A DNA stretch of 64,000 nucleotides from Streptomyces sp. ALI-76-A. GTDB lineage: Bacteria > Actinomycetota > Actinomycetes > Streptomycetales > Streptomycetaceae. The stretch is taken from positions 868,001 to 932,000 of the forward strand of contig NZ_JASVWB010000002.1 in assembly GCF_030287445.1 (NCBI RefSeq), read 5' to 3'. The notes beneath the pieces are model-generated. The model searched no databases. It had not been told where the DNA came from and saw only the letters and a program-made list of their open reading frames with translations. Each line of letters begins with the position of its first letter. The stretch's first letter is position 1. Below are positions 1 to 64,000 of the stretch, one piece after another. The position numbers and the translations under genes were made by a program.

Positions 1-98
1 CGGCCCCGGCTGGTGAGTTCGTGTGCCGCGACCAGTCCCGCGAGTCCGGCTCCGACGACGATGACGTCCGCATCCATGGCGACCGCTGCCTTTCTCAT
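1..98 (-). CDS. FAD-dependent oxidoreductase, N-terminal fragment (cut by window edge)
   Basis: Only about the first 32 residues lie inside the window. They hold a dinucleotide-binding beta-alpha-beta fingerprint, DVIVVGAGLAGLVAAHEL (GxGxxG), preceded by a short basic N-terminus, which is typical of FAD-dependent amine oxidase or flavin monooxygenase type enzymes. The ATG at 98 overlaps the TGA of the TetR gene as ATGA, so the two genes are translationally coupled and the regulator probably controls this enzyme. A second in-frame ATG lies at 77. The substrate cannot be told from this fragment. Confidence 0.75.
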   Translation of the reverse strand, partial: MRKAAVAMDADVIVVGAGLAGLVAAHELTSRG

Positions 99-742
99 TG
101 GGGTCTCGTACGGGTCTCGGGGGGCCTGCCGCGGCCGTCGGTCAGCAGCGCGGTGAGCAGCTGGCCCAGCCAGCCGCGGGCGCGCTCGACGTCCTTGTCC
201 AGCAGCAGTTGGGTGGTGACTCCGTCGTACGCGGCGACGACCGCGTGGGCGGCGCCGTCCACGCCACCGAGTACGACGGGCAGTGCGGTGGACCCGGTGG
301 CGCGGGCGAGCCGGTCGGCGACCGCCTGCCGCAGGCGCTCCCGGTGTTCCAGCAGGGTCCGGGCGATCGCCGGGTCCCGTGCGGCGTGGACCAGGAAGTC
401 GGTCTTCACCAGCAGCCAGTCCACGTCCAGGAGCAGCACCTCGGTGACCCGGTCCACGGACGCCGGAACGTCCAGTTCGGGCCCGTCGAGGGCGAGCGCC
501 CGCGCCACCTGTTCGGCGATCAGGTCGGCCCGCTGCCGGTAGAGGGCGAAGAACAGCTCGTCCAGGCTGTCGAAGTTCGAGTAGAAGGCGCCCCGGCTGT
601 AGCCGGCCGCCTCACAGACCTCCTCGATGGAGACGCGCCCGAACCCCTTGGCGGCGAAGACCGCGAAGGCCGCGTCCAGGAGGTTGGCCCGCGTGCGCAC
701 CCGGCGCCTGGTGACGCGCCCGCCCGTCTGCTTCACCGCCAT
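95..742 (-). CDS. TetR/AcrR-family transcriptional regulator
   Basis: A 215-residue protein with a TetR N-terminal helix-turn-helix at about residues 14-60 (RANLLDAAFAVFAAKGF, then SIEEVCEAAGYSRGAFYSNF) and a variable helical ligand-binding C-terminal domain. I chose the ATG at 742 because a GGGGGA ribosome-binding site lies just upstream and it gives the usual family length. Its stop overlaps the start of the downstream FAD oxidoreductase, so it is probably first in a two-gene operon. An inverted repeat lies about 20 bp upstream of the start and is a likely autoregulatory operator. The ligand is unknown. Confidence 0.9.
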   Translation of the reverse strand: MAVKQTGGRVTRRRVRTRANLLDAAFAVFAAKGFGRVSIEEVCEAAGYSRGAFYSNFDSLDELFFALYRQRADLIAEQVARALALDGPELDVPASVDRVTEVLLLDVDWLLVKTDFLVHAARDPAIARTLLEHRERLRQAVADRLARATGSTALPVVLGGVDGAAHAVVAAYDGVTTQLLLDKDVERARGWLGQLLTALLTDGRGRPPETRTRPQ

Positions 743-760
743 GTCCGGTCCCCCGTCGTC

Positions 761-778
761 GGATACGCGAATGTATCC
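761..778. promoter_or_regulatory. Inverted repeat, candidate TetR operator
   Basis: GGATAC-GCGAAT-GTATCC is a perfect 6-bp inverted repeat with a 6-bp spacer. It lies between the divergent TetR gene (start 742) and the AlkB-like gene (start 914). A further GATAC half-site follows at once. Size, symmetry and position fit a TetR-family operator; binding is inferred. Confidence 0.55.
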
Positions 779-913
779 GATACGGCAGTGCATCGAAAGG
801 CCCGGGAGACCGAAAGACCAGTGGAGGAGGCCGGACGACCTCGCAGTCCGGGTGGCGGGAAGACCGGCGATCCCGAATGGAACAGATTTTCGAATGAGGA
901 GTACGCTGGACTC

Positions 914-1543
914 ATGACCAGGCACCACCTCCAGGGCTCCCTGTTCGACCAGACCGATCAGCTCCGGCTCGGTCCCCTCGACGGGATCCGCCGGACCGAC
1001 CTCGGCCTCGGCGCCTGGATCGACGTGCTGCCGGGATGGCTCAGCGGGTCCGACGTGCTGTTCGAACAGCTGGCCGCCGATGTGCCGTGGCGCGCGGAGC
1101 GCCGGAAGATGTACGACCAGGTCGTCGACGTCCCGCGACTGCTGGCGTTCTACGGCGCGGGCGACCCGTTGCCGCACCCGCTGCTGGCGGAGGCCCGGGA
1201 CGCGCTCTGCGCGCGCTACGCCGAGGAGCTGGGCGAGCCCTTCACCACCGCGGGGCTGTGCTACTACCGGGACGGCCGGGACAGCGTCGCCTGGCACGGC
1301 GACCGGATCGGACGGGGCGCGCACGAGGACACGATGGTCGCGATCCTCTCCGTGGGCACCCCCCGGGACCTGCTGCTGCGTCCGACGCGCGGCGGTGACA
1401 CGATCCGCCGGCCGCTCGGGCACGGCGACCTGATCGTGATGGGCGGCTCCTGCCAGCGGACCTGGGAGCACTCCATACCGAAGACCACGCGCGCCGCGGG
1501 CCCCCGCATCAGCGTCCAGTTCCGTCCGCACGACGTGCACTGA
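914..1543 (+). CDS. AlkB-like 2-oxoglutarate/Fe(II) dioxygenase
   Basis: A 209-residue protein of the AlkB family, non-haem iron enzymes that use 2-oxoglutarate and O2 to demethylate alkylated nucleic-acid bases. The iron ligands are visible as H128-x-D130 (AWHGDRIG) and H186 (TWEHSIPK). The 2-oxoglutarate arginine motif is RISVQFR (R198/R204). The segment GDLIVMGGSCQRTW is also typical. The ATG at 914 follows a GAGGAG stretch about 11 bases upstream. It is divergent from the TetR gene. Direct DNA repair is the likely role but the exact substrate is inferred. Confidence 0.9.
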   Translation: MTRHHLQGSLFDQTDQLRLGPLDGIRRTDLGLGAWIDVLPGWLSGSDVLFEQLAADVPWRAERRKMYDQVVDVPRLLAFYGAGDPLPHPLLAEARDALCARYAEELGEPFTTAGLCYYRDGRDSVAWHGDRIGRGAHEDTMVAILSVGTPRDLLLRPTRGGDTIRRPLGHGDLIVMGGSCQRTWEHSIPKTTRAAGPRISVQFRPHDVH

Positions 1544-1569
1544 GGCACGAGGCCCACGACGTCCGCGGG

Positions 1570-1703
1570 CGCGCGAGGACCACGGCACGCACAGCCGCGC
1601 GAGGACCACGGCACGCACAGCCGCGCGAGGACCACGGCACGCACAGCCGCGCGAGGACCACGGCGCCCGCAGACGCGCAAGGACCAGGGCACGCACCGAG
1701 GCG
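1570..1703. repeat. 26-bp tandem repeat array (about 5 copies) in a 480-bp gene-free stretch
   Basis: Copies of a 26-bp unit beginning CGCGCGAGGACCACGGCACG start at 1570, 1596, 1622, 1648 and 1674. The first three are near identical and the last two diverge. Because 26 is not a multiple of three, the frames that run through the array on both strands shift at each copy and are not believable as protein. The array lies just downstream of the AlkB-like stop, inside the gene-free stretch 1544-2023. I see nothing else in that stretch except the promoter region of the next gene. Confidence 0.85.
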
Positions 1704-2023
1704 CCAGGACAGCGTGCGCCGGGGCGGAGGGCGGCCGCTTCGGACGCGCGCGGGGCTGCCTCCGGCGGACGGTGCCGGAGGCAGCCTGGACCGGGCCGCC
1801 GCGGGCGGAGGGCCGGTCGGTCGGGGGGCCGGGCGGCCGGGCGGGAGCGAGCCGGGGCTGTCCGGCGCCCGCGCGGACGGAGCGCGCGGACGGAAGGTGA
1901 ACCGGGGGATGCTAGACATCCACAGAGGCGCGCGCGTCCGATCCCGGACCCGCCGATCACGGCCCCGTGATCATCTGCTTTGCTGTGCCCGTCGGGCAGG
2001 GACCTCACCGGGCGGGGACGATC

Positions 2024-2770
2024 ATGCGGGCACACGTGCAGCACGTAGCCGACGGCGCCCATCTGGTGCACGGCAGCAACACGAACTGGGTGATCCTCAC
2101 CGAGGGGGACGCCGTGACGCTGGTCGACACCGGCTACCCCGGCGACCGGGAGCAGCTCCTCGCCTCCCTGGCGGAGGTGGGCAGTTCACCCGAGGCGGTC
2201 CAGGCCGTGCTGATCACCCACGCCCACAACGACCATCTGGGCTCCGCCGAGTACCTGCGCGCGGCCCACGGCACGCCCGTGTACCTGCACGAGGCCGAAG
2301 TGCCGCACGCCCGCCGGGAGTTCCTGCACCAGGTCGACGTCAGGACGGTCCTGCGGAACGGCTGGCGGCCGGGTGTGCTGCCGTGGGCCGTGCACGCGAT
2401 CCGTTCCGGCGGCACCACGCACGTCCCGGTCGCCTCGCCCGAGCCGTTCCCGACGGCGGGCCCGCTCGACCTGCCCGGCCGGCCCGTCCCCGTGCACACC
2501 CCGGGCCACACCGACGGCCACGCCGCCTTCCACCTTCCGGACCGGGGCATCGTGATCTCGGGCGACGCCCTGGTGAGCGGCCACCCCACGTCCCGGGTCG
2601 AGGGGCCGCAGCTGCTGCCCGACATGTTCCACCACGAGCGCGCCCGGACCGTGGCGTCGCTGGACGTCCTCGAAGCACTGGAGGGCGATCTGCTGCTGCC
2701 CGGGCACGGGCCCGCGCACCGCGGTCCGGTCCGTGAGGCGGCACTTCGGGCCCGGGAGCGCGCGCTCTAA
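2024..2770 (+). CDS. Metallo-beta-lactamase-fold hydrolase
   Basis: A 248-residue MBL-fold protein. The metal motif THAHNDHLG gives H66, H68, D70 and H71. Further ligands are in TPGHTDGH, the bridging aspartate in ISGDAL, and the last histidine in LLPGHGPAH. This glyoxalase-II/quorum-lactonase-like pattern fits a soluble thioester, lactone or phosphodiester hydrolase. I cannot name the substrate. The ATG at 2024 follows GGGGACG; frames opening further upstream lack a good ribosome-binding site. It ends 59 bp before the DUF4032 gene on the same strand. Confidence 0.88.
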   Translation: MRAHVQHVADGAHLVHGSNTNWVILTEGDAVTLVDTGYPGDREQLLASLAEVGSSPEAVQAVLITHAHNDHLGSAEYLRAAHGTPVYLHEAEVPHARREFLHQVDVRTVLRNGWRPGVLPWAVHAIRSGGTTHVPVASPEPFPTAGPLDLPGRPVPVHTPGHTDGHAAFHLPDRGIVISGDALVSGHPTSRVEGPQLLPDMFHHERARTVASLDVLEALEGDLLLPGHGPAHRGPVREAALRARERAL

Positions 2771-2829
2771 GGTGAGGTGACGATCACCGCGAGGCACGAC
2801 GCACGACGCGACAGAAGGACACGCGACCC

Positions 2830-4068
2830 ATGGCTCTGCAGATCAGCGCGACCAATCCGGAGCACCCCGCGCTCCTGCTCGAACTGCCGTGGCACCTGCC
2901 CCTGGAGGAATGGCCCGAGGAGTACCTCGTGCCACTGCCGCGCGGTATCTCCCGCCACGTCGTGCGCTACGCCCGCGCCGGGGACGAGGTGATCGCGGTC
3001 AAGGAACTCGCCGAACGCCCGGCGCTGCGCGAGTACGAGCTGCTGCGCGACCTGGACCGGCTGGGCATCCCCGCCGTCGACCCGCTGGCCGTGGTCACCG
3101 GACGCACCGACGCCGACGACGCCCCCCTGGAGCCGGTGCTGGTCACCCGCCACCTGGGCGGCTCGATGCCGTACCGGTCGATGTTCGAGACGACGATGCG
3201 GCCCGCGACCATGCACCGGCTGATGGACGCGCTGGCCGTGCTGCTGGTGCGGCTGCACCTCGCCGGGTTCGCCTGGGGCGACTGCTCCCTGTCCAACACG
3301 CTGTTCCGGCGCGACGCGGGCGCGTACGCCGCGTACCTGGTGGACGCGGAGACCGGTGACCTGCATCCGCAGCTCAGCCCCGGACAGCGCGACTACGACC
3401 TGGACCTGGCCCGGGTCAACATCAGCGGCGAGCTGCTGGACCTGGAGGCGTCCGGGGCGCTGCACCCCTCCGTGGACCCGGTCGAGTTCGGCCGGGAGAT
3501 CTGCGCCCGGTACGCGGGCCTGTGGCAGGAGCTGACACGCAGGTCCGTGTACCCGGCGGGCAAGTACCACTACATCGAGCGCCGGATCCGCCGCCTCAAC
3601 GAGCTGGGTTTCGACGTGGCCGAGATGCAGATCGAGCACTCCTCCAACGGCGACACGGTCACCTTCGTGCCCAAGGTCGTGGACGCCGGTCACCACCAGC
3701 GCCAGCTGCTGCGGCTGACCGGCCTGGACGCCGAGGAGAACCAGGCCCGCCGGCTGCTCAACGATCTGGAGAGCTGGATGGCCACCCAGCACGACTACGC
3801 CCCGGGCGACCCGCTCGCCGCGCGCCCGGAGGTACTCGCCCACCGCTGGGTGCGGGACGTGTTCCGCCCGACCGTGCGGGCCGTGCCGCTCGACCTGCGC
3901 GGCGCGATGGACCCGGCCGAGATCTACCACGAGCTGCTGGAACACCGCTGGTACCTGTCCGAGCGCGCGCAGCACGACATAGGGCTGGACACGGCGGTGG
4001 AGGACTACATCGAGAACATCCTCCCCAAGGCGCGGGAGACGCTCCAGCCCACCCCCTCCGCCGACTGA
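2830..4068 (+). CDS. DUF4032-type kinase-fold protein
   Basis: A 412-residue protein with an N-terminal lipopolysaccharide-kinase-like fold. A lysine in EVIAVKEL (K58) matches the VAVK position. GFAWGDCSLSNTLF gives a catalytic-loop-like D151 and N156. YLVDAETGD gives D172 at the metal-binding position. The C-terminal half, with KYHYIERRIRRLNELGFDVAEM, is the actinobacterial DUF4032 region. No membrane segment is seen. The key kinase residues are present, so it may be active, but the substrate is unknown. The gene is convergent with the UspA gene at 4109. Confidence 0.85.
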   Translation: MALQISATNPEHPALLLELPWHLPLEEWPEEYLVPLPRGISRHVVRYARAGDEVIAVKELAERPALREYELLRDLDRLGIPAVDPLAVVTGRTDADDAPLEPVLVTRHLGGSMPYRSMFETTMRPATMHRLMDALAVLLVRLHLAGFAWGDCSLSNTLFRRDAGAYAAYLVDAETGDLHPQLSPGQRDYDLDLARVNISGELLDLEASGALHPSVDPVEFGREICARYAGLWQELTRRSVYPAGKYHYIERRIRRLNELGFDVAEMQIEHSSNGDTVTFVPKVVDAGHHQRQLLRLTGLDAEENQARRLLNDLESWMATQHDYAPGDPLAARPEVLAHRWVRDVFRPTVRAVPLDLRGAMDPAEIYHELLEHRWYLSERAQHDIGLDTAVEDYIENILPKARETLQPTPSAD

Positions 4069-4108
4069 CCGCGGACCGGCCCGGGCCGGCCGACGAGGTC
4101 CGGCCGGC

Positions 4109-4984
4109 TCAGGCCGGCGGCGGCACCACCGCCACCGGGCAGCCCGCGTGGTGCAGCACACCGTGGGCCACCGATCCGATCCGGGCGCCCACCGCCGTAC
4201 GGCGGGCACGGCGTCCGACGACCATCAGCTGGGCCTGCCCGGCCACCGACAGCAGGACCTGCCCGGCGCTGCCCATCTCCACGTGCTCGACGACCGGCAC
4301 CTCCGGGAACCGGTCCCGCCACGGCTCCAGCGCGGCGGCCAGGGCCTTCTTCTCGTACGGCTCCAGACCGCCGGCCTCGTCGAGGAGCTTGAGCGAACCG
4401 GGGCTGTAGGCGAAGAGCGGCGGCAGGGTCCAGGCCCGTACCGCGCGCACCGTGGCCCCGCGCGCCGCCGCCGTCTCGAACGCGAACCGCAGGGCGTCGG
4501 CGCTGTCCTGCGGATCGCCCTGCTGGCCGACGACGATCTCGCGGCCCGCCGCCTCGGCCGCGGGCTCGTCCCCGGCGCGTACCAGGACGACCGGCCGCGC
4601 CGCCTCCACGATCACCTGCTGGCCGACCGAACCGACCAGGAAACCGACGACCCGGCCGTGCCCGCGTGAGCCGAGCACCAGCATCTCGGCGTCGGCCGCC
4701 GCGGCGACCAGCGCCTCCGCCTCGGGGCCCTGCACCACGTCGGTGGACACCTCCAGCTCCGGGTGCCGCTCGGTGACGGTCCGGGCGGCCTCGCCCACCG
4801 CCTCCCGCGCCCATCCGGCCTGGACGTCGGGGTTCGCCGCCTCGATGACCTCGTGCGGCTGGTACCGCCAGGCGTGCACCACCCGCAGCGCGAGCTTCCG
4901 GCGGGCCGCCTCCCGGGCCGCCCAGGCCAGCGCGGCCCGGCTCTCCTCGGTTCCGTCGACCCCTGCCGTGATCGGGCGCGTCAT
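4109..4984 (-). CDS. Universal stress protein with two UspA domains
   Basis: A 291-residue tandem UspA protein. Domain 1 (about 1-138) starts ITAGVDGTEESRAALAWA and carries the ATP-binding motif LGSRGHGRVVGFLVGSVGQ. Domain 2 (about 148-288) carries VGRRARRTAVGARIGSVAHG. Both keep the G-x2-G-x9-G(S/T) pattern of nucleotide-binding Usp proteins. Such proteins are induced by hypoxia, starvation or oxidative stress. The start at 4984 has GGGGAGG just upstream. It is divergent from the VOC gene at 5047, with only 62 bp between the two starts. Confidence 0.93.
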   Translation of the reverse strand: MTRPITAGVDGTEESRAALAWAAREAARRKLALRVVHAWRYQPHEVIEAANPDVQAGWAREAVGEAARTVTERHPELEVSTDVVQGPEAEALVAAAADAEMLVLGSRGHGRVVGFLVGSVGQQVIVEAARPVVLVRAGDEPAAEAAGREIVVGQQGDPQDSADALRFAFETAAARGATVRAVRAWTLPPLFAYSPGSLKLLDEAGGLEPYEKKALAAALEPWRDRFPEVPVVEHVEMGSAGQVLLSVAGQAQLMVVGRRARRTAVGARIGSVAHGVLHHAGCPVAVVPPPA

Positions 4985-5046
4985 GCGGGTGCCTCCCCTG
5001 TGTCGTGTTCATGTGCGTCGCCCCCAGTCTTCACTACGCTGCCGGC

Positions 5047-5400
5047 ATGACCTTGGACTGGGAGCAGGTTGTCGTGGACGCGGCCGATCCGGGGGCGCTG
5101 GGCCGCTGGTGGGCCGAGGCGCTCGGCTGGGTGGTGGTGAACGAGGATCCCGACGAGTACGAGATCCGGCCGGAGAAGGACCGCCTGCCGGGGCTGATCT
5201 TCGTGCCGGTACCGGAGGGCAGGACGGTCAAGAACCGGCTCCACCTCGATTTCCGCCCCGACGACCAGGATGCCGAGGTGTCCCGGCTGCTGGCCCTGGG
5301 GGCGCGGCCCGCGGACATCGGTCAGGGCGAGCAGAGCTGGGTCGTGCTCAGGGATCCGGAGGGCAACGAGTTCTGCGTGCTGGGCGCGCGCCGCCGCTGA
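5047..5400 (+). CDS. VOC-family (glyoxalase-like) protein
   Basis: A 117-residue single-domain vicinal-oxygen-chelate protein. It contains WEQVVVDAADPGALGRWWAEAL, here split as a typical beta-alpha entry (about residues 4-25), the strand NRLHLDFRPDD and the closing motif VVLRDPEGNEFCVLG. The family covers dioxygenases, isomerases and antibiotic-binding proteins, and no substrate can be assigned. The ATG at 5047 was preferred over an upstream in-frame ATG at 5005 because it gives the family length. Confidence 0.85.
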   Translation: MTLDWEQVVVDAADPGALGRWWAEALGWVVVNEDPDEYEIRPEKDRLPGLIFVPVPEGRTVKNRLHLDFRPDDQDAEVSRLLALGARPADIGQGEQSWVVLRDPEGNEFCVLGARRR

Positions 5401-5561
5401 GAGGCGGCCGCGGGTGCCCTGTCCTGTGCTGAGAGCGCACCCCGGCGGGCATCCCGGCGCGCACGGGGGCGATCGAACATACGATGGCCTGGAGCCGGCA
5501 CGGTGGCTGAAGAACGACGTGGCCCGCCGTGCCGTCGGTCCGACCTCGGGGTGGGAGACGT

Positions 5562-7238
5562 ATGGCACAGGCCGCGGACGCGACGCGGACCGTCATCTTG
5601 ACCGTGGACGACGACCCGGGAGTGTCCCGGGCCGTCGCCCGGGACCTGCGGCGCCGCTACGGCGAGTCGTACCGGATCGTGCGCGCCGAGTCCGGCGAGT
5701 CCGCGCTGGAGGCCCTGCGTGAGCTGAAGCTGCGCGGCGACCTGGTGGCCGTGATCCTCGCGGACTACCGGATGCCGCGGATGAACGGCATCGAGTTCCT
5801 GGAGCAGGCCCTGGACGTGTATCCGGGGGCGCGCCGGGTGCTGCTGACGGCGTACGCGGACACCAGCGCGGCGATCGACGCGATCAACGTCGTCGACCTG
5901 GACCACTACCTCCTCAAGCCGTGGGACCCGCCCGAGGAGAAGCTGTACCCGGTCCTGGACGACCTCCTGGAGGCATGGCGGAGCAGCGACTTCCGGCCGG
6001 TGCCCGCCACCAAGGTGGTCGGCCACCGCTGGTCGGCGCGTTCGTCGGACGTGCGGGAGTTCCTGGCCCGCAACCAGGTGCCCTACCGGTGGTACTCGGC
6101 GGACGAGCCCGAGGGGCGGCGGCTGCTCGCGGCGGCCGGTCAGGACGCCCGGCGGCTGCCGCTGGTGATCACCCCGGACGGCACGCCGCTGGTCGAGCCG
6201 GAGGCGCCCGAGCTGGCCGCGCGGGTGGGGCTGGCCACGACGCCGGCGGCCGACTTCTACGACCTCGTCGTCATCGGCGGCGGCCCGGCGGGCCTCGGCG
6301 CCGCGGTGTACGGGGCCTCCGAAGGGCTGCGCACCGTGCTGGTGGAGCGGTCGGCGACCGGTGGACAGGCGGGCCAGAGTTCCCGCATCGAGAACTACCT
6401 GGGCTTCCCGGACGGCGTGTCGGGCGGTCAGCTGACCGAGCGGGCACGCCGGCAGGCGACGAAGTTCGGTGCCGAGATCCTCACCGCGCGCGAGGTGACG
6501 GGGCTGGAGGCCAACGGCTCCGCGCGGGTCGTCCGGTTCTCCGACGGCTCGGCCATCGCCGCGCACAGCGTGATCCTGGCGACCGGCGTGTCGTACCGGG
6601 AGCTGGAGGCGCCGGGCACGGCCGACCTGACCGGCTGCGGCGTCTTCTACGGTTCGGCGCTGACCGAGGCGGCCTCCTGCCAGGGCCACGACGTGTACAT
6701 CGTCGGCGGCGCCAACTCGGCGGGCCAGGCGGCGATGTACCTCGCCCGGGGCGCCAAGTCGGTGACCCTGCTGGTGCGCGGTCCGTCGCTGTCCGCGTCG
6801 ATGTCGCACTACCTGATCCAGCAGATCGAGGAGGCGCCGAACATCTCGGTGCGCTGCGGCACGGTCGTGGACGCGGTGCACGGGTCCGGGCGTCTGGAGC
6901 AGCTGACGCTGCGGCATGTGGAGAGCGGCGAGAGCGAACTCGTCGACGCGCAGTGGCTGTTCGTGTTCATCGGGGCGGCCCCGCTGACCGACTGGCTGGA
7001 CGGCGCGGTGCTGCGGGACGAGCACGGGTTCATCCTGTCCGGGCCCGATCTGACAGCGAACGGGCGGCCCCCGGCCGACTGGGAACTGGACCGGCCGCCG
7101 TACCACCTGGAGACCAACATTCCCGGCGTGTTCGTCGCGGGTGACGCCCGCGCCGAGTCCGCGAAACGGGTCGCGTCCGCCGTCGGAGAGGGAGCCATGG
7201 CCGTGATGCTCGTCCACCGGTACCTGGAGCAGTCGTGA
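5562..7238 (+). CDS. Response-regulator / glutaredoxin-like / thioredoxin-reductase-like fusion, no CxxC
   Basis: A 558-residue three-part protein. Residues 10-130 are a receiver domain with the acidic pocket VDDD (16-18), phosphoacceptor D68 (LADYRMP), T96 and K119 all in place. Residues about 155-225 look like a glutaredoxin-type fold (VREFLARNQVPYRW, then LPLVITPDG) without a CxxC. Residues 235-555 are a thioredoxin-reductase-type FAD/NAD(P) module with GGGPAGLG (239-246), GGANSAG and FVAGDAR. Where TrxB has its redox CATC, this protein has CGVFYGSALTEA, so it cannot reduce thioredoxin in the usual way. ATG 5562 follows GGGAG. It overlaps the downstream kinase as GTGA. Confidence 0.9.
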   Translation: MAQAADATRTVILTVDDDPGVSRAVARDLRRRYGESYRIVRAESGESALEALRELKLRGDLVAVILADYRMPRMNGIEFLEQALDVYPGARRVLLTAYADTSAAIDAINVVDLDHYLLKPWDPPEEKLYPVLDDLLEAWRSSDFRPVPATKVVGHRWSARSSDVREFLARNQVPYRWYSADEPEGRRLLAAAGQDARRLPLVITPDGTPLVEPEAPELAARVGLATTPAADFYDLVVIGGGPAGLGAAVYGASEGLRTVLVERSATGGQAGQSSRIENYLGFPDGVSGGQLTERARRQATKFGAEILTAREVTGLEANGSARVVRFSDGSAIAAHSVILATGVSYRELEAPGTADLTGCGVFYGSALTEAASCQGHDVYIVGGANSAGQAAMYLARGAKSVTLLVRGPSLSASMSHYLIQQIEEAPNISVRCGTVVDAVHGSGRLEQLTLRHVESGESELVDAQWLFVFIGAAPLTDWLDGAVLRDEHGFILSGPDLTANGRPPADWELDRPPYHLETNIPGVFVAGDARAESAKRVASAVGEGAMAVMLVHRYLEQS

Positions 7239-8695
7239 GCGGGCGGCCGATGCCGTGCAGCCCGCGGGAGGTCGGCTCGCTGTTCCTGTTCGAGAAGCTG
7301 TCACCCGAGCAGTTGGGACGGCTGTGCGCCGCGGGCCGGGTGGAGAGGTTCGAGCCCGGACCGGTCTACACCGAGGGCGAGCCCGCCACCTGCTTCTACG
7401 TGATGATCGAGGGCACGGTGGTGCTCTCCCGCCGGGTCGGCGGCGACGACGTGGAGGTCAGCCGGACCTCGCAGCGCGGGGTGTACGCCGGGTCGATGCA
7501 GGCGTACCTGGGCGACCGGGTGCCGCAGGTGTACAACAACTCGATGCGCGTCACGGAACCGACGCGGTTCTTCGTGCTGCCCGCCGAGACGTTCTCCGGC
7601 TTCATGCAGGAGTGGTTCCCGATGGCGGTGCATCTGCTGGAGGGGCTGTTCTTCGGGTCGAAGAGCATGCAGCGGGCGATCGGACAGCGCGAACGGCTGC
7701 TGGCGCTCGGCTCGTTGTCCGCCGGTCTCACGCACGAGCTCAACAACCCGGCGGCGGCTGCCGTACGGGCGACCGCGACACTGCGGGAACGCGTGGGCAA
7801 GATGCGGCACAAACTGCGGGTGATCTCCGCGGGCTCGTACGCGCCGGAGGTGCTGGCGAACCTCATCGAGATCCAGGAGCGCACCGCCGAACGCGTGGCC
7901 AAGGCCCCCGTGCTGAGCCCGCTCGAGGCCTCCGACCGGGAGGACGCCGTCACCGACTGGCTCGACGACCACGACATCCCGGAGGGCTGGCGGATCGCCC
8001 CCGTCTTCGTGCAGGCCGGCCTCGACATCGACTGGCTGGACCAGGTGGCGGCGGCCGTGGACGAGGCGATCCTGCCGAGTGCGATCGGCTGGCTCAACTA
8101 CACGGTCGAGACCGAGCTGTTGATGGACGAGATCGACGACTCCACGTCCCGCATCTCGCATCTCGTCGACGCCGCCAAGCAGTACTCGCAGCTCGACCGG
8201 GCCCCCTTCCAGGTGGCGGACGTGCACGACCTGCTGGACAGCACCCTGCTGATGCTGTCGGGCAAGATCGGCCCGCGGATCAAGGTCGTCAAGGACTACG
8301 ACCGCACCGCCCCGAAGGTGCCGGCGTACCCGGCGGAGCTCAACCAGGTGTGGACCAATCTGATCGACAACGCGGTCCACGCCATCGACAGCACGGGCGG
8401 GGAGGGGACGCTGACCGTGCGGACGGCCCTGGACCACGACCGGCTGCTGGTGGAGTTCCGCGACACCGGACCCGGCGTCCCCAAAGAGATCCGCAGCCGT
8501 ATCTTCGACCCGTTCTTCACCACCAAGCCGGTGGGCGAGGGCACCGGGCTGGGCCTGGACATCTCCTGGCGGATCGTCGTCAACAAGCACCACGGCTCGC
8601 TCCTGGTGGAGTCCGAGCCGGGTGACACCCGCTTCCAGGTCCTGCTTCCGCTCACGGCCGCGGAACCCGACACATCACCCGAGGAGCCCGCATGA
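7235..8695 (+). CDS. Soluble sensor histidine kinase with cyclic-nucleotide-binding-type domain
   Basis: A 486-residue protein with no membrane segment. Residues about 15-140 form a Crp/cNMP-binding-like sensor domain. A HisKA-like segment follows with the phosphoacceptor H167 in LTHELNNPAAA. The C-terminal HATPase domain has its N box NQVWTNLIDNAVHAI (N379), G1 DTGPG (410-414), F box FDPFFTTK and G2 GTGLGLD. The GTG start overlaps the TGA of the REC-TrxR gene and its stop overlaps the start of the zinc-finger gene, so all three are translated together. It probably phosphorylates D68 of the upstream fusion protein. Confidence 0.9.
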   Translation: MSGRPMPCSPREVGSLFLFEKLSPEQLGRLCAAGRVERFEPGPVYTEGEPATCFYVMIEGTVVLSRRVGGDDVEVSRTSQRGVYAGSMQAYLGDRVPQVYNNSMRVTEPTRFFVLPAETFSGFMQEWFPMAVHLLEGLFFGSKSMQRAIGQRERLLALGSLSAGLTHELNNPAAAAVRATATLRERVGKMRHKLRVISAGSYAPEVLANLIEIQERTAERVAKAPVLSPLEASDREDAVTDWLDDHDIPEGWRIAPVFVQAGLDIDWLDQVAAAVDEAILPSAIGWLNYTVETELLMDEIDDSTSRISHLVDAAKQYSQLDRAPFQVADVHDLLDSTLLMLSGKIGPRIKVVKDYDRTAPKVPAYPAELNQVWTNLIDNAVHAIDSTGGEGTLTVRTALDHDRLLVEFRDTGPGVPKEIRSRIFDPFFTTKPVGEGTGLGLDISWRIVVNKHHGSLLVESEPGDTRFQVLLPLTAAEPDTSPEEPA

Positions 8696-9054
8696 CCAGC
8701 GACCACGCCATCGACGGAATCGACACGGCCGTACCGCCGAGCGGGGCGGGCTGTCAGGAGTGCGACGCCGCCGGCGGCTGGTGGTTCCATCTGCGGCGCT
8801 GCGCGCGGTGCGGCCACGTCGGCTGCTGCGACTCCTCCCCCGCCCAGCACGCCACCGGGCACTTCCAGGAGACGGGGCATCCCCTGGTGCAGAGCTTCGA
8901 GCCCGGCGAGGGCTGGTACTGGAACTACGCCACGAACGAGCTGTACGAGTCGGGGCCCGAACTCACCCCGCCGGCCGGCCATCCCGCGGACCAGCCCGCG
9001 CCGGGCCCCGCGGGGCGGGTGCCGGCCGACTGGGCACGATCGTTGCGCCAGTGA
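8692..9054 (+). CDS. UBP-type zinc-finger protein
   Basis: A 120-residue protein with a UBP (ubiquitin-hydrolase-type) zinc finger at about residues 20-75. Cysteines C21, C24, C37, C40 and C45 and histidines H53, H57 and H63 are placed as in that fold (CQECDAAGGWWFHL, CARCGHVGCCDSS, HATGHFQETGHPL). In eukaryotes this domain binds the C-terminal Gly-Gly of free ubiquitin; here the partner is unknown. The ATG overlaps the kinase stop as ATGA. It is the third member of the coupled redox-signalling unit and probably a protein-protein adaptor. Confidence 0.88.
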   Translation: MTSDHAIDGIDTAVPPSGAGCQECDAAGGWWFHLRRCARCGHVGCCDSSPAQHATGHFQETGHPLVQSFEPGEGWYWNYATNELYESGPELTPPAGHPADQPAPGPAGRVPADWARSLRQ

Positions 9055-9192
9055 GCGCCCCGGGGTCCGGGGGGTCCCGTCCGGAGACGGCTGGGAGTGG
9101 CTGGTGGCCGGTCGCCCCACGCGGCTGAGCCGGACGTCGATGCGGCGCGGCACCCCGTCAGGCCGGCTCGGCCGCCCTGAACTCCGGAGGGG

Positions 9193-9243
9193 CTGTCCGT
9201 CCCCTGTGCCAGGCCGCAGGGCCTGTCCGTCCCCCGTGCCAGG
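9193..9243. repeat. 21-bp direct repeat upstream of the LuxR-type gene
   Basis: Two copies of CTGTCCGTCCCCNGTGCCAG start at 9193 and 9223, 30 bp apart, with one difference (t/c). The second copy ends nine bases before the GTG at 9252. The spacing of almost three helical turns and the position fit an operator or a promoter duplication. This is inferred. Confidence 0.6.
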
Positions 9244-9251
9244 ATGGAGGT

Positions 9252-12218
9252 GTGCCGACGATCTCGAACACCGCACCGCTCATCGGCCGGGAGGACGAAC
9301 TCGCCCACCTCACCGGCGTGCTGGAACGCGCCCGGAGCGGTGAGGCGAGGGCGGTCCTGATCGCCGGGGACGCCGGCGTAGGCAAGACACGCATGCTCCA
9401 CGAGGTCGCCGGGCGGGCCGCCCGGTCCGGCACGACGGTGCTCACCGGGCACTGCGTCGACCTCGGTGACGTCGGCCTGCCGTACCTGCCGTTCACCGAG
9501 GTCCTGGGCGTCCTCGCGGCCGACCCGCGGTTCGCGGACGCGTTCGCGGCGCATCCGGTGGTGGACCGGCTGCTGGGCGGCGGCACGGACGCCGTGCGGG
9601 ACACGGGCGACCGGCTGCGGCTCTTCGAGGGCATCGCGGGGCTGCTGGCCGACCTCTCGGACATCGCTCCCCTGCTGCTCGTCCTGGAGGACCTGCACTG
9701 GGCCGACCAGTCCTCCCGGGACCTGCTGCGGTTCCTGCTCAGCCGGGGCATCCTCCAGCGGTCGGCGGGCGGCGCGCCCACGCACCGGCTGGCCGTGTTC
9801 GCCTCCTACCGCGCCGACGACCTGCACCGCCGCCATCCGCTGCGGCCGCTGCTGGCCGAGTTGGTGCGGCTGCCCTCGGTGGAGCGGCTGGAGCTGCGGC
9901 CCATGGCCGACGCCGAGGTGGCCCGCCTGGTGCGCGCCCTGGGCGACAGCGCGCTGGCGGACACCACGGTCCGGCGGATCGTCGAGCGCGCCGAGGGCAA
10001 CGCCTTCTACGCGGAGGAACTGCTGGCGGCCACCGACCCGGCGGCCGGGGGTGTGCCCAGCGGTCTCGCGGACGTCCTCCTCATCCGCTTCGAGCAACTC
10101 TCCGACACCGCCCAGCAGGTGCTGCGCACGGCCGCGGTGGCGGGACGCCGGGTCGAGCACGATCTGCTGCGGGAGGCGGTCGGGCTCCCCGAGGACGAGC
10201 TGGAGTCGGCGCTGCGCGAGGCCGTCGGGCGTCAACTGCTGGCCCCCGGCACCGACGACACGTACGCCTTCCGGCACGCCCTGGCCCGTGAGGCGGTCTA
10301 CGCCGACCTGCTTCCCGGTGAACGGGCGCGCCTGCACGGCGCGTTCGCCCGGCTGCTCACCGGGCGGGGCCGGCCTGCCGAGAGCGCGGCGGAACGCGCC
10401 CACCACTACCGGGAGAGCCATGACCTGGCCGAGGCGCTGGCCGCCTCGCTGGAGGCGGCCGGCCACGCCCGGTCGCTGGGGGCGCCCGCGGAGGAACTGC
10501 GGCACCTGGAAACGGCCCTGGACCTGTGGTCGGCGGTGGAGCCGTCCGCGCGGCCCACGGGTGAGGGCGTCGACCGGGTGACCCTCACGCTGCGTGCCTC
10601 GGCGGCGGCCGCGCACGCCGGGGAGGCGCACCGGGCGGTGTCGCTCACCCGGGCCGCGCTCGCGGGCGTCGACCAGGACGCGGACTCGGAGCTCGCCGCG
10701 CGGGTGCGGTACACGCTCGCCGGGAACCTGATCAGCGTCGACAGCCAGACGGCGGCCTTCGCCTACAGCAGCGAGGCCCTCGCCATGATCCCGGCCGATC
10801 CCCCGTCCCGCACCTGGGTGTGGGCGGCTGCCACCCATGTCCTGGCGGCGCGTCAGGTCGGGGAGAACGAGACCGCGCTGCGGGTCGCCCGGCAGGCCCT
10901 GAGCGTCGCGGAGCGGCTGGACGTGACCGACGCGCGCGCGGATCTGCTGATCTCGCTGGCGGCCCTGGGCGGCGGCCGCCAAACCCAGGAGGGCCGGGAG
11001 CGGTTGCGGGAGGCCCGGGATCTCGCGCGCCGCTCGGGCAACGCGCCGGTGGAGATGCGCGCGCTGTTCAACCTCGCCGTCGGCTGCTTCGAGTCCGGTG
11101 ACCTCGACGAGTGCCTGCCCTGGCTGACCGAGGGGCTGGACCGCGCCCGCCGTGCGGGCCTGCTGTCCTCGCCCTATCCGCTGGAGATGCGCTACCTGCG
11201 GCTGTTGGTGCTGTACACCCTGGGCCGCTGGGAGGAGTGCGTACGCGCGGCGGCCACCGACTCCGACGTGCTTCCGGCGGCCGGCGGGTACACGGTCGGC
11301 CCCGCGCTGTACGCGGCGCTGGCGCGCGGCGACCTCACGGCCGTCCACCGGGCGGGCACCCTGCTCGACGGTCCGTTCGACTGGATGGGCACGCTGGTCG
11401 CGGGCATCGTGCTGACCGACGCGGCGGCGTGGCAGGGGGATCCGGAGGCGGCCGTGGCGCGGATGCGGTCCACCCTGACGGCTCTCACGGACGACGCGGG
11501 CACACTGCCCGACGTCACGGTCCGGCTGGCCGCCCTCGCCCTGTCCGCGGTGGCCGACCGGGCCGCCGCGCTGCGCGGGAGCGGTGACGAGACGGGTGCG
11601 GCCCGCTGGGCGGACACCGCGACCGAACTGCGTGACCTGGCCCGGCGCACGGCCACGCGCGGCGAGGACGCCACCGCGCAGGGACCGGAGGGGCAGGCGT
11701 GGCTGGCCCGGGCCGAGGCGGAGTGGGCACGGGCCGTGACCGGTCCGGACGCGGCGGCCTGGAGCCGGGCGGTCGCCGCCTTCGACTTCGGTGACGTGTA
11801 CGAGCGGGCGCGGTGCCGGATGCGGCTGGTGGAGGCCCTGGTGGCGGCCGATCGGCGCGAGGAGGCGGCCGTGGAGGCCCGCGCGGTCCGCGAGACGGCC
11901 ACCCGGCTCGGTGCCACGCCGCTGCTGGACCAGGTGAACGCGCTGGTCCGGCGGGGGCGCCTGGCGGACACCGCGGCCGCCGGGGACCGTGCCCCGGTCC
12001 TGACCGCCCGGGAGCGGGACGTCCTGCGGCTGCTCGCCCTGGGGCGCAGCAACCGGCAGATCGGCGAGGAGCTGTTCATCACCGGAAAGACGGCGAGCGT
12101 GCATGTCTCCAACATCCTCGCCAAGCTGGGCGCGGCCGGACGTACGGAGGCGGTGGCCGTCGCCTACCGGGAGGGCCTGATCACTCCGGAGCCGAGCGGC
12201 TCGGGGCGCCCGTCCTGA
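9252..12218 (+). CDS. Large ATP-binding LuxR-family (LAL-type) regulator
   Basis: A 988-residue regulator of the LAL/MalT-like class. An N-terminal AAA ATPase holds Walker A GDAGVGKT (39-46) and Walker B LLLVLEDLHWAD. A long helical, TPR-like middle region follows. The C-terminal LuxR helix-turn-helix is recognisable from LTARERDVLRLLALGRSN and TASVHVSNILAKLG. Such proteins are usually activators of nearby or pathway genes. The GTG lies only one base after GGAGG, so the true start could be slightly different. Its stop is one base from the stop of the convergent SGNH gene. Confidence 0.93.
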   Translation: MPTISNTAPLIGREDELAHLTGVLERARSGEARAVLIAGDAGVGKTRMLHEVAGRAARSGTTVLTGHCVDLGDVGLPYLPFTEVLGVLAADPRFADAFAAHPVVDRLLGGGTDAVRDTGDRLRLFEGIAGLLADLSDIAPLLLVLEDLHWADQSSRDLLRFLLSRGILQRSAGGAPTHRLAVFASYRADDLHRRHPLRPLLAELVRLPSVERLELRPMADAEVARLVRALGDSALADTTVRRIVERAEGNAFYAEELLAATDPAAGGVPSGLADVLLIRFEQLSDTAQQVLRTAAVAGRRVEHDLLREAVGLPEDELESALREAVGRQLLAPGTDDTYAFRHALAREAVYADLLPGERARLHGAFARLLTGRGRPAESAAERAHHYRESHDLAEALAASLEAAGHARSLGAPAEELRHLETALDLWSAVEPSARPTGEGVDRVTLTLRASAAAAHAGEAHRAVSLTRAALAGVDQDADSELAARVRYTLAGNLISVDSQTAAFAYSSEALAMIPADPPSRTWVWAAATHVLAARQVGENETALRVARQALSVAERLDVTDARADLLISLAALGGGRQTQEGRERLREARDLARRSGNAPVEMRALFNLAVGCFESGDLDECLPWLTEGLDRARRAGLLSSPYPLEMRYLRLLVLYTLGRWEECVRAAATDSDVLPAAGGYTVGPALYAALARGDLTAVHRAGTLLDGPFDWMGTLVAGIVLTDAAAWQGDPEAAVARMRSTLTALTDDAGTLPDVTVRLAALALSAVADRAAALRGSGDETGAARWADTATELRDLARRTATRGEDATAQGPEGQAWLARAEAEWARAVTGPDAAAWSRAVAAFDFGDVYERARCRMRLVEALVAADRREEAAVEARAVRETATRLGATPLLDQVNALVRRGRLADTAAAGDRAPVLTARERDVLRLLALGRSNRQIGEELFITGKTASVHVSNILAKLGAAGRTEAVAVAYREGLITPEPSGSGRPS

Positions 12219-12219
12219 C

Positions 12220-13461
12220 CTACCGCTTCACGCGGTCGCAGTCGAGGCTCTCCAGGTCGACGGCGTCGGCCATCGCCCGCATCCCCCGGTCGCCGGGGTG
12301 CAGATGGTCGCCGCCGTCGAAGGCGGGCCGGATCCGTTCCGGGTCACGGGGACTGCGCAGGACACGGTCGAAGTCGGTGACGGCGTCGAACTCCCCGCCG
12401 GTCCTGATGTAGGTGTTGACCGTCCGGCGTACCGCCTCGGCGTCCTCGTCCCACTCGGGCCAGCCCTTGAAGGGCGCGATCGTGGCGGCGACGACGCAGA
12501 TGCCGGCCGCGTGCGCCCGTCCGGTGATCTCGCGGTAGCCGTCGATCAGTTCCCCGGCGGTGACGCCGGTGCGCGCCTTGATGTCGTTGACGCCCTCGAA
12601 GAGGAACACGGTGCGTACCCCCGGCTGCGCGAGCACGTCCCGTTCCAGCCGGTTCAGGGCGCTCGGTCCGGCGCCGTCCGCGAGGACCTTGTTGCCGGCG
12701 ATCCCCTCGTTGGCGACGCCCCGCACGTCGCCCTCCGCCTGGTGGAGGCGGCGGGCGAGGTGGTCGGGCCAGCGGCGGTTCAGGCCGCCGCTCGCATGCC
12801 GGCCGTCCGTGATGGAGTCGCCCAGGGCCGCCACCGCCGTGGTGCCCGCGCGGGCCCGGACGGAGACCGCGTCGAGGTAGGACCAGGAGCCGGTGGTCCG
12901 CGTCCAGGAGGCGGCGCTCTCCTCGCCGGTGTGGTCGCCCGAGGTGACGTAGGACGTCTGAAGGGCCAGCCAGTGGCCGGTCAGCGGGCCGGCGGCGTCG
13001 GGGGTGTGCAGGCTGACGACCAGGTCGGTCAGGGCGGGCAGCCGGCCGGGCAGCGGATCGCTGAGCACGGTCTCCCCGGCGGGAACGGTCACCGAGCGCG
13101 CCCCCTCGAAGGTCAGCCGCCGGTTGCTGCCGCGCACCAGCTCGGCGCCCCGCTTCCGCAGGCCCGCGTAGACGCTGCCGAAGGTCACCGGCCGGTCCCC
13201 GAAGGCGTTGGAGAGCCGGATGCGCGGATCGCTGCCCGCGACGCTGGTGCGGACGACGAGCCGGTAGCCGCGGTCGGCGACGGCCTCGCCGACGACGTGG
13301 GCGCTCGCTCCCCAGGTGATCACGCCGGCCGGGACGTCGGGGGCCCCGGCGGGAGGGGACGTGGACTGACAGGCGCAGACCAGCAGCAGCGCCCCGGCCA
13401 CCCGGCCCACGCCGTCGGCGTAACGGACCGTCACCTGCCGGGACCCTTCGACTCGGCGCAC
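12220..13461 (-). CDS. Secreted SGNH/GDSL-family hydrolase
   Basis: A protein of about 404-413 residues. The N-terminus has a hydrophobic export segment (RVAGALLLVCAC) that could end in a lipobox cysteine, so it may be a lipoprotein. The SGNH blocks are AALGDSITDG (nucleophile Ser), GIAGNKVL, FLFEGVNDI (Gly/Asn) and DGGDHLHPGDRG (Asp-His). The N-terminal 150 residues form a beta-rich jelly-roll-like part seen in this esterase group. The GTG at 13461 keeps nine extra residues; the GTG at 13434 preceded by AGGG is an equal choice. The substrate is probably an ester or acylated glycan. Confidence 0.88.
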   Translation of the reverse strand: MRRVEGSRQVTVRYADGVGRVAGALLLVCACQSTSPPAGAPDVPAGVITWGASAHVVGEAVADRGYRLVVRTSVAGSDPRIRLSNAFGDRPVTFGSVYAGLRKRGAELVRGSNRRLTFEGARSVTVPAGETVLSDPLPGRLPALTDLVVSLHTPDAAGPLTGHWLALQTSYVTSGDHTGEESAASWTRTTGSWSYLDAVSVRARAGTTAVAALGDSITDGRHASGGLNRRWPDHLARRLHQAEGDVRGVANEGIAGNKVLADGAGPSALNRLERDVLAQPGVRTVFLFEGVNDIKARTGVTAGELIDGYREITGRAHAAGICVVAATIAPFKGWPEWDEDAEAVRRTVNTYIRTGGEFDAVTDFDRVLRSPRDPERIRPAFDGGDHLHPGDRGMRAMADAVDLESLDCDRVKR

Positions 13462-13541
13462 TCCGGGGGCTTCGCACTCACTACCCGGACCTTACCCGCG
13501 CACCTCCAGCGCCCTGATCCGCCCCGGGCGAAGCGGGGTGA

Positions 13542-15911
<2,370 letters not shown>

Positions 15912-15982
15912 GGAAGGGTGCGTGGCGGAACACGCGGTCCGCGATCTTGGCAGGACGTGCCCTTCCGCGCCACGATGCGCCT

Positions 15983-16660
15983 ATGAAGGGTGACCTTTTC
16001 TCCAGCGAGCACATGGTCCAGCCGGCCGCACAGGCGGGCATGACGGTCGAGAACTCCAAGTGCATCAGGTACACGGTGAACGGCGAGATGCTCGCCCGCC
16101 AGGGAGCGATGATCGCCTACCGCGGCAGCCTCCAGTTCGAACGCAAGGGCCAGGGCGTGGGCGGCATGCTCAAGCGCGCGGTCACCGGTGAGGGCCTGCC
16201 GCTCATGGCGGTGCGCGGACAGGGCGAGGCCTGGTTCGCGCACGAGGCGCAGAACTGCTTCGTCGTGGAGGTCGACCCGGGCGACGAGTTCACCGTCAAC
16301 GGCCGCAACGTCCTGTGCTTCGACGCGTCGTTGCAGTACCGGATCGCGACCGTGAAGGGCGCCGGCATCACCGGCGGCGGCCTGTTCAACAGCGTCTTCA
16401 CGGGACACGGCCGACTGGGCCTGGTGTGCGAGGGAAACCCGCTGGTCATTCCGGTCTCCCCGCAGTACCCGCTGTACGTCGACACGGACGCGATCGTCGG
16501 CTGGACGGCGGGCCTGGCGACCTCGCTGCACCGTTCGCAGTCCATCGGGTCGATGCTGCGCGGCGGCTCCGGGGAGGCCGTCCAGCTGATGCTCCAGGGG
16601 GAGGGCCACGCCGTCGTCCGGCCGAGCGAGGCGACACCGCAGAAGGCCCAGCAGCACTGA
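15983..16660 (+). CDS. AIM24-family protein
   Basis: A 225-residue protein of the AIM24/tryptophan-RNA-binding-attenuator-like beta-sandwich family. Supporting segments are GEMLARQGAMIAYRG, GEGLPLMAVRGQGEAWFA, NVLCFDASLQYRI and LGLVCEGNPLVIPV, in the usual order. In yeast Aim24 acts in mitochondrial membrane organisation; the bacterial role is unknown. ATG 15983 was preferred over an in-frame ATG at 15947 because the protein then begins as its relatives do. A perfect hairpin terminator follows at 16735. Confidence 0.88.
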   Translation: MKGDLFSSEHMVQPAAQAGMTVENSKCIRYTVNGEMLARQGAMIAYRGSLQFERKGQGVGGMLKRAVTGEGLPLMAVRGQGEAWFAHEAQNCFVVEVDPGDEFTVNGRNVLCFDASLQYRIATVKGAGITGGGLFNSVFTGHGRLGLVCEGNPLVIPVSPQYPLYVDTDAIVGWTAGLATSLHRSQSIGSMLRGGSGEAVQLMLQGEGHAVVRPSEATPQKAQQH

Positions 16661-16734
16661 GATCCGCGCGCGGACGTGATCCGCGCCTCACAGGCAACCC
16701 CGACGGCTCCGTCGACGTCTTGACCGGCGGACGA

Positions 16735-16759
16735 TGCCCCGGCCCGGTGGGCCGGGGCA
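16735..16759 (+). terminator. Rho-independent-type terminator
   Basis: TGCCCCGGCCC-GGT-GGGCCGGGGCA forms a perfect 11-bp stem with a 3-base loop, followed by CGTTTT. It lies 75 bp after the AIM24 stop and before the promoter region of the TPR gene, so it most likely ends the AIM24 transcript. Confidence 0.85.
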
Positions 16760-16846
16760 CGTTTTCGACCCGCTATGCACACCATGTATACACACAGCGT
16801 AGACATCGCATGTGGACACGGGGTGCATACCTAACGGAAGGCACGC

Positions 16847-17947
16847 ATGTACGGCAAGGCATTCGCCCCGGAGTACCAGGGAGCCCTCACCACCCTGTCC
16901 GTGAACTCCTCACTGACCGACGTACTGGCCGCCGGCACCGAGCAGCTGCGGGCCGCCGAGCGGGCGGGGCGGCACGGGGAGGTGGCACGCTCCGCACTCG
17001 CGGTCGCCGAGGCACACCGCAGGCTCGGCCGGATCGAGGAGGCGGACCGGGCCTGGAAGGCGAGCTACCGCGCGGCGCGGACGGCCGGGGACACCGCGGC
17101 CATGGCCTGGGCCCTGTGGAGCGGCGGCACCCTGGCCCGGCAGCGCGGCGCGTTCCCGCTGGCCCGGCGCCTGCTGGGGCTGGCGGCCGACCTCGGCGAA
17201 CGCGGCGGCGATGTCGTGGTCCGCGGCTACTCGCTGGCGGGGCTCGCCGAGACCGGACGGATCCAGGGCGACTACGCGGCGGTCGGCCGGCTGCACGAGC
17301 AGCTGCTGGCCGAGGCCCGGCAGCGCGGTGAGGCACGGCACACCGTGTGGGCACTGGAGGGCATCGCGCAGATCCACCGCAACACCGGCTCCTACGACAG
17401 GGCGTACGCCCTGTTCGAGGAGGCGGCCCGGACCGCCGCCGACGCCGACGACCGGCGCGGCCACGCCTGGGCGCTGCGCGGGCTCGCCGACGTGGTCTCC
17501 GCACGCGACGGGGACACCGGGCGGGCGCTCGGCCTGCTGTCCGAGGCGGAGCGGACGTGCCGCGCGATGAACCTCTCCGGCGCGCTGGCGTACAACCACA
17601 AGATGCGCGGCAACGTCCTGTACCGGGCCGGACGGTACGCCGAGGCGCGGGAGGTGTACGAGCGGGCGCTCGCGGAGTTCCGCGCCATGAGCGAACCGAG
17701 GGGTGAGGCGCTCGCCCGGCTCGGACTGGCCAAGTCCCGGGCTCGGCTGGGCCACGACCGCGCCGAGACCGCCGCCGAACTGGCCGGCCTGGCCCGCACC
17801 GTGGAGCGGCTCGGCCTGCGGCACGCACGGGAGATGGTGGCCCTGGCCCAGGAGGAGTTCGGTGCGGCGGGCGCGTCCGGGCCGGGGACCGGCCCGGACG
17901 GGGAGTCACGCACGGAGTCCGGCGCGCGGGCGGAGGCCGTACGGTGA
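16847..17947 (+). CDS. Tetratricopeptide-repeat protein
   Basis: A 366-residue all-helical protein with six or more TPR-like repeats, for example LSVNSSLTDVL, then AEAHRRLGRIEEADRAWKAS, GRIQGDYAAVGRLHEQLLAE and VLYRAGRYAEAREVYERAL. No catalytic or membrane segment is seen. The AT-richer region at 16780-16840 is its promoter region. Its stop overlaps the GTG of the polyprenyl synthase (GTGA), and GGAGG inside its 3' end serves that gene. A scaffold or regulator of the enzyme is a reasonable inference. Confidence 0.85.
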   Translation: MYGKAFAPEYQGALTTLSVNSSLTDVLAAGTEQLRAAERAGRHGEVARSALAVAEAHRRLGRIEEADRAWKASYRAARTAGDTAAMAWALWSGGTLARQRGAFPLARRLLGLAADLGERGGDVVVRGYSLAGLAETGRIQGDYAAVGRLHEQLLAEARQRGEARHTVWALEGIAQIHRNTGSYDRAYALFEEAARTAADADDRRGHAWALRGLADVVSARDGDTGRALGLLSEAERTCRAMNLSGALAYNHKMRGNVLYRAGRYAEAREVYERALAEFRAMSEPRGEALARLGLAKSRARLGHDRAETAAELAGLARTVERLGLRHAREMVALAQEEFGAAGASGPGTGPDGESRTESGARAEAVR

Positions 17948-18969
17948 CGGCGCTGACGTCGGCCGTCGCCGCACCCGAGCTGCTGGGCCGGTGCCGGGCG
18001 TTGGTGCGGCCCGCGCTGGAGGAGGCGGTCGGGCGGCTGCATCCGTGGGTGGGCGAGATGGCCGGGTACGCGTTCGGGTGGTGCGAGGTCGGAGGCACGC
18101 CCGTCGAGGCGTCCGGCGGCAAGGGCGTGCGGCAGGCGCTGGCCGTGCTCGGGGCCGAGGCGGCCGGCGCGCCCGGACGGGCCGGGGTGCCCGCGGCGGT
18201 CGCGGTGGAACTGGTGCACACCTTCTCCCTGCTGCACGACGACATCATGGACGGCGACGCGGACCGGCGCCGCCGCCCCACCGTGTGGAAGGCGTACGGC
18301 ACCGGCCCGGCGGTGCTCGCGGGCGACGCCCTGTTCGCGCTGGCCGTCGAGACCCTCGCCGCTTCACCGGCGGGCCCCGAGGCCCTGCGCCTGCTGTCGG
18401 GGGCGCTGGGCGACCTGGTGCGCGGCCAGGCGGACGACCTGCTGCTCGCCGCGCGTCCCTGGGCGGGCCCGCACCGGGTGCGGCCCGGCGAGTACCGCAC
18501 GACGGCCGAGCACAAGACCGGTGCGCTGCTGGGCTGCGCGGCCGCGCTGGGCGCCCTGCTCGGCGGCGCGCCGCCCACGGTGGTCGCCGCCCTCGACCGG
18601 GCCGGGCGGCATCTCGGGATCGCGTTCCAGCTGGTCGACGACGTGCTCGGGATCTGGGGCGATCCGGCCGTCACCGGCAAACCCGTCCACGGTGACCTGC
18701 GGGAGCGGAAGAAGACATTCCCGGTCCTGGCCGCCCTCGACTCCCGCTCTCCCGCGGCCGGCCGGCTCGCCGCCCTGCTGGCGTCCGGCGAGGAGCCCGC
18801 GCGGGCGGCGGCGCTGATCGAGGAGGCGGGCGGCCGGTCGGCGGCGCTGGCCGAGGCGCGGCGGCATCTCGCCGCCGTGGAGGCGGTGCTGGCCGGGGTA
18901 CCCCTGGAACCGGTGGCGGCGGACAGCCTCCGGTCGCTGCTGGACTTCCTGGTGCGACGCGACCGGTGA
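17944..18969 (+). CDS. Trans-isoprenyl (polyprenyl) diphosphate synthase
   Basis: A 341-residue all-alpha prenyltransferase that condenses isopentenyl diphosphate with an allylic diphosphate. The first aspartate-rich motif is LLHDDIMDGD (D99, D100, D103) followed by RRRRP. The second is QLVDDVLGIWGD (D232, D233). The IPP-binding segment reads GGKGVRQAL, where the classic form is GGKRxRP. The DDVLGIWGDPAVTGKP style is shared with Streptomyces polyprenyl transferases, some of which are encapsulin cargo; no shell gene lies in this window. GTG start overlaps the TPR gene. Product chain length is not predictable by eye. Confidence 0.9.
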   Translation: MTALTSAVAAPELLGRCRALVRPALEEAVGRLHPWVGEMAGYAFGWCEVGGTPVEASGGKGVRQALAVLGAEAAGAPGRAGVPAAVAVELVHTFSLLHDDIMDGDADRRRRPTVWKAYGTGPAVLAGDALFALAVETLAASPAGPEALRLLSGALGDLVRGQADDLLLAARPWAGPHRVRPGEYRTTAEHKTGALLGCAAALGALLGGAPPTVVAALDRAGRHLGIAFQLVDDVLGIWGDPAVTGKPVHGDLRERKKTFPVLAALDSRSPAAGRLAALLASGEEPARAAALIEEAGGRSAALAEARRHLAAVEAVLAGVPLEPVAADSLRSLLDFLVRRDR

Positions 18970-18977
18970 GGACGGGC

Positions 18978-19041
18978 CGGGCCGGGCCGGCGCGGGTGCC
19001 CGCGCGGGCCGGGCCGGCGCGGGTGCCCGCCGGCGGGCACC
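18978..19041. repeat. 26-bp direct repeat ending in a perfect palindrome
   Basis: Two copies of a 26-bp unit starting CGGGCCGGGCCGGCGCGGGT lie at 18978-19003 and 19005-19030. The second runs into the perfect 20-bp palindrome GGTGCCCGCCGGCGGGCACC at 19022-19041. It lies 10 to 70 bp after the polyprenyl synthase stop. The hairpin probably helps end the TPR-prenyl synthase transcript, although no T-run follows. Confidence 0.6.
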
Positions 19042-19075
19042 GACTCCGATCGGACGCGCTCATTTCCGCTGAACC

Positions 19076-19133
19076 GCTGTACAGCAGGCGAACAAAAAGA
19101 AAGCGGCATCCTTCAGTTCAAGATTCGTTGAAC
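19076..19133. promoter_or_regulatory. Two inverted repeats upstream of the pseudokinase gene
   Basis: GCTGTACAGC at 19076-19085 is a perfect 10-bp palindrome. GTTCAA-GATTCG-TTGAAC at 19116-19133 is a perfect 6-bp inverted repeat. Between them lies the AT-rich run AACAAAAAGAAAG, unusual in this GC-rich DNA. Together they look like an upstream control region. No matching regulator is recognised. Confidence 0.45.
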
Positions 19134-19199
19134 GGATCCCGTCGTACCCCTCGTACCTCTGGGAAAGGTGAGAGCCAGGGGTTTCAGCGAGGGATGACC

Positions 19200-20834
19200 A
19201 TGGTCAAGGCGCACGCGTCCACACACGAGTTGGTCGCCGGACGGTACCGACTCCTGGAGGCCCTCCACCATGAGACCAACCGGGTCTGCTGGTACGGCGA
19301 GGACGTCACGACCGGGCGTCCGCGTCTCCTCACCCAGACCGGACTGCCGGCCGACCCCGACGAGGAGAGCCCGCGCCGGGCCACCGCCCGGCTCGTCCGC
19401 ATGGCCGAGACCATGGGACAGGTGTGTCCCGGCCGGGTCGCGGCGGTTCTCGACGCCGTCGTGGAGTCCGGCACCCTGTGGACCGTCACCGAATGGATCG
19501 ACGGCACGCCCCTGGGCGAACTCCTCGCCCAGCAGGGCACCTTCAGCTACGTCCGGGCGGCCCGCATCGGCCTGGAGGTGCTCGACGTACTGGAGGCGGC
19601 GCACGGTCAGGGCATCACGCACGGCGAGCTCAGTCCCGGCCAGGTGTTCGTGCGGGACCAGGGTTCCGTCGTCCTCACCGGTTTCGGACTGACCGGCGCC
19701 ACCCTGGCGCCCCGGGTCACCGCGCCGTCGTTCGCCTCCCCCGAACAGGCGCGCGACGAGCGCATCGGACCCGCCGCCGACCTGTGGGCGCTCGGGGCGA
19801 TCCTGTACACGATGGTCGAGGGCCGCCCGCCGTTCCGTGAGCGGGACCGGCCGGAGGCCACCCTGCGCGGGGTGGACCGGCTGCCGCTGCGCAGCCCCGT
19901 GCACGCCGGACCGCTCGCCCAGACCGTGCAGGGGCTGCTGCGCAAGAACTCCCGGGAACGGCTGACCCGCCCGGCGGTCCGCGAGGCGCTCACCCGGGTC
20001 CTGAGGGAGGACCCGGGGCAGGCCATGGGCGCGCCGCCCGGGCCCCGGCTGCGCGGTGTCCACACGGCGGGCCCGAGGTGGAGCAGGCGGACCGTGATCG
20101 TCGGAACCGCCCTGGCCGTCGTGACGGTGTCCCTCGCCGTCCTCGCCGTGACCGAGCAGCTGCCGGGCACCGGCACCTCGCCGACCGAAGCGGCACCGGG
20201 GCCGGGCGCCTCGGCCCCGGCCACCGACAACCGCACCGACGGCCAGGCCTCCCGTCCACCGGGGACGCCGACGCCCACGCCGACCCCGACGGCGACCCCC
20301 ACGTCATCGCCCACGCCCACCCCGAGCGCCACGCCGACGCGGTCCCCGACCGGCGCCGCGCTGCCCCCCGGCTACCGCGTGTACCGGTCGCCGGAGGGCT
20401 TCTCCGTGGCCCTGCCCGACGGCTGGAAGGCGCTGCGCACCACCCGCATGGGCGACCTGGCGTACCGCGTGATCCTCGGCGACGAGGACGACCCGCGCAC
20501 GCTCGCCGTCACCTACAGCGAACGCGTGGGCCCGGACCCCGTCGCCGTCTGGCGCGACGACGTGGAGCCGGACCTGAAGCAGAGGGTCGGCGACTACCGC
20601 CGGATCGGGGAGATCAGCGCGACGACGTACCAAGGACGCGAGGCCGCCGACATGGAGTGGCTCGCCGACGACTCCCGCGGCACCCGCGTGCGCACCTTCG
20701 GCCGCGGCTTCCTTATCGGGGAGGGCCGCAGCTACTCGCTGCGCTGGACGACACCGGCGGCGGACTGGGAGGACTCCGCGAACCGGGAGGCACTGGACAC
20801 CTTCCTGCGGACGTTCAGACAGGCCTCGGACTGA
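19200..20834 (+). CDS. Membrane-anchored Ser/Thr pseudokinase with extracytoplasmic domain
   Basis: A 544-residue protein. Residues 10-285 have a protein-kinase fold (PEQARDERIGPAADLWALGAILYTMVEG), but the catalytic parts are lost: the loop reads HGELSPGQV (141-149) instead of HRDxKPxN, the DFG position is GFG (161-163), and no VAxK lysine is seen. A single membrane helix (298-318, VIVGTALAVVTVSLAVLAV) follows. Then come a Thr/Pro-rich linker and a C-terminal extracytoplasmic domain (about 395-540). GAGGG six bases before ATG 19200 decides the start over ATG 19194. It may sense or scaffold rather than phosphorylate. Confidence 0.85.
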   Translation: MVKAHASTHELVAGRYRLLEALHHETNRVCWYGEDVTTGRPRLLTQTGLPADPDEESPRRATARLVRMAETMGQVCPGRVAAVLDAVVESGTLWTVTEWIDGTPLGELLAQQGTFSYVRAARIGLEVLDVLEAAHGQGITHGELSPGQVFVRDQGSVVLTGFGLTGATLAPRVTAPSFASPEQARDERIGPAADLWALGAILYTMVEGRPPFRERDRPEATLRGVDRLPLRSPVHAGPLAQTVQGLLRKNSRERLTRPAVREALTRVLREDPGQAMGAPPGPRLRGVHTAGPRWSRRTVIVGTALAVVTVSLAVLAVTEQLPGTGTSPTEAAPGPGASAPATDNRTDGQASRPPGTPTPTPTPTATPTSSPTPTPSATPTRSPTGAALPPGYRVYRSPEGFSVALPDGWKALRTTRMGDLAYRVILGDEDDPRTLAVTYSERVGPDPVAVWRDDVEPDLKQRVGDYRRIGEISATTYQGREAADMEWLADDSRGTRVRTFGRGFLIGEGRSYSLRWTTPAADWEDSANREALDTFLRTFRQASD

Positions 20835-21047
20835 GCCGCGGGGCGCCCGCGTGCGCCGGCGCGCCGTGAAGCTCCGCCGCGGCAGCGAGCGGCTCACCAC
20901 CAGATGCTGGGGCGTCTTCGGAAAGGCCACGTCGACGACGAGGAGGTCCGCGTCGGCCCGTCCACCGCCGACCGCGACGGGGACCGGCTCCTCGAGACGG
21001 CCACGATCGGCCCGTTTTCCCGTCCGCCGACCGGGGACCCGGCCCGC

Positions 21048-22019
21048 ATGGTGCAAATCGGATACACGATGATGACCGAACAGGCGGGCCCCCGTGACCT
21101 CGTCGACCACGTGGTCCGGGCGGAGGAGGCGGGCTTCGACTTCTCGGTGACCTCCGACCACTACTTCCCCTGGCTGCGCACACAGGGGCACGCGCCCTAC
21201 GCGTGGAGCGTCCTGGGCGCCGCCGCCCAGGCGACCTCCCGCATTCCCCTGATGACGTACGTGACGTGTCCGACCTTCCGCTACCACCCGGCGGTGGTGG
21301 CGCAGAAGGCGGCGACGATGCAGTTGCTCTCGGAAGGGCGCTTCCGGCTCGGGCTGGGCTCCGGCGAGAACCTCAACGAGCACGTGGTGGGCGGCGGCTG
21401 GCCGGCCGCCGACGTACGGCACGAGATGCTCGAGGAGGCCGTGGAGATCATCCGCGCGCTCTTCGAGGGCGGCCATGTGAACCACCGCGGCACGCACTTC
21501 GACGTGGAGTCCGCCCGGCTGTGGGATCTGCCGGACCAGCCGCCGCCGATCGGCATCGCGGTCTCCGGCGAGCAGTCCTGCTCCCTCGCGGGCCGGCTGG
21601 CCGACCTGGTGATCGCCACCGAGCCCAAGGCGGGGCTCCTGGAGGCCTTCGACCGGCACGGGGGCGAGGGCAAGCCCCGGGTGGGCCAACTGCCGGTGTG
21701 CTACGACACCGACCGGGACGCCGCCGTCAAGCGCGCCCACGCGCAGTTCCGCTGGTTCGGCAACGGCTGGAAGGTCAACGCGGAGCTGCCGCACCCGGAC
21801 TCCTTCGAGGGCGCCACCCAGTTCGTCACGCCCGACGACGTCGCCGAGTCCATCCCGTGCGGGGACGATCCGGAGGCCTTCGTCGAGGCGGTACGGCCGT
21901 ACGCCGAGGCGGGCTTCACCGAGATCGCCCTGGTGCAGATCGGCGGCGACTCCCAGCCCGCGTTCCTGGACTGGTCGGCGAAGACGCTGCTGCCCGCGCT
22001 GCACGACGCCCTCGGCTGA
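21048..22019 (+). CDS. LLM-class F420-dependent oxidoreductase (TIGR03557-like)
   Basis: A 323-residue TIM-barrel flavin-type enzyme close to F420-dependent glucose-6-phosphate dehydrogenase-like proteins. Typical segments are VQIGYTMMTEQ, FSVTSDHYFPWLRTQGHAP, MTYVTCPTFRYHPAVVAQ and LGLGSGENLNEH. It probably uses coenzyme F420 to oxidise or reduce a small substrate, not known. ATG 21048 follows CGGGGAC. The 213 bp upstream keep the same frame open but with poor codon usage, so I did not extend the gene. An IS481 copy begins 45 bp after the stop. Confidence 0.88.
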   Translation: MVQIGYTMMTEQAGPRDLVDHVVRAEEAGFDFSVTSDHYFPWLRTQGHAPYAWSVLGAAAQATSRIPLMTYVTCPTFRYHPAVVAQKAATMQLLSEGRFRLGLGSGENLNEHVVGGGWPAADVRHEMLEEAVEIIRALFEGGHVNHRGTHFDVESARLWDLPDQPPPIGIAVSGEQSCSLAGRLADLVIATEPKAGLLEAFDRHGGEGKPRVGQLPVCYDTDRDAAVKRAHAQFRWFGNGWKVNAELPHPDSFEGATQFVTPDDVAESIPCGDDPEAFVEAVRPYAEAGFTEIALVQIGGDSQPAFLDWSAKTLLPALHDALG

Positions 22020-22058
22020 ACCCCGCCCGCCGGTGACGGAGCGCCGCCACGGGGTGCC

Positions 22059-23012
22059 CTAGGTGTACTGACCCGTGAGGTTGGGGACGCGGCTGGCGGG
22101 TGGTTGGCCTTTCAGCGCGGTGTGTCCGCGGTGGTGATTGTAGGTGTGCAGCCAGCCGGGGTATGCGTCGCGTCGTTCAGTCTCTGTGCGGTAGGGGCGG
22201 GCGTAGGCCCACTCGTCCAGCAGGGTGCGGTTGAAGCGCTCGACCTTGCCGTTCGTCTGCGGCCGGTAGGGGCGGGTTCGCTTGTGGGTGATCCCGGCTG
22301 TGGCAAGGGCTTCGCGCCAGTCGCGTGAGCGGTAGCAGGAGCCGTTGTCGGTCAGCACCCGCTGGACGGTGATCCCGGCCTGGGCGAAGAACGTCTGGGC
22401 CCGGCCCCAGAAGGCGGTTGCGGTTTCCTTCTTCTCGTCTGCGTGGATCTCGCTGTAGGCGAGGCGGGAGTGATCGTCGACGGCGTTGTGCAGGTAGCTG
22501 TAACCGACGCCGGAGCGGGTCTTGCGGCCGGCCTGGCGGCCCAGGGTCTTGTGGCCGCCGCCGTCGGGGATGTTGCCGAGCTTCTTGATGTCCACGTGCA
22601 CCAACTCGCCCGGCGCTGACCGTTCGTAGCGGCGGATCACCCGCCCGGTAGCGCGGTCGAGATGAGCGAGACGGGCCAGCTTGTAGCGGGCCAGGACCCG
22701 GTGCACCGTGGACGGGTTCAACCGCAGCAGGTAGGCGATGCGGGCCGGTCCCCAGCGGCGCAGAACGCGGACCTTGATGATCCGCCGCTCGATGCGGGTC
22801 GGCATCCGGCGCGGGCTGGTGCGCGGGCGGCTGGAGCGGTCGCTCATGCCTGCCTCACCGGATCGACGGTAGCGGTCGGCCCACCGCTGGGCGGTGGTCG
22901 GCGAGACCTGGAAGCGTTCGGCGGCCCTGCGCAGGGTCCAGCCGTCCTCGACCACGCAGCGGGCCAGACGCAGACGGCCGGTCTCGGTCAGGGGTGCATT
23001 ACGGTGGGGCAC
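22059..23012 (-). CDS. IS481-family transposase
   Basis: A 317-residue DDE transposase. An N-terminal helix-turn-helix (WTLRRAAERFQVSPTTAQRW) is followed by an rve integrase core with GELVHVDIKKLG (first Asp), TDNGSCYRS (second Asp) and RPYRPQTNGKVERFNR (Glu). The GTG at 23012, giving VPHRNAPLTETGRLRL, fits the family N-terminus and has AGAAAGG upstream; a longer start at 23069 is possible. The stop codon TAG lies outside the IS proper, inside the CCTAGG target duplication, so the last codon is completed by the host site. Confidence 0.93.
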   Translation of the reverse strand: MPHRNAPLTETGRLRLARCVVEDGWTLRRAAERFQVSPTTAQRWADRYRRSGEAGMSDRSSRPRTSPRRMPTRIERRIIKVRVLRRWGPARIAYLLRLNPSTVHRVLARYKLARLAHLDRATGRVIRRYERSAPGELVHVDIKKLGNIPDGGGHKTLGRQAGRKTRSGVGYSYLHNAVDDHSRLAYSEIHADEKKETATAFWGRAQTFFAQAGITVQRVLTDNGSCYRSRDWREALATAGITHKRTRPYRPQTNGKVERFNRTLLDEWAYARPYRTETERRDAYPGWLHTYNHHRGHTALKGQPPASRVPNLTGQYT

Positions 23013-23131
23013 GAGGGCCTTTCTGTCGGTGTAGACGTCGCAATCCACACCGAACCGGAAGGCCCTCACTCATTTCAAGATCCCTCAGCCGAGATCTGGC
23101 TCCCTCGTCCACAACCTCCCGGGACAGAACA
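22064..23131. mobile_element. Intact IS481-family insertion sequence, 1068 bp
   Basis: The element starts TGTACTGACCCGTGAGGTTG and its other end, read on the opposite strand, starts TGTTCTGTCCCGGGAGGTTG. These are imperfect terminal inverted repeats of about 30 bp. It is flanked on both sides by CCTAGG (22058-22063 and 23132-23137), a 6-bp target duplication of the NCTAGN kind used by IS481. One transposase gene fills it. The intact ends, identical duplications and full-length frame point to a recent insertion between the LLM gene and the gene at 23189. Confidence 0.93.
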
Positions 23132-23188
23132 CCTAGGCTTCCGAGCTGCACACGCGCAGTTCGACCAGCCTGTCCAGGAGATGTACCC

Positions 23189-24220
23189 GTGACCCTAGCG
23201 ATCGTCCCGTCCGAGACGTCCCCCGTGCCCCTGTCCGACCTGGTGGCGCGGGACGCTCGCGAGTTCGGCGTCCACGCGCGCACCGGAGGCTGGGCCTTCG
23301 GCCTGATGGTGGCGCGCAGCGTCCGGCCCGGCGGCCAGAGTGCCGGCGAGTCGCCGAAGGTCTCGGCGAAGGAGTTCGCCGAGCTGGCCGGGTGCTCGCC
23401 CGAGCGGGTCATGCGCTACTACAAGGCCTGGGACCGGGCCGCCGACGACGGTCTCGTCCCGCACCTCGAGGCGCTGGCGCCCGGGCAGGAGGTGGAGCTG
23501 CCGGACGCCGACGTGTGGCTGGGCTACTACGTCTCCCGCAACAGCGCCACGTCCGAGCGCGGCACCGCCATCACGGAGGCGGCCGAGGCGGAGGGCATCC
23601 GCCCGACCAAGGCGCTGGAGGTCGCCGAGAACCCGACCGCGCTGCGCGCCGCGATCCTCGCCGACCCCGCCACCGCCCAGGCGGCCCGCCAGGCCCTCCT
23701 GGACCGGGTGCGCGAGGATCCGGAACTCCAGGCCGAGCTGGCCCGGGACGTCGTGCGCACCGACGATCTGAAGAAGGCCGTCGCCAGCGAGAACCGGTCG
23801 GCGGACCGGATCGGGTACGTCCGTCAGATCGCCGAGTCGGGCCAGGTCAAGACGCCGGCCGGGCAGACCGTCGAGGCGCCCGCCGACCTCCGCGAGGAGG
23901 CCGAGCGACACCTGTCGCTCCTCGACGAGCTGGAGGAGGGCGAGGACACCGGCGAGTGGGCGACCGAGGCGTTCAGCACGATGAAGTCGCTCGTGGCCGA
24001 GGCCGTGGAGGCCGATCCCGACCTGCGCGTGCGGGAACGGCGGACGAAGTTCTACTCCAGCCTGCAGAAGGCCACCAAGGCGTTCGAGGAACTCACCTTC
24101 GACGACGCCCAGGAGTTCTACGAGGACGACATGGTCCAGCAACTGGAGGAACTCCAGCACGCCATCGCCACCTGCATCACGGCGCTGCGCGGAACGCGCG
24201 GGATTCACCCGGAGGGCTGA
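23189..24220 (+). CDS. Conserved helical protein of unknown function, possible HTH near N-terminus
   Basis: A 343-residue, Glu/Ala-rich and probably largely alpha-helical protein. I recognise it only as a conserved Streptomyces hypothetical. Residues about 47-70 (SAKEFAELAGCSPERVMRYY) look like a helix-turn-helix or KorB/ParB-like helical segment, and a long coiled-coil-like C-terminus follows (EEAERHLSLLDELEEGED). No signal peptide or membrane helix is seen. The GTG at 23189 has CCAGGAG eight bases upstream. The IS481 copy ends only 57 bp before the start, so its promoter region has been split by the insertion. Confidence 0.7.
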   Translation: MTLAIVPSETSPVPLSDLVARDAREFGVHARTGGWAFGLMVARSVRPGGQSAGESPKVSAKEFAELAGCSPERVMRYYKAWDRAADDGLVPHLEALAPGQEVELPDADVWLGYYVSRNSATSERGTAITEAAEAEGIRPTKALEVAENPTALRAAILADPATAQAARQALLDRVREDPELQAELARDVVRTDDLKKAVASENRSADRIGYVRQIAESGQVKTPAGQTVEAPADLREEAERHLSLLDELEEGEDTGEWATEAFSTMKSLVAEAVEADPDLRVRERRTKFYSSLQKATKAFEELTFDDAQEFYEDDMVQQLEELQHAIATCITALRGTRGIHPEG

Positions 24221-24243
24221 GCATCTTGCGCGCGACGGGGGTA

Positions 24244-24257
24244 GTAGAGGTCTCTAC
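24244..24257. promoter_or_regulatory. Inverted repeat upstream of SsgA-like gene
   Basis: GTAGAG-GT-CTCTAC is a perfect 6-bp inverted repeat with a 2-bp spacer, 26 bp before the GTG of the SsgA-like gene. It may be an operator or overlap the promoter. The cognate regulator is unknown. Confidence 0.45.
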
Positions 24258-24282
24258 GACTGTTCTGCCCGGAGGCCCTCTA

Positions 24283-24708
24283 GTGAACTCGTTCGTGCAC
24301 AAGACTCTCGTCGTGCAGCTCCAGGCGGGCGCGACGGAGCGCTGCCCGGTCCTCGCCCACCTCAGTTACGACGCGTCGGACCCGTTCGCCGTCACCGTGG
24401 TCTTCAGCCATGACGGCCGGGTGCTCGCGCGGTGGAGGCTGGACCGGGAGATGCTCACGGACGGGCTGCGGCGCCCGGTCGGGGTGGGGGACGTGCGGAT
24501 GCGGCCGCTGTCGACCGGCCTGTGGGAGGAGCTGCGGATGGAGTTCATCGGCGACGCCCGCCCCGACGGAAGCCGCCAGCGGGCCGTGGTCTTCGCCTGG
24601 GCACCGGCGCTCGCGACCTTCCTGCGGGAGACGCGCGAGATCGTGGCGCCGGGCCGGGAAGAGGTCCGGATCGACGACTTCCTCCAGGAGGTCATCGCCG
24701 GGAGTTGA
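24283..24708 (+). CDS. SsgA-family sporulation/cell-division regulator
   Basis: A 141-residue SsgA-like protein (SALP), a family found only in morphologically complex actinomycetes, where members guide septum placement, spore-wall synthesis and FtsZ recruitment. The family pattern is visible in LAHLSYDASDPFAVTVVFSH, LDREMLTDGLRRPVGVGDV and EIVAPGREEVRIDDFLQEVI. GTG 24283 has GGAGG seven bases upstream. Which paralogue it is (SsgA to SsgG) I cannot say. It lies 62 bp after the unknown helical protein. Confidence 0.9.
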   Translation: MNSFVHKTLVVQLQAGATERCPVLAHLSYDASDPFAVTVVFSHDGRVLARWRLDREMLTDGLRRPVGVGDVRMRPLSTGLWEELRMEFIGDARPDGSRQRAVVFAWAPALATFLRETREIVAPGREEVRIDDFLQEVIAGS

Positions 24709-24812
24709 AGCGGGATGCGCTCACCGCGCGGCACGCGCGCGGTGAGCGCCGGGACCCGCGCGGGAGGTACCGCTGCCGGCCGCTCACGGCCGGCAGCCCG
24801 ACGCTCCCCGGG

Positions 24813-25310
24813 TCACTCCGTCGAGTGACGGCGGGCCAGCAGCGGTACGACGAACCAGCACAGCAGGTACCAGGCGACCACTCCGCCGACCAGCCAGGGC
24901 ACGTACCCGTCGTGCGTGGCGACCCTGAGGATCAGCAGCAGCGCCGAGGTCATCGTGGCGAGCAGCAGCACCAGGCCGACGAAGGTCAGCCGGGAGGCCC
25001 ACACGACCGCGTGGGGCTTGACCCGCAGACCGGACACCAGGCGGTGCAGCGACACCGGACCGATCAGCGCACCCGTGGCACAGGCACCCAGAACCACCGT
25101 CACGATGTAGATGGCCTTGTCCGTGTCCGCCAGATCCACGTACTTCGGTGTGAACACGACGGTGAGCAGGAAGCCGAACAGGATCTGCACACCCGTCTGG
25201 GCGACTCTGACCTCCTGGATGAGCTCCGCCCACTTGCGGTCGGCTCTCTCGTCCTCGGTCTCGTTGCGTCCCATGTCGTTCTTGCCTGCGTCGCTTCCGG
25301 TGGCCGACAA
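24813..25310 (-). CDS. Small four-helix membrane protein (DUF6328-like)
   Basis: A 165-residue protein with a charged N-terminus (ETEDERADRKWAELIQEVRV) and four predicted membrane helices (near 42-58, 68-90, 103-128 and 138-158). This pattern matches the actinobacterial DUF6328 family. The start is an unusual TTG at 25310 with a strong GAGGAGG ribosome-binding site five bases upstream; an internal ATG lies 36 bases further in. It is divergent from the Ala/Thr/Lys-rich gene at 25454 and shares a control region with it. Function unknown. Confidence 0.8.
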   Translation of the reverse strand: MSATGSDAGKNDMGRNETEDERADRKWAELIQEVRVAQTGVQILFGFLLTVVFTPKYVDLADTDKAIYIVTVVLGACATGALIGPVSLHRLVSGLRVKPHAVVWASRLTFVGLVLLLATMTSALLLILRVATHDGYVPWLVGGVVAWYLLCWFVVPLLARRHSTE

Positions 25311-25358
25311 GCTTCCTCCTCATCTTGTTCGAATCTGTTGGTTCGTCTGCACCGTGTT

Positions 25359-25406
25359 CCCTGTTTCATGCTTCCTTGACCGCCGTTGACGTTGACGGAA
25401 ACAGGG
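25359..25406. promoter_or_regulatory. Long-spaced inverted repeat in a divergent promoter region
   Basis: CCCTGTTTC (25359-25367) and GAAACAGGG (25398-25406) form a perfect 9-bp inverted repeat 30 bp apart. Three TTGAC motifs lie between the arms, resembling -35 elements. It sits between the divergent membrane protein and the Ala-rich protein and could bind a shared regulator. Confidence 0.45.
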
Positions 25407-25453
25407 GGTGACGGAACGTGTTTGCGACGCAGTCGAACGGCAAGGCGGATCCC

Positions 25454-25879
25454 ATGACGGATTCGGACAAGGAAACGACCAAGAAGACAGCAGCCGCCTC
25501 CGCCGCCTCCAAGGCGCGGCAGAACACGGACAAGGCGACGGCACCGGCCACGAACACCGCCCGGGCGGCCGCGGCGAAGACCGACGAGGCGGCCTCGGCC
25601 GCCAAGACGGGCGCCCAGCGGGCGGCCGACGCGACGAGCACGGCCGCGCAGACCGCGGTCAAGAGCGTGGAGGTGGGACGGCAGGCGATCGTCTCGGCCT
25701 CGGGGCAGGTCGCGGCCGGCGCGAAGACGGCGTGGGTGGTGCTCAACAACCGCAAGCTCGTCGCCGCGGGCCTCGGAGCGGGGCTGACCGCGCTGAGCGC
25801 CGCGTCCTTCGTGGCGGGCCGCCGTACGGAGCGCCACACCCACGGGCCCGTGACCCGGCTGACCGGCGGCCGCATCTAG
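25454..25879 (+). CDS. Ala/Thr/Lys-rich small protein with C-terminal hydrophobic helix
   Basis: A 141-residue low-complexity protein of unknown function. Residues 1-90 are rich in Ala, Thr and Lys (KKTAAASAASKARQNTDK), similar in style to histone-H1-like or apolipoprotein-like helices. Residues about 95-125 hold a hydrophobic stretch (KLVAAGLGAGLTALSAASFV), then a basic tail. ATG 25454 has AAGGCGGA upstream; GTG 25418 is an in-frame alternative. It may be a membrane- or DNA-associated stress protein, but that is a guess. A hairpin follows at 25949. Confidence 0.6.
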   Translation: MTDSDKETTKKTAAASAASKARQNTDKATAPATNTARAAAAKTDEAASAAKTGAQRAADATSTAAQTAVKSVEVGRQAIVSASGQVAAGAKTAWVVLNNRKLVAAGLGAGLTALSAASFVAGRRTERHTHGPVTRLTGGRI

Positions 25880-25948
25880 AGGGACGCACCGGCCGGCCGG
25901 GCGGCTGTTTCAGCGATCACCGGACGGTTACACGGACGCGAGACGGAT

Positions 25949-25974
25949 GGCGTGACGGCTGCGGCCGTCACGCC
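25949..25974 (+). terminator. Hairpin, probable terminator
   Basis: GGCGTGACGG-CTGCGG-CCGTCACGCC has perfect 10-bp arms. It lies 70 bp after the stop of the Ala-rich gene and 40 bp before the next start. No strong T-run follows, as is common in Streptomyces. Confidence 0.6.
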
Positions 25975-26013
25975 CCGTTCCCGATGTCATCCACCCGAGG
26001 AGTCCCGTTGACC

Positions 26014-26361
26014 ATGTCCGACACCGAGCTCACTGTCACACTCAGCGGCGGCAGCGCCGCCGACGCCCTGGTGGTCGTACGGACCCTGGAGCCCGTCTTC
26101 GGCGCTCCGGACGAGCTGCCCTCCGACGAGCACGCCACCGTTCACACGGCCACCTTCGCCGGCGACACCTCCGCGCAGTCGTCCCGCACGTCGCAGGACG
26201 AGGCCGGCCGACTGTCGGCGCCGGTCACCGTCACGGTGCAGGGCACGCCGGAGAGCGTCGAGAAGGCCAGCGACGCCCTGTCCCGTGCCTTCTCCGCGGA
26301 CGACGAGGGGGCCGCCTCCGGCGACCAGGAGCAGGAGCGCCAGCTGGTCCTGCGGCCCTGA
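26014..26361 (+). CDS. Small conserved hypothetical protein
   Basis: A 115-residue acidic protein that I do not recognise. It begins MSDTELTVTLSGGSAADALV and contains alternating beta-like segments (ATVHTATFAG, APVTVTVQG) and one helix (ESVEKASDALSRAFSA). No membrane or signal segment is seen. A TTG at 26008, two codons earlier, is spaced better from GAGGAG (25997-26002) and may be the real start. It is convergent with the aldo/keto reductase, 14 bp from its stop. Confidence 0.6.
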   Translation: MSDTELTVTLSGGSAADALVVVRTLEPVFGAPDELPSDEHATVHTATFAGDTSAQSSRTSQDEAGRLSAPVTVTVQGTPESVEKASDALSRAFSADDEGAASGDQEQERQLVLRP

Positions 26362-26375
26362 CCGGGCCTGGCGCG

Positions 26376-27359
26376 CTACCAGCGGCCTTCGACCTGGTCC
26401 TTGATCCGCCGGTCGTAGAGGTCGCGGATCGCGGTGAGCGTCTCCTCGGGCAGCGGCGGCAGCTTGGCGGCGGCCGCGTTGGCGCGCGCCTGCTCGGGCG
26501 AGCGGGCACCGGGGATCACGGTGGTCACACCGGGCTGCTCGATGATCCAGCGCAGCGCCAGCTGGGCCGACGTGTACCCCTGAGGGGCGAGCGCGGCGAA
26601 CTCGGCCGCGGCCTCGACGCCGGTCACGTAGTCCACGCCGGAGAACGTCTCACCCACGTCGAAGGACTCGCCGTGCCGGTTGAAGGCGCGGTGGTCGTTC
26701 TCCGGGAAGACGGTGTCCTTCGTGTACTTGCCCGTCAGCAGTCCCGAGGCGAGCGGGACACGGGCGATGATGCCGACGCCGGCCTCCCGGGCCGCGGGCA
26801 GCACCTCGCGCAGCGGCTTCATCCGGAACGGGTTGAGGATGATCTGCACGCTCGCCACGCCCGGCCGAGCGATCGCGGTCAGCGCCTCCTGGCAGGTCTC
26901 CACACTGACGCCGTAGGCGGCGACGCGCTCCTCCTCGACCAGGGTGTCGAGGGCGTCGAAGACCTCGTCCGTGGAGTACACGGGCGTCGGCGGGCAGTGC
27001 AGCTGGACCAGGTCGACACGGTCGACCCCGAGGTTGCGCCGCGAACGGTCGTTCCAGGCGCGGAAGTTGTCCAGGACGTAGTTCTCCGGGATCTGGTCGA
27101 CCCGGCGTCCCATCTTCGTGGCGACCAGCACATGCAGATCGGGCCGGCCGCTCAGGAAGGCGGCGATGGTCTGCTCGCTGCGCCCGTCGCCGTACACGTC
27201 GGCCGTGTCGAAGAAGGTGACCCCGGCCTCGGCCGCGGCCTCCAGCACCGCCAGGGCCTCCTTGTCGTCGACGTCTCCCCAGTCGGCCCCCAGTTGCCAG
27301 GTGCCGAGACCGACGACGGATGCGTGCTGGTCTGATCTACCGAATGTGCGCTCGTCCAT
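26376..27359 (-). CDS. Aldo/keto reductase
   Basis: A 327-residue (beta/alpha)8 NADPH oxidoreductase. The catalytic tetrad is complete: D51 and Y56 in FFDTADVYGDG, K82 in VATKMG, and His in DLVQLHCPPTP. The NADP-binding end is seen in VTTVIPGARSPEQARAN. It reduces aldehydes or ketones of unknown identity and resembles the IolS/YajO-like group. ATG at 27359; divergent from nothing near. The next 317 bp hold no gene. Confidence 0.92.
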   Translation of the reverse strand: MDERTFGRSDQHASVVGLGTWQLGADWGDVDDKEALAVLEAAAEAGVTFFDTADVYGDGRSEQTIAAFLSGRPDLHVLVATKMGRRVDQIPENYVLDNFRAWNDRSRRNLGVDRVDLVQLHCPPTPVYSTDEVFDALDTLVEEERVAAYGVSVETCQEALTAIARPGVASVQIILNPFRMKPLREVLPAAREAGVGIIARVPLASGLLTGKYTKDTVFPENDHRAFNRHGESFDVGETFSGVDYVTGVEAAAEFAALAPQGYTSAQLALRWIIEQPGVTTVIPGARSPEQARANAAAAKLPPLPEETLTAIRDLYDRRIKDQVEGRW

Positions 27360-27676
27360 GGCGTCAGTCTGTCATTCGGCACACTGCCGCAGGGACGCGG
27401 ACGCTCCGGCCTGTCACCTGGGCGTCGTTCGCCCGTACGGGCGAGGGGGCGATCGCGCGCGAGGCAAGCGAGCGTCGACGGGCGCCCAGCGTGAGGCCGT
27501 GACCGAGTGTCTCGTGAGCGACCCGGAACCGGCCGGCCCGTCCTGGACCCGTCGCGGGTTCCCGCGGTCCGCCGCCGCCCTGGCCGCCGTACCCGTCGAC
27601 GACGGCGGATCCGGCGGAAGCCGCGGGGACGGTCCGCCGCCGGACGCCTGTCGCGCTGACCGCGGGCCGCGCGGGG
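27360..27676. other. Gene-free stretch between aldo/keto reductase and flavin monooxygenase
   Basis: I see no believable coding frame, no clear terminator and no recognised operator here. It should contain the promoter of the aldo/keto reductase (near 27360-27420) and the 3' end of the monooxygenase transcript. Confidence 0.5.
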
Positions 27677-28894
27677 CTACTCGCGGGACGCCAGCGTCCT
27701 GGCGTGCACGGTCCGCGCCACCTTCGGTCCCAGCCAGCGCTTGAACCGGCGCAGCGCCTCCAGTTGTCCGGCGGCCCGGTCCAGCCGGTAGTACAGCTGG
27801 GGTGGGACGTGCGGCAGCAGCGGCGAGTGGCGCTGGCCGAGCAGGGCGAACATGTGGTCCGGGGGCAGGCGCATGTAGCGCGGCAGGTTCTCGTACCACT
27901 GGGCGCTGTAGCGGGCCGCGCTCTGGAGGGCGAGCAGGGCCTGCTTGCGCTCCCGCTCGTAGTGGGTGAGCGCCTGCGGGAGCGGGGTGTGTTCGCGCAG
28001 GGCACCGGCCAGGGCGATGGCGTCCTCCAGGGCGAGGGTGGTGCCGGCGCCGACGGAGTAGTGCGTGGTGTGGGCGGCGTCGCCGAGCAGGACCAGGTTG
28101 CCGTGGTGCCAGGTGCGGTTGGTGAGGGTGCGGAAGGTGAGCCACTGGGCGCCGCCCTGGTCGGGGGAGCGGCCGATCAGGGCGTGTCCGTCCAGCACGT
28201 CGGCGAACAGCTTCTCCAGGAGCGCCAGTCCGTCGGCCTCGTTCGTCCGGTCGAAGCCGAGGCCGGTCCAGGTCTCCGGGGCGCACTCGACGACACAGGT
28301 GCTGCGTCCGGGGCCGTAGCCATAGCCGTAGCACCAGATCCAGCCGTGGTCGGTCTCGACGAACGCGAAGGTGAACGCGTCGAAGACCTTGTCGGTGCCG
28401 AGCCAGATGTAGCGGTTGCGGCCGGTCGTGATCCGCTCGCCGAAGTGTCCGGCGTGGCGGGTGCGCAGCGCGCTGCGCACGCCGTCGGCCGCCACGACGA
28501 GGTCGGCCGCGGGGAGGCCGCGGTCGGTGATCTCCCGCTCGTACTCCAGCCGTACGCCGAGCGAGCGGGCCCGCGCGGCGAGGATCTCCAGCAGGCGGTG
28601 CCGGCCGATGCCGAAGGCCTCGTCGCCCGGGTGCCGGGTGGCCGTGCCCCGCACGTGGGCGACGCCCTCGCTCCAGCGCACCGAGTGCTCCTCGACGGCA
28701 CGGGCCGACTCGGGGTCGTGCGCGTGCAGTCGGTCGAGCAGTCCGCGCCAGTAGGTCACGCCCCAGCCGTAGGTCGAGCCCTCCGGGTCGCGTTCGTGGA
28801 CGGTGATGTCATGGGACGGGTCCTGCCGCTTCAGCAGGATCGACAGATACAGCCCCGCGGGCCCGCCACCGACACAGGCGACCTTCACACGCAC
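27677..28894 (-). CDS. Class A FAD-dependent monooxygenase (salicylyl-CoA 5-hydroxylase-like)
   Basis: A 405-residue flavoprotein hydroxylase. [15 protein letters not shown] is the FAD fingerprint, [13 protein letters not shown] the DG motif, and [20 protein letters not shown] the GD motif. The region after it, [13 protein letters not shown], is also typical. The overall layout resembles the aryl-CoA hydroxylases such as salicylyl-CoA or anthraniloyl-CoA monooxygenase; no partner aryl-CoA ligase gene is nearby, so the substrate is open. It is divergent from melC1 with a 341-bp gap. Confidence 0.85.
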
Positions 28895-29235
28895 CCCTGA
28901 TGATTACTAGAAGCGTCCGACTGGCAACGCACAGTAGCAGTCGGGGAAAGTCCCGCCGGGCTTCCCGTTCACGCCACTTTCCCCGGGTGGTGCAGGTCAC
29001 CGGCCACCCACCCACCCGACAAAGATCATCCGAAACACCGTCACCAGGAGGAGGAATTCTCCCGTCCGGGTCGCCGCACGCCTCCGCACAGCAAGATCAA
29101 CTTCGTTCAACCTTGTATGACATGACGGTAATTGTCCGGATCGCAGCCAACCGCTCACCGGCGATTTCTCCCGGTCTCGACCGGGCGGATAGGCATGCGG
29201 GGTCATCCACCCCGAACGGACCCAGGAGGTCCTTC
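28895..29235. promoter_or_regulatory. Divergent control region between flavin monooxygenase and melC1
   Basis: No gene is seen. The stretch 29085-29150 is clearly AT-richer than its surroundings (CAACTTCGTTCAACCTTG, then TATGACATGACGGTAATT) and most likely holds the melC promoter. A strong AGGAGGT ribosome-binding site lies at 29224-29230. A short AT-rich patch near 28900-28915 is the likely promoter of the monooxygenase. Confidence 0.5.
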
Positions 29236-29598
29236 ATGCCCGAACTCAGCCGACGCCGCGCGCTCACCGTCCCGGTCGCCCTCGCCACGGCGGCCGTCGT
29301 CCCGGCGGTCGCCGCCGCGGGCTCGTCCGCCGCCGACCACCACCACGGCTCCCCCGCGTCCTTCGACGAGGTCTACCAGGGCCGCCGCATACAGGGCCGG
29401 CCGGTCTCCGGGGGCCACCACGGCACCGGATACGCCGTGTTCGTCGACGGCGCGGAACTGCACGTGATGCGCAACGCCGACGGCAGCTGGATCAGCGTCG
29501 TCAGCCACTACGAACCGGTGCCCACCCCGCGCGCTGCCGCGCGGGCCGCGGTCGACGACCTCCGGGGCGCCGCGCTCGTCCCGTTCCCCGCCAACTGA
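29236..29598 (+). CDS. melC1: Tyrosinase cofactor / copper chaperone MelC1
   Basis: A 120-residue MelC1. It starts with a twin-arginine signal ([20 protein letters not shown]) followed by a histidine-rich stretch ([19 protein letters not shown]). The core [20 protein letters not shown] and the tail [19 protein letters not shown] are characteristic. MelC1 delivers copper to apo-tyrosinase and carries it out through the Tat pathway, since MelC2 has no signal of its own. AGGAGGT lies five bases before the ATG. It is the first gene of the mel operon, 32 bp before melC2. Confidence 0.96.
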
Positions 29599-29630
29599 CC
29601 AGCCCCGTACGTCCCTTGGGAGACCCGCAC

Positions 29631-30455
29631 ATGACCGTCCGCAAGAACCAGGCGAACCTGACCGCCGACGAGAAGCGCCGCTTCGTCACCGCGGTCCTGG
29701 AGCTCAAGCGCAGTGGCCGTTACGACCCGTTCGTCACCACCCACAACGCCTTCATCATCGGGGACACCGACACGGGTGAACGCACCGGCCACCGTTCGCC
29801 CTCCTTCCTGCCCTGGCACCGCAGATTCCTCCTGGAGTTCGAGAGGGCCCTGCAGTCGGTGGACGCGTCGGTCGCCCTGCCGTACTGGGACTGGAGCACC
29901 GACCGCTCGACGCGGTCCTCGCTGTGGGCGCCCGACTTCCTCGGCGGCACCGGACGCAGCCGGGACGGCCAGGTGACGGACGGACCGTTCGCCGCCGCCA
30001 CCGGGAACTGGCCCATCCGCGTACGCGTCGACGGACGGACGTATCTGCGGCGCGCCCTCGGAGCCGGCGTGCGGGAACTGCCGACCCGGGCCGAGGTCGA
30101 CGCGGTGCTCTCCATACCGGCGTACGACATGGCCCCGTGGAACAGCGCCTCGGACGGTTTCCGCAATCACCTGGAGGGCTGGCGGGGCGTGAACCTGCAC
30201 AACCGGGTCCATGTCTGGGTCGGCGGGCAGATGGCCACCGGGGTCTCCCCCAACGACCCGGTGTTCTGGCTGCACCACGCCTACTGCGACAAGCTGTGGA
30301 CCGAGTGGCAGCGGCGGCACCCCGGCTCCGGATACCTCCCGGCCGCCGGGACGCCGGACGTGGTCGACCTGGACGAGACGATGCGGCCCTGGCACGACAC
30401 CCGCCCCGCCGATCTGCTGGACCACACACCCCACTACACCTTCGACACCGAGTGA
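29631..30455 (+). CDS. melC2: Tyrosinase MelC2
   Basis: A 274-residue type-3 copper tyrosinase that oxidises tyrosine to DOPA and dopaquinone, leading to melanin. All six copper ligands sit at the positions known from Streptomyces tyrosinase: H38 (VTTHNAF), H54 (TGHRSPSF) and H63 (LPWHRRF) for CuA; H190, H194 (NLHNRVHVW) and H216 (FWLHHAY) for CuB. The length equals that of characterised MelC2 enzymes. It has no signal peptide and is exported with MelC1. It is probably co-transcribed with melC1. Confidence 0.97.
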   Translation: MTVRKNQANLTADEKRRFVTAVLELKRSGRYDPFVTTHNAFIIGDTDTGERTGHRSPSFLPWHRRFLLEFERALQSVDASVALPYWDWSTDRSTRSSLWAPDFLGGTGRSRDGQVTDGPFAAATGNWPIRVRVDGRTYLRRALGAGVRELPTRAEVDAVLSIPAYDMAPWNSASDGFRNHLEGWRGVNLHNRVHVWVGGQMATGVSPNDPVFWLHHAYCDKLWTEWQRRHPGSGYLPAAGTPDVVDLDETMRPWHDTRPADLLDHTPHYTFDTE

Positions 30456-30471
30456 CGATCGCCGGATCGCG

Positions 30472-30495
30472 GTTTACCCCGCAGGTCACGGGTAC
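30472..30495 (+). promoter_or_regulatory. Sigma-B-type promoter of the SRPBCC gene
   Basis: GTTT (30472-30475), a 14-base spacer and GGGTAC (30490-30495) match the Streptomyces sigma-B consensus as I recall it (GNNT, 14-16 bases, GGGTAC/T). The -10 element lies 40 bp before the GTG at 30536 and just after the melC2 stop. Confidence 0.65.
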
Positions 30496-30535
30496 CCGCG
30501 CCGGACAGACGACGAGACGAAGGAGGCGATGATCT

Positions 30536-30988
30536 GTGTCGCAGGTCGAGGAATCCATCGAGGTCGGCGTCCCCGTGCACACGGCGTACAACCAGTGGAC
30601 GCAGTTCGAGACCTTCCCCGAGTTCATGAGCGGGGTGGAGCGCATCGAGCAGCGCACGGACACGCTGACGCACTGGGTGACCAGCGTCAACGGAGTGCAC
30701 CGGGAGTTCGACGCGGAGATCACCGAACAGATCCCGGACGAGCGGGTCGCGTGGACGACGGTCGGCGGCGAGGCCAAGCAGGCCGGCGCGGTGACCTTCC
30801 ACCGGCTGGACGACCAGCACACCAAGGTGATGCTCCAGTTGGACTTCCATCCGGACAGCCTCACCGAGAAGGTCGGCGACAAGCTGGGGTTCGTGAAGCG
30901 GCAGACCAAGGGCGACCTGGAGCGCTTCAAGGAGTTCATCGAGGAGCGTGGCCGGGAGACCGGGGAGTGGCGCGGCGCGGTCCTGTGA
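30536..30988 (+). CDS. SRPBCC (START-like/cyclase-like) family protein
   Basis: A 150-residue SRPBCC-fold protein. It shows the family start VEESIEVGVPVHTAYNQWTQFETFPEFM, here spread over residues 4-31, the strand AWTTVGGEAKQAGAVTFHRL, and the long closing helix DLERFKEFIEERGRETGEW. The fold has a deep ligand pocket; this Streptomyces subgroup has no known ligand. The GTG at 30536 follows AAGGAGG by about 11 bases. The sigma-B-type promoter upstream suggests it is a general or osmotic stress gene independent of the mel operon. Confidence 0.85.
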   Translation: MSQVEESIEVGVPVHTAYNQWTQFETFPEFMSGVERIEQRTDTLTHWVTSVNGVHREFDAEITEQIPDERVAWTTVGGEAKQAGAVTFHRLDDQHTKVMLQLDFHPDSLTEKVGDKLGFVKRQTKGDLERFKEFIEERGRETGEWRGAVL

Positions 30989-30998
30989 CCGCGGCAGG

Positions 30999-31703
30999 CT
31001 ATCCGGCGGCGGCCGTACGGCACTCCGGATGGCCCCAGCCCTGATCGTTCTTGGCAATGGGTTCCCCGGCCGCGTACGGGCGTCCACAGACGCAGCGGCC
31101 GGGGAACTTCGCCTTGATGGTCCGCGCGGAGCCGCCGCTCCCGCCGGAGGCCTTGGCCCCGCCCGACCGCTTGCGCGGCGTGCGGGGCGCGGGCGTGTCC
31201 GGTGCGGGCGGCGGCTCCGGCGAGCCGAGGCCGCTGCCCGCGGGCTCCTGCACGATCGCGGCCTGGCTCGCGGCGCGGTCCGCGAAGTCGTTGAGCGGGT
31301 CGCCGTCCACCTGGTGGGCGGGCACGTAACGGAACTCCACCGAGCGGCCGGCGAGCAGTTCGTCGATGCGGACGACGAGGTCCTGGTTGGCGACCGGCTT
31401 GCCCCCGGAGGTCTTCCAGCCGTTGCGCTTCCAGCCGGGCAGCCAGGTGGTGACGGCCTTCATCGCGTACTGGGAGTCCATCCGGATCTCCAGCGGCACG
31501 TCCGGCGCGGTCGACGCCAGCAGCCGCTCCAGCGCGGTCAGTTCGGCCACGTTGTTGGTGGCCGTACCGAGCGGCCCCGCCTCCCACCGGGCCGGGCTCT
31601 CCGCCTCGTCGGCGACGACCCAGGCCCAGCCGGCCGGCCCGGGGTTTCCCTTCGAAGCGCCGTCGCACGCGGCCACCACACGTTCACGCATGCGCTCGAT
31701 CAT
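30999..31703 (-). CDS. Ribonuclease H with C-terminal zinc-binding-like tail
   Basis: A 234-residue type 1 RNase H. The N-terminal domain (1-150) has the carboxylates in VAACDGASKGNPGPAG (Asp), NNVAELTALERLL (Glu), RMDSQYAMKAV (Asp) and NDFADRAASQAA (Asp), so it should cut the RNA strand of RNA-DNA hybrids. A Pro/Ala/Gly-rich linker leads to a C-terminal module with GRCVCGRPYAAGEPIA and GWGHPEC (three Cys and one His, likely one zinc). The start could also be the ATG four codons later. The linker-plus-zinc tail is an actinobacterial form. Confidence 0.9.
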   Translation of the reverse strand: MIERMRERVVAACDGASKGNPGPAGWAWVVADEAESPARWEAGPLGTATNNVAELTALERLLASTAPDVPLEIRMDSQYAMKAVTTWLPGWKRNGWKTSGGKPVANQDLVVRIDELLAGRSVEFRYVPAHQVDGDPLNDFADRAASQAAIVQEPAGSGLGSPEPPPAPDTPAPRTPRKRSGGAKASGGSGGSARTIKAKFPGRCVCGRPYAAGEPIAKNDQGWGHPECRTAAAG

Positions 31704-31734
31704 GCCATGGCCGCGCGGGGTGTCCGGCCGGGGT

Positions 31735-32535
31735 TCAGGTGACGTCCGAGACCTGCGGCATCTCTCCCTCGGTCGTCGTGACGTCGATCACCGAGAAGCT
31801 CGCGCACTGCGGGTCGCTGAGGGCGGCGGAGCGGCCGAACGGGGTGTCCATCGGCCCGAACCGCAGGACGCCGCCGAGTTCGGTGGCGCGGGCGACGGCG
31901 TCGTCGCAGTCCGTGACGGTGAAGTAGACATTGACGTACGGCGGCACCTCGGGCGGGAACTCGTCCGTCATCTTCATGCGGCCGAGGACGGTGTCACCGT
32001 CGACCTCGTACAGCCGGAAGTCGACCGCGTCGTCCTGCATCTGCTTCGTGGTGTAGCCGAAGACCGCCGGGAAGAAGGTGTCCGACCTCTCGGGCTCGCG
32101 GGTGAAGACCTCGGCCCAGCAGAACGCGCCGGCCTGCTCGGGCGGCGCCTCGAACCCCTCGTGGACGCCCGCCTGCCACACGCCGAAGACGACCCCGCTC
32201 GGATCACGGGCCAGGCACATGGTGCCGAAGTCGCCGACCTGCATCGGTTCCATCACCACCTCGCCGCCGTTCTCACGAATCCTTCCGGCGGTGGCCGCGG
32301 CGTCCGCGGACGCCAGGTACAGGCACCACTGCGACGATCCCTCTTGCCCGGGCATCGGCGGTACGACGGCGGCGACCGCCTTCCCGTCGGCGTAGGCCTG
32401 CGTGTAGTTCCCGTACTCCGACGACGACTCGCCGAAGGTCCAGCCCAGGACGCCGCCGTAGAAGGTCTTGGCTCCCTCGACGTCGCTGAACATCGCGTCG
32501 GCCCAACAGGGTGTTCCCTCAGGTCGTACGGCCAT
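31735..32535 (-). CDS. Two-domain VOC-family protein
   Basis: A 266-residue protein with two glyoxalase-like domains, about 5-122 (PCWADAMFSDVEGAKTFYGG, LARDPSGVVFGVWQ) and 133-250 (FCWAEVFTREPERSDTFF, LSDPQCASFSVID). This tandem form is common in actinobacteria and includes putative hydroxylases and antibiotic-binding proteins. No substrate is suggested by the neighbours. The ATG at 32535 fits the family N-terminus (MAVRPEGTPCWADA). Confidence 0.88.
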   Translation of the reverse strand: MAVRPEGTPCWADAMFSDVEGAKTFYGGVLGWTFGESSSEYGNYTQAYADGKAVAAVVPPMPGQEGSSQWCLYLASADAAATAGRIRENGGEVVMEPMQVGDFGTMCLARDPSGVVFGVWQAGVHEGFEAPPEQAGAFCWAEVFTREPERSDTFFPAVFGYTTKQMQDDAVDFRLYEVDGDTVLGRMKMTDEFPPEVPPYVNVYFTVTDCDDAVARATELGGVLRFGPMDTPFGRSAALSDPQCASFSVIDVTTTEGEMPQVSDVT

Positions 32536-32750
32536 GGCTGCGGCCCTCTCCCGGTCGGTGAATAGTCCGGTTCCTCACGCTATCCACCCGCTCGTCCGCC
32601 CGCTCGCCGAACGGGGACCCCTCCTCCGCCCTCGGCCCGACGGGGCCCGTGCGGCCGGAAGAGCGTCGACACGGCAGCCGTGGGTCTTCCGCCTCGCGCC
32701 CGGCTGTGCTTGCCTGGGGCCGTTTCGGTCGCCGGGGCGGGAGTGGTCGC

Positions 32751-33692
32751 ATGCGCAGGGCGCGGATCGTGGGAATGCTGCTCGCCGGGCTGCTGCTGGG
32801 CGCGTGCACGGACCCGGCGTCGGACCCGGAGGCCCCGCCCCCCTCCCCGGACGTGGCGGGTGCGTCGGACACGACCGAGAACGGGAGGCCGGCCGCCACC
32901 CGGCGGGCCTCCCCGCCGGCCACCGCGCGCCCCGGCGGGCCGCCACCCAGCGTGCTGTACCTGGGCGACTCGCTGGCGACGGAGAGCCAGCAGGTGCTCG
33001 GGCAGGAGTTACGGCGGGACCTCGGCGCCCGGTACACCAGCGCTCCCTACTCCGGGACCACGGTGTGCGACTACCTGGAGGGCACCGGGGCGCGCTCCCT
33101 GGTGCCGGACCGGGACAAGGCGGCCGCCCTGGTCCGCTCGCTGCGTCCGGACATCGTGGTCCTGCAGTTCTGGGGCAACGCGTGGGACTACACCTGGTGC
33201 ATGGACGGCATCACGTACACGGACTCCCGCAGCGAGTACGTCACGCGGTACGCCGCCGACGTGAAGCGGCTCACCGAGCAGATCGCCGCGGCGGGCGGAG
33301 CGAAGCGTCCGCGGATCGTGTGGGTGTCACAGGGCCCGGATCCGATCACCCCCGACCGGGTCCGGCGGGTGAACGAGCTCTACCAGCGGCAGGCGTCGGC
33401 CTCCGGTGACCTGGTCGCCGACGCGGGGAAGACCGTGAGCCCCGCCGGAGCCCGCCAGACCTGGGTCCAGTACCTGCCGTGCACCGCCCACGAGCGCGAC
33501 CACCCCGAGTACTGCACCCAGCCGGACCGCGGCCGCACCGCCCTGCACCTCGACAAGGACCCCCTGCACTTCTGTCTGGCACCGACCACGCCCACGCCCC
33601 GGCCCTGCCCGGTCCGCTCCCCCGGCATCCTGCGCATCGCCCGCGAGATCACCCGGGTCGTCGAGGAGCGGGCCGTCGGCGACGGGCCATGA
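32751..33692 (+). CDS. SGNH-hydrolase-like lipoprotein with a TTA codon
   Basis: A 313-residue lipoprotein. Signal peptide and lipobox are clear (RIVGMLLAGLLLGAC, Cys 19 in LLGAC). A Pro/Ala/Thr-rich spacer leads to an SGNH-type domain with SVLYLGDSLATES (nucleophile), VVLQFWGNAWDYTW (Asn block) and HLDKDPLHFC (Asp/His block). It is probably an esterase or acyl-modifying enzyme at the cell surface. ATG 32751 follows GGGAG. A TTA codon at 33009-33011 makes translation dependent on the bldA tRNA. Its stop overlaps the next frame as ATGA. Confidence 0.85.
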   Translation: MRRARIVGMLLAGLLLGACTDPASDPEAPPPSPDVAGASDTTENGRPAATRRASPPATARPGGPPPSVLYLGDSLATESQQVLGQELRRDLGARYTSAPYSGTTVCDYLEGTGARSLVPDRDKAAALVRSLRPDIVVLQFWGNAWDYTWCMDGITYTDSRSEYVTRYAADVKRLTEQIAAAGGAKRPRIVWVSQGPDPITPDRVRRVNELYQRQASASGDLVADAGKTVSPAGARQTWVQYLPCTAHERDHPEYCTQPDRGRTALHLDKDPLHFCLAPTTPTPRPCPVRSPGILRIAREITRVVEERAVGDGP

Positions 33693-34093
33693 CCGACGGC
33701 GTGCCGCTCGCCCGGGGCGGTCCCGGCGCGGGGTTCCCGTGGCCGTGGTCGGTGTACCGGTGGCTGGACGGTCGTCATCCGGTCGTCGACGCCCTGGAGG
33801 AACCGGGGCTGCTCGCCGAGCACATCGCGGCGTTCGTCGGCACCCTGCGCCGGGATCCGCTGGGCGCGCTGTCGATCGCGCTCGTCGCGCTGCCGTACTG
33901 GCACACCGATCCGCCGGTCGCCGAGGCGCCCCGGCACGTGATCGCGGAGATCCTGGCCGAGGCGGGACAGCCCGGGGACCGGCCGGGGTCCGGTGCCGGA
34001 TCGTGGCCGTCCCCGTGCCGCGGCGTCACCCACCCGCGGCCGCCTCCTCCACGGCGGCGATGTCGATCTTTCCCATGGTCAGCATGGCCTTGA
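33689..34093 (+). pseudogene. Aminoglycoside phosphotransferase-family remnant
   Basis: A 134-codon frame that begins inside an APH-type protein. PGAGFPWPWSVYRWLDG is the well-known mid-domain motif of the APH/phosphotransferase family. It should be followed, about 100 residues later, by LSxALVALPYWHTDPP and RHVIAEILAE; here that segment comes after only about 30 residues. The N-lobe and the catalytic HxD region are both missing, so this is a remnant of two joined pieces. The tail past about residue 93 runs into the convergent VOC gene and looks non-native. ATG overlaps the upstream stop. Confidence 0.7.
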
Positions 34094-34508
34094 CCGCGCG
34101 GCCGGCCTTCTCCTCGTCCGGGTCGGAGATCAGCTCGATCAGACGGTCGGGGACGACCTGCCAGGAGACGCCGTACTTGTCCTTCAGCCAGCCGCACGGG
34201 CCGGGCTCGCCGCCGCCCTCGGTGAGCCTGGTCCAGTAGTGGTCGACCTCGTCCTGGTCCGCGCAGGAGATCTGGAAGGAGACCGCCTCGGTGAACCTGA
34301 ACTGCGGGCCGCCGTTCAGCGCGACGAACTTCTGGCCGTTGGCCGTGAAGTCCACGGTCAGTACGGAGCCGGCGGGGCCGGGGCCGGCCTCGGTGTGCCG
34401 GACGACCTTGCCGATGCCGGAGTTCTCGAAGACCGACACGTAGTAGTGGGCGGCCTCCTCGGCCTGGCCGTCGAACCAGAGGCACGTGGTGAATCCGTCG
34501 GTGGTCAT
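34026..34508 (-). CDS. VOC/PhnB-family protein
   Basis: A 160-residue PhnB/3-demethylubiquinone-methyltransferase-like VOC protein. The order TTCLWFDGQAEEAAHYYVSV, FVALNGGPQFRFTEAVSF, DHYWTRLTEGG and KYGVSWQVVPDRL is typical. These are single-domain proteins of mostly unknown activity; the original PhnB role is itself unclear. The ATG at 34508 has AGGAGGACTC upstream. It converges on and overlaps the APH remnant. Confidence 0.88.
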   Translation of the reverse strand: MTTDGFTTCLWFDGQAEEAAHYYVSVFENSGIGKVVRHTEAGPGPAGSVLTVDFTANGQKFVALNGGPQFRFTEAVSFQISCADQDEVDHYWTRLTEGGGEPGPCGWLKDKYGVSWQVVPDRLIELISDPDEEKAGRAVKAMLTMGKIDIAAVEEAAAGG

Positions 34509-34652
34509 GAGTCCTCCTGCGGGCGGGCATCGAACGCTGTCATCCGTGTCGACCGCTCGGCACCGCCGAACTCATCGGTCGGCCGTCCGCCGGTCCCCGT
34601 GGCCGAGCCGGGCGGGCGCGCGTCGCGGGCGGCCGGGCTCGCCGGGCGTCGC

Positions 34653-34682
34653 TCTGCCCTCGGCGAATCTGCGGCGGGCAGA
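34653..34682 (+). promoter_or_regulatory. PopR-like operator upstream of clpP3
   Basis: TCTGCG-GCG-GGCAGA (34668-34682) has perfect TCTGC/GCAGA arms, and a TCTGCC half-site lies 15 bp upstream (34653-34658). As I recall, PopR of Streptomyces lividans recognises TCTGCC-N3-GGCAGA in the clpP3 clpP4 promoter; this site differs by one base. It lies about 105 bp before the clpP3 ATG. Confidence 0.65.
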
Positions 34683-34785
34683 GAAATCCCCGGCGGGCCC
34701 CGGCCCCGGCCCACAGTGGAGATCACCGCGACGCGCACCGCGTCCCGGTCGGACTCGTCCGCTCGACGAAGACCAAGGAGTGCCG

Positions 34786-35439
34786 ATGTCTCCATTCACC
34801 GCCGGTCCGGGACCGGCCCTGCTGCCTCGCGCCGAGGAGGGCGACACCCCCGCGACGCGGTTCGACGACCATCTGGCCGCCCAGTTGCTCGGGCAGCGGA
34901 TCGTCCTGCTGGGCACACAGGTCGACGAGGTCTCCGCCAACCGGGTCTGCGCCCAGTTGCTGATCCTGTCCGCGGAGGACGCGCGCACCGACATCAGCCT
35001 GTACATCAACAGCCCGGGCGGTTCGGTGCACGCGGGCCTCGCGATCTACGACACGATGCGGCTGATCCCGAACGACGTGTCCACGCTCGCCATGGGGTTC
35101 GCCGCGAGCATGGGCCAGTTCCTGCTCAGCGTCGGCACGCCCGGCAAGCGCTACGCGCTGCCCAACGCCCGGATCATGATGCACCAGCCGTCGGCGGGCA
35201 TCGGCGGCACCACCGCGGACATCGAGATCCAGGCGGAGAACCTGGAGCAGCTGAAGCGGAGCATCGAGCGGATCACCGCGGAGCACACCGGCCAGAGCCC
35301 GGAGACCATCTCCCGGGACGGTGACCGCGACCGCTGGTTCACCGCCGAGGAGGCCAGGGAGTACGGCATGGTGGACCGGGTCGTCGAGGCGCTGACCGAC
35401 GTCCGCCCGGCCGCCTCGAAGCGACGGATGGGGCTCTGA
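34786..35439 (+). CDS. clpP3: ClpP-family protease subunit, ClpP3-like
   Basis: A 217-residue Clp protease subunit. The catalytic Ser108 ([12 protein letters not shown]) and His133 (ARIMMHQPS) are present, as are the YINSPGGSV oxyanion segment and the [19 protein letters not shown] region with the triad Asp. It assembles with a Clp/Hsp100 ATPase to degrade proteins in the cytoplasm. It is followed one base later by a second clpP gene and by a PopR-like regulator, the layout of the conditional clpP3-clpP4 operon of Streptomyces. ATG 34786 follows AAGGAG. Confidence 0.93.
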
Positions 35440-35440
35440 C

Positions 35441-36043
35441 ATGGGGACGTACACGATTCCGAACGTGGTCGAGCGGACCGCGCAGGGCGAACGGTCCTAC
35501 GACGTGTTCAGCCGGCTGCTGTCCGAGCGGATCATCTTCCTCGGCACCGAGATCGACGACGGCGTGGCGAACGTCGTCATCGCGCAACTCCTGCACCTGG
35601 AGTCGGCGGCCCCCGAGAACGAGATCGCGATCTACATCAACTCGCCCGGGGGTTCCTTCACTTCGCTGATGGCGATCTACGACACGATGACGTTCGTGCA
35701 GGCGCCCATCTCCACCGTCTGCGTGGGCCAGGCGGCCTCCACGGCGGCCGTGCTGCTGGCCGGCGGCGACCCCGGGCACCGCGTCGTGCTGGAGCACGCG
35801 CGCGTGCTGCTCGGGCAGCCGGCCAGCGGCGGACAGCGGGGCACGGTCTCCGATCTCGCGCTCCAGGCCAAGGAGATGGTGCGCATCCGCGCCCAGGTGG
35901 AGGAGGTGCTGGCGCGGCACACGCATCACGACGTGGCGACCCTGCGCGCGGACATGGACCGCGACAAGGTGTTCACCGCCGAGGAGGCGGTGGCGTACGG
36001 GCTGGCGGACGAGGTGCTGAGCCGGCGCCTCGTGACGGTCTGA
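35441..36043 (+). CDS. clpP4: ClpP-family subunit, ClpP4-like, catalytic His replaced by Gly
   Basis: A 200-residue Clp protease subunit, second in the operon. It keeps [10 protein letters not shown], the Ser100 region [14 protein letters not shown] and the Asp region [19 protein letters not shown]. At the place of the catalytic histidine (consensus ARIMIHQP) it reads ARVLLGQP, Gly125 from codon GGG. The triad is therefore broken, and this subunit is probably structural or regulatory in a mixed ring with ClpP3. The ATG comes one base after the clpP3 stop, so the two are translationally coupled and made in similar amounts. Confidence 0.92.
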
Positions 36044-36091
36044 GGCGCCGGCCGGCCGGTTCCCCCGCGGTCCCTCGTGCGGCCGCTCCGG

Positions 36092-36550
36092 TCAGGCGGC
36101 CAGGCAGAGCCCGTTGTACGGCGCCGTGGAGCGGCCCCGGCTCCGGCCGGCCTGGGACTGGGACTGGCGGATGAGTTCGCCCTGCGCCAGCGACAGCAGG
36201 TCGCCGAGGCCCAGGCCGAGGGCGTGGGCGGCGGCCGCGAGGACCTCGGAGGACGCCTCCTTGCGGCCCCGCTCGACCTCGGAGAGGTACGGCATGGAGA
36301 TCCGGGCCGCGTCCGCGACGTCCTTGAGCGTGCGGTCCTGGGCGAGGCGTTCGCGGCGCAGGGCGTCGCCGACCAGGTCGCGCCAGAGGGGCTCCTTCGG
36401 CGCGCGGCGTTCCAGGGGAGCGGGGGCCGGCGGCCCCTGGCGGGGCGGGGAGGACGCGGTGCGTTCGGACACTGGGCGGGCGGTCCCCGGGCGCCCGGCG
36501 GGCGGGCGCAGGGGGATGACGCGGGCTTGGTTCGGCGCTTGGTTGCTCAC
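36092..36550 (-). CDS. popR: XRE-type regulator, PopR/ClgR-like, with C-terminal LAA degron
   Basis: A 152-residue regulator convergent with clpP3-clpP4. A disordered Pro-rich N-terminus (1-50) is followed by a Cro/CI helix-turn-helix (about 60-118, RLAQDRTLKDVADAARISMP, YLSEVERGRKEAS). The very end is GLCLAA. In Streptomyces, PopR and ClgR activate clp genes and are themselves degraded by ClpP1/ClpP2 through a C-terminal Ala-Ala. Position, fold and tail support PopR. The symbol is given by context; ClgR itself is usually elsewhere. GTG 36550 sits close to GAAGAGG, so the start may be a little downstream. Confidence 0.85.
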   Translation of the reverse strand: MSNQAPNQARVIPLRPPAGRPGTARPVSERTASSPPRQGPPAPAPLERRAPKEPLWRDLVGDALRRERLAQDRTLKDVADAARISMPYLSEVERGRKEASSEVLAAAAHALGLGLGDLLSLAQGELIRQSQSQAGRSRGRSTAPYNGLCLAA

Positions 36551-36664
36551 CTCTTCAGACTAGGATTCCTGAGCTCCAGGGGAAGAGGCCGGCATTCCGC
36601 CCTGGGTGGAATCAGGACGGCGACCGGGGTCGGGATCAGGGCCGCGAGGGCTGGGGACAGCATC

Positions 36665-37435
36665 ATGCGCGAGACGTTCGACGAGGTCGCGGAGTTGTAC
36701 GACCGCGTGCGGCCCCGCTACCCGCGCGCCCTGGTCGAGGAGTTGGCGCGCGTCGCGGACCTCGGGCCGCACCGCCGGGTGCTGGAGGTGGCCCCCGGCA
36801 CGGGGCAGCTCACCGCTCCGCTGGCCGCGTTCGGCTGCCGGATCACCGCCGTGGAACTGGGTCCCGCGTTGGCGGACGTGGCCCGGCGGCGGCTGCGGGA
36901 GTTTCCCCATGTGTCCGTGGAGACGGCGGACTTCGAGCGCTGGCCGCTGCCGCGCGAGCCGTTCGACCTGGTGGTGTGCGCGACCGCGTTCCACTGGCTG
37001 GACCCGGCCGTGCGGGTGGTGAGGACGGCGGACGCGCTGCGCCCGGGCGGCCGGTTCGCGCGCGTCACCACCGAGCACGTGGCGGGCGGCAGCATCGACT
37101 TCTTCGCCCGGGCCCAGCGCTGCTACGAGCGCTGGGATCCGGCCACGCCGCCCGGGCTGCGGCTGGAGGACGCGTCCGTCGTCGCCACGGACACCGGCGA
37201 GTTGGAGCGCTCGGGACGGTTCGAGCACGTGGTGGTGACCCGGTACACCCAGGACATCACCTACTCCGCCGACCAGTACATCGACGTACTGCTGACCTAT
37301 TCGGGCCACCGGGCGCTCGGCGAGACCGCCCGGCGCGGCCTGCTGAGCTGCGTCCGGGAGCTGATCGAGACGCGGCACGGCGGCAGCGTCACCAAGCGCT
37401 ACCTCCACGAACTGATCATCGCCACCAGGGTGTGA
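36665..37435 (+). CDS. SAM-dependent methyltransferase
   Basis: A 256-residue class I methyltransferase. Motif I is VLEVAPGTGQLTAPLAA, followed by acidic post-I (ITAVELGPALADVA) and motif IV in FDLVVCATAFHWLDP. The N-terminal FDEVAELYDRVRPRYP and the AFHWLDP block are typical of the small-molecule methyltransferase group 11/25. The substrate is unknown. The ATG at 36665 has GGGGACAG upstream. It is divergent from the PopR-like gene, 114 bp apart. Confidence 0.92.
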   Translation: MRETFDEVAELYDRVRPRYPRALVEELARVADLGPHRRVLEVAPGTGQLTAPLAAFGCRITAVELGPALADVARRRLREFPHVSVETADFERWPLPREPFDLVVCATAFHWLDPAVRVVRTADALRPGGRFARVTTEHVAGGSIDFFARAQRCYERWDPATPPGLRLEDASVVATDTGELERSGRFEHVVVTRYTQDITYSADQYIDVLLTYSGHRALGETARRGLLSCVRELIETRHGGSVTKRYLHELIIATRV

Positions 37436-37503
37436 GCCGCGGACACCGTCCCACGCGGCGGCGGTGCGGGCCGCCGATTTTCCGCCACCCGGCCACGGCG
37501 CGG

Positions 37504-37528
37504 GCATGTGCCGTCACACCCCGGGTAT
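37504..37528 (+). promoter_or_regulatory. Sigma-B-type promoter, distal copy, upstream of the sigma gene
   Basis: GCAT (37504-37507), a 15-base spacer and GGGTAT (37523-37528) fit GNNT, 14-16 bases, GGGTAC/T. It has the same -35 word and spacer length as the proximal copy 70 bp downstream. Confidence 0.5.
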
Positions 37529-37573
37529 GCGCATGCCGGAACCACCTGAAACAGTTGTTTTGCGCAACGGCGT

Positions 37574-37598
37574 GCATACGTCGGCGCGATCGGGGTAC
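37574..37598 (+). promoter_or_regulatory. Sigma-B-type promoter, proximal copy, upstream of the sigma gene
   Basis: GCAT (37574-37577), a 15-base spacer and GGGTAC (37593-37598) match the sigma-B-type consensus. It lies 86 bp before the ATG at 37684 and suggests that the sigma factor transcribes its own gene. Confidence 0.6.
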
Positions 37599-37683
37599 CC
37601 GCAGGCCGCGAGGCCCGAATCAGGGCCCGGAACACCCCAGGCCGAGAGGCAGACGTCGAGCCGTGACTTTCGTGGGAGAGGTA

Positions 37684-38574
37684 ATGGACACCGCCGTGAT
37701 CCGGTCGGAGGGACAGGTCGGGACGCAGACCGCCGGGGTCAGGACGACGGGTGACGGACCGCTGCCTGGAGTCGAGGACCCGCGGACCGTGGCCCCGCGC
37801 GACGCGCGGGAGCTGTCCCGCCAGTTCTTCAGGCGCCTGACGGAGCTCGAAGAGGGCACGCACGAGTACCAGTACGCGCGCAACACCCTCATCGAGATGA
37901 ACATGTCCCTCGTGCGCTTCGCGGCCGGCCGGTTCCGGGGCCGCGGCGACGACATGGAGGACATCGTCCAGACCGGGATGATCGGCCTGATCAAGGCCAT
38001 CGACCGCTTCGAGCTGGCCCGCGAGGTCGAGTTCACCTCGTTCGCGCTGCCGTACATCGTCGGCGAGATCAAGCGGTTCTTCCGTGACACCACCTGGGCC
38101 GTGCACGTGCCGCGACGGCTGCAGGAGCTGCGCGTGGAACTCGCCAAGGCCCGGGAGGAGCTCGCCAGCCGCCTGGACCGCGACCCGACCGTGGCCGAGC
38201 TCGCCACGCTGATGAACATCTCGGAGAGCGAGGTCGTCGAGGCCCAGATCGCCTCCAACGGCTACAACTCCTCCTCGCTGGACGCCGCGCTCACCGGTGA
38301 CGGCCCCGAGGGCGGCGAGGCGGTCCTCGCCGACTTCATCGGCGTCGAGGAGGACGGGCTGCGGCTCGTGGAGGACTTCCAGTCCCTCGCCCCGCTCATG
38401 GCCGAGCTGAGTGAACGCGACCGGCAGATCATCCACATGCGGTTCGTGGAGGAGGCCACCCAGGCGGAGATCGGCGAGCGTCTCGGCTGCTCGCAGATGC
38501 ACGTGTCCCGTCTGATCAAGCGGATCATCACCCGCCTGCGCCAGGGCATGCTGGGCGAACTCGGCTGCGCCTGA
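37684..38574 (+). CDS. RNA polymerase sigma factor of the SigB/SigF/SigG subfamily
   Basis: A 296-residue stress/development sigma factor. Region 2 is IEMNMSLVRFAAGRFRGRGD, followed by IVQTGMIGLIKAIDRFEL and FTSFALPYIVGEIKRFFRD. Region 3 is VPRRLQELRVELAKA and on. Region 4 is SERDRQIIHMRFVEEATQ with HTH EIGERLGCSQMHVSRLIKRI. Such factors are controlled by anti-sigma kinases and anti-anti-sigma proteins. The ATG at 37684 follows GGGAGAGG; an in-frame GTG seven codons upstream is possible. Two sigma-B-type promoters lie upstream, and a HATPase protein is convergent. Confidence 0.93.
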   Translation: MDTAVIRSEGQVGTQTAGVRTTGDGPLPGVEDPRTVAPRDARELSRQFFRRLTELEEGTHEYQYARNTLIEMNMSLVRFAAGRFRGRGDDMEDIVQTGMIGLIKAIDRFELAREVEFTSFALPYIVGEIKRFFRDTTWAVHVPRRLQELRVELAKAREELASRLDRDPTVAELATLMNISESEVVEAQIASNGYNSSSLDAALTGDGPEGGEAVLADFIGVEEDGLRLVEDFQSLAPLMAELSERDRQIIHMRFVEEATQAEIGERLGCSQMHVSRLIKRIITRLRQGMLGELGCA

Positions 38575-38609
38575 CCTGACCGGAAGCACCACCGGGCTCC
38601 GGAGAACGA

Positions 38610-38647
38610 ACGGGTGCCGCCCCACGGATGTCGGGGGTGGCACCCGT
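38610..38647. terminator. Bidirectional hairpin terminator
   Basis: ACGGGTGCC (38610-38618) pairs with GGCACCCGT (38639-38647), and inner CCCC/GGGG bases extend the stem. It lies between the convergent sigma factor and HATPase genes and probably ends both transcripts. Confidence 0.75.
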
Positions 38648-38684
38648 GGCAGGTACGGGGGCGTGGCTCAGCAGGCGGGGCGTG

Positions 38685-39140
38685 TCACTGCGGGCTGAGG
38701 CTGACGACGGCGCGTACGCGCTTGCCCACCGGGACCCGTTCAACGGCGATCTCCGCGGCCACCGCGTGCACGATCTCCAGTCCGTGCCGGCCGATGCGCT
38801 CGGGGTCCTTCGGGAACCGCCGGGGCAGGGCGACGCTGCTGTCGTAGACGACCACCGCCACCGACGTGCCCGTACCCTCCAGCTCCAGGATGTACGGGCC
38901 CTTGCTGTGCCGGTCGGCGTTGGTGACCAGCTCGCTCACCACCAGCAGCACCTCACCCTCGGTGCGACGCCCCACGTCGGCGCACCACTCCTTCCTGAGC
39001 TGCTCCAGGAAGTTGGCCGTGAAGGCCCGCGCATCGGCTATGCATCCCGGTTCGCCGGTGTAGTGTGCCGCCCGCCGTAGCGGTTCCACGGGCACGTCGA
39101 AACCAGTCGGTATCACTGCCCCGTCCAGGTGCTCGATCAT
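38685..39140 (-). CDS. ATP-binding (HATPase, anti-sigma-factor-type) protein
   Basis: A 151-residue GHKL ATPase of the RsbW/SpoIIAB-like kind common in Streptomyces. The N box is VVSELVTNADRHSKG, the G1 region is VYDSSVALPRRF and the G2 region is RIGRHGLEIVHAVA. The N-terminal 30 residues are family-specific. Members bind sigma factors of the B/F group or phosphorylate anti-anti-sigma factors. The convergent sigma factor 110 bp away and a sigma-B-type promoter upstream support a regulatory pair. ATG 39140 chosen. Confidence 0.88.
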   Translation of the reverse strand: MIEHLDGAVIPTGFDVPVEPLRRAAHYTGEPGCIADARAFTANFLEQLRKEWCADVGRRTEGEVLLVVSELVTNADRHSKGPYILELEGTGTSVAVVVYDSSVALPRRFPKDPERIGRHGLEIVHAVAAEIAVERVPVGKRVRAVVSLSPQ

Positions 39141-39191
39141 GCGTTTCTCTCTCGGAAGCCGGACTGGCCGGACGCTGCTGCACCAGTGCTC

Positions 39192-39216
39192 GTACCCCGA
39201 GCCGGGCGTCGCAGTC
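39192..39216 (-). promoter_or_regulatory. Sigma-B-type promoter of the HATPase gene
   Basis: On the minus strand, GACT (39216-39213), a 15-base spacer and GGGTAC (39197-39192) match the sigma-B-type consensus. The -10 element lies about 50 bp before the ATG at 39140. Confidence 0.6.
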
Positions 39217-39237
39217 CCCGCGTGCCCGTAATGGCGC

Positions 39238-40524
39238 TTACGCCGGGTCGCCGGTGAGGGTCGTGCTCGGCACGAGGGGCATGGTCGCCGTGCCGGAGGA
39301 GGGCGGGAGCTGGGGAGCGGAGGAGGGGGACGACGGCGGCTCGCTGGTCGGGGGCTCGGAGGCGGGCGGCTCCGAAGCGGGCGGCTCGGAGGCGGGCGGC
39401 TCGGAGGCGGGCGGTTCGGAGTCCGACCGGTCGGCGGGCGGCTCGGAGGAGGACTCCTCGGCATCCTCGGGCGGGGAGGACGGGTCGTCGGACGTCGGCG
39501 GGCAAGGGCTCGCCGGACCGATGGGGGTGCCCGGTGCGGCGCTGGACTTGGACACGCAGGGCGACGGAGAACCGGGCGGGACCGGCGTGACCACACTCAC
39601 CGAGGGTGTGGGCTGGCGGGCGGGCGGCTTGGTCTTCTTGTCCTTCTGCCCGGTGTCCCCGCGGTGGCGGGCGACCCAGTCGTCGTGGTCGGGGTCGTAG
39701 AGCACGAAGACGTCGACCACCTGCGGCGCGGGCGTGACGACGACCACGTTCGACGGGTGGTACGACGGCCAGGAGTCGCCGGTGTGCCGGGGCGTGGTCT
39801 GCTGGGCGATGGGCGTGGTGAGCGGGTTGCCGCAGGCGCAGCGCACGCGGGGCACGCCCCGGCCGTCCACGAGGACGGCGGTGCCGGTCTGGAGAACGGC
39901 CTGGTAGGCGGTGGCGTTCCCGTCGCGGTAGCCGTGGTTGGTGACGCGGGTGTCCATGCGCAGCTGGACGGGCGTGAGGGAGCGGAGATAGCCGGGGACC
40001 TCGGAGGGGCCGACGCCGGCGACCGAGGCGAACGCCCTGTTCTTCGCCGGGTCCGCCTCCAGGGCCGTGACCTGCTGCTCCACGTCGCAGCTGGAGACCT
40101 TGCGGGTGCCGCCGTAGAGGCCGGGCGCACCGCCCTCGACGCCCCGCACCGCGTTCGGCGGGGCGGACACGGCGGAGGGGGAGGTGGGGACCGGCGGAGC
40201 GGAACTGTCCTCGGCCGTCGACTCCGTGAACGGGTCGGGGCCGGTCTTGCCGGCGGCCTGGAGGAAGACCTCGCCGCCCTGGGCCGAGCCGCCGCCGCCG
40301 GAGCGGGTGAAGACGACCGCGAGGACCACGGCGGCCACCACGACCGTCGCGAGCACGGCGACGCGGGGCACCGAGCGCCACCAGGGCCCACGGGGTTCCG
40401 GGGCGTGCGCTCCGTCGCTGCCCGGGGGCTGCGACGGGGGGCCCGACGGGGGCTGCGAGGGACCCGACAGCGGACCGGAGGGCGGTCCTGTGGGCCGGCC
40501 GGAGGACGGTGGTTCGACGCTCAC
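39238..40524 (-). CDS. Single-pass membrane protein with extracytoplasmic domain (DUF6777-like)
   Basis: A 428-residue protein. The first 50 residues are Pro/Ser/Gly-rich and cytoplasmic. One membrane helix follows (about 53-72, RVAVLATVVVAAVVLAVVF). The outer domain (about 80-300) has a few conserved Cys (SSCDV, RCACGNPL) and YDPDHDDWV. The last 130 residues are a Ser/Glu/Pro-rich tail with SEPPA repeats. The middle domain resembles a Streptomyces family I recall as DUF6777. Function unknown; possibly a cell-envelope sensor. It is divergent from the streptophobe gene, 159 bp apart. Confidence 0.8.
   Translation of the reverse strand: MSVEPPSSGRPTGPPSGPLSGPSQPPSGPPSQPPGSDGAHAPEPRGPWWRSVPRVAVLATVVVAAVVLAVVFTRSGGGGSAQGGEVFLQAAGKTGPDPFTESTAEDSSAPPVPTSPSAVSAPPNAVRGVEGGAPGLYGGTRKVSSCDVEQQVTALEADPAKNRAFASVAGVGPSEVPGYLRSLTPVQLRMDTRVTNHGYRDGNATAYQAVLQTGTAVLVDGRGVPRVRCACGNPLTTPIAQQTTPRHTGDSWPSYHPSNVVVVTPAPQVVDVFVLYDPDHDDWVARHRGDTGQKDKKTKPPARQPTPSVSVVTPVPPGSPSPCVSKSSAAPGTPIGPASPCPPTSDDPSSPPEDAEESSSEPPADRSDSEPPASEPPASEPPASEPPASEPPTSEPPSSPSSAPQLPPSSGTATMPLVPSTTLTGDPA
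39361..39420. repeat. In-frame 15-bp tandem repeat (SEPPA repeats)
   Basis: Four 15-bp units, GGCGGGCGGCTCGGA and near copies, lie in tandem at 39361, 39376, 39391 and 39406. They encode repeated Ser-Glu-Pro-Pro-Ala in the tail of the membrane protein, a likely length-variable extracellular spacer. Confidence 0.85.
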
Positions 40525-40683
40525 GAGCCCTTCTTCCCGACGCGGGACTCAGCGGCTTTCGTCACGTTGTGCCGCTTGTTTCCGCTCTGTTCCATTGTGT
40601 GCTCCGCTGGCGTGCCGCCCGCAAGCCGACGCGGACGGCCCTCCCGGCGGGCGCCCCGTCCCACGGCTGCTTAGCGTGGCAGC

Positions 40684-41961
40684 GTGAGTCAGCGAACCCC
40701 CCTCGACCAGGCAGTCGTCGCCCGCCACGGCTGGGTGCAGGCAGTGGCCACGGTGCTGGTCACGCTGCTGGTGATGGGGGTGGTCGCCGCGCTGGGACTG
40801 TGGGCGGCCGGTGCCGCCGACCTCCCGGACAACGCGTTCCCCCGGGTGGTCGTCGCGACCGTCGTGACGGCCGTCGGCGGCACGATCGAGCTGTCCGGGA
40901 GCGCCGGCGCGCTCGCCGACACCCGGGCGGGGCTCACCGTGATCCCGCTGTCCGTCACGCTCGCGGGCGCGCTGGTGCTCGGCGCGGGCTTCCTGCGTCC
41001 GCTGCGGCACCGGGCGGTCGCCGGAGCGCGGGAGCTGGCCGGCTGGGCCGCCAGGATCGCCGCGCTGTGGCTGCTCGCGCTGCTCGTGTCGGCCTACGCC
41101 GCCCGCCAGACCTTCTCGATCTCCCTGGACGACACGCTCGGCGACGTCGGTGACCTGTTCGGCGTCGCACCGAAGGTGGGCTTCACCACGGACGTGCCGC
41201 TGACCCTCGTCTTCGGCCTGCTGTGGCTGGCCGGTGTGCTGGTGCTGGCGCTGCTGGTGTCGCGCGGCGCCGCTCTGCCGCCCCGGCTGCTGCGCTTCCA
41301 GGAGTCGGTGCGGCCGGCCGCGTACGCCATGGTCGTGCTGCTGCTCTCGTCCGTGGCCCTCGGCGTCGTCGTCGGGCTCGTCGTCGCGGCGACCCGGGGC
41401 CACGCGGCGCAGACGTTCGCGCTGATCCTGCTGGGCATGCCGAACCTGGTCTGGCTCACGTTCACCGTCGGTCTCGGCGCCACCTGGAACGGCCGGGTGG
41501 AGGGACCCTTCGGGCTGCCGATGCCGCAGGTGCTCGACGAGGTGCTGCGCGGCCGGGACACCGCGGCGCTGAACCTGGGCACGATCGCCGAGCACGACGG
41601 CAGGGTGTGGTTGCTGGTGGTCGTGGACGCGGTGTTGCTGCTGGCCGCCGCGTTCGTGATGGCGGCCCGTTCGCCGGCCCGCACCCGTGCCTGGCAGCAC
41701 GCCCTGCACATGGCGGTCGCCCTCGCGCTGACGGTGCTCATGATCTGCCTCGTCGGCCGGATCTCCGCCCGCTACGGCCTGTCCGTGCTGGGCATCGGCG
41801 ACCTGGGCGGCGGCCTCGCCGGCGAGCTGTTCCTGCGGCCCGAGCTGGGGGCGGCGCTCGGACTGGCGGTGCTGTGGGGGCTGGTCACCGGCTTCCTCGG
41901 CGCCCTGCTGGCCCGACCGGTCCGGCGGCGGGGCGTGGCCGGGCAGGACGGAGCACCGTGA
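40684..41961 (+). CDS. Streptophobe-family multi-pass membrane protein
   Basis: A 425-residue hydrophobic protein with about ten predicted membrane helices, for example AVATVLVTLLVMGVVAALGL near the N-terminus, IAALWLLALLVSAYAA, LTLVFGLLWLAGVLVLALL and ALAVLWGL-like segments at the end. It matches the actinobacterial streptophobe family by layout. The role is unknown. GTG 40684. It is convergent with the kinase operon; a strong hairpin lies between them. Confidence 0.8.
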   Translation: MSQRTPLDQAVVARHGWVQAVATVLVTLLVMGVVAALGLWAAGAADLPDNAFPRVVVATVVTAVGGTIELSGSAGALADTRAGLTVIPLSVTLAGALVLGAGFLRPLRHRAVAGARELAGWAARIAALWLLALLVSAYAARQTFSISLDDTLGDVGDLFGVAPKVGFTTDVPLTLVFGLLWLAGVLVLALLVSRGAALPPRLLRFQESVRPAAYAMVVLLLSSVALGVVVGLVVAATRGHAAQTFALILLGMPNLVWLTFTVGLGATWNGRVEGPFGLPMPQVLDEVLRGRDTAALNLGTIAEHDGRVWLLVVVDAVLLLAAAFVMAARSPARTRAWQHALHMAVALALTVLMICLVGRISARYGLSVLGIGDLGGGLAGELFLRPELGAALGLAVLWGLVTGFLGALLARPVRRRGVAGQDGAP

Positions 41962-42001
41962 CGGCGGGCCCCGCGGGTCGGGGGTCATGGTGGACGGCTC
42001 G

Positions 42002-42030
42002 CACGGGTCCGTGAGTCAAGCGGACCCGTG
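42002..42030. terminator. Hairpin terminator between convergent genes
   Basis: CACGGGTCCG-TGAGTCAAG-CGGACCCGTG has perfect 10-bp arms and a 9-base loop. It lies 41 bp after the streptophobe stop and 76 bp beyond the kinase stop, so it can serve both strands. Confidence 0.75.
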
Positions 42031-42105
42031 TACGGGTCGCCGACGGCCGGCGCCTCGCGCCACACCGCGGTGCCGTTGCGGCCTCGGACAGGGCGGACGC
42101 AGGAC

Positions 42106-43083
42106 CTATCCCGTCCCGAAGACCGGCTCGGCCCACCGTGGCGGGGGCTTCGGCCGACCGTGCTCCGGCTCCACGGCACCGAGGTCGACGGCCGTCGGCG
42201 GGCGGCCGCCCGCCGGTGCGCCGCGCAGCGCGCGGACGAACGCGAGGCAGGAGTCGAACCGGTCGTCGGGGCTCTTGGCCAGCGCCTTGACGAACACGGC
42301 GTCCAGGTGCGGGGCGAGGCCGGGTCGCGTCTCGGTCAGCGGGGGCGGCTCGTCGTACTGGTGGGCCCACAGCAGGGCCATGTCGTCGTCGCGGCGGAAG
42401 GGCGGGCGGCCCGCCAGGGTCTCGTAGACGACGCAGGCGAAGCCGTAGACGTCGCAGCGGCCGTCGACGGGGCGGCCGGAGATCTGTTCGGGGGCGACGT
42501 AGTCGAGGGTGCCGACGAACTGGCCGACCGTGGTGAAGCCGGTCAGGGACAGGGACTTCTTCGTCAGACCGAAGTCGGTGAGGTAGACGTGCTCGGGGTG
42601 GTCGCTGTCGGTGCCCCGGGCGACCAGGATGTTGCCGGGTTTCACGTCCCGGTGGACCAGCCCGTGCTCGTGGGCCGCGTCCAGCGCGGACCCGACCTGG
42701 GCGGCGATCCGGACCGCGGTCGCGAGCGGCAGGGGCCCGTCACGGTCCAGCAGATGGCGCAGGTCGCTGCCGGGGACGTAGCGCATGGCGATGTACAGGA
42801 CGCCGTCCGTCTCGCCGGCCTCGAAGACCGGCACGATGTGCGGGTGGTCGATGGCGGCGGCCACATGGGACTCGTGGGTGAAGCGGCGGCGGAAGGTGTC
42901 GTTGCGGGCGAGTTCGGGGGCGAGCAGCTTGAGCGCGACGGTCCGGTCCAGGCGCAGATCCCGGGCCCGGTAGACGACGGCCATGCCGCCGCGCCCGATC
43001 TCCTGCTCGATGCGGTAGCTCGCGATCTGCTGCCCGACCAGTTCGGAGGGGCGGCCGGAGAAGAGGCTCGTCTCACGCGCCAT
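42106..43083 (-). CDS. Serine/threonine protein kinase (soluble)
   Basis: A 325-residue Hanks-type kinase with a full catalytic set: glycine loop IGRGGMAVVYRA, VALKLL lysine, HRDVKPGN catalytic loop, TDFGLTK metal loop and GTLDYVAPEQ activation segment. No membrane helix follows the kinase domain, so it is cytoplasmic, unlike most PknB-type sensors. It is last in an operon with the SH3-like and FHA-ABC genes (overlap of 11 bp with the SH3-like gene). The FHA domains of the transporter are likely readers of its phosphothreonines. Confidence 0.93.
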   Translation of the reverse strand: MARETSLFSGRPSELVGQQIASYRIEQEIGRGGMAVVYRARDLRLDRTVALKLLAPELARNDTFRRRFTHESHVAAAIDHPHIVPVFEAGETDGVLYIAMRYVPGSDLRHLLDRDGPLPLATAVRIAAQVGSALDAAHEHGLVHRDVKPGNILVARGTDSDHPEHVYLTDFGLTKKSLSLTGFTTVGQFVGTLDYVAPEQISGRPVDGRCDVYGFACVVYETLAGRPPFRRDDDMALLWAHQYDEPPPLTETRPGLAPHLDAVFVKALAKSPDDRFDSCLAFVRALRGAPAGGRPPTAVDLGAVEPEHGRPKPPPRWAEPVFGTG

Positions 43084-43615
43084 CGGGTGTCACGACCTGG
43101 GTGGGCGGGTGGCCGGGAGTCACCGCGGCCCGGGGCTCGCCCTCGACGGCGTAGGTGCTCACGCGCCTGCCGTCCGCGTACACCCATCGGTTCTGGGCGG
43201 TGTCGTAGAGCCACATGGACTCCCCGTCCACGACGACCCCGAGCCGCAGTCCCCGGGTGCGGCTGCGGAAGGCCTCGCCCTCCAGGGTGCCGGCCGCCAG
43301 TTCCCCGACGGCGGCCCGGTAGCGGGCCAGGGTGTGCTCGGCGCGGGCGAGCAGCGGGCGGGGGTCGGCGGCCTGGGTGAGCGGGCCGTCGGTGAGCGGC
43401 GGGTCCTGGGGTACGGCGATCAGGTGGCGGCCGTCCACCCAGGCGGACCAGCCGTTGGCGCACAGGACGTGTGCCCAGTCGCCGCGCCGCTCGGCGAGCT
43501 GGACCGGCAGCAGCGGGTCGAGGGCCACGGTGGGCCGGACGGGGTCGGGCGCCTCCCAGGCGGGCATGCCGTGCTGGGGGACGACGTGGGTGGGCCGGAA
43601 GCCGGGAGTCGTCAT
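43073..43615 (-). CDS. SH3-like domain protein of the kinase/ABC operon
   Basis: A 180-residue protein. Residues about 25-70 (VALDPLLPVQLAERRGDWAH, CANGWSAWVDGRHLI) look like a bacterial SH3-like fold. The rest has helix-rich DPRPLLARAEHTLARYRAAV and a beta segment GVVVDGESMWLYDTAQNRWV. No signal or membrane segment is seen. It lies between the FHA-ABC gene (13 bp gap) and the kinase (11 bp overlap), so it is probably an adaptor or substrate in the same pathway. I do not recognise a named family. Confidence 0.7.
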   Translation of the reverse strand: MTTPGFRPTHVVPQHGMPAWEAPDPVRPTVALDPLLPVQLAERRGDWAHVLCANGWSAWVDGRHLIAVPQDPPLTDGPLTQAADPRPLLARAEHTLARYRAAVGELAAGTLEGEAFRSRTRGLRLGVVVDGESMWLYDTAQNRWVYADGRRVSTYAVEGEPRAAVTPGHPPTQVVTPDGA

Positions 43616-43628
43616 CGCGGGCCCTTCC

Positions 43629-45968
43629 CTACTTCCGCATCACGGCGGGTTCGTGCCGGCGCAGCAGCCGGGTGACGATGTACCCGAAGGCGGCCGACAG
43701 CACGATCAGCATGGCCACGTTGAGCAGCCACACCCCGGCCGAGTGCCGGAAGAGCGGATCGGCGGTCAGCTCACCCGGCACGATCCGGGCCAGGCCGATG
43801 GTGCCGGCCATCGCGCCGAGCGCCCACCGCGAGGGAACCAGCCAGGACAGCTGCTCCAGGCCGGGCACGCCGTCGAGCTTCAGCAGGGCGCCGCAGAAGA
43901 CGACCTGGACGATGGCCAGGAGCACCAGCAGCGGCATCGTCACCTCCTCCTTGCGCACCAGCGCGGAGACCAGCAGGCCGAGCATCATCGCGGTGAACGC
44001 CAGCAGGGCGACGGCGACGGTGATCTCGGCAAGGGGTGGCATCACCACGCCTTCGCCGCCGGGTGCGTCGAGGTCGACGCCGAGCAGCGCCACCAGGGTC
44101 AGGACCACGGCCTGCAGCACGGTGATGGTCCCGAGCACGACGACCTTGGACATCAGGTACGCCGATCTGGACAGGCCCACGGCCCGCTCGCGCTGGTAGA
44201 TCACGCGTTCCTTGACGAGTTCGCGGACGGCGTTGGCCGCGCCGGTGAGGACTCCCCCGACGCACAGGATCAGCAGCGCGTTCATGGCTGTTTCCTGGGT
44301 CAGCTTGCTGCCCGCCAGGGCCCGGCCCATGGCGCCCATCACGAACGGCAGGGCGATCATGATGGCGAGGAAGGTGCGGTCCGCGCTCAGGGCGGCCGTG
44401 TACCGGCGCACCAGGGTGCCGAGCTGGGCGCCGCGGCTGCGGGGCCTGGCCGGGGGCGTGATGACGACGGGTCCCTCGCGCGGCTGCCGGGGCTGCGCGC
44501 TGGCGTCCGCGACGTACCGGCGCTGGATAGAGGAGGTGCGGAACTCCCCGGCCCAGTCGCGATCGCGGTCCCGCTCGAAGGCCTCGAAGGCCTCCGGCCA
44601 CTCGGCGAAGCCGAAGAAGGCGAGGGCGTCCTCGGGCGGGCCGTAGTAGGCGATCTTCCCGCCGGGTGCGAGGACGAGGAGCCGGTCGCAGACGTCGAGG
44701 CTCAGGACGCTGTGGGTGACGACGATGACCGTGCGGCCGTCGTCGGCGAGGCCGCGCAGCATGTGCATCACCGAGCGGTCCATGCCCGGGTCGAGGCCGG
44801 AGGTGGGCTCGTCCAGGAAGAGCAGGGAGGGCTTGGTCAGCAGTTCGAGGGCCACGCTGACCCGCTTGCGCTGCCCGCCCGAGAGGCTGTGCACGGGCTG
44901 CCGGGCGCGCTGTTCCAGGCCGAGTTCCCGGATGACCTCGTCGACCCTGGCCCGGCGCTCGGCCTTGGCGGTGTCCTGCGGGAAGCGCAGTTCGGCGGCG
45001 TAGGCGAGGGCGCTGTGGACGGTCAGCTGGGAGTGCAGGATGTCCTCCTGCGGGACCAGGCCGATGCGCTGGCGCAGCTCGGCGTAGTCGCGGTAGAGGT
45101 CACGGCCGTCGTACAGGACGGTGCCGTGGTCGGCGGGGCGCTGGCCGGTGAGGGCGTTGAGCAGCGTGGACTTGCCGGCGCCGCTCGGGCCGACGACCGC
45201 GAGCAGGCACTTCTCCCCCACCGGGAACGACACGTGGTCGAGCAGGGTCCTGCGGCCGCGGTCGACGGCGACCGTGAGGTCCTGCACGTCGAGCGAGACC
45301 TCGCCGGTGTCGACGTACTCCTGCAACTGGTCGCCGACCAGGCTGAACGCCGAGTGTCCGATGCCGACGACGTCACCGGGGCCGATCGGGGCGCGGGTGA
45401 TCGCCAGGCCGTTGAGGAACGTGCCGTTGTGACTGCCGAGGTCGGCGATCTCGTACGTCCCGTCCGGCAGGGCGCGCAGTTCGGCGTGCCGGCGGGAGAC
45501 GACCAGGTCGTCGATGACCAGGTCGTTGTCGTCGGCGCGGCCGATGCGGACGGTGCGTGCGGGCAGCGGCCGCACCGTGGTGGGCTGCCGGAAGGTGCCG
45601 GTGAGCGCGGGCATGGAGACGGCCGACGGACGCTCGGCGACGGGTTCGGGAAGGCCGACCAGGACGGCGCACGGGCCGTCGGAGGGGTTGCCGAAGCGGA
45701 TGACGCTGCCGGGGCCCACTCCCCGCTCCTGGACGCGGCGGCCGTCGGCGTAGGTGCCGTTGGTGCTGTGCTCGTCCGCGAGGGTCCAGTGGCCGTCCTC
45801 GGGCCGCAGCACCGCGTGGTGCCAGGAGACCCGGGCATCGTCGATGACGATGTCGCTCAACGGGTCGCGTCCGACGTGGTAGTCGTGGCCCGGACTCATC
45901 ACCGTGGAGCCGGTCTCGGTCTCCAGGACGAGTTCGGGCGGCGTCGGTGCGCCCGGTCGCTCCACCAT
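43629..45968 (-). CDS. FHA-FHA-ABC transporter, ATPase and permease in one chain
   Basis: A 779-residue fusion. FHA domain 1 (about 10-105) has HVGRDPLSDIVIDDARVSWHH and HSTNGTYADG. FHA domain 2 (about 135-215) has IGRADDNDLVIDDLVVSRRH and SHNGTFLNG. Both keep the phosphothreonine-binding Arg, Ser-Arg/His and Asn. The ABC ATPase (about 228-455) has Walker A GPSGAGKST, signature LSGGQRKR and Walker B LLFLDEPTSGLDP. The C-terminal part is an ABC-2/ABCG-type permease with six helices. A phosphorylation-controlled exporter is the natural reading; cargo unknown. Confidence 0.92.
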   Translation of the reverse strand: MVERPGAPTPPELVLETETGSTVMSPGHDYHVGRDPLSDIVIDDARVSWHHAVLRPEDGHWTLADEHSTNGTYADGRRVQERGVGPGSVIRFGNPSDGPCAVLVGLPEPVAERPSAVSMPALTGTFRQPTTVRPLPARTVRIGRADDNDLVIDDLVVSRRHAELRALPDGTYEIADLGSHNGTFLNGLAITRAPIGPGDVVGIGHSAFSLVGDQLQEYVDTGEVSLDVQDLTVAVDRGRRTLLDHVSFPVGEKCLLAVVGPSGAGKSTLLNALTGQRPADHGTVLYDGRDLYRDYAELRQRIGLVPQEDILHSQLTVHSALAYAAELRFPQDTAKAERRARVDEVIRELGLEQRARQPVHSLSGGQRKRVSVALELLTKPSLLFLDEPTSGLDPGMDRSVMHMLRGLADDGRTVIVVTHSVLSLDVCDRLLVLAPGGKIAYYGPPEDALAFFGFAEWPEAFEAFERDRDRDWAGEFRTSSIQRRYVADASAQPRQPREGPVVITPPARPRSRGAQLGTLVRRYTAALSADRTFLAIMIALPFVMGAMGRALAGSKLTQETAMNALLILCVGGVLTGAANAVRELVKERVIYQRERAVGLSRSAYLMSKVVVLGTITVLQAVVLTLVALLGVDLDAPGGEGVVMPPLAEITVAVALLAFTAMMLGLLVSALVRKEEVTMPLLVLLAIVQVVFCGALLKLDGVPGLEQLSWLVPSRWALGAMAGTIGLARIVPGELTADPLFRHSAGVWLLNVAMLIVLSAAFGYIVTRLLRRHEPAVMRK

Positions 45969-46029
45969 GCCAGAAGTCTACCGATTCGGACGTGTATGCG
46001 CCTGATGCACCGATTGCCGGACCGGCGCC

Positions 46030-46440
46030 TCAGGCGACGGGCGTGAACAGTGCCGCCGCGGTCCGCTGCATGCGCAGGGCGTCCACCGACTCGGCCAGCA
46101 GCTCGTACTCGGTGGTGTCGTCGTAGGCGGCGATCCGCACCAGCCGGCCGGCGGCCAACTCGTCGGCCACCAGGGTCTGCTGGGCGGGATCGGAGCACCA
46201 GCCCCGCAGGACGGCGGGCACGTCGGGCACGGTGCCGGAGACCGGGACGAGCGCGCCGGACGGTAAGTGCTCGAACTCCGGCCGGGGGTCGAGGCGGTCG
46301 GCCATCCAGGAGGCGCGGTCGCGCAGCCACCACAGGGCGAGGGCGAGGGTGGGGGCCCGGTAGGTTCCCAGCGGTACGCCGATGCGCCGGCCGCCGCAGG
46401 TGCCGTACCCCGTGACATGGCACAGGAATTCGTCGTGCAC
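46030..46440 (-). CDS. Small hypothetical protein with a TTA codon
   Basis: A 136-residue protein I do not recognise. It has a Cys/Gly-rich start (FLCHVTGYGTCGGRRIGVPL), a helix ALALWWLRDRASWMADRL and ends ALRMQRTAAALFTPVA. No signal or membrane segment. It lies 61 bp upstream of the FHA-ABC gene on the same strand and may be first in that operon. A TTA codon at 46264-46266 (Leu in EHLPSG) would make it, and perhaps coupled genes, depend on bldA. Confidence 0.6.
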   Translation of the reverse strand: MHDEFLCHVTGYGTCGGRRIGVPLGTYRAPTLALALWWLRDRASWMADRLDPRPEFEHLPSGALVPVSGTVPDVPAVLRGWCSDPAQQTLVADELAAGRLVRIAAYDDTTEYELLAESVDALRMQRTAAALFTPVA

Positions 46441-46793
46441 GATCCACTCCCCGCTGCTTCGTCAACCTGGCGGCCGGGCCTCGCTTTCGGTGCGGCTCTC
46501 CTGCTGTGCGCGGCTCATGCGCTGTGCGTGATCGTTTCCTCGCTGGATGTGAAGTGCCCTAGCTGTCGAGTATGTTCACTACCGAAACACTGTCACCACG
46601 TCTTTTTGGCCAGTCTCCTGGCATATTCAGCACCCCGCGTGGCCGAAATCTGACGGATACATGCTCATCTGATCATTACCTGAGGGGTAATCGACCGCGC
46701 GACGCTGTCCGGGCAGAGTGGGGGCACCGGGTCGACGTCGCCGCGATCCGGGTTCCGACCAGCGCGTACGTCCCTGATGGAGGCTGATCGCCC
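46441..46793. promoter_or_regulatory. AT-richer divergent region with inverted repeat
   Basis: No gene is seen. The stretch 46555-46700 is clearly AT-richer than the surroundings and should hold promoters for the TTA-containing gene on the left and the SnoaL-like gene on the right. ATTACC-TGAGG-GGTAAT at 46675-46691 is a perfect 6-bp inverted repeat with a 5-bp spacer, a candidate operator. Confidence 0.5.
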
Positions 46794-47177
46794 ATGTCCG
46801 CGAGCACCGAACGACACGAGAACGCCGTCGCCCGCTACTTCGAGGCCTGGAACGAGCGGGAGCCCGAGGCCCGGGCCAAGGCGGTCGCCGCCGTCTGGAC
46901 CACCGACGGGTCCTACACCGACCCCTTCTCCGACGCCCGCGGGCACGAGCAGATCGCGGCGGTGATCGCGGGGGCCCACGAGCAGTTCCCGGGCTTCGCC
47001 TTCCGGCTGACCGGCGCGGTGGACGGACACCACCACACGGCGCGCTTCTCCTGGGAGCTGGTGAGCGAGGCCGACGGCTCGGCGCCCGTGGCCGGCTCCG
47101 ACGTGATCACCCTGGACGCGGACGGCCGCGTCGAGGCCGTGCTCGGCTTCGTGGACCGGATGCCCGGCGGAGCGTGA
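46794..47177 (+). CDS. SnoaL/NTF2-like protein
   Basis: A 127-residue NTF2-fold protein. [40 protein letters not shown] and the strands [20 protein letters not shown] and [18 protein letters not shown] follow the SnoaL-like pattern. The fold forms a cone-shaped pocket used by isomerases, cyclases and carrier proteins; no substrate is known here. GATGGAGG lies about 10 bases before the ATG. Confidence 0.87.
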
Positions 47178-47268
47178 CGGCGTCGCCACCGATGAGTTCT
47201 CCCGCCGCCGGCGGTCTCCTGAACAGAGCCTCCCGGGCGGGAGGCCACCGGCAGCAGCGGAGGACGCC

Positions 47269-47553
47269 ATGGGCACGACCGGAAAAGTGGACGCGCAGTT
47301 CACCGCCGAGCTGAGCAGAAGCCCGGAGAAGGGCAGCTGGACGTGTGTCCGCTGGCCCTCCTCCGTCGCCTTCTTCGGCACCCGCGGACTGGTCAAGGTC
47401 CGCGGGACGATCGACGGGCACCCCTTCCAGAGCTCCTTCATGGCGCTCGGCGACGGCACCCACATGCTGCCCGTGAAGGCAGAGGTGCGCCGGGCCATCG
47501 GGAAGGAGGCGGGGGACACGGTGACCGTGCGGCTCGAGGAGCGCCTGGGCTGA
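47269..47553 (+). CDS. DUF1905 domain protein
   Basis: A 94-residue beta-barrel-like protein of the DUF1905 family. The family segments are [60 protein letters not shown] and VTVRLEE. Its biochemical role is unknown; family members are often fused to a YdeI-type domain, which is absent here. The start ATG 47269 follows GCGGAGG. Confidence 0.88.
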
Positions 47554-47631
47554 GCGGTCACGGCCGAGCCGTCATCGCCCGGCCGGGGGCCGCCGCGGCG
47601 GTGCCGGAGGCCGTGCGGGCCGTGCCACGGC

Positions 47632-48627
47632 TCAGACCCGCACGATGGCGTCGATCCTCGCCAGTTCGTCCGCGTCGAAGTCCAGGTTGCGGATGGCGCC
47701 GACGCTGTCCTCCAGCTGCTGCGGGCTGCTCGCGCCGACCAGGGCGGAGGTCACCCGGCCGCCGCGCAGCACCCAGGCCAGGGCAAGCTGGGCCAGCGTC
47801 TGACCACGGGACTTGGCGATCTCGTCGAGGGCGCGCAGCCGGCCCACCAGGTCCTCGGTGACCGCGTCCGAGTTCAGGAACGGGCTGTCGCTCGCCGCCC
47901 GCGAGTCCTCGGGGATGCCGTCGAGGTAGCGGCCGGTGAGCAGGCCCTGCTCCAGCGGGGAGAAGACGATGGAGCCGACCTGGAGCTCGTCCAGCGCGTC
48001 CAGCAGGCCCCCGTCCTCGGGGCGGCGGTCGAGCATGGAGTAGCGCGGCTGGTGGATCAGCAGGGGGGTGCCCAGCTCACCCAGGATGCGGGCGGCCTCG
48101 CGGGTCTGCTCGGCCGAGTAGTTGGAGATGCCGACGTACAGCGCCTTGCCCCGCCGCACCGCCGAGTGCAGCGCCCCCATGGTCTCCTCCAGCGGAGTCT
48201 CCGGGTCGGGGCGGTGCGAGTAGAAGATGTCGACGTAGTCCAGGCCCATCCGCTTCAGGCTCTGGTCCAGCGAGGACAGCACGTACTTGCGCGAACCCCA
48301 CTCGCCGTACGGGCCGGGCCACATCAGGTAGCCGGCCTTGGTGGAGATGACCAGCTCGTCGCGGTACGGCGCGAAGTCCGCCCTCAGCGCCTCGCCGAGC
48401 GCGGACTCGGCGGCCCCGGGCGGCGGGCCGTAGTTGTTGGCCAGGTCGAAGTGGGTGACGCCCAGGTCGAAGGCGCGCCGCAGGATGGCCCGCTGGTGCT
48501 CGACCGAGCGGTCCGCCGGCCCGAAGTTGTGCCACAGGCCGAGCGACAGCGCGGGCAGCTTCAGGCCGCTGCGTCCGGTGCGCCGGTAGGGCATGTCCGC
48601 GTAGCGGTCGGGGTGTGCGGTGTACAA
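47632..48627 (-). CDS. Aldo/keto reductase, YghZ/GprA-like
   Basis: A 331-residue aldo/keto reductase of the YghZ (L-glyceraldehyde-3-phosphate reductase) group. The typical N-terminus YTAHPDRYADMPYRRTGRSG follows a TTG start at 48627 with GGAG five bases upstream. The tetrad is in HFDLANNYGPPPG (Asp, Tyr), ISTKAGYLMWPGPYG (Lys) and DIFYSHRPDPETP (His). It should reduce methylglyoxal-type or glyceraldehyde-phosphate substrates with NADPH. It is divergent from a LysR-type gene that probably controls it. Confidence 0.9.
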   Translation of the reverse strand: MYTAHPDRYADMPYRRTGRSGLKLPALSLGLWHNFGPADRSVEHQRAILRRAFDLGVTHFDLANNYGPPPGAAESALGEALRADFAPYRDELVISTKAGYLMWPGPYGEWGSRKYVLSSLDQSLKRMGLDYVDIFYSHRPDPETPLEETMGALHSAVRRGKALYVGISNYSAEQTREAARILGELGTPLLIHQPRYSMLDRRPEDGGLLDALDELQVGSIVFSPLEQGLLTGRYLDGIPEDSRAASDSPFLNSDAVTEDLVGRLRALDEIAKSRGQTLAQLALAWVLRGGRVTSALVGASSPQQLEDSVGAIRNLDFDADELARIDAIVRV

Positions 48628-48660
48628 CGCGACTCCAGAGGGGTTGGCACGGTGGAACGT

Positions 48661-48741
48661 GGTTCCCTTGGGAACCGTGCCCACTCTTTCGCGACCTGGG
48701 CGCAGTGGTCCAACAGGAGAATCCGATGGAATTCAGCGGAT
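48661..48741. promoter_or_regulatory. Two inverted repeats in the aldo/keto reductase-LysR divergent region
   Basis: GGTTCCC-TT-GGGAACC (48661-48676) is a perfect 7-bp inverted repeat. ATCCG-N11-CGGAT (48721-48741) has perfect 5-bp arms around an 11-bp spacer (T-N11-A-like), the pattern expected of a LysR-type binding site, 14 bp before the LysR start. Confidence 0.55.
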
Positions 48742-48754
48742 AGGCTTCTCAATC

Positions 48755-49639
48755 ATGGAACTGCGCCATCTCCAGCACTTCGTCGCGGTCGCCGAGGACC
48801 AGCATTTCACCCGGGCCGCCGAGCGGCTGCTGGTGTCCCAGTCCGGCCTGTCGGCCTCCATCCGCGCGCTGGAGCGGGAGCTCCAGACCCCTCTGTTCGT
48901 GCGGACGACCCGCCGGGTGACGCTCACCGAGGCCGGACGGGCGCTGCTGGGCGAGGCCGAGCGGATCCTGGCGCAGGTGCGGTCGGCGCACGAGGCCGTC
49001 GCCGCTGTGCAGGGCGTGCTGCGCGGCACCCTCGCCCTCGGCACCGAGCAGTGCATCGCGGGGGTGCAGGTGGCACGGCTGCTGGCGGTCTTCCGGCGGC
49101 ATCACCCGGACGTGGAGATCCGGCTGCGGCAGGCGGGCGCCGCCGCGCTCGCCGAGGAGGTCGCCGCGGGCCGCCTCGACCTGGCGTTCGCGGTGCGCAC
49201 CCAGGGGGACACCGACCAGTTGCGGTCGGTGGCGCTGACGAGTGAGCCGATGACCGTGCTGTGCCATCCCGACCACCGGCTCGCGGCCGTCGGTGCCGCG
49301 GTGACGCCGGAGGAGATCGGCGGTGAGGTGTTCGTCGACTTCCATCCGGACTGGGGGCCGCGCCGGATCACCGACGCGGCGTTCGCCGCGGCGGGCGTGC
49401 GGCGGACTGTGGCGCTGGAGGTGAACGACGTGCACAGCCTGCTCGACCTGGTGGACGAGAACCTGGGCGTCGCCGTCGTGCCCCGCCACTTCCGGCACAA
49501 GCGGCAGGCCCTCACCGCCCTCCCGCTGAAGGGCACCGACGACACGATGTACGAGACGGTCGCGCTGCTGCCGCCCCCGCAGGCGGCCAGTCCCGCCGCC
49601 CGCGCGCTGATGACCCTTCTGGAGCCGGCGGACGCGTGA
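48755..49639 (+). CDS. LysR-family transcriptional regulator
   Basis: A 294-residue LysR-type regulator. The N-terminal HTH is MELRHLQHFVAVAEDQHFTR with AAERLLVSQSGLSASIRALE. The effector domain (about 90-294) starts LRGTLALGTEQCIAGVQVAR. It is divergent from the YghZ-like reductase, with LysR-type symmetric sites between them, so it probably activates that gene in response to a small inducer such as an aldehyde. The inducer is inferred, not shown. Confidence 0.92.
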   Translation: MELRHLQHFVAVAEDQHFTRAAERLLVSQSGLSASIRALERELQTPLFVRTTRRVTLTEAGRALLGEAERILAQVRSAHEAVAAVQGVLRGTLALGTEQCIAGVQVARLLAVFRRHHPDVEIRLRQAGAAALAEEVAAGRLDLAFAVRTQGDTDQLRSVALTSEPMTVLCHPDHRLAAVGAAVTPEEIGGEVFVDFHPDWGPRRITDAAFAAAGVRRTVALEVNDVHSLLDLVDENLGVAVVPRHFRHKRQALTALPLKGTDDTMYETVALLPPPQAASPAARALMTLLEPADA

Positions 49640-49667
49640 GACGGCGGAATGCGCGAGGCTGGACCGT

Positions 49668-50183
49668 ATGCATGCCAAGGACATCCTCATCGACGCGTAC
49701 AGCCGCATCCAGGAAGAGGTCCACGCCGTCGTCGACGGTCTGGGCGCGGACGAGCTCAACGCCCGGCCCGCGGCCGGCACCAACTCCGTCGCCTGGCTGG
49801 TCTGGCACCTCACGCGGGTCCAGGACGACCACGTGGCCGACGCCGCGGGGCTCGACCAGGTCTGGCTCTCCCAGGGCTGGGAGAAACGGTTCGGTCTCGG
49901 CCTGTCCCGCCATGACACCGGCTACGGGCACAGCCCCGCGCAGGTCGCCAAGGTCCGGGTCGACTCCGGTGACCTGCTGACCGGGTACTACGACGCCGTG
50001 CACGAGCAGACGCTCGGGTACCTGCGCGGACTGGCCGCCAAGGACTTCGAGCGGATCGTGGACGAGCGCTGGGATCCGCCGGTCACCCTGGCCGTACGCC
50101 TGGTCAGCGTGCTGTCCGACGATCTCCAGCACGTCGGGCAGGCCGCCTACGTCCGCGGGCTGCCGGCGAGCACCGCCTCGTAG
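49668..50183 (+). CDS. DinB-family (DUF664, mycothiol-transferase-like) protein
   Basis: A 171-residue four-helix-bundle protein of the DinB/YfiT superfamily. The metal-binding histidines are in [17 protein letters not shown] and [13 protein letters not shown]. In actinobacteria many DUF664 members are mycothiol-dependent S-transferases. It lies 28 bp after the LysR stop and may be co-transcribed with it. Its last 37 bp overlap the 3' end of the convergent adenosine deaminase gene. Confidence 0.87.
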
Positions 50184-51244
50184 CCCGGCAGGACGACGTC
50201 CGCGATGAGGGCCTCGCGCTCGTCGAACGGGACGAACGCGCTCTTCAGGGCGTTCACCGTGACCGTGCGCAGGTCCTCGGCCGTCCAGCCCGCCTGCTCC
50301 ACCAGCAGGGACATCTCCCGGGTCATCGTGGTGCCCGACACCAGACGGTTGTCGGTGTTGAGGGTCACCCGGAAGCCGAGATCCTTCAGCGCGGTGATCG
50401 GGTGCCCGGCGATCGAGCCGGCGGCGCCGGTCTGAAGGTTCGAGGTCGGGCACATCTCCAGGGCGATCCGGCGGTCGCGGACCCAGCCCGCGAGGCGGCC
50501 GAGCTTGCCCGCCGCCAGGTCGGGGATGTCGTCGGTGATGCGGACGCCGTGCCCGATGCGCTGGGCGCCGCACACCTGGAGCGCCTGGTGGATGCTGGGC
50601 AGGCCGTGCGCCTCGCCGGCGTGGATGGTGAACGGGACGTTCTCGCGGCGCAGGTACGCGAAGGCGGCCAGGTGGTCGGCGGGCGGGAAGCCGTCCTCGG
50701 CGCCCGCGATGTCGAAGCCGACGACACCGGCGTCCCGGAAGGCGACGGCCAGACCGGCGATCTCCCTGGTCCGGTCGAACATCCGCATCCCGCACAGCAG
50801 CGTGCCGACCCGCACCGAGGTGCCCGCGGCGGCCGCCTTCGCCATGCCCGCGGCCAGCCCCTCCTGGACGGTCTCGACGACCTCGGGCAGGGTCAGCCCG
50901 CCCTTCAGCATCAGCTCGGGCGCGTAGCGCACCTCGCCGTACACCACACCGTCGGCGGCGAGGTCCAGGACGTACTCCTCGGCGGCGCGCAGCAGGCCCT
51001 CGCGGGTCTGGAGCACGGCGAGGGTGTGCTCGAAGGTGCCTATGTAGCGCACCAGGTCCCCGGAGCCTGCGGCCTCGACGTACCAGGCCGCGAGGGCGTC
51101 CGGGTCGGTGGTGGGCAGGTGGTGGCCGGCCGCGTCCGCGAGCTCCACCAGGGTGGCGGGGCGCAGGGCGCCGTCGAGGTGGTCGTGCAGCACGGCCTTG
51201 GGCAGCCGGCGGAGGGTGTCGGTGGCGATGCGGGGCGCGGTCAT
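50147..51244 (-). CDS. add: Adenosine deaminase
   Basis: A 365-residue metal-dependent adenosine deaminase. Zinc ligands H20 and H22 are in [10 protein letters not shown], the third His and catalytic Glu in [11 protein letters not shown], a further His in RIGHGVRI, and the metal Asp in [12 protein letters not shown]. The block [13 protein letters not shown] is characteristic. It converts adenosine or deoxyadenosine to inosine in purine salvage. ATG 51244. Streptomyces carries several paralogues. It overlaps the end of the DinB gene on the other strand. Confidence 0.94.
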
Positions 51245-51307
51245 GTGCGAGGTCCTCGGGGGTGGGTCAGGGGGGCGGCGTTCGGTGCGTGCTCTCGGCG
51301 TGTCGGA

Positions 51308-51399
51308 GGGAAGTCCTCGTAGCGGAGCTACCAGGACTTTCCTCCGGTGCGGCGGGAAGTCCTCGTAGCGGAGCTACCAGGGCTTTCCTCCGGTGCGGC
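51308..51399. repeat. Two tandem 46-bp units, each a strong hairpin
   Basis: Units at 51308-51353 and 51354-51399 are almost identical. Each contains AAGTCCT-c-GTAGC-gga-GCTAC-c-AGGACTT, a long stem with one internal mismatch. The copies differ at one stem base (AGGACTT versus AGGGCTT). The array spans the 3' end of the VOC gene and the gap before add, so it may end the VOC transcript. Its first unit is the more stable for transcripts of the minus strand. Confidence 0.8.
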
Positions 51400-51811
51400 G
51401 AGAGGGCGTGCCGGGCGTCGCGACCGTGGGCTGGAGCAGGTCCCAGCGGTTTCCGTACAGGTCCTGGAAGACGGCGACCGAGCCGTACGGCTCGTGGCGC
51501 GGCTCCTCCAGGAAGGTCACGCCCGCGGCGAGCATGCGGGCGTGGTCGCGGGCGAAGTCGTCGGTGTGCAGGAAGAAACCGACCCGCCCGCCGGTCTGGT
51601 CGCCGACGCGGGCGCGCTGCTCCTCGTCCTTGGCGCGGGCCAGCAGCAGGTCGGTGGCGTCCTGCCGGGGGCCCGGGCGTACCACGACCCAGCGGGAGCC
51701 GTCCGGACGCGGGGTGTCCTCGACGAGGCGGAAACCGAGGGCCTCGGTGTAGAAGCGGATCGCCTCGTCGTAGTCGTCGACGACAAGGGTGACCACGGCG
51801 ACGCGTCTCAT
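51374..51811 (-). CDS. VOC-family protein
   Basis: A 145-residue glyoxalase-like protein with MRRVAVVTLVVDDYDEAIRF at the start, the strand TGGRVGFFLHTDDFARDHA and the end motif AVFQDLYGNRWDLLQP. The last residues, after about position 132 (GTPSRRTGGKPW), are encoded by the second 46-bp repeat unit and do not look like the family. The start ATG 51811 follows GAAAGGT. The substrate is unknown. Confidence 0.88.
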   Translation of the reverse strand: MRRVAVVTLVVDDYDEAIRFYTEALGFRLVEDTPRPDGSRWVVVRPGPRQDATDLLLARAKDEEQRARVGDQTGGRVGFFLHTDDFARDHARMLAAGVTFLEEPRHEPYGSVAVFQDLYGNRWDLLQPTVATPGTPSRRTGGKPW

Positions 51812-51988
51812 CGGGACCTTTCGGAGCGGGGGATCGACGGGTGAGGTTATACGTAAAACCCGGCCCGCGCCACTCAGTCCGGGAGGGGGGTGGGAGAGGG
51901 CCGTTCCGGGCATGACAGGCTGGTGATCACGTCGGGGTCGCCGACCCCGGCAGCCCGATCACGCACTGCCGCCCAGGAGTCGAGTGTC

Positions 51989-52696
51989 ATGACCGAACTG
52001 CCGAAGTCGACCGGTGCCCCGGCCCGTCAGAACGTCACCTTCCCCAGTGGCGGGAGCACCGCGCACGGCTACCTGGCGCTGCCGCCGTCCGGGAGCGGAC
52101 CGGGCGTGATCGTCATCCAGGAGTGGTGGGGCCTGACCGACCACATCGCGGACGTGGCAGACCGGCTCGCGCGGGAGGGGTTCGTCGCCCTCGCTCCCGA
52201 CCTCTACGGCGGCAGTGTGGCGCACGACAGCCAGGAGGCCCTGCGGATGATGCGGGCCCTCCCGGTCCCGCGCGGGGTCGAGCTGCTCTCCGGCGCCGTC
52301 GACCACCTGCTGTCGCTGCCCGAGGTCACCTCGGACACGGTGGGCGCGGTCGGCTTCTGCATGGGCGGCGGTTTCGTGCTGTACCTGGCCGCGGCCGACC
52401 CCCGGGTGAGCGCCGCCGTGCCGTTCTACGGTGTCGTGCAGGGTGAGCTGCCCGACTTCTCGGGGCTCCAGGCGCAGGTCCTCGGGCACTTCGGGGAGCT
52501 CGACCAGAGCATCCCGGCGGAGACCGTCGACCGGCTGGCCGAGGCGATCGAGCGGCAGTCGGGCGTCACCCCGGACTTCCGCCGCTACCCGGCCGACCAC
52601 GCCTTCTTCAACGACGGCCGCCCGGTCTACCACGCCGAGTCGGCCGCCCGGGCCTGGCAGAGCACGGTGCCGTTCCTGCACGCACGGCTGGGCTGA
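51989..52696 (+). CDS. Dienelactone hydrolase family protein
   Basis: A 235-residue alpha/beta-hydrolase of the dienelactone hydrolase family. The triad is Cys in VGFCMGGGF, Asp in HFGELDQSIP and His in RYPADHAFFN. The N-terminal segment GVIVIQEWWGLTDHIADVAD is also diagnostic. The Cys nucleophile fits carboxymethylenebutenolidase activity in chlorocatechol-type pathways, but no such pathway is nearby, so a broader ester or lactone role is likely. ATG 51989 follows AGGAG. Confidence 0.92.
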   Translation: MTELPKSTGAPARQNVTFPSGGSTAHGYLALPPSGSGPGVIVIQEWWGLTDHIADVADRLAREGFVALAPDLYGGSVAHDSQEALRMMRALPVPRGVELLSGAVDHLLSLPEVTSDTVGAVGFCMGGGFVLYLAAADPRVSAAVPFYGVVQGELPDFSGLQAQVLGHFGELDQSIPAETVDRLAEAIERQSGVTPDFRRYPADHAFFNDGRPVYHAESAARAWQSTVPFLHARLG

Positions 52697-52703
52697 CCCG
52701 CTT

Positions 52704-53369
52704 CTAGGGGCGGGGCCCGGAGCGCAGGACGGCGAACAGGCCCCGCTCGCGGGTCCCGTCCGGACCGTCCCAGGCTCCGGCGACGTGGCCGGTCGCGCCC
52801 GGCGGGACGAGGGGCGCGTCCTCCGGGGTGGCGTGCAGGATCCGGTGCAGGCGCAGCGTCGTGCCCTGCGCGAGGGGCAGTTCGGTGCCCTCCTCGTCGT
52901 CGGTGGCGGTGGTGAGCACGCCGGAGGGAAGGAGGGCGTCGTCCGCGTAGGAGTGGGTGACGTCCTGGTCCGGGGTGGCGCTGACGCTCTGCGCCTGGGC
53001 CTGGGCGCGGCCCTCGATGAGGGCGACCAGCTGGGCGACGAGCACCGGGTCCTGGCAGCCGTCGTAGGCCCAGCGGGGCCCCAGCACCCCGTGCTCCATG
53101 GTGCCGACGAGGGCGTGCTCGGCCCCCTCCAGGGGGGCGGCGCGGTAGGTCAGCGGCACCAGGTAGGTGACCGGCTGGGGGCCGGAGGTGTCGGTGGCCA
53201 CCATGAACTCGATGCCGACCTCGCCCTGCGGATCGTCCAGCCGGAAGCCGCCCGCCTTGGACAGCCGGGGCTCGCCCGGACCGCCGGCGTACCAGGGGCG
53301 GGTGGGCAGCCAGGCGGTGAGCAGGTCGAGCTTGGTCGGCTTGAGGGTGGTGTGGTGGATGACAGCCAT
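52704..53369 (-). CDS. Maltokinase N-terminal-cap-like domain protein
   Basis: A 221-residue protein that starts MAVIHHTTLKPTKLDLLTAW and LPTRPWYAGG, followed by VGIEFMVATD and PVTYLVPLTYRAAPLEG. This is the cap domain that precedes the kinase part in maltokinases (Pep2/Mak), here without any kinase domain. The C-terminal 90 residues (LPLAQGTTLRLHRIL, GHVAGAWDG) are a beta-rich extension. A sugar- or polymer-related accessory role can be guessed only. It is convergent with the dienelactone hydrolase gene, 7 bp apart. Confidence 0.82.
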   Translation of the reverse strand: MAVIHHTTLKPTKLDLLTAWLPTRPWYAGGPGEPRLSKAGGFRLDDPQGEVGIEFMVATDTSGPQPVTYLVPLTYRAAPLEGAEHALVGTMEHGVLGPRWAYDGCQDPVLVAQLVALIEGRAQAQAQSVSATPDQDVTHSYADDALLPSGVLTTATDDEEGTELPLAQGTTLRLHRILHATPEDAPLVPPGATGHVAGAWDGPDGTRERGLFAVLRSGPRP

Positions 53370-53451
53370 GCCGGGGATTCTCTCTCCGTCGATCGGTCGC
53401 GGGTCTTCACACTTTCGCAGTCGCGGCGGCCGGACAAGCTCGGCCGCCGCG

Positions 53452-54357
53452 TCAACCGGCCGTGCGGTGCAGCGCGTCGAGCGTGTCCAGTTCGTCGTCG
53501 GTGAGGCGCAGGGCGCCCGCGGCCACGTTCTCCACGAGGTGGCCGGGGTTGCCGGTGCCGGGGATCGCCAGGACGTGCGGGCCCTGGTGCAGGGTCCAGG
53601 CGAGCCGGACCTGGGCGGGGGTCGCGTCGTGGGCCTCGGCGACGGCGAGCACCTCGTCGTCGTGGGTGCTGGTCGCCCCCTGGGAGGCGCCTTCCCCGGC
53701 GATGGCGAAGAACGGCACGAAGGCGATGCCCTGTTCGCCGCAGACGCGCAGCAGTTCGTCGGTGGCGGGGTCGTGGAGGCCGAGGCCGAACCGGTTCTGC
53801 ACACACACCACCGGTGCGATGGCCTGCGCCTCGGCGAGGTGGCGGGGCTCGACGTCGGAGAGGCCGAGGTGCCGGACCATGCCCTCGTCACGCAGTTCGG
53901 CGAGGGCGCCGAAGTGCTCGGCGATCGAGTCCTGCCGCATCCGGCGCAGGTTGACGACATCGATGTGGTCGCGGCCGAGCTGGCGCAGGTTCTCCTCGAC
54001 GTGGCCGCGCAGGTCGTCGGGGCGGGCCGAGGTGCCCCACTCCCCCGAGTACGTGCGGAACGGGCCGACCTTGGTGACGACGACCAGGTCGTCGGCGTAC
54101 GGGGACAGCGCGCTGTTGATGAGTTCGTTGGCGGAACGCAGGGCGGAGAAGTAGAAGGCGGCGGTGTCGATGTGGTTCACGCCGAGCTCGATCGCCCTGC
54201 GCAGCACGGCGATCGAGCGGTCCCGGTCGCTCGGCGCTCCGAGGTGGAAGGCGGCGCTGCCCGTCAACCGCATCGCGCCGAAGCCGACGCGGTTGACGGT
54301 GCGGTCGCCGAGTTGCCAGGTGCCCGCGGCGTCCGCGGTGATCGTTGCGGAGGTCAT
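53452..54357 (-). CDS. Aldo/keto reductase, YdbC-like subgroup
   Basis: A 301-residue aldo/keto reductase. GFGAMRLTG starts the barrel, NHIDTAAFYFS gives Asp and Tyr, and VVTKVG gives Lys. At the fourth catalytic position, where most members have His (QLHR), it reads VVNLRRM, as in the YdbC-like subgroup, so the mechanism may differ. The C-terminal cofactor region is HVLAIPGTGNPGHLVENV. The ATG at 54357 is preceded by CGGAG. The 3' end is 82 bp from the maltokinase-cap gene start on the same strand. Confidence 0.9.
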   Translation of the reverse strand: MTSATITADAAGTWQLGDRTVNRVGFGAMRLTGSAAFHLGAPSDRDRSIAVLRRAIELGVNHIDTAAFYFSALRSANELINSALSPYADDLVVVTKVGPFRTYSGEWGTSARPDDLRGHVEENLRQLGRDHIDVVNLRRMRQDSIAEHFGALAELRDEGMVRHLGLSDVEPRHLAEAQAIAPVVCVQNRFGLGLHDPATDELLRVCGEQGIAFVPFFAIAGEGASQGATSTHDDEVLAVAEAHDATPAQVRLAWTLHQGPHVLAIPGTGNPGHLVENVAAGALRLTDDELDTLDALHRTAG

Positions 54358-54421
54358 CGGCGGAGTCTGGCACACCTCCGCCACGCCGCCGTACTCACGT
54401 CGCGGACTTCCGGGCGAGCGC

Positions 54422-55312
54422 TCAGCAGTACAGGTTGCCGCCCGGGGACACCCCGAGGATCTGCGCGAACTGCTGGTACTTGGTGACCCGGCTCTGCACC
54501 TGCGCCGGGTTCTTGCCGTCGCACTCCAGGGAGCCGTTGATGCTGCGGATGGTCTGGCCGAAGCCGGCGCCGTTCACCATGGCGTTGTGCGGGGTCATGG
54601 TGCCGGGACCGGACTGGGTGTTCCAGTACCACAGGGCCGTCTTCCAGGCGACGGCCGCGTCGTTCTGCACCAGCCAGGGGTTGCCCAGGAGGTCGATGCC
54701 GAGCGCGTCGCCCGCGGCCTTGTAGTTGAAGTTCCAGCTGAGCTGGATCGGGCCGCGCCCGTAGTACGCGGCCTGCCCGGCGGGACAGCCGTAGGGCCGG
54801 CTCCAGTCGCAGTAGTGCGGGTAGTTGGCGGTGTTCTGCTCGACCACGTGCACCAGGCCGCCGGTCTCGTGGCTGACGTTGGCGAGGAAGGCGGCCGCCT
54901 CCTGCTTCTTCACCGTGTCGCTTCCGGTGTCGGCGAAGCCGGGGTAGGCGCGCAGTGCGGCGGTGAGGCCGCTGTAGGTGTAGAAGGAGTTGCGGCCCGG
55001 GAACATCTGGTTGAACTGGGCCTCGCTCACCACGAAGGTGCCGACGGGCGTGCCGGGGCCGTTGTCGCAGGCGTAGGGCTCCCAGTACCAGGTGCTGATC
55101 GTCGGGTCGTAGCCCGGGTTGTCGTGTTCGGCGATGTAGGCCCTGCCGTCGGTGTAGCGCACGATGTCGCCGGTGACGTACGACCGTCCCGCCACCCAGC
55201 TCGGATAGCTGGAGCACGCGGCGGCCGACGCGGGCGCGGCCGGCAGGACGACCGGCACGGCCGCGCCGAGGACGAGAGCGGTGACCACGGCGGAGATACG
55301 GCGTCTCGACAC
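54422..55312 (-). CDS. Secreted GH19 chitinase with N-terminal chitin-binding domain
   Basis: A 296-residue secreted chitinase. A signal peptide (RRRISAVVTALVLGAAVPVV to ASA) is followed by a small CBM5/12-type chitin-binding domain (YPSWVAGRSYVTGDIVRY, STWYWEPYAC). The GH19 domain has NVSHETGGLVHVVEQN, with the two catalytic Glu, then AYYGRGPIQLSWNFNY. It cleaves chitin with inversion of configuration outside the cell. GTG 55312 has AAAGGAG eight bases upstream. DasR-like sites lie upstream. Confidence 0.94.
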   Translation of the reverse strand: MSRRRISAVVTALVLGAAVPVVLPAAPASAAACSSYPSWVAGRSYVTGDIVRYTDGRAYIAEHDNPGYDPTISTWYWEPYACDNGPGTPVGTFVVSEAQFNQMFPGRNSFYTYSGLTAALRAYPGFADTGSDTVKKQEAAAFLANVSHETGGLVHVVEQNTANYPHYCDWSRPYGCPAGQAAYYGRGPIQLSWNFNYKAAGDALGIDLLGNPWLVQNDAAVAWKTALWYWNTQSGPGTMTPHNAMVNGAGFGQTIRSINGSLECDGKNPAQVQSRVTKYQQFAQILGVSPGGNLYC

Positions 55313-55447
55313 AGGATCAACTCCTTTGCTGAGCACGGCCGCACCCGGGCAAGGGCAGGGCGAAGCCGGGCCTTGTGCGCACGGGCCGGCGGACCGGCCA
55401 CGGCGTGGGCGCGGCCGTGGTGGGGGGTGTGGCGCACACTCAACTCC

Positions 55448-55480
55448 TTTGGTCTGTACCAGTCAAGGGTGTAGACCAGT
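55448..55480 (-). promoter_or_regulatory. Two DasR-like (dre) sites upstream of the chitinase
   Basis: TTTGGTCTGTACCAGT (55448-55463) and AAGGGTGTAGACCAGT (55465-55480) match ACTGGTCTAGACCAGT at 12 and 13 of 16 positions. Paired sites of this kind occur in Streptomyces chitinase promoters and bind the GlcNAc-responsive repressor DasR. They lie in the gene-free stretch 55313-55722, which holds the chitinase promoter and leader and the start region of the next gene; I see no other gene in it. Confidence 0.7.
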
Positions 55481-55722
55481 CGACTCGTGCCGAGCGCGGG
55501 AGATACGGGGTCCGGCCGGCCGCCGGGCGCCTGGCTCGTGGACCCGAACGGATTCCCGGCTCCGGGTGACTGCGTCGCGCGCTCGCCTCGGCCCGCCGGA
55601 CGAGCTCCTGCGGGCGTCGTTCGAGGCAGGCGCCTTCCGCCGGGGGCCGGGCGGCCGGGTCCTGGGCCTGCGCGGCCCCCCGGGCCGACATCGCGCACGA
55701 CGGGATCGGGAGAATCCTCCGC

Positions 55723-56748
55723 ATGACCACCACGCCCCACCCTCTCGTCGTCCGCGCCCGCCGGCTGGCGGACGACCTGCTCGCGCCGAACGCCGAACGG
55801 GTCGACCAGGAAGGCGTGCCCGCGAGCCACATCGAGGCGATCGGACGATCGGGGCTGCTCGCGGTGAGCGCGCCCCCGGAGTACGGCGGGACGTCCCCGG
55901 CCGTCGCGCGGGACACCGCGGAGATCCTGGCCGGGGCCTGCTGCTCGACCTGGTTCGTGCAGACGCAGCACCACACGCCCGTGACGACGCTGGCCAGGAG
56001 CGAGGGGCCCGTACGGGAGCGGCTGCTGGGCCCGCTGGCGCGCGGCGAGCTGCTGTCCGGGGTGGCGTACGCCCACCTGCGGGCCCATCCGCGGACCCCG
56101 GTCCGGGTCACCCGCGAGCGCGGCGGCCGGCGGTTCGACGGGACGGTGCCCTGGTACACCGGGTGGGGCCTGAACGACGTGATGCTGCTCGCCGGGGTCA
56201 CCGAGGCCGGTGAGGCGCTCTTCTCCTTCACGCGGGCACGGGAGCAGCCGGGCCTGCGCGCGTCGCCGCCGATGCGGCTCGCGGCGCTCACCGCGTGCCG
56301 CACGGTCTCGCTGGAGCTGGACGGCCTGTGGCTGCCCGAGGAGGACGTGGTCCTGCGGTGCCCGTACGAGGAGTGGGCGGCGGCGGACCGGGCGAGGACG
56401 GTGAACGCCTCACCGGCGGTGTTCGGCGTCACCGACGCGGCCCTCGCCCTGCTGGACGAGGGCACGGCCGCGCCTCTCCGCGCCCGCCTCACCGACCTCC
56501 GCGACCGGGCCTACGCCCTGGCCGACCGTCCCGCGCCGCACCAGCACCTGCCGGAACGCCTGGCGCTGCGCGTCCGGGCGTTCGAGGTCATGCGCGCGGC
56601 CACCACCGCGGCGGTGGTGGCCGGCGGGGGCCGCTCCCTGACGTCGGCCCACAAGGCCCAACGTCTGGCCCGCGAGGCCTTGTTCCTGCTGGTCCAGGGG
56701 CAGACGGCGGAGTCGCGCGAGGCCCACGTGAAGGCGCTGACGAGCTGA
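55723..56748 (+). CDS. Acyl-CoA-dehydrogenase-fold protein
   Basis: A 341-residue flavin-type acyl-CoA dehydrogenase-like protein. The N-terminal helical domain (LAPNAERVDQEGVPASHIEA, GLLAVSAPPEYGGTSP), a beta middle domain (GGRRFDGTVPWYTGWGLNDV) and a C-terminal helical part are seen. The usual catalytic Glu region is not recognisable. Its relatives include flavin-dependent monooxygenases such as DszC, and the neighbouring sulfur genes make that kind of role plausible, though it is on the opposite strand. Divergent from the chitinase. Confidence 0.78.
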   Translation: MTTTPHPLVVRARRLADDLLAPNAERVDQEGVPASHIEAIGRSGLLAVSAPPEYGGTSPAVARDTAEILAGACCSTWFVQTQHHTPVTTLARSEGPVRERLLGPLARGELLSGVAYAHLRAHPRTPVRVTRERGGRRFDGTVPWYTGWGLNDVMLLAGVTEAGEALFSFTRAREQPGLRASPPMRLAALTACRTVSLELDGLWLPEEDVVLRCPYEEWAAADRARTVNASPAVFGVTDAALALLDEGTAAPLRARLTDLRDRAYALADRPAPHQHLPERLALRVRAFEVMRAATTAAVVAGGGRSLTSAHKAQRLAREALFLLVQGQTAESREAHVKALTS

Positions 56749-56833
56749 CCTCGCTCGCGGGCGCGGGGAGCCGGAGGAAGCGCGGCGGGGGAGCCGGTCT
56801 CCCGTCGCCTCAGGAAAGCGGGGCCACCCCGGC

Positions 56834-57979
56834 TCAGCTCGCGAACGGCACCTGAGCGGAGGGCGCGGCCTGCTTCCCGCCGGGGTGCCGCCACACCCCC
56901 TCCGCCGCCAGCCGGGGCAGCACTCCCTCCCCGAACCAGTACGCCTCCTCCAGATGCGGATACCCGGACAGGACGAACTCCTCGATCCCCAGCGCGGCGT
57001 ACTCCCTGATCCGCTCGGCGACCTCCTCGTGACTGCCGACCAGCGCCGTCCCCGCTCCCCCGCGCACCAGCCCGATCCCGGCCCACAGGTTGGGGTGGAT
57101 CTCCAGTCCGTCCCGGCTGCCGCCCCCGTGCAGGGCGAGCATCCGTTGCTGGCCCTCCGACTCGCTGCGAGCCAGCCCGGCCTGTACGGAGCTGACGGTG
57201 TCCGCGTCGAACCCGGCGAGCAGCCGCTCCGCCTCCGCCCAGGCCTGCGCGGAGGTGTCGCGGCTGATGACGTGCAGCCGGATGCCGAAGCGGAGGGTGC
57301 GGCCCTGTTCCGCCGCCAGCCCCCGGATCCACGCGATCTTCTCGGCGACCTGGGCGGGCGGCTCGCCCCAGGTGAGGTACACGTCGACATGGCGGGCGGC
57401 CACCTCCCCGGCGACCGGTGAGGAACCGCCGAAGTACACCTCGGGGACCGGGTCGGGCGCCCGGGCCAGTCTGGCGTCCTCGACCCGGAGGTGCTCGCCG
57501 TGCAGATCGACGGTCTTGCCCTCCCACAGCCCTCGGACGATCTCCAGGAACTCACCGGTACGGCGGTACCGGGCGTCCTTGTCGAGGAAGTCGCCGTAGG
57601 CCCGCTGCTCGTGGCTCTCGCCGCCCGTGACGACGTTGAGGAGCAGCCGGCCGCCGGTCTGCCGCTGGAAGGTGGAGGCCATCTGCGCGGCGAGGGTCGG
57701 GGAGACGAAGCCGGGGCGGAAGGCGACCAGGAACTTCAGGCGTTCGCTCTGCTGGGCGACCATCGCGGTGGTCAGCCACGCGTCCTCGCACCAGGCGCCG
57801 GTGGGGGTGAGCGCGCCCACGAAGCCCAGGTCCTCCGCCGCCCGGGCGATCTGGCTCAGATAGGCGACCGTCGGCGGCCGGTCCCGTCCGGAGACGGTCG
57901 CCGGGGTGCCGTGGCCGCCGCCGACGACATGGCGGCTGTCGCCGTTGGTGGGGAGGAACCAGTGGAAGGTGAGGGACAC
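56834..57979 (-). CDS. ssuD: FMNH2-dependent alkanesulfonate monooxygenase
   Basis: A 381-residue LLM-class enzyme, the same length as Escherichia coli SsuD and very similar in pattern: FHWFLPTNGDSRHV, LTPTGAWCEDAWL, KFLVAFRPGFVSPT, VYFGGSSPVAGEVAARHVD, YLTWGEPPAQVAEKI and LSGYPHLEEAYWFGEGVLP. It splits alkanesulfonates to aldehyde and sulfite with FMNH2 and O2. GTG 57979 (VSLTFHWF) with GGAG seven bases upstream was chosen over ATG 58012. It is the last gene of the five-gene sulfur operon and needs the FMN reductase encoded three genes... two genes upstream at 59214. Confidence 0.93.
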   Translation of the reverse strand: MSLTFHWFLPTNGDSRHVVGGGHGTPATVSGRDRPPTVAYLSQIARAAEDLGFVGALTPTGAWCEDAWLTTAMVAQQSERLKFLVAFRPGFVSPTLAAQMASTFQRQTGGRLLLNVVTGGESHEQRAYGDFLDKDARYRRTGEFLEIVRGLWEGKTVDLHGEHLRVEDARLARAPDPVPEVYFGGSSPVAGEVAARHVDVYLTWGEPPAQVAEKIAWIRGLAAEQGRTLRFGIRLHVISRDTSAQAWAEAERLLAGFDADTVSSVQAGLARSESEGQQRMLALHGGGSRDGLEIHPNLWAGIGLVRGGAGTALVGSHEEVAERIREYAALGIEEFVLSGYPHLEEAYWFGEGVLPRLAAEGVWRHPGGKQAAPSAQVPFAS

Positions 57980-58024
57980 GGGGGTCTCCGTTCTGAACGG
58001 TCGCAACGTCACGGTGGAGCGGCA

Positions 58025-59209
58025 CTAGAGGAGGCCGTGGCGGGGCGGCCGGGTGCCGTTGAGCACGTACCGGCCGATGTGCTGGACCTTCCAGCGGGCG
58101 GGGTCGTGCAGGGTGTGGGTGCGGGCGTCGCGCCAGTGCCGGTGCAGGTTGAGGGAGTCGAGGGCGGAGCGGGTGCCGGCCACCTCGAACAGGGCGCCCG
58201 CGATCTCCACGGCGGTGTGCGCGGCGTGCGCCTTCGCGGCGGCGACGGCGATGGACGCCTCGGCCGCCGAGTCGTCGGTCAGGTCGGCGCGCGCCGCGTC
58301 CACCGCGCGGCCGGCCTCGCGCAGCAGCGCCCGCGACGCCCGCTCCTGGAGGGCGAGTTCACCGAACCGCTGGATGAGGAGCGGGTCCTCGGCCGCGGTC
58401 TCGGCCCCGCTCTCGAACCAGGGCCGGCTCTTCGTCCGGACGAACGCGGCGGCCTCGGCCAGCGCTCCGGAGGCGATCCCGGTGTCGATGGCGGCGTGCA
58501 GCAACTGGGCTACCGCGCCGTGCAGTTGGGGCCCCTGGAAGGTGAGGTGGTGCGGGAGCACCCGGTCGGCCGGGACCGGGACCCGCTCCAGGCGGACGGT
58601 GCCGCTGGCGGTGGTGCGCTGGCCCATGCCGTCCCAGTCGTCGATCACCGTGAGCCCGGGCGCGTCCCGGGGCACGTAGGCGACCTGGAGGGTGTCGTCC
58701 GCGGCCCGGGCCAGCACCGGGATCCAGTCGGCGAACAGGGCGCCGGTGGAGTAGTGCTTGACGCCGGTGAGCGTGTACGAGCCGCCGGGGCGGGGTTCCA
58801 GGCGGGTGCGGATGTCCTGGACGTGCCGGGTGCCCGCCTCCGACTGGGCGTTGCCGAAGCGGCGCCCGGCGAGGACCTCGCCGAAGAAGAAGTCGCGTTG
58901 CTCCGCGGTGCCCTGACGGCGGATCACGTTGACGTACACGAAGTGGCTCTGCGGGATCTGGGCGAGGCTGGCGTCGGCCGAGGCGAGCAGCCGGAAGATC
59001 TCGGCCAGGGTCTCCTGGCGCACGTCCGCTCCCCCGTGCTCGGCGGGCACGGTGACCGCGAGCAGGCCGGCGGCGGTCAGCCGGTCCAGTTCCGCGCGGG
59101 GCAGCCGGCGTTCGGCGTCCCGCTCGCCGGCACCGGTGCGGAACTCGTCGGCGAGGGACCGGGCCACGGTCAGGGCCTCGACGTCGTCGGCGATGACTTT
59201 CGCGGTCAC
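58025..59209 (-). CDS. sfnB: SfnB-family sulfur-acquisition flavin oxidoreductase
   Basis: A 394-residue acyl-CoA-dehydrogenase-fold protein of the SfnB family, found in organosulfur scavenging loci. GLLAVTVPAEHGGADVRQET, SFAQ-like NAQSEAGTRHVQDIRT, GVKHYSTGALFADW and the closing DARTHTLHDPARWKVQHIGR are typical. SfnB acts after SfnG in dimethylsulfone use by an unclear reaction. Its ATG lies 4 bp after the FMN reductase stop, and ssuD follows 45 bp later. HTLHDP is shared with the DszC-like protein of the operon. Confidence 0.9.
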   Translation of the reverse strand: MTAKVIADDVEALTVARSLADEFRTGAGERDAERRLPRAELDRLTAAGLLAVTVPAEHGGADVRQETLAEIFRLLASADASLAQIPQSHFVYVNVIRRQGTAEQRDFFFGEVLAGRRFGNAQSEAGTRHVQDIRTRLEPRPGGSYTLTGVKHYSTGALFADWIPVLARAADDTLQVAYVPRDAPGLTVIDDWDGMGQRTTASGTVRLERVPVPADRVLPHHLTFQGPQLHGAVAQLLHAAIDTGIASGALAEAAAFVRTKSRPWFESGAETAAEDPLLIQRFGELALQERASRALLREAGRAVDAARADLTDDSAAEASIAVAAAKAHAAHTAVEIAGALFEVAGTRSALDSLNLHRHWRDARTHTLHDPARWKVQHIGRYVLNGTRPPRHGLL

Positions 59210-59213
59210 GGGG

Positions 59214-59768
59214 TCAGCTCGCCGCGGCCAGCAGGGGCGCCCGGCCCAGGGCCGTCGAGAACTGGTCGAGGACCTGCGTGAGGGCCTCGATCGCGGGCGG
59301 GACGACGGTGAGGGAGCCGTCCTCGTGGGCGGTGATGTCCTTGTCGAGGGTGAACCAGCCCTGCACGATGTGTGCCGCGCCCATGGAGCTGAGCACCGGG
59401 CGCAGGGCGTAGTCGATGGCCAGGACGTGGGCGGTCGTCCCGCCGGTGGCCAGCGGCAGGACGGTCTTGCCGGCCAGCGCGTACTGCGGGAGCAGGTCCA
59501 GCAGCGCCTTGAGGACGCCGGAGTAGGCGGCCTTGTAGACGGGGGTGCCGATGACGACGCCGTCGGCGCGGGCGAACAGCGCGGTGGCCTCGACGACGGC
59601 GGGGTGCCGGAAGTCGGCGCCGAGCAGGGCGTCGGCGGGGATGGTGCGGACGTCGAGCGGGATCACCTCGTGCCCCTGGGCGGCGAGGCGGGCGTCGAGG
59701 TGGCGCAGGAGCCTGCCGGTGCGGGAGGAGGCGGAGGGGCTGCCGGAGACGGACAGGACGGTGGCCAT
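59214..59768 (-). CDS. NAD(P)H-dependent FMN reductase (SsuE-like)
   Basis: A 184-residue flavodoxin-fold reductase of the SsuE/MsuE type. VLSVSGSPSASSRTGRLL binds the FMN phosphate, and GVVIGTPVYKAAYSGVLKAL and LPLATGGTTAHVLAIDYAL are characteristic of SsuE. It supplies FMNH2 to the LLM and DszC-like monooxygenases of the operon, so one reductase serves several oxygenases. ATG 59768 follows GGAAAGAGGA by a few bases. It sits third in the operon, tightly packed with sfnB. Confidence 0.92.
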   Translation of the reverse strand: MATVLSVSGSPSASSRTGRLLRHLDARLAAQGHEVIPLDVRTIPADALLGADFRHPAVVEATALFARADGVVIGTPVYKAAYSGVLKALLDLLPQYALAGKTVLPLATGGTTAHVLAIDYALRPVLSSMGAAHIVQGWFTLDKDITAHEDGSLTVVPPAIEALTQVLDQFSTALGRAPLLAAAS

Positions 59769-59822
59769 GGGGTCCTCTTTCGGAAGGAGGGGGCGCCCTC
59801 ACGCGAAGGCGCCCCCGGTGGG

Positions 59823-61040
59823 TCAGGAGTACCAGGTGGGTTCGGGCAGTTCGCCTTCGAGGACCCAGCGGCCGACCTCGCGCCGCTTGTAGGCGACCGG
59901 GTCGTGGAGGGTGTGGGTGCGGACGTTGCGCCAGAACCGGTCGAGGCCCTCGGCGCTGTTCGTGGAGCGGGCGCCGGTCACCTCGAAGATGCGGCTGGCG
60001 ATCTCCAGGGCGACGTCGGTGGCGCGGGCCTTCACCGCGGCCACCCGTACCTCGAAGTCGCCGCGGGACTGCTCGGTGACCGCGTCGGGGTCGTCGTGCA
60101 GCGTCTGCCCTTCGGCGGCGACGGCGTCGGCGAGCGCCTCGGCCGCCCAGAGCTTCGCGGTGAGGTCGCCGTAGGTGTCGATGACGTACGGCTCGTCGAC
60201 CGCGCGCTCATGGCCGCCGTGCAGCCAGGACCGCGCCTTCTCGCGGGTGTAGGTGGCGGCCGTCTCCAGCGCGCCGCCCGCGATGCCGAGGTAGAAGTTG
60301 ACGAAGACCAGCTGGATGGTCGGGACGTTGAGGGTGTTGTACGTGCGCGGCTGGAAGACCTTGTCGACGTAGCCGGCCGCCGAGGACCAGGGCGTGCGGA
60401 CGCCGTCGATCGTGACGCTGCCGCTCTCGGTGAGCCGCTGGCCGATGTTGTCCCAGTCGTCGTGGAAGGTCAGGCCCTCGCTGTCGGAGGGCACGATCGC
60501 GAAGACGTGCTGGTCGGTGCCGTCCAGGACGCCTTCGAGGACGGTGACGTCGGAGACCTTACTGCCGGTGGAGAAGGACTTGCGGCCGGTGAAGACGAGG
60601 TCGTCGCCGTCCTCGGTGACGGTCACGTCCTTGTCGCGGGGATTGACGGCCCCGCCGAAGAACCAGCGGTTCCTGGCGGCCTCGGCCTCGACGTGCTCCC
60701 ACTGTTCGCGGGTGCCGACCAACCGGGCGGCCCAGTTCCACAGGTAGTGGTAACCGAGGAGCTGCCCGATGGATCCGTCGGCCTTGGACACCTCGCGGAC
60801 GACGCGGTAGGCGGTGGGCCAGTCCTGGCCCGCGCCCCCGTGCTCGACGGGTCCCAGCAGGGTGACCAGACCGGAGTCCTTGAGGAGTCGCACCTCGGCG
60901 TGCGGCGTGGCGCCGGCCCGGTCGCGGGCGGCGGCGTCGGTGGCGAGGACGGCGGCCACGTCGGCGGCGCGCGCGATCCAGTCCTGGGCGGTGCGCGGTG
61001 CGGGGCCGGTCTGCCAGTCGGTGGGGGTGACGGCGCTCAT
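59823..61040 (-). CDS. DszC/SfnC-like flavin-dependent monooxygenase
   Basis: A 405-residue acyl-CoA-dehydrogenase-fold oxygenase. LVTLLGPVEHGGAGQDWPTA, SIGQLLGYHYLWNWAARLVG, FTGRKSFSTGSKVSDVTVLE and NVRTHTLHDPVAYKRREVG resemble DszC (dibenzothiophene monooxygenase) and SfnC. These use FMNH2 rather than acting as dehydrogenases. A role in oxidising organic sulfides or sulfoxides is likely. The ATG at 61040 was chosen because the longer open frame upstream (to 61151) overlaps the sfnG stop region and has no family match. Confidence 0.88.
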   Translation of the reverse strand: MSAVTPTDWQTGPAPRTAQDWIARAADVAAVLATDAAARDRAGATPHAEVRLLKDSGLVTLLGPVEHGGAGQDWPTAYRVVREVSKADGSIGQLLGYHYLWNWAARLVGTREQWEHVEAEAARNRWFFGGAVNPRDKDVTVTEDGDDLVFTGRKSFSTGSKVSDVTVLEGVLDGTDQHVFAIVPSDSEGLTFHDDWDNIGQRLTESGSVTIDGVRTPWSSAAGYVDKVFQPRTYNTLNVPTIQLVFVNFYLGIAGGALETAATYTREKARSWLHGGHERAVDEPYVIDTYGDLTAKLWAAEALADAVAAEGQTLHDDPDAVTEQSRGDFEVRVAAVKARATDVALEIASRIFEVTGARSTNSAEGLDRFWRNVRTHTLHDPVAYKRREVGRWVLEGELPEPTWYS

Positions 61041-61086
61041 GGTGGGGTGACCTCTTTCGCGGTGCGGTGCGGGCGGCGGGGAGCGG

Positions 61087-62208
61087 TCAGGCGTGCGCGG
61101 GGACGGACTCGGCCTCGGCGTCGGGGAGCCGGGCTTCCAGCTCCCGCACAAGGGGCAGCACGCGGCTGCCGAAGTACTGGACCTCCTCGTGGTAGTGGAG
61201 GAAGCCGAGGAGCAGGAGGTCGACGCCGAGCTTCTTGTAGGCGACGATCCGCTCGGCGATCTGCTCGGGCGTGCCGATGAGTCCGGTGCGGAAGCCGTCG
61301 TTGTACTGGACCAGGTCCTCGAAGGTGGAGTCCTGCCACATGCCCTTGCCGTCGGCGGTGGACCGGCCCGCCTGTTTCACGGCCGCGCCGAAGCCCTCGA
61401 CGGCCTCGGTGTCGGCCTTGGCGACGATCTCGCGGAGCGTGTCGCGGGCCTCGGCCTCGGTGTCGCGGGCGATGAGAAAGCCGTTGAGGCCGAACTTGGG
61501 TGCCTTGCGGCCGACTTCGGCGGCGGACCTGCGGACGTCCGCGAGCTGCTCGCTCACCCCGTCGAAGTCCTTGCCGTTGGAGAAGTACCAGTCGGAGACC
61601 CGGCCGGCCATGGCGCGGGCGGCGGTGGAGTTGCCGCCCTGGAAGATCTCGGGGTGCGGGCGCTCGGGCGTGTTCAGCGGCTTGGGCTTGAGGGAGAAGT
61701 CCCGCAACCGGTAGAAGTCACCGGCGAGTTCGGCGTGGTCCTCGGTCCAGATCCGGCGCAGGGCGCGGATGAACTCCTCGGAGCGGCGGTAGCGTTCGTC
61801 GTGCTCCAGCCAGGGCTCGCCGAGGGCGGTGAACTCGCCCTTGAACCAGCCGGAGACGACGTTGACGGCGAAGCGGCCGTGGGACAGGTGGTCGGCGGTG
61901 GCGCCGAGTTTGGCGAGGACGCCGGGATGCCACAGCCCGGGATGGACGGCGGCGATGACCTTCAGGCGCTCGGTCGCCAGGAGCAGGGCGAGGCTGAAGC
62001 TGGTCGACTCGTGCTGGAACTCGGCGCCGTAGCTGGCCATGTAGCGGACCTGGCTGAGCGCGTAGTCGAAGCCGTTGTTCTCGGCGAGGACGGCGAGTTC
62101 ACGGTTGTATTCGTACCCCCAGTCGGTGCGCTGCTCGATCCTGCTGGTGACCAGGCCACCGCTGACATTGGGGACCCAATAGGCGAATTTCACGGGCGCT
62201 GCGGGCAT
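61087..62208 (-). CDS. sfnG: Dimethylsulfone monooxygenase
   Basis: A 373-residue LLM-class FMNH2-dependent oxygenase of the SfnG group. KFAYWVPNVSGGLVTSRIEQ and RTDWGYEYN, GFDYALSQVRYMASYGAE, VHPGLWHPGVLAKLGATADH and RFAVNVVSGWFKGEFTALG match SfnG closely. It converts dimethylsulfone to methanesulfinate, which SsuD-type enzymes can use further. ATG 62208 has AGGAG seven bases upstream. It is the first large gene of the operon; a Cys-Cys leader peptide lies 251 bp upstream. Confidence 0.93.
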   Translation of the reverse strand: MPAAPVKFAYWVPNVSGGLVTSRIEQRTDWGYEYNRELAVLAENNGFDYALSQVRYMASYGAEFQHESTSFSLALLLATERLKVIAAVHPGLWHPGVLAKLGATADHLSHGRFAVNVVSGWFKGEFTALGEPWLEHDERYRRSEEFIRALRRIWTEDHAELAGDFYRLRDFSLKPKPLNTPERPHPEIFQGGNSTAARAMAGRVSDWYFSNGKDFDGVSEQLADVRRSAAEVGRKAPKFGLNGFLIARDTEAEARDTLREIVAKADTEAVEGFGAAVKQAGRSTADGKGMWQDSTFEDLVQYNDGFRTGLIGTPEQIAERIVAYKKLGVDLLLLGFLHYHEEVQYFGSRVLPLVRELEARLPDAEAESVPAHA

Positions 62209-62275
62209 GCGGAACTCCTGTTGCGGAATGCGCGGGGAATTTCGGGAACGCCGAATCGAAAGGGCGCGGGAACCG

Positions 62276-62389
62276 CTGGATCCGGATGGGCGGTCCCGCA
62301 TCGGGATCAGTGGTCCTGGATCCGGATCGATGACTCCGCATTCAGACGGAGGTCGCCGGATTCAGACGGTGCTCGCGTGATTCGGGCGG
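62276..62389. repeat. Short direct repeats in the sulfur-operon leader
   Basis: CTGGATCCGGAT occurs at 62276-62287 and 62316-62327. ATTCAGACGG occurs at 62340 and 62360, with a weaker copy ATTCGGGCGG at 62380, giving an exact 20-bp spacing. They lie between the leader peptide stop and sfnG and may be regulator sites or RNA-structure elements. Confidence 0.6.
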
Positions 62390-62459
62390 TGAAGGGAGAA
62401 CGCGGCAGGCTTCTGCGCCGGGTCAGGGCGACAGGGCGGGCGCGGAGAAGGGCGGCGGA

Positions 62460-62543
62460 TCAGGCCGCGGCGCAACAGGAGGCGCTGGAGACGCGCGCGA
62501 GGTCGACATGGCGTCGCCGCGTGAGGTCCAGTCGCATCTTCAT
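62460..62543 (-). CDS. Putative cysteine-responsive leader peptide
   Basis: A 27-codon gene: starts MKMRLDLTRRRHVDLARV and ends SSASCCAAA before a TGA at 62460. Short Streptomyces and Mycobacterium leader peptides with an RRHVDLxRV core and a cysteine run occur upstream of sulfur-assimilation genes; ribosome stalling at the Cys codons when Cys-tRNA is scarce is known to couple such uORFs to downstream expression. Here it sits 251 bp upstream of sfnG on the same strand. A second ATG two codons in may be used. No strong ribosome-binding site is seen. Confidence 0.82.
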   Translation of the reverse strand: MKMRLDLTRRRHVDLARVSSASCCAAA

Positions 62544-62681
62544 GCCGTCGATGGTGGCAGTCGGCGATGCGGGCCGTCAAGGAAAACCCGACCGGTCTCG
62601 TATCCCGGACCATGGAAATTCACGAACGTGTGACAGGGAAACCCTTGAACGGGCCGCGAATCGACCCGCATTCTGCTTCGC

Positions 62682-63605
62682 GTGCGTACCGAACAGCTGG
62701 AATACATCACGGCGGTCACCCGGCTCGGTTCCCTGCGCCGGGCGGCGGACGAACTACGCCTGTCGCAACCCGCGTTGAGCGAGACCGTGCGCAATCTGGA
62801 GCGGGAGCTGGGAGTGGACCTGCTGGAGCGCAAACGGTCCGGGGCGACGATGAGCGCGGCGGGCCGTGAGCTGCTGCCGTACATCGTGCACGTCCTGGAG
62901 GCGGTGGACCGGCTGCGGGCCGCGGCGGGCGAGCAGCACCGCATCAGCCGCATGGTGCGCGTCGGCACGGTGAACGCGGCGACCGTGCCCCTGCTCGTGC
63001 CGGTGGTGCGGGAGTTCCGCGCGGCGCACCCGGTCACCCAGGTCGAGGTGGTCGGCGCGCAACAGACGGACATCCACCGGGCGTTGTCCGAGGGCGGTCT
63101 CGACCTCGGTCTGGTCAACCAGCTGGACGGCGACGACGTGCCCGCGGGCTTCGAGTCGACGCGGCTGCTCTGCGGGCGGCCCGTGGTGTGCGTACGCCCC
63201 GACAGCCCGCTCGCCTCCCGGGCCTCGGTGACGGTGGACGACCTGCTCGCCGAGCCCTTGATCGCGATGCGCTCCGGTTACGTCATGCACCGCTATGTGC
63301 ACCGGCTCCTGGACGGCCGCGCCCCGTCGTTCTCGTACTCCACCGACGGCGCCGAGATGGGCAAGCTGATGGTCGCCGAGGGGCTCGGGGCGACGGTCCT
63401 GCCGGACTTCAGTGTGATCGACGACCCCTTGGAGAGGCTCGGCACCATCACCTACCGGCCTCTGGCGGACGATGCGACCAGGGTGCTGCTGATGCTTCAG
63501 CGCCGCCGTGCCGAGTCGGTGCCGCGAGCGGCGCAGGATCTGTACGAGGGCTTCGTACGCCGGGCCCGGGAGCTCTCGGCGGCGGAGGGTGCGGACGCCC
63601 GGTGA
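62682..63605 (+). CDS. LysR-family regulator of the sulfur operon
   Basis: A 307-residue LysR-type regulator. The HTH is MRTEQLEYITAVTRLGSLRR with AADELRLSQPALSETVRNLE, and the effector domain begins VRVGTVNAATVPLLVPVV. Divergence from the leader-sfnG operon strongly suggests it controls that operon, in the manner of CysB/Cbl/SsuR in other bacteria, perhaps sensing sulfate-derived metabolites. The GTG at 62682 was chosen. TCAC-N6-GTGA at 62620-62633 is a weak operator candidate. A hairpin follows the stop. Confidence 0.92.
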   Translation: MRTEQLEYITAVTRLGSLRRAADELRLSQPALSETVRNLERELGVDLLERKRSGATMSAAGRELLPYIVHVLEAVDRLRAAAGEQHRISRMVRVGTVNAATVPLLVPVVREFRAAHPVTQVEVVGAQQTDIHRALSEGGLDLGLVNQLDGDDVPAGFESTRLLCGRPVVCVRPDSPLASRASVTVDDLLAEPLIAMRSGYVMHRYVHRLLDGRAPSFSYSTDGAEMGKLMVAEGLGATVLPDFSVIDDPLERLGTITYRPLADDATRVLLMLQRRRAESVPRAAQDLYEGFVRRARELSAAEGADAR

Positions 63606-63622
63606 GTGCCGACCTGTGAGGC

Positions 63623-63643
63623 ACCCGGTGACGGACACCGGGT
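63623..63643 (+). terminator. Hairpin after the LysR gene
   Basis: ACCCGGTG-ACGGA-CACCGGGT has perfect 8-bp arms and a 5-base loop, 18 bp after the stop. It is followed by TCACT and not by a T-run, as often in Streptomyces. Confidence 0.65.
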
Positions 63644-64000
63644 TCACTCGTCCGCAGCCCTGACTGTTCGGTCGGGGCTCCCCGGGCCCACGACCCCGAC
63701 ATGGGCGGACGTGCGCGAGGCGAGGCGGTGTGACGGACCTGGTGTCCACGAACCCGGCCACCGACACCGGTCGCGCCGCGGCCTGGTCCTGCGACCGCTC
63801 TCCCCGCAGGGGGCGTCGAGGACCAGGCTCATCTTCCGCGCCGGACTCGGCGACGGGTTTCCGGTGCGTCCAGGGCGTCCGGTGCGTTCGGTCGCCGGTG
63901 CGTCCGGGGCGTCCGGTCGCCGGGGCGTCGCCCGCCGGCCCGCTGGTACGACCTCGCAGCCCGTGGCACCGGACAGCCCGGACCGCCCTGCGGTCACCGT
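63644..64000. other. Gene-free right end of the window
   Basis: I see no believable gene. A minus-strand open frame of 117 codons covers the stretch but its composition is low-complexity. The part 63870-63940 has short imperfect repeats of GCGTCCGG and GGTCGCCGG. A gene may begin beyond the edge. Confidence 0.5.

Follow-up and report, generated by a model that had tools for sequence, protein, structure and literature searches.

In the window, i.e. the whole 64,000-nucleotide stretch of Streptomyces sp. ALI-76-A DNA analysed here, three overlapping genes encode a flavoprotein with a fused receiver domain, a Crp-domain histidine kinase and a UBP-type zinc finger protein. Sequence comparison points to a phosphorelay that would switch a thiol-free NAD(P)H flavoprotein, with the UBP protein as coupling finger and, in other lineages, an antiporter as the likely target, and on balance we consider this reading of the locus probable. 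Outputs of two-component systems are mostly transcriptional or run via second messengers. Here, the one receiver seen beside the conserved kinase sits in a flavoprotein which, in several phyla, retains the coenzyme motifs but no longer has the thiol pairs, and the pairing makes a direct kinase-to-redox-enzyme switch testable.

Organisation of the locus and its proteins

The initial annotation had described a trio joined by GTGA and ATGA overlaps, and the coordinates bear this out, with 4-base overlaps of GTGA between the flavoprotein and kinase genes and of ATGA between the kinase and UBP genes (Table 1). The residues it had named in the receiver (D68, T96, K119) and in the kinase (H167) were found at those positions, and its domain assignments agree with the profile searches: a receiver (Pfam Response_reg, 55.2 bits), a glutaredoxin-like part, a TrxB-like FAD module lacking CxxC, a histidine kinase with a Crp-like sensor (cNMP_binding cut-off, 27.5 bits) and a UBP-type zinc finger. 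It was silent on the loss of CxxC from the glutaredoxin-like part and on the missing cyclic-nucleotide cassette in the Crp-like domain.

Table 1. Positions of genes, domains and key residues of the three-gene locus (numbering of the window).
Feature	Position	Strand	Basis
Flavoprotein P0001 (REC / glutaredoxin-like / TrxR-like), 558 aa	5562..7238	+	ORF and domain profile searches
Receiver domain, residues 12-124; D16, D17, D68 (5763-5765), T96 (5847-5849), K119 (5916-5918)	5595..5933	+	Pfam PF00072
Glutaredoxin-like domain, about residues 150-226, CxxC replaced by SxxS	6009..6239	+	Profile match to 2lqo, E 1.7e-7
TrxR-like FAD/NAD(P)H module, residues 228-558	6243..7235	+	Pfam Pyr_redox_2, 111.4 bits; alignments
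Crp-domain histidine kinase P0002, cytosolic, 486 aa, GTG start	7235..8695	+	ORF and profile searches
Crp-like sensor domain, residues 44-125, without canonical cNMP cassette	7364..7609	+	Pfam PF00027, 29.7 bits
Phosphoacceptor H167	7733..7735	+	Conserved in homologue alignments
Insert separating the two DHp helices, about 110 residues (187-296)	7793..8122	+	Homologue alignment
HATPase_c, residues 367-474	8333..8656	+	Pfam, 83.2 bits
zf-UBP protein P0003, 120 aa	8692..9054	+	Pfam, 52.8 bits (cut-off 22.7)

The phosphorylation site of the receiver (DD, D, T and K) is complete and invariant in all 39 rows of the flavoprotein alignment A2, as are the FAD motif residues. The glutaredoxin-like part was recognised through the family profile, whose top PDB match is mycoredoxin Rv3198.1; Pfam Glutaredoxin matched 4 of 12 family members and left the window's own segment unmatched. 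The profile thus identifies a Trx fold, and the CxxC expected of a glutaredoxin or mycoredoxin is replaced by SxxS (WSARSS in the window; S158 in 35 and S161 in 33 of the 39 rows of A2). In the TrxR-like module, the CxxC(D) of thioredoxin reductases has given way to S365-A-L-T368-E369, of SxxT type (6654-6668), within CGVFYGSALTEA (residues 359-370), which is aligned where TrxR carries CxxC, while the motifs for binding FAD and NAD(P)H are present and their residues invariant. Both CxxC motifs are lost, and no invariant cysteine was found in the 39 rows of A2. The idea that one conserved cysteine, C373 (35/39), is a hidden thiol centre was weakened by the Phe present there in 13 of 20 fetched Bacteroidota loci. 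By sequence the flavoprotein is closer to true TrxRs (best E 7.4e-48) than to FNRs (best E 1.6e-20), and its C-terminus lies about where TrxRs end in alignments. The TRX_reduct score of 216.5 bits is below the cut-off of 343.45 bits. Judged by their sequence, the members that some sources name thioredoxin reductase, several close homologues among them, cannot be such enzymes.

The kinase carries the H-box histidine and the N and G boxes of HATPase_c, and H167 is kept in 39/39 aligned kinases and in 48/48 of a second set. A continuous HisKA dimerisation domain is absent: HisKA scores 17.5 bits (cut-off 26.9) on the first helix only (residues 158-186), and other histidine kinase profiles begin at about residues 293-303. 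The score below cut-off is in keeping with the stretch of about 110 residues that separates the H-box helix from the second DHp helix, an insert whose length among 87 kinase homologues has a median of 109 residues and a range of 19-121. Domains that bind cyclic nucleotides usually carry a phosphate-binding cassette of the GE..R[ST]A type; this pattern is missing from the window kinase and is matched by 7 of the 87 homologues. Cyclic-nucleotide sensing by the window kinase was rejected on these motif grounds, and its Crp fold possibly binds some other ligand.

The kinase is paired with the flavoprotein across phyla

Among 246 actinobacterial genomes, all 34 that bear the kinase have it within 200 bp of the flavoprotein, and 46 of the 50 kinase places have a flavoprotein inside 3 kb. 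The initial annotation had asked whether the trio is conserved together in actinobacteria; this holds for the kinase and flavoprotein pair, but only 16 of the 34 genomes have a UBP gene no more than 7 kb from the kinase, and 8 of the 34 have no UBP match, one of these, G125, showing a weak match. We then turned to a wider genome collection, where at least 595 stretches matched and 80 were kept; of these we counted the 37 loci with a nearly full-length match to the kinase. In 35 of these 37 the flavoprotein adjoins the kinase, and the scan extends to Acidobacteriota, Bacteroidota, Gemmatimonadota, Pseudomonadota and Verrucomicrobia; one locus (L172) has the kinase without the flavoprotein. Outside the 37 are a locus with a shorter kinase match beside a free receiver (L161) and 42 loci matching only the common kinase core. 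Of 93 kinase loci, just 2 have another receiver protein shorter than 450 aa, as judged with a profile of the flavoprotein family's own receivers.

The receiver is intact wherever it could be read in kinase-linked flavoproteins: D68, T96 and K119 are complete in 70 of 70, versus 2 of 28 kinase-less REC-type proteins, where kinase-less means no kinase in the flanks, which extend about 3.5 kb and in some cases end at contig edges. One of the two exceptions (L224) is N-terminally cut, with D16 and D17 unread, and D68 alone is retained in 11 of the 28. Across D16, D17, D68, T96 and K119 we counted 1 change in the kinase-linked clade (tree length 21.1) versus 57 in the kinase-less clade (14.6), and eight FAD/NAD(P)H motif sites showed 0 or 1 changes in each clade; among the 28 kinase-less rows, the intact-site count includes L245 and omits L254, and the rate comparison does the reverse. 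The adjacency tree was built from 109 of 119 rows (10 near-copies dropped), 17 rows without a receiver-type N-terminus were set aside, and its counts omit three truncated rows (L091, L254 and L257). Kinase adjacency switches once on this flavoprotein tree (treekit), so the receiver decay is a single independent event, and the clades have SH-aLRT support of 92 and 90, under the tool's mark of 95. Decay as many independent events tracking kinase loss was rejected, since with one adjacency change a sign test cannot reach significance; the rate contrast of the phospho-sites, read from sequences, is a two-clade comparison and one evolutionary contrast only. The phosphorelay onto a thiol-less flavoprotein, as first proposed from the window, is thus supported comparatively, by adjacency in 34/34 genomes and by a receiver that is intact with the kinase and decayed without it.

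Neighbours and fusions of the UBP zinc finger

The six zinc-ligand-type positions of the finger (C21, C24, C40, C45, C46 and H53) are kept in 51 of 51 bacterial fingers, and a solved relative, 2ida (E 8.6e-28), belongs to the same family under a database title that reads only 'Hypothetical protein'. The gene is tightly linked to the kinase in two distant phyla: in Streptomyces, 37 of 40 kinases have a UBP gene on the same strand no more than 600 bp away, and 13 Bacteroidota loci have the order UBP-kinase-flavoprotein. Of 198 Bacteroidota genomes, kinship ignored, 30 have the flavoprotein and 20 of these also have UBP, versus 3 of the 168 that lack the flavoprotein. Similarly, and again ignoring kinship, it is present in 24 of 31 genomes chosen for the kinase versus 61/246 and 23/198 in two phylum samples; the 31 stem from 31 of the 37 loci (L139-L142, L152 and L172 omitted), and 7 of them had UBP already at the locus. 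In one case the finger is fused to the C-terminus of a kinase, and it is likewise C-terminal in fusions with several antiporters, one of which lies between flavoprotein and kinase genes (flavoprotein / antiporter-UBP fusion / kinase, L284).

Of 17 fetched Bacteroidota UBPs, 15 adjoin or are fused to an antiporter, as compared with 19 of 83 actinobacterial UBP places that lie by antiporters. Among these 83, 20 places have only a flavoprotein or kinase nearby, 16 only an antiporter, 3 both sorts of neighbour and 44 no kinase, flavoprotein or antiporter inside 4 kb. Starting from 89 places, merging of duplicates left 87, and four weak hits of 35-40 bits at a distance from the UBP gene were then dropped (one each in L080, L081, L084 and the window, where the hit is inside the long frame 9252-12218). 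Relative to the 84 UBP matches in the 246-genome search, two places are additional, a broken frame in G023 and an incomplete finger in G125, and 3 matches are absent from the flank set. In the genome collection, 26 of 37 loci, mycobacterial ones among them, have the pair without UBP in the fetched stretch, and antiporters were found at 0 of 38 kinase loci searched for them. There is no antiporter beside the window's trio, and in the source genome only a second UBP adjoins one. Where flavoproteins lie beside UBP without a kinase, 5 of 5 that were Pfam-scanned carry their own Crp-like domain, so that this type of input domain is connected to the flavoprotein in two different ways. As a partner of the relay, the role given to it by the initial annotation, the UBP finger is thus backed by gene order in two phyla and by the kinase fusion, although many UBPs reside elsewhere. 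A UBP relative also occurs in one phage record, and PADLOC anti-phage defence profiles matched none of the three proteins at E 0.01.

Proposed mechanism and alternatives

From these comparisons we infer the phosphotransfer, the electron acceptor, the role of the UBP finger and, for the species of the window, any link to an antiporter. The Crp-domain kinase would autophosphorylate at H167, the phosphate would move to D68 of the fused receiver, and D68 phosphorylation would switch the TrxR-like NAD(P)H/FAD module. From the loss of both CxxC centres, this flavoprotein would carry out no dithiol exchange and may either deliver electrons from NAD(P)H to an acceptor other than a thiol or serve as a conformational switch that reads NAD(P)H. 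Coupling of the relay to a target would fall to the UBP finger; in other lineages this target is probably a cation:proton antiporter, because UBP is fused to antiporters and one gene run holds kinase, flavoprotein and antiporter.

The flavoprotein could instead be catalytically idle, serving as a scaffold that depends on NAD(P)H or FAD and takes its shape from its phosphorylation state. Loss of both CxxC motifs and retention of the coenzyme-binding sites in both clades would fit such a scaffold, which we nevertheless regard as unlikely; TrxR-like proteins without CxxC are active ferredoxin/flavodoxin NAD(P)+ oxidoreductases (PMC10294844), hence CxxC loss is no sign of inactivity. The finger, too, can be read differently. 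It might be a redox or electrophile sensor rather than an adaptor, in which oxidation of zinc-bound cysteines alters the attached kinase or antiporter and replaces the lost thiol chemistry of the flavoprotein. The invariant ligand positions, the C-terminal placement on one kinase and several antiporters and the flavoprotein's lack of an invariant thiol are consistent with a sensor, but zf-UBP folds that sense no redox also conserve structural zinc sites, and we give this idea a small chance, similar to that of the idle scaffold.

A genuine kinase-flavoprotein two-component system with UBP as an operon passenger of unrelated role would account for the 44 actinobacterial UBPs without a nearby partner and for the pairs lacking an adjacent UBP; the tight linkage in Streptomyces and, with a different gene order, in Bacteroidota, the kinase-UBP fusion and the enrichment in kinase-selected genomes make it distinctly unlikely. 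We find it more improbable still that UBP recognises a C-terminal peptide tail, in the way its eukaryotic relatives recognise that of ubiquitin, and so recruits a protein to the relay, as the initial annotation had suggested. The finger resembles the USP5 zf-UBP in sequence, and its aromatic positions are mostly retained (W31 in 44, W75 in 49 and W77 in 42 of 51 bacterial fingers). However, the Arg expected after the second CxxC, which in USP5 grips the ubiquitin carboxylate and whose column we presume from the alignment and USP5 numbering, is His in 44 of the 51, and tail recognition is therefore graded as weak. Moreover, UBP is also present in Bacteroidota, rhizobia and cyanobacteria, from which it would follow that the actinobacterial Pup system cannot be its general ligand. 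With the finger as coupling element of the relay, bacterial members of this eukaryotic ubiquitin-reader fold gain concrete partners, i.e. kinase, flavoprotein and antiporter. A tested role for them was not found in the openly licensed literature, and Burroughs, Iyer and Aravind 2011 reportedly concerns bacterial zf-UBP proteins.

Relation to known systems

REC fused to thioredoxin reductase was noted in a 2018 archaeal census in two Heimdallarchaeota and called Mycobacterium-like (PMC5847659); the parts of that paper on REC-TrxR make no mention of a kinase partner, a lost CxxC, a glutaredoxin-like domain, UBP or antiporters. The view that no mechanism has been described thus stands for the mechanism, but not for the domain combination: REC-TrxR is already known, and we found no description of the whole kinase-flavoprotein-UBP trio in the openly licensed literature. 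The NCBI name of some close homologues, 'fused response regulator/thioredoxin-disulfide reductase', denotes the same domain combination as in the window flavoprotein and is misleading, as the disulfide centre is missing from the latter. The TrxR-like ferredoxin/flavodoxin NAD(P)+ oxidoreductases (PMC10294844) share a TrxR-like fold without the CxxC pair; compared with them, the window flavoprotein adds the REC and glutaredoxin-like parts and seems to have no C-terminal extension, the part that in such FNRs carries an FAD-stacking residue.

Another likeness is found in a Rhodococcus protein (L073; NCBI: cyclic nucleotide-binding domain-containing thioredoxin-disulfide reductase), which also combines glutaredoxin-like and TrxR-like parts without CxxC, a UBP neighbour and a Crp-like input, but has the Crp-like domain fused straight to the flavoprotein, with no kinase/receiver step. 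Its gene is located behind dnaK-grpE-clpB-trxA genes.

In KefC/KefF of Escherichia coli, the target of the flavoprotein partner is an antiporter that has a TrkA_N/RCK-type domain. The system serves as a working comparison for the loci of Bacteroidota, where a flavoprotein may likewise meet such an antiporter. KefF is an unrelated flavoprotein of the quinone-oxidoreductase type, and KefC/KefF is not known to involve a phosphorelay or UBP finger. Tentatively, and with more doubt than confidence, we envisage a widespread relay that gates cation:proton antiporters, running from kinase to flavoprotein, with UBP, free or fused, carrying the state of the flavoprotein, i.e. a phosphorelay-controlled counterpart of KefC/KefF.

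A putative kinase-flavoprotein system in the window

The core system is well supported, by comparison of sequences, as a phosphorelay that would act on a flavoprotein without a thiol centre. This was proposed in the initial annotation and draws its support from the pairing of kinase and flavoprotein, the contrast between receivers with and without a kinase, and the loss of CxxC; the UBP zinc finger is best seen as a putative coupling piece. The three genes (5562-9054) lie on the plus strand with GTGA and ATGA overlaps between neighbours, and their reading frames and domain matches bear out this arrangement and the domain families first assigned, including, by Pfam match, the Crp-like sensor domain of the kinase. 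The window belongs to a 9.69 Mb genome, and in the homologue search the closest named homologues were from Streptomyces. Among solved structures the zf-UBP protein is nearest in sequence to 2ida, an entry titled hypothetical protein. The openly licensed literature searched for the trio yielded no description of a system of kinase, thiol-free REC-flavoprotein and UBP, which within that scope is apparently undescribed.

Features of the window and of related loci, with their coordinates
Record	Coordinates	Strand	Product	Feature
Window	5562-7238	+	558 aa	Flavoprotein: receiver domain (12-124), glutaredoxin-like domain, TrxR-like FAD/NAD(P)H module
Window	7235-8695	+	486 aa	Kinase: Crp-like domain, HATPase_c; HisKA under its cut-off (Pfam)
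Window	8692-9054	+	120 aa	zf-UBP protein (Pfam)
Window	6390-6392			Flavoprotein residue 277, in stretch SSRIENYLGFP of the FAD module
Window	7793-8122			Kinase insert, residues 187-296
Window	4109-4984	-		Universal stress protein gene adjoining flavoprotein
L070, Streptomyces	1762-2634	-		Universal stress protein gene adjoining flavoprotein
L147, Mycolicibacterium	2845-3711	-		Gene in the same place, start resembling universal stress protein
L073, Rhodococcus sp. PD04 plasmid	1-7960			One run: dnaK-grpE-J-domain-cbpM-clpB-trxA-UBP-(Crp-fused TrxR-like flavoprotein)
L161, Gemmatimonadota	1896-3668	-		Kinase-family member (shorter match) and free-standing 162-aa receiver, flavoprotein not beside it
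L079, Streptomyces G023	8336-8700			UBP of the trio, frame broken mid-finger
L106, G094	5777-7441	-		zf-UBP fused to C-terminus of Crp-domain histidine kinase
Tunturiibacter phage PP885686.1	63752-64066			UBP finger relative, 57% identity
L284, Bacteroidota G536	2923-8077			One gene run: flavoprotein, Na_H_Exchanger-TrkA_N-zf-UBP fusion, kinase
L269, Bacteroidota	3-5145			Antiporter with TrkA_N adjoining UBP

Pairing of kinase and flavoprotein and state of the receiver

Among 246 actinobacterial genomes (cut-offs of E 1e-40 or better for the kinase and E 1e-60 or better for the flavoprotein) the kinase was found in 34, a flavoprotein match in 63 and UBP in 61. In each of the 34 kinase-bearing genomes a kinase had a flavoprotein no more than 200 bp away, and 46 of the 50 kinase places lay within 3 kb of one. 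UBP is often elsewhere in this sample: 12 of the 34 kinase genomes had it no more than 1 kb from the kinase and 16 no more than 7 kb away; eight had no UBP match, although G125, one of these, has a weak one. A scan of named genomes with the kinase alignment gave, among the matches listed, 37 loci with the kinase matched along its length, from Acidobacteriota, Bacteroidota, Gemmatimonadota, a Caballeronia, an Eisenbacteria and a Verrucomicrobia record. The flavoprotein lay beside the kinase in 35 of these, the exceptions being L175, which stops in a receiver fragment at a contig end, and L172, without a flavoprotein. In Bacteroidota the kinase adjoins the flavoprotein in 18 of 20 fetched loci (from 31 flavoprotein places, mostly those with a nearby UBP), and some loci have two or three kinases per single flavoprotein. 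A receiver profile made from the flavoprotein family, with the count confined to proteins below 450 aa, detected a further receiver protein at just two of the 93 kinase loci, namely L161 and L175, in the latter at its cut end.

The phospho-sites D68, T96 and K119 are kept in all 70 readable flavoproteins beside a kinase. Where the fetched stretch, in some cases cut by a contig end, shows no kinase, all three are kept in 2 of 28 REC-type flavoproteins, and D68, taken on its own, in 11 of 28. In a quick tree of the TrxR-like part only, the kinase-linked, the kinase-less REC-type and most Crp-fused flavoproteins fell into separate groups, SH-aLRT values for the first two being 92 and 90, both under the tool's mark of 95. 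Taken together, D16, D17, D68, T96 and K119 changed once across the 62 rows of the kinase-linked clade (tree length 21.1) and 57 times across the 28 rows of the kinase-less one (tree length 14.6), while at eight motif sites for FAD and NAD(P)H either clade had zero or one change. The whole receiver was faster in the kinase-less clade (0.73 vs 0.47 per column and unit length); the other two domains were not. Such decay would be expected if phosphorylation by the kinase keeps the receiver intact; since the tree has a single change in kinase adjacency, the contrast is one comparison of two clades, for which an independent-pairs test is uninformative. Residue 277 is Glu in 62/62 kinase-linked and Arg in 28/28 kinase-less REC-type proteins.

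A motif check found the window kinase to have no cAMP cassette in its Crp-like domain, and a simple pattern for the cassette matched 7 of 87 kinases. All five flavoproteins scanned that stand by a UBP without a kinase (L072, L073, L131, L133, L134) have their own N-terminal cNMP_binding domain; those of L071 and L078 are of a length that leaves no room for an N-terminal domain, and that of L117 has a decayed receiver. As the Crp-like domain sits on the flavoprotein itself or on the kinase, the same kind of input could reach the flavoprotein directly or through kinase and receiver. In L073 finger and flavoprotein close a chaperone gene cluster. Between its two DHp helices the kinase also carries a conserved insert, some 110 residues long, that sets it apart from ordinary HisKA kinases.

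The UBP finger and its putative partners

Within 81 Streptomyces genomes the kinase is present in 40, in 37 with a same-strand UBP at most 600 bp away (among these 37, the kinase match is partial in G253 and the broken UBP frame of G023 is natural or a sequencing error); long-type UBPs (at least 140 bits) adjoin it in 36 of 41 cases. UBP also occurred in the fetched stretch of 11 of the 37 named kinase loci, among the matches listed, and in 24 of 31 genomes chosen for having the kinase, seven of these already seen in the named-locus stretches. Of 198 Bacteroidota genomes 30 have the flavoprotein, 23 UBP above cut-off and 20 both; Fisher's test, which makes no correction for descent, gives p 3e-17. 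The order UBP-kinase-flavoprotein, with receivers intact, was found in 13 of the 20 fetched loci. The kinase-UBP fusion of G094 has as neighbours a REC-flavoprotein and a further UBP that stands on its own.

Some of the rival readings of the system are compatible with one another. Recognition of a C-terminal tail, raised at first, may occur but is not supported: among 51 bacterial fingers the aromatic positions of the would-be ubiquitin-tail pocket are largely retained, but the column that we take, by alignment and residue numbering, to be the ubiquitin-carboxylate Arg of USP5 is His in 44. We hypothesize that an antiporter is the target in lineages where the genes lie together, and more weakly so in Streptomyces. 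The finger stands at the C-terminus of Na_H_Exchanger proteins (Pfam) on a Deinococcus plasmid and in two actinobacteria (L076, L128, L129); our own profile, in place of Pfam, finds such fusions in three more actinobacterial loci (L306, L316, L325), and L284 has one between flavoprotein and kinase. An antiporter is near (3 kb) or fused at 15 of 17 UBP places in the 20 fetched Bacteroidota loci; these loci are related and thus represent few independent events, and the fusions and differing gene orders are stronger evidence than these counts.

No antiporter was near or fused in the 40 actinobacterial flavoprotein loci that lack UBP, or in the 38 named kinase loci among the matches listed, though 11 of the latter have a UBP. 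At 83 actinobacterial UBP places with flanks, 20 had flavoprotein or kinase only, 3 kinase and antiporter, 16 antiporter only, and 44 no such partner within 4 kb. In the window genome a second UBP is divergent from an adjoining antiporter. Antiporters with TrkA_N adjoin UBP also in L275 and L285 of Bacteroidota; a DsbA-like thioredoxin lies between the two in L269 and L285, not L275, and in L269 and L275 the run goes on with kinase and flavoprotein.

Loss of thiol centres and relation to known enzymes

In the alignment, the position of the TrxR CxxC(D) is S365-A-L-T368-E369 in the window flavoprotein, confirming that CxxC is gone from the TrxB-like module, and the glutaredoxin-like domain, with mycoredoxin 2lqo as best PDB profile match (E 1.7e-7), has SxxS where CxxC is expected. 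No cysteine is invariant among 39 aligned homologues of several phyla; the best conserved, C373, is present in 35, yet 13 of the 20 Bacteroidota loci fetched have Phe at that position. Because both CxxC motifs are replaced and no cysteine is invariant, the flavoprotein, called thioredoxin reductase by some sources, is judged by its motifs not to be one. The combination of REC with TrxR had already been recorded in a 2018 archaeal census (PMC5847659). Lack of CxxC in TrxR-like enzymes is known from the FNRs (PMC10294844).
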